Shown here: positions 1 to 11,662 of the stretch, one piece after another
Numbering within the stretch: the stretch's first letter is position 1
Layout of the letters: each line of letters begins with the position of its first letter
Source of the DNA: Halovenus sp.
GTDB lineage: Archaea; Halobacteriota; Halobacteria; Halobacteriales; Haloarculaceae
NCBI GenBank assembly: GCA_028275145.1
Contig: JAQCNG010000083.1
Location: forward strand, 1-11,662
Direction of reading: 5' to 3'
Length of the DNA stretch: 11,662 bases
The notes under the pieces: generated by a model
Databases searched by the model: none
Told to the model about the DNA's origin: nothing
The model's input: the letters and a program-made list of their open reading frames with translations, nothing else
Made by a program: the position numbers and the translations under genes

Positions 1-891
1 CCGCTGTCGGGCGAGCGCACTGACCTCCGGACGGCCGAGGACCCGCTGGCCGAGGACCCGCTCCAGGATGGCGAGCAGGTCCGCGCGCTCTCCGGGGGAC
101 TCACGAAGGGTGACACGCTCACGCTCGACGCTGTCGAACCCGGAACCGAGCTGTGGGTGGCCTACAAACGGACCGACGGCGAAACCATCCCCCTCACCGG
201 GCATACGGCCCGCCCGCCGGGTGAGTTCTCGCTGGAGAACAACGACGGCCAGCTCGTCGTCACCCGACCCAGTTACCGCGGTGGCGAGGGCGGGAGCAGG
301 TCCGACGGGTCTGAAGGGTCTGAAGGGTCTGAAGGGTCCGAGGGGTCCGACAGGTCCGACGAGTCCGACAGGTCTGAGGGAGATGCCGTCCAGCCACCCG
401 AGCAGGAACCGCTGCCGGCGGAGCACTACGAGGTGCGCATCGACGGCGAACCGACCGAGACGCAGTGGACCGACCAGGGCGAGACAATCGACCCCGGTGA
501 CACGCTCGTTGTCGGGGCGGTTCAGGCCGGTTCGGTCGCGAGTGTCGTCTGGGTCGGCGAGACGGCGGAGTTCGAACTCGACAGCCAACAGGTGCCGCCC
601 AACATCACAGTCGTCGTCAGCTACGACGAGGACGACCAGCAACTGACGCTGGTCCACGACGGTGGGGAGTCGGTCGACGCGGACGCGCTGTCCGTCGTCG
701 TCGGAGTCGAGGAGGAGCGGCGCGTTCGCTCGTGGGACGGCGACACAGTCTCGCCGGGTGACCAACTCACCGTCAGCGAGGTTGAGCGGGAGGCGGTTGT
801 CCGTCTCCAGTTCCAGGGCGAGGATATCTTCAGACCGTTCTTCGGCGGCGAACTCGCGGAGAGAGACGAGATGGTTCTCGGCGGCGACTGA
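1..891 (+). CDS. Partial secreted/pilin-like beta-domain protein (C-terminal part)
   Basis: The reading frame is open from base 1, so the 5' end and any signal peptide lie outside the window; 296 residues are visible. The ATG at 157 is in frame but falls inside a conserved-looking module, so it is probably not the start. Three related half-modules can be seen, each with a 'GD-x-L-x-V' strand followed by a hydrophobic strand: around residues 30-55 (KGDTLTLDAV), 160-180 (PGDTLVVGAV) and 253-275 (PGDQLTVSEV). A segment with 'LTLVHDGGESVDADAL' (about residues 217-232) resembles the 'THDGGD.iDA' strand of haloarchaeal type IV pilin and pilin-like proteins. Between the modules is an acidic Ser/Gly linker. 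An extracellular pilin-like or surface protein is inferred from these motifs; no catalytic residues are recognisable. The gene ends convergently 6 bp from the DUF5808 gene. Confidence 0.6.
   Translation, partial: PLSGERTDLRTAEDPLAEDPLQDGEQVRALSGGLTKGDTLTLDAVEPGTELWVAYKRTDGETIPLTGHTARPPGEFSLENNDGQLVVTRPSYRGGEGGSRSDGSEGSEGSEGSEGSDRSDESDRSEGDAVQPPEQEPLPAEHYEVRIDGEPTETQWTDQGETIDPGDTLVVGAVQAGSVASVVWVGETAEFELDSQQVPPNITVVVSYDEDDQQLTLVHDGGESVDADALSVVVGVEEERRVRSWDGDTVSPGDQLTVSEVEREAVVRLQFQGEDIFRPFFGGELAERDEMVLGGD
298..378 (+). repeat. 9-nt tandem repeat coding Ser/Gly/Asp/Glu linker
   Basis: Nine consecutive 9-nt units of the type GGGTCTGAA or AGGTCCGAC encode (G/R/E)-S-(D/E) triplets. The three units at 307-333 are identical and the others differ at one to four positions. 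The array makes an acidic flexible linker between two beta modules of the partial surface protein. Unit length is a multiple of three, so copy-number changes would alter linker length without a frameshift. Confidence 0.85.
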
Positions 892-897
892 GACGCG

Positions 898-1173
898 TCA
901 GTCGACGATGACCTCGACGGGTTCCTCCTCGTCGTCAGTTTCGTCGTCGCCGTCCGCGCCGGACTGTTCGAGATAGAAGAGCGCGCCCGCCACACCGAGG
1001 ACAATCCACGAGCGCCAGTTGGCGAGATTCAGCGTGTAGCCGATGCCAAACGGCTTCTTGACGAGCATATCACCGCCGGGCTGCCAGTACGACGAGAGCA
1101 GGCGTCTGAGACTGGGTCGCTCGAAGTTGTACGGGATGCCGAACAGTTCGCCGGATGTCGGTTGGTCAGGCAT
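898..1173 (-). CDS. DUF5808 family small membrane-associated protein
   Basis: This 91-residue protein opens with MPDQPTSGELFGIPYNFERP, then SSYWQPGGDMLVKKPFGIGY and NLANWRSWIV. That pattern matches the haloarchaeal DUF5808 family as I recall it; the function is unknown. A single hydrophobic segment (about residues 54-66, WIVLGVAGALFYL) is followed by a strongly acidic tail ending EEEPVEVIVD, suggesting a membrane-anchored protein. An upstream in-frame ATG at 1197 overlaps the cofG stop codon (TAATG) and would add eight residues. I prefer 1173 because the conserved part begins there and an AT-rich CTTAAT lies 22-27 nt upstream, as expected for a leaderless haloarchaeal transcript. It lies just downstream of cofG on the same strand and may also be co-transcribed with it. 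Confidence 0.75.
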   Translation of the reverse strand: MPDQPTSGELFGIPYNFERPSLRRLLSSYWQPGGDMLVKKPFGIGYTLNLANWRSWIVLGVAGALFYLEQSGADGDDETDDEEEPVEVIVD

Positions 1174-1194
1174 GTGAACCGGTACGACCGCCGG

Positions 1195-1200
1195 CATTAA
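1195..1200 (-). promoter_or_regulatory. TATA-like box for the DUF5808 gene
   Basis: CTTAAT on the minus strand is 22-27 nt upstream of the ATG at 1173, within an otherwise GC-rich stretch. That is the spacing of a TATA box for a leaderless archaeal transcript. It overlaps the cofG stop codon, so it could equally be chance. Confidence 0.35.
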
Positions 1201-2519
1201 GATGGTTTCCCTCGCGTCGACAGGTCGCCGGCCGCGACCCGCCGGTAGCGCCGTCCGGCCTCTGTGTCGGCCGCGAGCGCGTCACGGAGTCGCCTCGAGA
1301 GCCAGGCTCCCCCGTCGTGAGGCGTCTCCGGTGGTCTCCCGTCGAACCCCTGCCGGCGGAACTGGTCGGGGAGATAGCGCTCGTGGACGGGCAGGCGCTC
1401 GCGCAACGGGACACCCGCGTGCTCGGCGATGTCGCGCAACTCGGACAGCGCCGGCCAGGCGTAGTCGGGGTTGATGTGGTCGTCGGTGACCGGCGAGACG
1501 CCGCCGAGGTCGTCGACACCACAGTCCACCAGGTCCCGCGCGGGCGCGAGATTCGGCGGCACCTGCACCGACACCGACGGCGGGAGCGCGGCCCGGGCCA
1601 TCGCCACCGTCCGCCGGAGCAGTTCGAGGTCCGGCGAACCGCCCCGCCAGCGCTCGTTTTCGACAACCGGCTGGACGATGACCTCCTGTACGTGGTCGAA
1701 CCGCTCGTGGAGCGCCCGGATTGCGAGCAGGCTCTCGGCGCGGTCACGGGGGCTCTCGCCGATGCCCACCAGAATGCCCGTGGTGAACGGAACCCCGAGT
1801 TCCCCGGCGACCCGGAGTGTCCGGAGCCGCTGTGGGGGTGACTTGACCCGGCGGCCGCTGTGTGCGGCCACGTCCGCGGTCGTCTCGAGCATCACGCCCA
1901 TGCTCGGGTTGAACTCTGCCACCGCGGCCATCTCATCGCGGGTCTGGTCGCCGGGGTTGGCGTGTGGCATGAGCCCCTCCGCCAGGGTCAGTTCGCACAC
2001 CTCACGCAGGTAGCTGTGGATGGAGTCGTGCCCCCAGGCCGAAAGCTGGTCGTGGATGGCCGTGTAGCGGTCGTCGGGGTCGTCGCCGAAGGTGAAAAGC
2101 GCCTCCGTACAGCCCGCGTCGACACCCGTGCTGACGATGTCCCGGACCTCCTCGGGCGAGAGCAGCGTCGCCTCGCCCGGCGGGTCGAAGTACGTGCAGT
2201 ACGTGCAGGTGTACCGGCAGGCGGTCGTCAGCGGGACGAAGACGTTGCGGGCGAAGGTCAGGGCGTCTGCGGCCTCGACGTCGGCCGGTCGAACCTCGAG
2301 CAGGCGGTCGACGGCCGCCGTTGCTATCTCGATGTGACCGCCGTCCAGAATCTCGTGTCTGGTCACGTCGCCTGCCGGTCGGCCGGTGCTGTCGGCGTGG
2401 CTGGCACCGACGAACCGGGCGGGGGGGCGGTCGACCTCGACCGGGCCGATTCGTGACCCGCCGGCTGTCGGGGTCGACGGGTCGCCGGTTTCGTCGGGTT
2501 CGCTCCGGTCGTTGCTCAC
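1197..2519 (-). CDS. cofG: 7,8-didemethyl-8-hydroxy-5-deazariboflavin synthase subunit CofG
   Basis: This is a radical SAM enzyme that, with CofH, builds the deazaflavin FO, the chromophore of coenzyme F420, from 5-amino-6-(D-ribitylamino)uracil and tyrosine. The radical SAM cluster motif CRYTCTYC (CxxxCxxC) is at residues 101-108 of the 440-residue form, preceded by the family-like stretch FARNVFVPLTTA. Other recognisable blocks are EALFTFGDDPDDRY, HANPGDQT, GVMLETTADV, TTGILVGIGE, VIVQPVVENERW and SVQVPPNLAPARDL. The start is uncertain. The open frame runs up to a GTG at 2582. A GTG at 2519 has an AT-rich box 23-28 nt upstream and is used here. A GTG at 2366 would give 389 residues, closer to the usual family length, and would drop a Pro/Asp-rich N-terminal stretch that looks disordered. 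CofH is not in this window. The stop overlaps a possible ATG of the DUF5808 gene. Confidence 0.93.
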   Translation of the reverse strand: MSNDRSEPDETGDPSTPTAGGSRIGPVEVDRPPARFVGASHADSTGRPAGDVTRHEILDGGHIEIATAAVDRLLEVRPADVEAADALTFARNVFVPLTTACRYTCTYCTYFDPPGEATLLSPEEVRDIVSTGVDAGCTEALFTFGDDPDDRYTAIHDQLSAWGHDSIHSYLREVCELTLAEGLMPHANPGDQTRDEMAAVAEFNPSMGVMLETTADVAAHSGRRVKSPPQRLRTLRVAGELGVPFTTGILVGIGESPRDRAESLLAIRALHERFDHVQEVIVQPVVENERWRGGSPDLELLRRTVAMARAALPPSVSVQVPPNLAPARDLVDCGVDDLGGVSPVTDDHINPDYAWPALSELRDIAEHAGVPLRERLPVHERYLPDQFRRQGFDGRPPETPHDGGAWLSRRLRDALAADTEAGRRYRRVAAGDLSTRGKPS

Positions 2520-2541
2520 AGCCGGCTTTAGAGGTTCGGAG

Positions 2542-2548
2542 CTAAAAT
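2542..2548. promoter_or_regulatory. AT-rich box between divergent cofG and the 2608 gene
   Basis: CTAAAAT on the plus strand (ATTTTAG on the minus strand) is one of the few AT-rich patches in the divergent intergenic region. It lies 23-28 nt upstream of the GTG at 2519, fitting a TATA box for leaderless cofG mRNA. For the rightward gene it would place initiation near 2570 and leave a leader of about 35 nt before the ATG at 2608. Use in both directions is an inference. Confidence 0.4.
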
Positions 2549-2607
2549 GCGTCACGGAAAAGGGAACCAACACGCTGAACACCGCGCAGGTTCGAGAGCC
2601 AACGACG

Positions 2608-3774
2608 ATGCTACATAGGAGCGCGGAGTGGTTGGCGGACAGCGACCGGGTGCCCGACAGTGCGTGTGCTGTCGTCGGCTACTACGCCGACACCGGTGTG
2701 TTCGATTACCGGAGTCTCCTGCTCAAACGGCGCGTCGACGGTGTCGTCGGGGCGATGCTCGACAGGCTCTTCGACGAACTCGGTCGGGTCGTTGCCGACG
2801 AACTCGGCTACGACGGGGTCACGCTCAGATACGACACGAAGCTCGTACTGCCGGCGAAGTTGACACTCGGTCACCTCTACAGGGAACGCGAACCCGCCGA
2901 CCACCACCGTGCGGAGGAGATGACCCGGCTGGCCGTCGAGGCACTCATCGACGGGGATATGCGCGACGCCATCAACGACCAGGAGTTCGGGGATTTCGAG
3001 GTGGACGTGGATATCGACGAGGACGAGCGCCGACGACTCGCCGAGGTTGCACAGGACCACCTGCAACAGCGCGTCGAGAAACAGCTCTCGGCGTACTCGT
3101 CGTCGGTCCGTGAGACCTACGAGTGGGCTGTCGAACTGTCCAACACCCACCAGGCACGCGACGAGCGGTTCCGGGAACTGATGGCCGGTGTCCAGCGCGG
3201 TGAGACACCGGCAGAGCGACTCGCGGCCGAGTACCGCGACGCGGAGTTCGAGGAGTCGCCTGCGCTGTTTACCGACGCCGAACTGTCGCTCCCCTACGTC
3301 AAAACCCAGTACGACCGTGTCGGGGTGCTCTACGACGCGATGCTGGGGATGTACCGCGAGTCCGGGCTGTCCATCGCGCGCCCGTTCCAGCGGTCTATCG
3401 TGCTGGCGATAATCGGCGCGCAGGTGTGGCTCGACGATATCGACGACTTCGAGGCGGACATCCGGTCGGGACAGCTCACCCCCGCAACCGCGGAGTATCT
3501 GCTCGCGGGCGAGGACGACGACCCCCGGGAGGCGGTGGTTGCGGTCGGTCGGAGCTATCTCGACCGCGCAAAAGAGGAGGCAACGGCCGTCGACTCCGCG
3601 CTGACCGGTATCGCAATCGAGTACATTCTCCGCTCGGGTGAACCCGACGCGCTGCCACCCGGACTCGAAATCAGGCGGGCCACCCCGGAGGATGCCGCCA
3701 GCCAGGTGCGGGAGGCCGACACCGGCAGTCCCGGTGAACCCGAAAATGGGGTACCCTCGGGGGGAGAGCGATGA
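2608..3774 (+). CDS. Uncharacterised helical protein with DDxxD motif (possible isoprenoid-synthase-like)
   Basis: This 388-residue acidic protein is not a family I can name. It appears almost entirely alpha-helical. Features in order: a Tyr-rich N terminus (VVGYYADTGVFDYRSLLLKR, residues 22-41); a region with RYDTKLVLPAKLTLGHLYRE (74-93); an acidic stretch, EFGDFEVDVDIDEDERRRL (126-144); helices 145-215; and IARPFQRSIVLAIIG (256-270) leading into WLDDIDDFEAD with RSGQLT just after (274-291). D276-D277-x-x-D280 in the form 'Q-x-x-DDxxD...G.xT' resembles the second Asp-rich motif of trans-isoprenyl diphosphate synthases and related class I enzymes. I do not see a convincing first Asp-rich motif, so enzymatic activity is speculative. 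The tail after residue 350 looks disordered. The ATG at 2608 is chosen because the upstream part of the frame runs antisense into the cofG 5' region. The stop overlaps the next start (ATGA), so the two products are probably made together. Confidence 0.8.
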   Translation: MLHRSAEWLADSDRVPDSACAVVGYYADTGVFDYRSLLLKRRVDGVVGAMLDRLFDELGRVVADELGYDGVTLRYDTKLVLPAKLTLGHLYREREPADHHRAEEMTRLAVEALIDGDMRDAINDQEFGDFEVDVDIDEDERRRLAEVAQDHLQQRVEKQLSAYSSSVRETYEWAVELSNTHQARDERFRELMAGVQRGETPAERLAAEYRDAEFEESPALFTDAELSLPYVKTQYDRVGVLYDAMLGMYRESGLSIARPFQRSIVLAIIGAQVWLDDIDDFEADIRSGQLTPATAEYLLAGEDDDPREAVVAVGRSYLDRAKEEATAVDSALTGIAIEYILRSGEPDALPPGLEIRRATPEDAASQVREADTGSPGEPENGVPSGGER

Positions 3775-5054
3775 TACCGCCGGGTAGGCTGCTCAGACGG
3801 ATTGCATCGGCGGCGAATATGGCGACTGTCGCCGGCCGGACGCTCCTGGGTATGGACACGAACCCCGTGCCCGCCGACTGGACCCACATCTCGAAGGTCG
3901 ACCCGGAGGGCGAGAAACTGCTCCCACTGGGGTTTCCGCTGTATCTCTCGGAGACGAGCGCGGTGTCTGTCGGCGGCTCCCAGGACGTGACCGCCGAGAA
4001 CAGCGAGGAGACGATGTCGCTCGTGGCTGCCACCAGCGCGCCGATGCTACACGAACCGAGCGGGGCCGGTCACGTCACCGAGCAGACCCGCGAGAGCGCC
4101 GAGTCGATCGCCATCCCGGAGGTGCTCAACGGCGACACAGAGGCGCTCGTGGGGACCCTCGGGGAGGGGCTGGACTACGTGCGCGGGGAACTGGGTCCGG
4201 GACTGGTCGAGCGCCGTACCGGTATCCCGCTGGACGGTGACGGACTGCTCGGCCGGCGACTCGGCAACTTCGCCGCGGCCTACCTCATGCGGGAGGCGAT
4301 ATTCGAGGCATACATCATAATGAACCCCGACAGCGCCGCGGCCCGCGAGGCCGGCGTCACCGAGTCGGACCTGCTCTCGCCACAGGCCGCCCGCGAGCGC
4401 GCGCTCGCCGCCGAGTACCACCTCGAGAGCGAGGTGGTGTATCTGGAGTACTCGGGCACCTTCGGCGGCGAGGAGGCTGTCGCAACCCTGACAGAACTCG
4501 ACGACGCGCTCACGATGCCCCGAATCTGGTACGGGGGCGGCCTCGACAGTGCCGAGAAGGCAGACACCGTCCTCGATGCGGGGGCCGACGCCGTTGTCGT
4601 CGGGGACGTGCTCCACGATATCGCCGACGTGGAGGCAGACCTGGTCGAACAGGCCCGCGCGGCGTTCGAGACGCCACCGGACCACGCACAGTTGCTCGAC
4701 TGGGTCGAGGAGACGGTCGATGTCGGCGAGACGAGCGCGAGGCGGTACCTCTCGACCATCCCGGAGGTGGACGACGCGACGGGGATGGCGACGGAGTATC
4801 TCGCCGCTGGCGTGGAGTTTACCCTGTCAGTCGACGCCATCGCGGCCCGGTTGGACGAACCAGACAGAACAGACATCTCAGAGACACTCCGCGAGGACTC
4901 GCGGCTGGCGGAGACCCGTCTGGCCGCATCACTCGACAGTGAGCAGGCCGACCTTCCGCGGCGACTGGCCGCGACGCTGCTCGCCGACCGGTTCGACGTG
5001 GCGATGCCCGACGCGCTCGCGGCCCGGCATCTGGGCGTCGAACTGAGGGCCTGA
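3771..5054 (+). CDS. Divergent geranylgeranylglyceryl phosphate synthase paralogue with C-terminal extension
   Basis: Residues about 37-300 match the TIM-barrel family of (hepta/geranylgeranyl)glyceryl phosphate synthases, which join sn-glycerol-1-phosphate to a polyprenyl diphosphate in archaeal ether-lipid synthesis. Visible blocks are WTHISKVDP (37-45), AVSVGGSQDVT (64-74), HEPS (94-97), EAYIIMNPDS (179-188), VVYLEYSGTFGG (222-233), WYGGGL (253-258) and ADAVVVGDVLHD (272-283). These parallel the haloarchaeal GGGP synthase blocks TKVDPDK, YIVLNPD, YVEYSG, YGGGIR and VVVGD. Odd points: the Arg of GGGIR is replaced (GGGLDS, D259), the KVDPDK loop is KVDPEG, a long insertion lies between 125 and 178, and residues 301-427 form an extra mostly helical domain not found in the usual enzymes of about 210-250 residues. 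The N terminus (LLRRIASAANMATVAGRTLL) may be an amphipathic helix. The 3771 start overlaps the upstream stop (ATGA) and follows a GGGGAG at 3761-3766. This is probably not the main housekeeping enzyme; substrate unknown. Confidence 0.85.
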   Translation: MIPPGRLLRRIASAANMATVAGRTLLGMDTNPVPADWTHISKVDPEGEKLLPLGFPLYLSETSAVSVGGSQDVTAENSEETMSLVAATSAPMLHEPSGAGHVTEQTRESAESIAIPEVLNGDTEALVGTLGEGLDYVRGELGPGLVERRTGIPLDGDGLLGRRLGNFAAAYLMREAIFEAYIIMNPDSAAAREAGVTESDLLSPQAARERALAAEYHLESEVVYLEYSGTFGGEEAVATLTELDDALTMPRIWYGGGLDSAEKADTVLDAGADAVVVGDVLHDIADVEADLVEQARAAFETPPDHAQLLDWVEETVDVGETSARRYLSTIPEVDDATGMATEYLAAGVEFTLSVDAIAARLDEPDRTDISETLREDSRLAETRLAASLDSEQADLPRRLAATLLADRFDVAMPDALAARHLGVELRA

Positions 5055-5162
5055 TACGGTCGTTCGTGACTCTTTACCGCCGTGGTGACACAAATTGCGT
5101 GTATCACGCCCTGACAGACCTATCTGTGACGTGGCCACGAAAACAATCACGAACGATCGTAT
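5054..5162. repeat. 16-nt near-perfect inverted repeat flanking 77 bp
   Basis: The left arm 5054-5069 (ATACGGTCGTTCGTGA) and the right arm 5147-5162 (TCACGAACGATCGTAT) are reverse complements with one mismatch. The left arm begins within the stop codon of the GGGPS-like gene. The interior contains a 10-bp perfect palindrome, CGTGGCCACG (5130-5139), and ACAGA-CCTA-TCTGT (5114-5127). I see no flanking target-site duplication and no T tract. It could be a MITE-like remnant, a protein-binding region or a long-range RNA structure. Confidence 0.6.
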
Positions 5163-5190
5163 GAGTTACTGCTCCCGGCAGCGGTCGGAG

Positions 5191-5228
5191 ACGAGCCTCC
5201 CGACTCAGACAGAGGACACGAGCCTCCC
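5191..5228. repeat. Two 11-nt direct repeats
   Basis: ACGAGCCTCCC occurs at 5191-5201 and again at 5218-5228, a 27-nt period, in the gap between the convergent GGGPS-like and DUF502 genes. The rest of the gap (5055-5306) holds the inverted repeat, an AT-rich patch GATAAATTTC at 5251-5260, and no convincing gene. Confidence 0.5.
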
Positions 5229-5273
5229 AGCAGGCGGGCCTACTGATTAGGATAAATTTCATGACATCTAAGC

Positions 5274-5299
5274 GTGACCATCCGGGAACAACGGGTCAC
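5274..5299 (-). terminator. Possible terminator hairpin after the DUF502 gene
   Basis: GTGACC (5274-5279) pairs with GGTCAC (5294-5299) around a 14-nt loop, just beyond the DUF502 stop at 5307. On the minus strand it is followed by an AT-rich stretch (5251-5273). The stem is short, so this is a weak call. Confidence 0.25.
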
Positions 5300-5306
5300 A
5301 TGGGAG

Positions 5307-6095
5307 TTACGTGTCGGTCGGATTTGCCGAGCGGTCGGTCGATGGGGTGTCCTCGGCCGGGCCACCGGTCTCGGGGGCGTCACCTGACACGGCATCGCCC
5401 CCGTCGGCGTCCACCCCGTCGGCGGGCGTGTCATCGGAGGATGCGCCACCGTCGCCGGCGAGATTCGCCGCGACGTCCTCGATGTCGGAGACGCTGACCT
5501 CGCCTGGCCGGTCGGTGTCGGACCCGAACAGTTCCGCCGCGCCGGTGTCCTCGTTGTTGCCGAAACCGGCGCTGAGCAGTCTCGTGAGGGCGTCCTCCAC
5601 GTTATCCCCGATCTCGGTGTACCGGTCCTCCTCGACCTCGATGACGAACCCGGTGGTGATGTTCGGTGCTGTCGGGAGAAAGAGAATCTCGCGCCCGTCG
5701 GGCGCACGGTTGCCCGTCTTGAACGCGGTCATGCGCAGACCGTTCCAGACCTCCAGTCGCACGGGCTTTTGCAGGTCACCGGTCCCCGAGAGGGCAGTCT
5801 CGACGGCCATCTTCGAGGCGTTGTAGATGACACGCAGACCGGGCAGATGGTTCATCACGTCGTCGAGCGCACGCTCCAGAACGGCACCCAGTGCCGTCCG
5901 CATCAGGTAGCCAACCGAGAACACCAGCAACACGAACGTCAGGAGCGTCAGCAACACCCGGACCGGACCCGCGACGTTGGGGAGGATGGGGACGCGGGCG
6001 AGGTAGCCGTATATCCAGGCGAGAAAGACGACGGTCACCACAAGCGGGAGGAGAACCATGAGGCCGCTGCCGAAGTCTCGCTTCCACGAGGCCAT
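5307..6095 (-). CDS. DUF502 family membrane protein
   Basis: This 262-residue protein begins MASWKRDFGSGLMVLLPLVV. It has two transmembrane helices (about residues 10-34 and 44-66), then a soluble domain with HLPGLRVIYNASKM (83-96) and LPTAPNITTGFVIEV (140-154), the latter being the family's characteristic 'P-T-x-P-N-x-T-x-GF' block. The biochemical role of DUF502 proteins is not known to me. The C-terminal part (from about 213) is acidic, Asp/Gly/Ser/Pro-rich and likely disordered, as often seen in haloarchaea. An in-frame ATG at 6200 would add 35 residues that look unlike the family and would overlap the divergent gatD start, so 6095 is preferred. The gene is divergent from gatD. Confidence 0.87.
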   Translation of the reverse strand: MASWKRDFGSGLMVLLPLVVTVVFLAWIYGYLARVPILPNVAGPVRVLLTLLTFVLLVFSVGYLMRTALGAVLERALDDVMNHLPGLRVIYNASKMAVETALSGTGDLQKPVRLEVWNGLRMTAFKTGNRAPDGREILFLPTAPNITTGFVIEVEEDRYTEIGDNVEDALTRLLSAGFGNNEDTGAAELFGSDTDRPGEVSVSDIEDVAANLAGDGGASSDDTPADGVDADGGDAVSGDAPETGGPAEDTPSTDRSANPTDT

Positions 6096-6135
6096 GCGCG
6101 GGTTAACAGGGGGCAGGTAATGAGTCCTTTCGTTG

Positions 6136-6166
6136 TGAACGGATGAACCCGGGCGCTGAACGGATG
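6136..6166. promoter_or_regulatory. 10-bp direct repeat in the DUF502-gatD divergent promoter region
   Basis: TGAACGGATG occurs at 6136-6145 and 6157-6166, exactly 21 bp apart start to start, which is two turns of the helix. It lies in the 103-bp gap between the divergent starts at 6095 and 6199. GGTTTCAAG (6167-6175), a weak TATA-like patch 24-32 nt upstream of gatD, directly follows the second copy. A repressor or activator site is an inference. Confidence 0.4.
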
Positions 6167-6198
6167 GTTTCAAGTCCGGCCGGCGGATATCGGGTGAC

Positions 6199-7443
6199 AT
6201 GGAAAGCGGTGACAGAGTCCGGGTCGACCGTGACGGCCAGCGCCACGAGGGTGTGGTGTTGCCGTCGTCGACGCCGGCGCAACTGGTGGTGAAACTCGAC
6301 AGCGGCTACAATGTCGGTATCGACCGCGACGGCGCGACGGTCGAGGTGCTCGAATCGTCGGTCCACGATATCGAGCGCGCACAGGACGAACAGGGTCAGT
6401 CCCGCATCGAGTTCGACGAGGAGCTCCCGACCGTGGCGCTCATCTCGACGGGTGGGACCATCGCCTCGACGGTGGACTACCGGACGGGCGCGGTCACCGC
6501 GCAGTTCGACGCCGAGGACGTCCTGCGTGCGGTGCCGGACCTGGCGGGACTGGCCAACTACCGGGGACGGGTGGTCGCGAACATCCTCTCCGAGAACATG
6601 ACCCCCGACGTCTGGCAGGAGCTGGCCGGTGCGGTCCACGAGGAAATCGCCGCCGGTGCCGACGGTGTGGTGGTGATGCACGGAACCGACACGATGCAGT
6701 TCACCGCCTCCGCGCTGGCGTTTATGCTTGACACACCGGTTCCGGTGGTGTTCACCGGCAGTCAGCGCTCGGCCGACCGGCCCTCCTCGGACAACGTGAT
6801 GAACGCCGTCTGTGCGGTGGAGGCCGCAACCAGCGACTGTGCGGAGGTGCTCGTCTGTATGCACGCCCAGAGCTCCGACGAGCGGTGCGCGCTCCACCGC
6901 GGAACACGGGTCCGGAAGAACCACACCTCCCGCCGTGACGCGTTCGAGACGGTCGGCGCGAGGCCGCTGGGGACGGTCGATTTCGAGAGCCGCACGGTCT
7001 CTGTCCGCCGCGAGTACCGCGAGCGCGGCGGGGTCGAACTCGACATCAACCCGGATCTGGAGACAGACGTATCGCTGGTGAAGTTCACGCCAGGTGACGG
7101 ACCCGGGCGACTGGACAGGGTCGCCGACAGCGCCGGGGTCGTGCTGGAGGGAACCGGACTGGGCCACGTCAACACCGACTGGATACCGGCAATCGAGGAG
7201 CTGAGCGACGCGGGCACGCCGGTGGTGATGACCAGCCAGTGCATCGACGGCCGGGTCTGTGACCGCGTCTACGACACGGGACGGGACCTGCTCGACGCCG
7301 GTGTCATCGAGGGCGAGGACATGCTGCCGGGCACCGCGAAGGTCAAGTTGATGTGGGCACTCGCGAACACGGACGCCGTTGCCGAACAGATGCAGACACC
7401 GCTGGCCGGCGAGATACAGGAGCGGTCGGTGCCATGGACCTGA
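6199..7443 (+). CDS. gatD: Glu-tRNA(Gln) amidotransferase subunit D
   Basis: GatD is the asparaginase-like subunit of the archaeal GatDE amidotransferase. It releases ammonia from glutamine (or asparagine), and GatE uses it to convert Glu-tRNA(Gln) to Gln-tRNA(Gln). Residues 1-60 form the N-terminal beta domain (GDRVRVDRDG...GYNVGIDRDGA) that distinguishes GatD from plain L-asparaginases. The asparaginase domain follows: STGGTIAST (83-91), HGTDTMQFTA (161-170), VFTGSQRSADRPSSDN (184-199) and RKNHTSRRDAF (239-249). The expected catalytic set T87, T163, D164 and K240 is present, with the spacing I recall for characterised archaeal GatD. The 414-residue length is normal. Its partner gatE is not in the window. 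The last 10 nt overlap the following acetyltransferase gene. Confidence 0.96.
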   Translation: MESGDRVRVDRDGQRHEGVVLPSSTPAQLVVKLDSGYNVGIDRDGATVEVLESSVHDIERAQDEQGQSRIEFDEELPTVALISTGGTIASTVDYRTGAVTAQFDAEDVLRAVPDLAGLANYRGRVVANILSENMTPDVWQELAGAVHEEIAAGADGVVVMHGTDTMQFTASALAFMLDTPVPVVFTGSQRSADRPSSDNVMNAVCAVEAATSDCAEVLVCMHAQSSDERCALHRGTRVRKNHTSRRDAFETVGARPLGTVDFESRTVSVRREYRERGGVELDINPDLETDVSLVKFTPGDGPGRLDRVADSAGVVLEGTGLGHVNTDWIPAIEELSDAGTPVVMTSQCIDGRVCDRVYDTGRDLLDAGVIEGEDMLPGTAKVKLMWALANTDAVAEQMQTPLAGEIQERSVPWT

Positions 7444-8357
7444 GCCACGAGGGGCCGTCACCGCCCGAGGGAATCCACCTCCGGCCGGCGACCCACGACG
7501 ACTACGAGGACGTGGCGGCGTTCACCCGGGACACCTGGACCGAGGTTTCGGACTACCTCCCGGATGTCTATCACGACTGGATAGACGGCGAGAACAAGCG
7601 AACACTGGTGGCCGACGCGGGCGACGCGATCGCCGGCATCGCACAGGCGGTGATGCTCTCGCCCAGCGAGGCCTGGACACAGGGGATGCGGGTCAACCCC
7701 GCCTTCCGCGGGCAGGGCGTCTCCGAGGCGGTGACCCGGGCGCTGTTCGGGTGGGCCCGCGAGCAGGGCGCGGCCGTCGCGCGCAACATGGTGTTCTCCT
7801 GGAACGAGGCCGGGATGGGGCAGTCCCGCAGTCTCGGCTACGAACCGGTCGCCGAGTTCCGCTGGCTCCACCCCGAACCGGCGGCCGGCGACCTGCCGGC
7901 GACCGTAACCTCACGCGTCGACACCGCGTGGTCGTTCTGGACAGCGAGCGAGGCGCGCACACGGCTCGCGGGACTTGCGCTGGACATGGACGAATCCTGG
8001 GCGATGCGGGAGTTGACCCGGGGGATGCTCCGCCGGGCCAGCGAGGAGACTGCGCTGCTTGCGGTCACCCGCGAGGACGGCACGCGGGGGCTGGCGTACC
8101 GCACCCGGACTCTAACTCGAGACGGCGAGAACGGGACCGAACAGTGGGCCGAGTACGGCGTCGGCGCGTGGGCCGACCCCGAGGCCGCGGAGACACTCCT
8201 CCGGGCCGTTGCTGTGGACGCGGCCGACTGCGGCGCAGACCGGACACGCGTGCTGATACCCGAACACCCCCAGACGGTGTCCGACGGCGCCTACCTGCGG
8301 GCCGAACTCGGAGAGCATCCCGACTTCGTGTTCGCTGCCGACCTGACCGGCGTCTGA
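7434..8357 (+). CDS. GNAT family N-acetyltransferase
   Basis: This 307-residue protein starts with IHLRPATHDDYEDVAAFTRDTW (residues 14-35), the usual first strand and helix of a GNAT fold. Motif A, the acetyl-CoA pyrophosphate-binding loop, is GMRVNPAFRGQGVSEAV (84-100, with R92-G-Q-G95), and motif B-like SWNEAGMGQSRSLGYEPV follows (122-139). The second half (about 160-307) looks like a degenerate second GNAT-like lobe without a clear motif A, so the protein is about twice the length of a single-domain enzyme. The substrate is unknown. The start is ATG 7434, 10 nt inside gatD, with GGAG at 7419-7422 upstream; co-expression with gatD is likely. The stop abuts the convergent lipoprotein stop (TGATCA). 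Confidence 0.88.
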   Translation: MDLSHEGPSPPEGIHLRPATHDDYEDVAAFTRDTWTEVSDYLPDVYHDWIDGENKRTLVADAGDAIAGIAQAVMLSPSEAWTQGMRVNPAFRGQGVSEAVTRALFGWAREQGAAVARNMVFSWNEAGMGQSRSLGYEPVAEFRWLHPEPAAGDLPATVTSRVDTAWSFWTASEARTRLAGLALDMDESWAMRELTRGMLRRASEETALLAVTREDGTRGLAYRTRTLTRDGENGTEQWAEYGVGAWADPEAAETLLRAVAVDAADCGADRTRVLIPEHPQTVSDGAYLRAELGEHPDFVFAADLTGV

Positions 8358-8531
8358 TCACCCGGACGGCCCGAGCGTGCGCTCGGTGCCGGCCGCGTCC
8401 CCGGACTCTGGCTGGTCGCCCTCGCGGCCGGGAACACCCGTCGTGTCGTCGAAGAGACTGCAGCCCGCGAGCCCAGTCAGGAGCGCTGCGCCGCCGACCG
8501 CCAGCAGCCGTCGCCTGTCGGTATCTGTCAT
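8358..8531 (-). CDS. Small Tat-exported lipoprotein
   Basis: This 57-residue protein, MTDTDRRRLLAVGG..., has a twin-arginine signal (RRR at 6-8), a hydrophobic core and a lipobox LAGC with Cys24, the usual haloarchaeal Tat lipoprotein signal. The mature part is only 34 residues, polar and acidic (DDTTGVPGREGDQPESGD), with no recognisable domain. It lies downstream of the dolichol-kinase-like gene on the same strand, 143 bp away, and may have its own promoter: ATTCAAT lies about 26-32 nt upstream of its ATG. The short mature region suggests either a genuinely small lipoprotein or the shortened remains of a longer one. Confidence 0.65.
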   Translation of the reverse strand: MTDTDRRRLLAVGGAALLTGLAGCSLFDDTTGVPGREGDQPESGDAAGTERTLGPSG

Positions 8532-8652
8532 CGCACTGGAGTTGACCGGCCGACCGATTGAATCCTTCGGTTCGCACGTAGAACCAGAGAGGAGGACCAG
8601 TATCAGTTCTGAAAGAGGCGCGGCCGGGAACTCGGACGCGGTGGAGCAGTGC

Positions 8653-8668
8653 TGGCCAGGACCGGCCA
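8653..8668 (-). terminator. Weak hairpin downstream of the dolichol-kinase-like gene
   Basis: TGGCC (8653-8657) and GGCCA (8664-8668) form a 5-bp GC stem with a 6-nt loop, 7 nt past the stop at 8675. There is no T tract, so a terminator role is doubtful. Confidence 0.2.
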
Positions 8669-8674
8669 CAGGTG

Positions 8675-9295
8675 CTAGAGAGGAACACCACCCAGTTGCA
8701 GTCCGACCCAGATGCCGAGCGCACCGGCGGGCGCGATGGTGAGGTCGTCGTCGATGATGACGCCACGGACGACCGGCTTGATGCCGTCCGCGACCATCCC
8801 GCCGGTGCCGCCGAGAACGACCGCGAGTGGTTCGTCGTGGACAAAGGGAACGGTGAGCACCGCGCAGGCGAGAAACATCGTCACGAGGGCGCGCGGTCGT
8901 TTCACCCGACGGAGTTCGTCCACCGACGCCGCACCCGCCACCGGGTCGGCGATTGTCAACATCAGGATGGCCGGAATCGCGACCTGTGGGTCGAAAGCGA
9001 GCGCGACCGCTGTCGCCGAGAGCATAAAGAGGAGATACGCCCCGAGCGAGTCCTCCTCGTACCTCCGGAGGTAGTCGAACAGAAACAGGTCGAGACCGAA
9101 CCGGAGTCGCCCCAGTTCGACGAGAGACGCGATTGCCGTGGCACCCAGCATGATGGCCCCAACGAGCCACCACTCCACAAACGGGAGAACGTAGAGCGCG
9201 GGAAAGCCGGTCCCCGCGACGTGGACGAGTCGGCGGCCCAGGTCGTCCTGTGAGAGGCGGTGCTGGCTCCGCTCCCAGAGCGTCGTCTCGGTCAT
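8675..9295 (-). CDS. Dolichol/phytol kinase-like membrane protein
   Basis: This 206-residue integral membrane protein belongs, by pattern, to the SEC59/VTE5-type CTP-dependent polyprenol kinases, related to CDP-diglyceride synthases. They phosphorylate isoprenoid alcohols such as dolichol. Recognisable blocks are RRLVHVAGTGFPALYVLP near the N terminus, SLGAYLLFMLS and TIADPVAGAASVDE in the middle, and GTGGMVADGIKPVVRG plus DDDLTIAPAGALG near the C terminus. The last corresponds to the conserved 'D-N-L-T-I-P' motif. About six transmembrane helices are apparent. The ATG at 9295 follows a Shine-Dalgarno-like GGGAGG with 6-nt spacing. An upstream in-frame ATG at 9364 would add 23 Pro/Arg/Gln-rich residues unlike the family. 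It lies 91 bp downstream of glyS on the same strand. A role in dolichol phosphate supply for N-glycosylation is plausible but inferred. Confidence 0.8.
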   Translation of the reverse strand: MTETTLWERSQHRLSQDDLGRRLVHVAGTGFPALYVLPFVEWWLVGAIMLGATAIASLVELGRLRFGLDLFLFDYLRRYEEDSLGAYLLFMLSATAVALAFDPQVAIPAILMLTIADPVAGAASVDELRRVKRPRALVTMFLACAVLTVPFVHDEPLAVVLGGTGGMVADGIKPVVRGVIIDDDLTIAPAGALGIWVGLQLGGVPL

Positions 9296-9301
9296 CGGGA
9301 G

Positions 9302-9307
9302 CCTCCC
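9302..9307 (-). promoter_or_regulatory. Ribosome binding site of the dolichol-kinase-like gene
   Basis: GGGAGG on the minus strand lies 6 nt upstream of the ATG at 9295 and decides that start over the one at 9364. It is part of the 13-nt palindrome CGGGAGGCTCCCG, so the site could be partly paired in the mRNA. Confidence 0.5.
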
Positions 9308-9386
9308 GCTCGGCCCGGGTGTCTGTGACTGCGGCCGCGGCTGCTGGGTTCGTGTGCGCTCCAACCGGACTGTCGGCGGCAGTGGC

Positions 9387-11174
9387 TCATAGCTCGTCGA
9401 AAAGGAGGTCGCCGTCGCGCAGCAGTCCGAGTGTCTCGGCTAACTCCGCCGTCGGGACGCGGCGCTGGTCGGTGCTGTCGCGCTCCCGAACCGTGACGGT
9501 GTCCGCCTCGAGGGTGTCGTAGTCGATTGTCACGCAAAACGGGGTACCGACCTCGTCCTGACGGCGGTAGCGCCGGCCGATTGCGCCGGCCTCGTCGTAG
9601 GTCACCGACAGGCCGGCCGAGCGCAACTGACCGGCCACCTCCCGGGCGTACTCGTCCAGACCGTCCCGGTCCATCAGCGGGAACACGCCGACGGTGGTCG
9701 GTGCGACCGCCGGCGGGACCGAGAGATACTGGCGGTCGTCGCCGTCGACCTGGTCCTCCCGGTAGGCGTGGACCAGCACCGTGTAGACGAGTCGACCGAG
9801 ACCAAAGGAGGGTTCGACGACGTGTGGCGTGACGTGCTCGCCCGACTCGGTCACCTCCTCGACGGCGAAGCCGGTGTGTTCGACCGGGACGTCGTAGCGC
9901 TCGTCGTCCACCACCACAGTGACCGTCTCACCCGCGAACGCGTCGGGGTCGCGCCCGGCACGCTCGGCGAGCGCGTCGGCGATGTCGGCGGCAACGCCAC
10001 CAAAGGCCGGCCCCAGTTCGCTCATGTCGGGGTCGACGGTCGGTCGCTCCACGGTGACCGGTTCGTCGTACTGCTTGAACACCGAGAACGACTCCCCGGA
10101 GTGGTCGGCGTGTTTGTCGAGGTCGTAGCTGCCCCGGTAGGCGAAGCCGGTCACCTCGACCCAGTCGCCGCCGATCTCGGTCTCGGCGTCCCAGCAGTCT
10201 GCGGCGTAGTGCGAGAGTTCGCCCGGCAGATGCTGGCGGTACCGGAACCGGTCCATATCGACGCCGATGGACTCGTACCAGTCCCGCGCCAGCCCCAGGT
10301 AGAAGGCGATCCAGTCGCTCTCGATGACCCCGCTGTCGACTGCCTCTTGGACGGTCAGGCTCTTCACCCCGCCGTCGTCGGCCTCCTGCTGTCGGGCGGC
10401 GTACAGCGGCAGGGTCACGTCCGCCACCCGGTCGAGCGGTGGCTCGTCGGTCTCCGGGTCGATGAACTGCTCCAGTTCCGCCTGTGAGAACTCCCGGACC
10501 CGCACGAGCGCCTTTCGCGGGCTTATCTCGTTGCGATAGGCCCGGCCGACCTGTGCGACGCCGAACGGCAACTGGTTGCGGGCGTACTCGGCCAGCTGTG
10601 GGAAATCGACGAAGATACCCTGGGCGGTCTCCGGGCGAAGATAGCCCGGCGAGGCCGTTCCGGGGCCGATGTTCGTCTCGAACATGAGGTTGAACTCCTC
10701 GACCGGTTCGCCCGCGAGCGCCACACCACAGGTCGGACAGACGATGTCGTTGTCGGCGATTATCTCGCCAACCTCCGCCGGCGGGAGCGACTCCGCCTCG
10801 TCGATGTCGGTGTTGTCCTCGACGAGATGGTCGGCCCGGTGGCTCCCGTCACACCCGGGACACTCCAGAATCATGTCGTCGAAGGTGTCCAGATGTCCGG
10901 AGGCGTCGAACACCGCCTCGGGCATCACCGTCGGCGCGTCCACCTCCATGTTCCCCTGGCGGGTCACGAACAGGTCCCGCCAGGAGTCGGTGATGCTGTC
11001 TTTCAGTGGTGTCCCCTGTGGCCCGTAGGTGTAGAAGCCGCCGACACCGCCGTAAACCGACGCGGTCTGGATAAAGAAGCCACGGCGTTTCGCCAGCTCG
11101 GCGATGCGGTCGATCTCGCTCGCAACCCCCCCATCGGTCCGGTGCCCGGTCCCGGGTCGGTCACCGCCGCTCAT
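9387..11174 (-). CDS. glyS: Glycyl-tRNA synthetase
   Basis: This is the 595-residue dimeric-type class II glycyl-tRNA synthetase used by archaea and eukaryotes; it charges tRNA(Gly) with glycine. In order: an N-terminal region RGFFIQTASVYGGVGGFYTYGPQG (31-54); a cysteine pair CPGC (105-108) and a second, CPTC (146-149), likely binding zinc; EFNLMFET (160-167); YLRPETAQG (178-186); motif 2, GRAYRNEISPR...VREFSQAELEQF (210-237); and motif 3, EPSFGLGRLVYTVL (454-467). The C-terminal anticodon-binding domain (about 486-595) begins with PPAVAPTTVGVFPL. The first 17 residues look like a poorly conserved extension. The start codon overlaps the CBS gene's stop (ATGA), so translation is coupled. Confidence 0.96.
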   Translation of the reverse strand: MSGGDRPGTGHRTDGGVASEIDRIAELAKRRGFFIQTASVYGGVGGFYTYGPQGTPLKDSITDSWRDLFVTRQGNMEVDAPTVMPEAVFDASGHLDTFDDMILECPGCDGSHRADHLVEDNTDIDEAESLPPAEVGEIIADNDIVCPTCGVALAGEPVEEFNLMFETNIGPGTASPGYLRPETAQGIFVDFPQLAEYARNQLPFGVAQVGRAYRNEISPRKALVRVREFSQAELEQFIDPETDEPPLDRVADVTLPLYAARQQEADDGGVKSLTVQEAVDSGVIESDWIAFYLGLARDWYESIGVDMDRFRYRQHLPGELSHYAADCWDAETEIGGDWVEVTGFAYRGSYDLDKHADHSGESFSVFKQYDEPVTVERPTVDPDMSELGPAFGGVAADIADALAERAGRDPDAFAGETVTVVVDDERYDVPVEHTGFAVEEVTESGEHVTPHVVEPSFGLGRLVYTVLVHAYREDQVDGDDRQYLSVPPAVAPTTVGVFPLMDRDGLDEYAREVAGQLRSAGLSVTYDEAGAIGRRYRRQDEVGTPFCVTIDYDTLEADTVTVRERDSTDQRRVPTAELAETLGLLRDGDLLFDEL

Positions 11175-11662
11175 CGCATCGCCTCCAGCAGGTGGATATC
11201 CTGCACGATGCCGGCGAGGTCGCTCCCCTCCATCATCGGAATCTGCTCGATTTCGTGCTCGATGAGTCGCTGTGCGGTCTCCGCGACCGACTGGGAGCCG
11301 TTGACCGTCAGCAGGTCCTCCGTCATGAACGCGCTCACCGCGCCGGTCGGTATCTCGACGTTCCGGGTGGGCATGTAGCTGTTGCCGACGGCCTTTATAC
11401 CCTCCCAGGCCCAGTCGTCGTCCTGGTCGGCGATGGACTCGCCGGTTTCGGCCTCGCCCTCGACCACCCGGGCGACCGCGAGGATGTCCACCTCGGTCAA
11501 CATCCCGGTGACACCCTCCTCGTCGAGCACGACCGCGTACGGGACGTCGGCGTAGGCGAGTTCCCGCTCGGCCACCGGCAACGGTGTGCCCGAAAAAACA
11601 CAGTTGATCGACTCGCCCGCGACGGCCGCCGCGGTCAGTTCGGTCCCCTCACCGCGTGCGAT
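11171..11662 (-). CDS. CBS domain protein (5' end outside window)
   Basis: The frame is open to the right edge, so the gene is truncated by the window; 163 C-terminal residues are visible. One CBS motif ends with VPYAVVLDEEGVTGMLTEVDILAVAR. A second, complete one runs from SAFMTEDLLTVNGSQSVAETAQRLIEHEIEQIPMM to the C terminus (SDLAGIVQDIHLLEAMR). CBS pairs usually bind adenine nucleotides or similar ligands and act as regulatory modules; no catalytic domain is visible here. Internal TTG (11581) is not the start, since the coding pattern continues upstream of it. It overlaps glyS by ATGA, suggesting co-expression with glycyl-tRNA synthetase. Confidence 0.85.
   Translation of the reverse strand: MARGEGTELTAAAVAGESINCVFSGTPLPVAERELAYADVPYAVVLDEEGVTGMLTEVDILAVARVVEGEAETGESIADQDDDWAWEGIKAVGNSYMPTRNVEIPTGAVSAFMTEDLLTVNGSQSVAETAQRLIEHEIEQIPMMEGSDLAGIVQDIHLLEAMR

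Follow-up and report, generated by a model that had tools for sequence, protein, structure and literature searches.

A long class of geranylgeranylglyceryl phosphate synthase-like proteins in haloarchaea and a linked gene family with a predicted isoprenoid-synthase fold

The locus and the architecture of its long GGGP synthase-like protein

The window, an 11,662-nucleotide stretch of a Halovenus draft genome, contains a gene for an unusually large protein related to geranylgeranylglyceryl phosphate (GGGP) synthase, which we call LONG, and directly upstream of it a second gene, up387. The two genes and the parts of the LONG protein are as follows.

2608..3774, + strand: up387, 388 aa from the ATG at 2608, upstream of LONG and overlapping it by ATGA; the family is also found at loci L302-L321
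3771..5054, + strand: LONG-class GGGP synthase-like gene, an intact 427-codon open reading frame (427 aa)
3780..3845, + strand: N-terminal helix before the barrel, residues 4-25 (AlphaFold2 model)
3876..4646, + strand: PcrB/GGGPS (beta-alpha)8 barrel, residues 36-292
4191..4295, + strand: insertion, residues 141-175, largely common to a shorter, IaH2-like class and mostly gaps in the canonical class
4647..4745, + strand: insertion ahead of the C-terminal motif, residues 293-325 (alignment)
4746..4763, + strand: C-terminal motif YLSTIP, residues 326-331, aligning with the FxxTIP/FxxTVP that ends four shorter-class sequences
4770..5051, + strand: appended helical part, residues ~334-427 (block pLDDT 93-99)

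Two further genes lie on the minus strand. The gene at 1197-2582 encodes CofG; the family match covers residues 100-446, and the listed open reading frame starts about 100 codons upstream of it. The true start is probably later than listed, leaving promoter room before up387. The gene at 8675-9364 encodes a hydrophobic-looking protein with no convincing Pfam match, perhaps of the polyprenol/phytol kinase type.

The barrel of LONG is readily recognized. The Pfam PcrB profile (PF01884) matches residues 36-291 with an E-value of 2.3e-26 (93.1 bits; cut-off 23.9), and a (beta-alpha)8 barrel of the GGGPS type is present, in agreement with the original prediction, made from the sequence alone, that the barrel blocks are clear. 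Against the curated haloarchaeal models the window protein stays under the cut-offs (TIGR04147, 93.6 vs 300; NF003199, 158.9 vs 169), and some other LONG members just exceed 169 on the haloarchaeal GGGPS model. The predicted mid-sequence insertion was also found, around residues 141-175, where AlphaFold2 models helices at 123-150 and 159-175. Residues 301-427 had been described as one extra helical domain; this region is modelled as helices and lies beyond the canonical length, but it is not a single block, since residues 293-325 are inserted and residues ~334-427 are appended.

We aligned 38 chosen sequences (31 LONG, 4 of the shorter class and 3 canonical), and all 31 LONG sequences carry the C-terminal part. 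It is the least conserved region of the protein, with a mean majority fraction of 0.38 over residues 346-427 vs 0.73-0.77 in the barrel, and W311, Y326, L327, T329, A340 and H420 are conserved in at least 80% of the 31 sequences. The third codon position was the most divergent in five of five pairwise comparisons, so this part behaves as coding sequence. The Pfam scan gave no match beyond residue 292, and a profile search among PDB sequences gave no convincing relative of the C-terminal part (best E 0.11); our fold searches used the whole LONG model and thereby barely probed it. Because its sequence is far more variable than that of the barrel, this part most likely serves in structure or docking and not in catalysis. 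We found no report of a C-terminally extended GGGPS among the titles and abstract starts searched.

The following active-site features were located by alignment to the Archaeoglobus fulgidus GGGPS (2F6U/8RUW, group Ia).

3894..3905, + strand: KVDP motif, residues 42-45; D44 corresponds to the Mg/diphosphate ligand D13
4176..4178, + strand: Y136, aligned with the chain-length limiter W99
4311..4313, + strand: Y181, corresponding to Y124, 100% conserved
4440..4457, + strand: YLEYSG, residues 224-229; Y224/E226 correspond to Y165/E167 and S228/G229 to S169/G170
4530..4547, + strand: YGGGLD, residues 254-259, the phosphate-binding loop, with G255-257 invariant

Parts of a review (PMC9385802) describe the roles of D13, Y124, Y165, E167, S169, G170, the GGG loop and G215, and name Thr37 as a possible metal ligand. 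LONG keeps the catalytic and binding residue set of the PcrB/GGGPS family (D13, Y124, Y165, E167, S169, G170, G194, G195 and G215): D44, Y181, Y224, E226, S228, G229, G255-257 and G278 are conserved in 46 of 46 aligned LONG sequences, with G255-257 aligning to the GGG loop (G194, G195) and G278 to G215. This alignment used 12 of 20 outgroup sequences and omitted eight partial or duplicate rows (L088, L022, L014, L131, L138, L144, L102 and L100). With all listed residues invariant, the original prediction of an altered active site is not supported. The replacement of the GGGIR arginine (GGGLDS), which had been taken as an active-site change, is not one: GGGIDS is what the group I enzyme of A. 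fulgidus has at the phosphate loop, and D259 is the majority residue both in LONG (91%) and among shorter-class sequences (64%), the standard haloarchaeal enzyme reading mostly GGGIHD. The predicted change in the KVDPDK loop is weak: it affects residue 46 (D to E) and the residues after it, and no aligned class varies at K42, D44 or P45, which are 100% conserved in the 46 LONG sequences. Beyond these residues, LONG differs from the A. fulgidus enzyme by the N-terminal helix, the mid insertion, the pre-motif insertion and the appended helical part, by Tyr in place of the limiter Trp, and by Ser in place of Thr37. Every LONG sequence aligned has this Ser, and so does each of the 14 from the shorter class. 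The limiter position in LONG is Tyr in 24 of 31 sequences, His in 4, Ser in 2 and Gly in 1, never Leu, and is Trp in the canonical rows.

Three classes of haloarchaeal GGGPS and a lineage with LONG as its only copy

Every genome of the order that was searched had a PcrB match (391/391). LONG was matched at 270 bits or more in 57 of 392 genomes (one match being a fragment), and 79 further genomes of the 392 had only a middle class, MID, with scores of about 79-139 bits. In the family search, the scores of canonical copies against the window protein were about 43-70 bits; the order-wide LONG and MID counts come from four candidates scored per genome, with canonical copies falling under the search threshold. 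After removal of rows at least 93% identical to a kept row (163 to 129), a tree placed 61 canonical sequences in one clade (support 0.951), 15 MID sequences in another (0.99) and 42 LONG sequences in a third (0.999). LONG and MID are sister clades (0.999), and the node uniting all haloarchaeal sequences, and with it the deep branching, is weak (0.597).

A survey of lengths, with one row per distinct protein, further separated the classes. Most MID proteins measure 250-290 aa; they stop at the FxxTIP motif, have mostly Leu at the limiter (57%) and are 36-44% identical to the window protein; they share with LONG the mid insertion, Ser at 70 and Gly at 121 and 271. Canonical proteins (NF003199/TIGR04147) are mostly about 235-245 aa, with a Trp limiter and no insertion, and are about 27-33% identical to the window protein. 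Like LONG they have the group I residues, and the same reaction is expected of both; they were not found in the LONG-only genomes described below. The IaH2 subgroup of the literature reportedly stems from Peterhoff 2014. MID is probably this subgroup, because Leu occupies the limiter in 57% of MID rows and parts of a review (PMC9385802) give Leu at the limiter of IaH2, which they link to C20-C25 lipids. The canonical class is probably IaH1. LONG forms a separate monophyletic sister clade outside the second, IaH2-like class, and it lacks the Leu trait, the window protein having Tyr. Genomes of genera g43 and g56 (G070, G111, G236; G116) have a single GGGPS match with a middle, IaH2-like score, and the canonical enzyme seems to have been lost there as well.

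In the window's own genome, which is 77% complete, the LONG gene is the single PcrB match. We then considered 22 genomes picked for having LONG and no evident canonical match. They comprise every genome at least 90% complete, 21 in all, that the family search covered from Halovenus (g1, the window's own genus) and five related genera (g2, g6, g8, g13 and g16), plus one of g91 that is 87% complete. The haloarchaeal GGGPS model matches once, to LONG, in each of the 22. The E-values of these single matches range from 1.7e-47 to 5.6e-52; four of four genomes picked for having LONG plus a canonical copy gave two matches. Ten named genomes, which largely overlap the set of 22, carry only a LONG-class sequence above the Pfam cut-off, three of them with weak matches below it: Halovenus carboxidivorans, H. 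rubra, H. aranensis and H. salina, Salinibaculum litoreum, Salinibaculum sp. KK48, Halapricum sp. CBA1109, Halapricum hydrolyticum, SHR40 and J07HX64. J07HX64 also has a second, partial LONG (L022, on the same contig as L003) that starts at about residue 125 and lies about 10 kb from the first copy, within an 818-aa open frame. Genome G060, taken as Halorhabdus utahensis AX-2T, has only LONG by the haloarchaeal GGGPS model; two PcrB matches were counted there, the second of which does not match that model.

The sequences from LONG-only genomes fall into one clade (29/29, support 0.943), and therefore the canonical gene was probably lost once in this lineage. These results speak against a paralogue beside a housekeeping enzyme, as the original prediction had it, for the window's own genome and the 21 related ones. 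The description is apt elsewhere: among the genomes checked, LONG is genuinely a second copy beside the canonical enzyme in families f11 (genus g28), f2 (g55, g75) and f1 (g11, g14, g15 and one g10 genome). Though no other GGGPS was found in the 77%-complete draft, the C-terminal region is by no means common to all haloarchaeal enzymes, given LONG in 57 of 392 genomes. Three prenyl synthases exceed the cut-off in 12 of 12 LONG-only genomes tested vs two in 8 of 8 others, and UbiA-family proteins occur in all 20.

The linked gene family up387

The up387 protein is predicted to adopt a class I isoprenoid-synthase fold, all-helical and of the polyprenyl-synthase type. Across 38 sequences, D114, D116, D119, N122 and D123 and also D275, D276, D278, D279 and D283 are invariant, and we read these Asp-rich stretches as two putative metal motifs. 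The members scanned have no Pfam or NCBIfam match, four of them scanned against PF00348 gave none at E up to 1, and no relative was found among PDB sequences. A sequence-level link to polyprenyl synthases was rejected: local and global hhalign comparisons were not significant, the merged alignment misaligns the motifs, and only the fold connects the two. GKRxRP is the IPP-binding motif of these enzymes, and TKLxLP of up387 was dropped as a substitute for it, as the motifs do not align. In fold comparisons, polyprenyl synthases and MoeN5 tie (Z within 1). An apparent up387-LONG fusion in one draft genome (L134/L019) was set aside, as the open frame crosses undetermined bases.

Within the family, up387 occurs in 44 of 45 genomes with LONG and in 39 of 101 without it (Fisher p 5e-13, though the genomes are not independent), by hand tally of the family search results. 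The two genes lie at most 5 kb apart in 38 of the 45, and in other families at 7 of 7 loci (L208-L214) and 19 of 20 more (L282-L301, except L285). Their orientation varies between codirectional, convergent and divergent, and therefore they do not form one inherited operon. Where up387 does not adjoin LONG, its neighbour is a geranylgeranyl reductase gene in 25 of the 26 genomes considered: 13 of g3 (ten at L106-L115 and three others), seven of g5 and five of Halovenus. The exception is G001 (L177), which has neither gene near up387. The reductases belong to two families, NF041385 (771 bits vs a cut-off of 700) and a TIGR02032 type (229 vs 158.8). At the named loci of the LONG-only lineage, a reductase is within the fetched stretch in 10 of 16, and it is absent from the stretch in 35 of 35 loci of other genera (L168-L175, L208-L214, L282-L301). 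The three-gene cluster is therefore a feature of the LONG-only lineage.

In the Halorhabdus genus, a short-chain-type prenyl synthase directly follows up387 at L184 and L185 and is absent there at L316-L318, and we dropped the idea that it is a fixed member of the Halorhabdus cluster. The L185 cluster (2904-10779, taken as Halorhabdus utahensis) runs from the reductase through up387 and the prenyl synthase to three hydrophobic-looking ORFs, two of them small and one of 514 aa without a Pfam or NCBIfam match, and ends with LONG.

Based on its modelled fold and its neighbours, up387 would most likely be a previously undescribed class I prenyl-chain enzyme, probably of the ether-lipid pathway.

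Function and rival readings

The explanation that we consider best, and hold with good though not full confidence, is a joint one: LONG is an active, third-class GGGPS that displaced the canonical enzyme in one lineage, and up387 most likely acts in the same lipid pathway. The analysis shows homology and conservation, the monophyly of each class, LONG as sole copy in the genomes examined, the linkage of the two genes and their predicted folds; the activity and chain length of LONG and the roles of its added part and of up387 are inferred from these. In its lineage, LONG most likely serves as the working C20 GGGP enzyme. It very probably makes C20 GGGP because Halorhabdus utahensis, with LONG only, has C20 diphytanyl lipids; older chemotaxonomy, in parts of PMC3035240, gives C20 diphytanyl ethers as its major phospholipids. 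A search for literature pairing the full GGGPS name with Halorhabdus returned nothing. It is possible that an unrelated enzyme makes GGGP in LONG-only genomes.

In the proposed mechanism, D44 with Mg would hold the diphosphate of GGPP, and the YxEYSG, YGGG and VGD loops would hold glycerol-1-phosphate. E226 would aid the attack of the C3 hydroxyl on the prenyl cation, by which archaeal lipids receive their first ether bond. The LONG class probably arose from a stem that it shares with MID and later gained its C-terminal helical part. It probably then spread as a second copy before displacing the canonical enzyme in Halovenus, Halorhabdus, Halapricum, Salinibaculum, Salinirussus and their kin.

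LONG might instead favour a C25 (geranylfarnesyl) chain as its prenyl donor, a longer one, as has been suggested for IaH2. The limiter Trp has given way to Tyr (24/31), His, Ser or Gly, LONG is sister to a class that is probably IaH2 and hence tied to C20-C25 lipids in parts of PMC9385802, and the LONG-only genomes carry a third prenyl synthase. Nevertheless, the C20 lipids of Halorhabdus utahensis argue against such a donor, and in two genomes of the Halorhabdus genus the prenyl synthase encoded near LONG carries Phe at -5 before the Asp motif, a short-chain signature according to parts of PMC6423904. In other genera the extra prenyl synthase has P/L/G (four rows, with L268-L272 left out as mis-hits of the motif search), a long-chain type that the same parts of PMC6423904 do not tie to C25, and we rejected it as a C25 marker for lack of specificity. 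On balance a C25 preference is quite improbable. Staphylococcus and Bacillus PcrB, a heptaprenylglyceryl phosphate synthase, differs from LONG in being single-domain with a C35 donor (parts of PMC9385802).

LONG and up387 might also form a two-enzyme system like MoeO5/MoeN5 of moenomycin synthesis, in which LONG, as the enzyme with the GGGPS fold, would start a prenyl-glyceryl lipid and up387, as a class I prenyltransferase, would add a prenyl unit to give an unusual haloarchaeal lipid. Against this, MoeN5 and polyprenyl synthases tie in the fold comparisons, organism and acceptor differ, LONG is nearer to group I GGGPS than to MoeO5, up387 without LONG sits beside a geranylgeranyl reductase (e.g. 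at 10 of 10 g5 and g3 loci), and we know of no unusual lipid from the LONG-only genera; we regard such a system as unlikely. Slightly less doubtful, and still tentative, is a broader idea, that LONG and up387 form a dedicated haloarchaeal prenyl-ether lipid module. There up387 would be a new prenyl-lipid enzyme family at an undescribed pathway step, its class I fold acting on a glyceryl- or reductase-linked prenyl chain, as MoeN5 acts after MoeO5. That LONG is a non-catalytic or regulatory derivative, a role the original prediction had allowed for, might be suggested by its fast-evolving C-terminal part (0.38, residues 346-427) and by the window protein falling under the family cut-offs. It is very unlikely, given the invariant catalytic and binding residues, the C20 diphytanyl lipids that H. 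utahensis makes with LONG only, and the sole-copy status of LONG in the LONG-only genomes tested, whose organisms are expected to need GGGP. The low conservation of the C-terminal part could also point to an assembly or read-through artefact, but its presence in 31 aligned sequences, the third-position substitution bias, the high-confidence model and the six conserved residues from W311 to H420 make the chance of this negligible.

GGGP synthase catalyzes the first committed step of archaeal membrane lipid synthesis and has a central place in the 'lipid divide'. One lineage of haloarchaea, to which Halorhabdus utahensis belongs, appears to have given up the standard enzyme in favour of a larger, diverged form. 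The up387 family is a strong candidate for supplying a step or partner still missing from ether-lipid synthesis, because an isoprenoid-synthase fold is predicted for it and it is nearly always near a GGGPS or geranylgeranyl reductase gene, and it is a more novel lead than LONG itself. Both the enzyme exchange and the role of up387 are directly testable in culturable strains.
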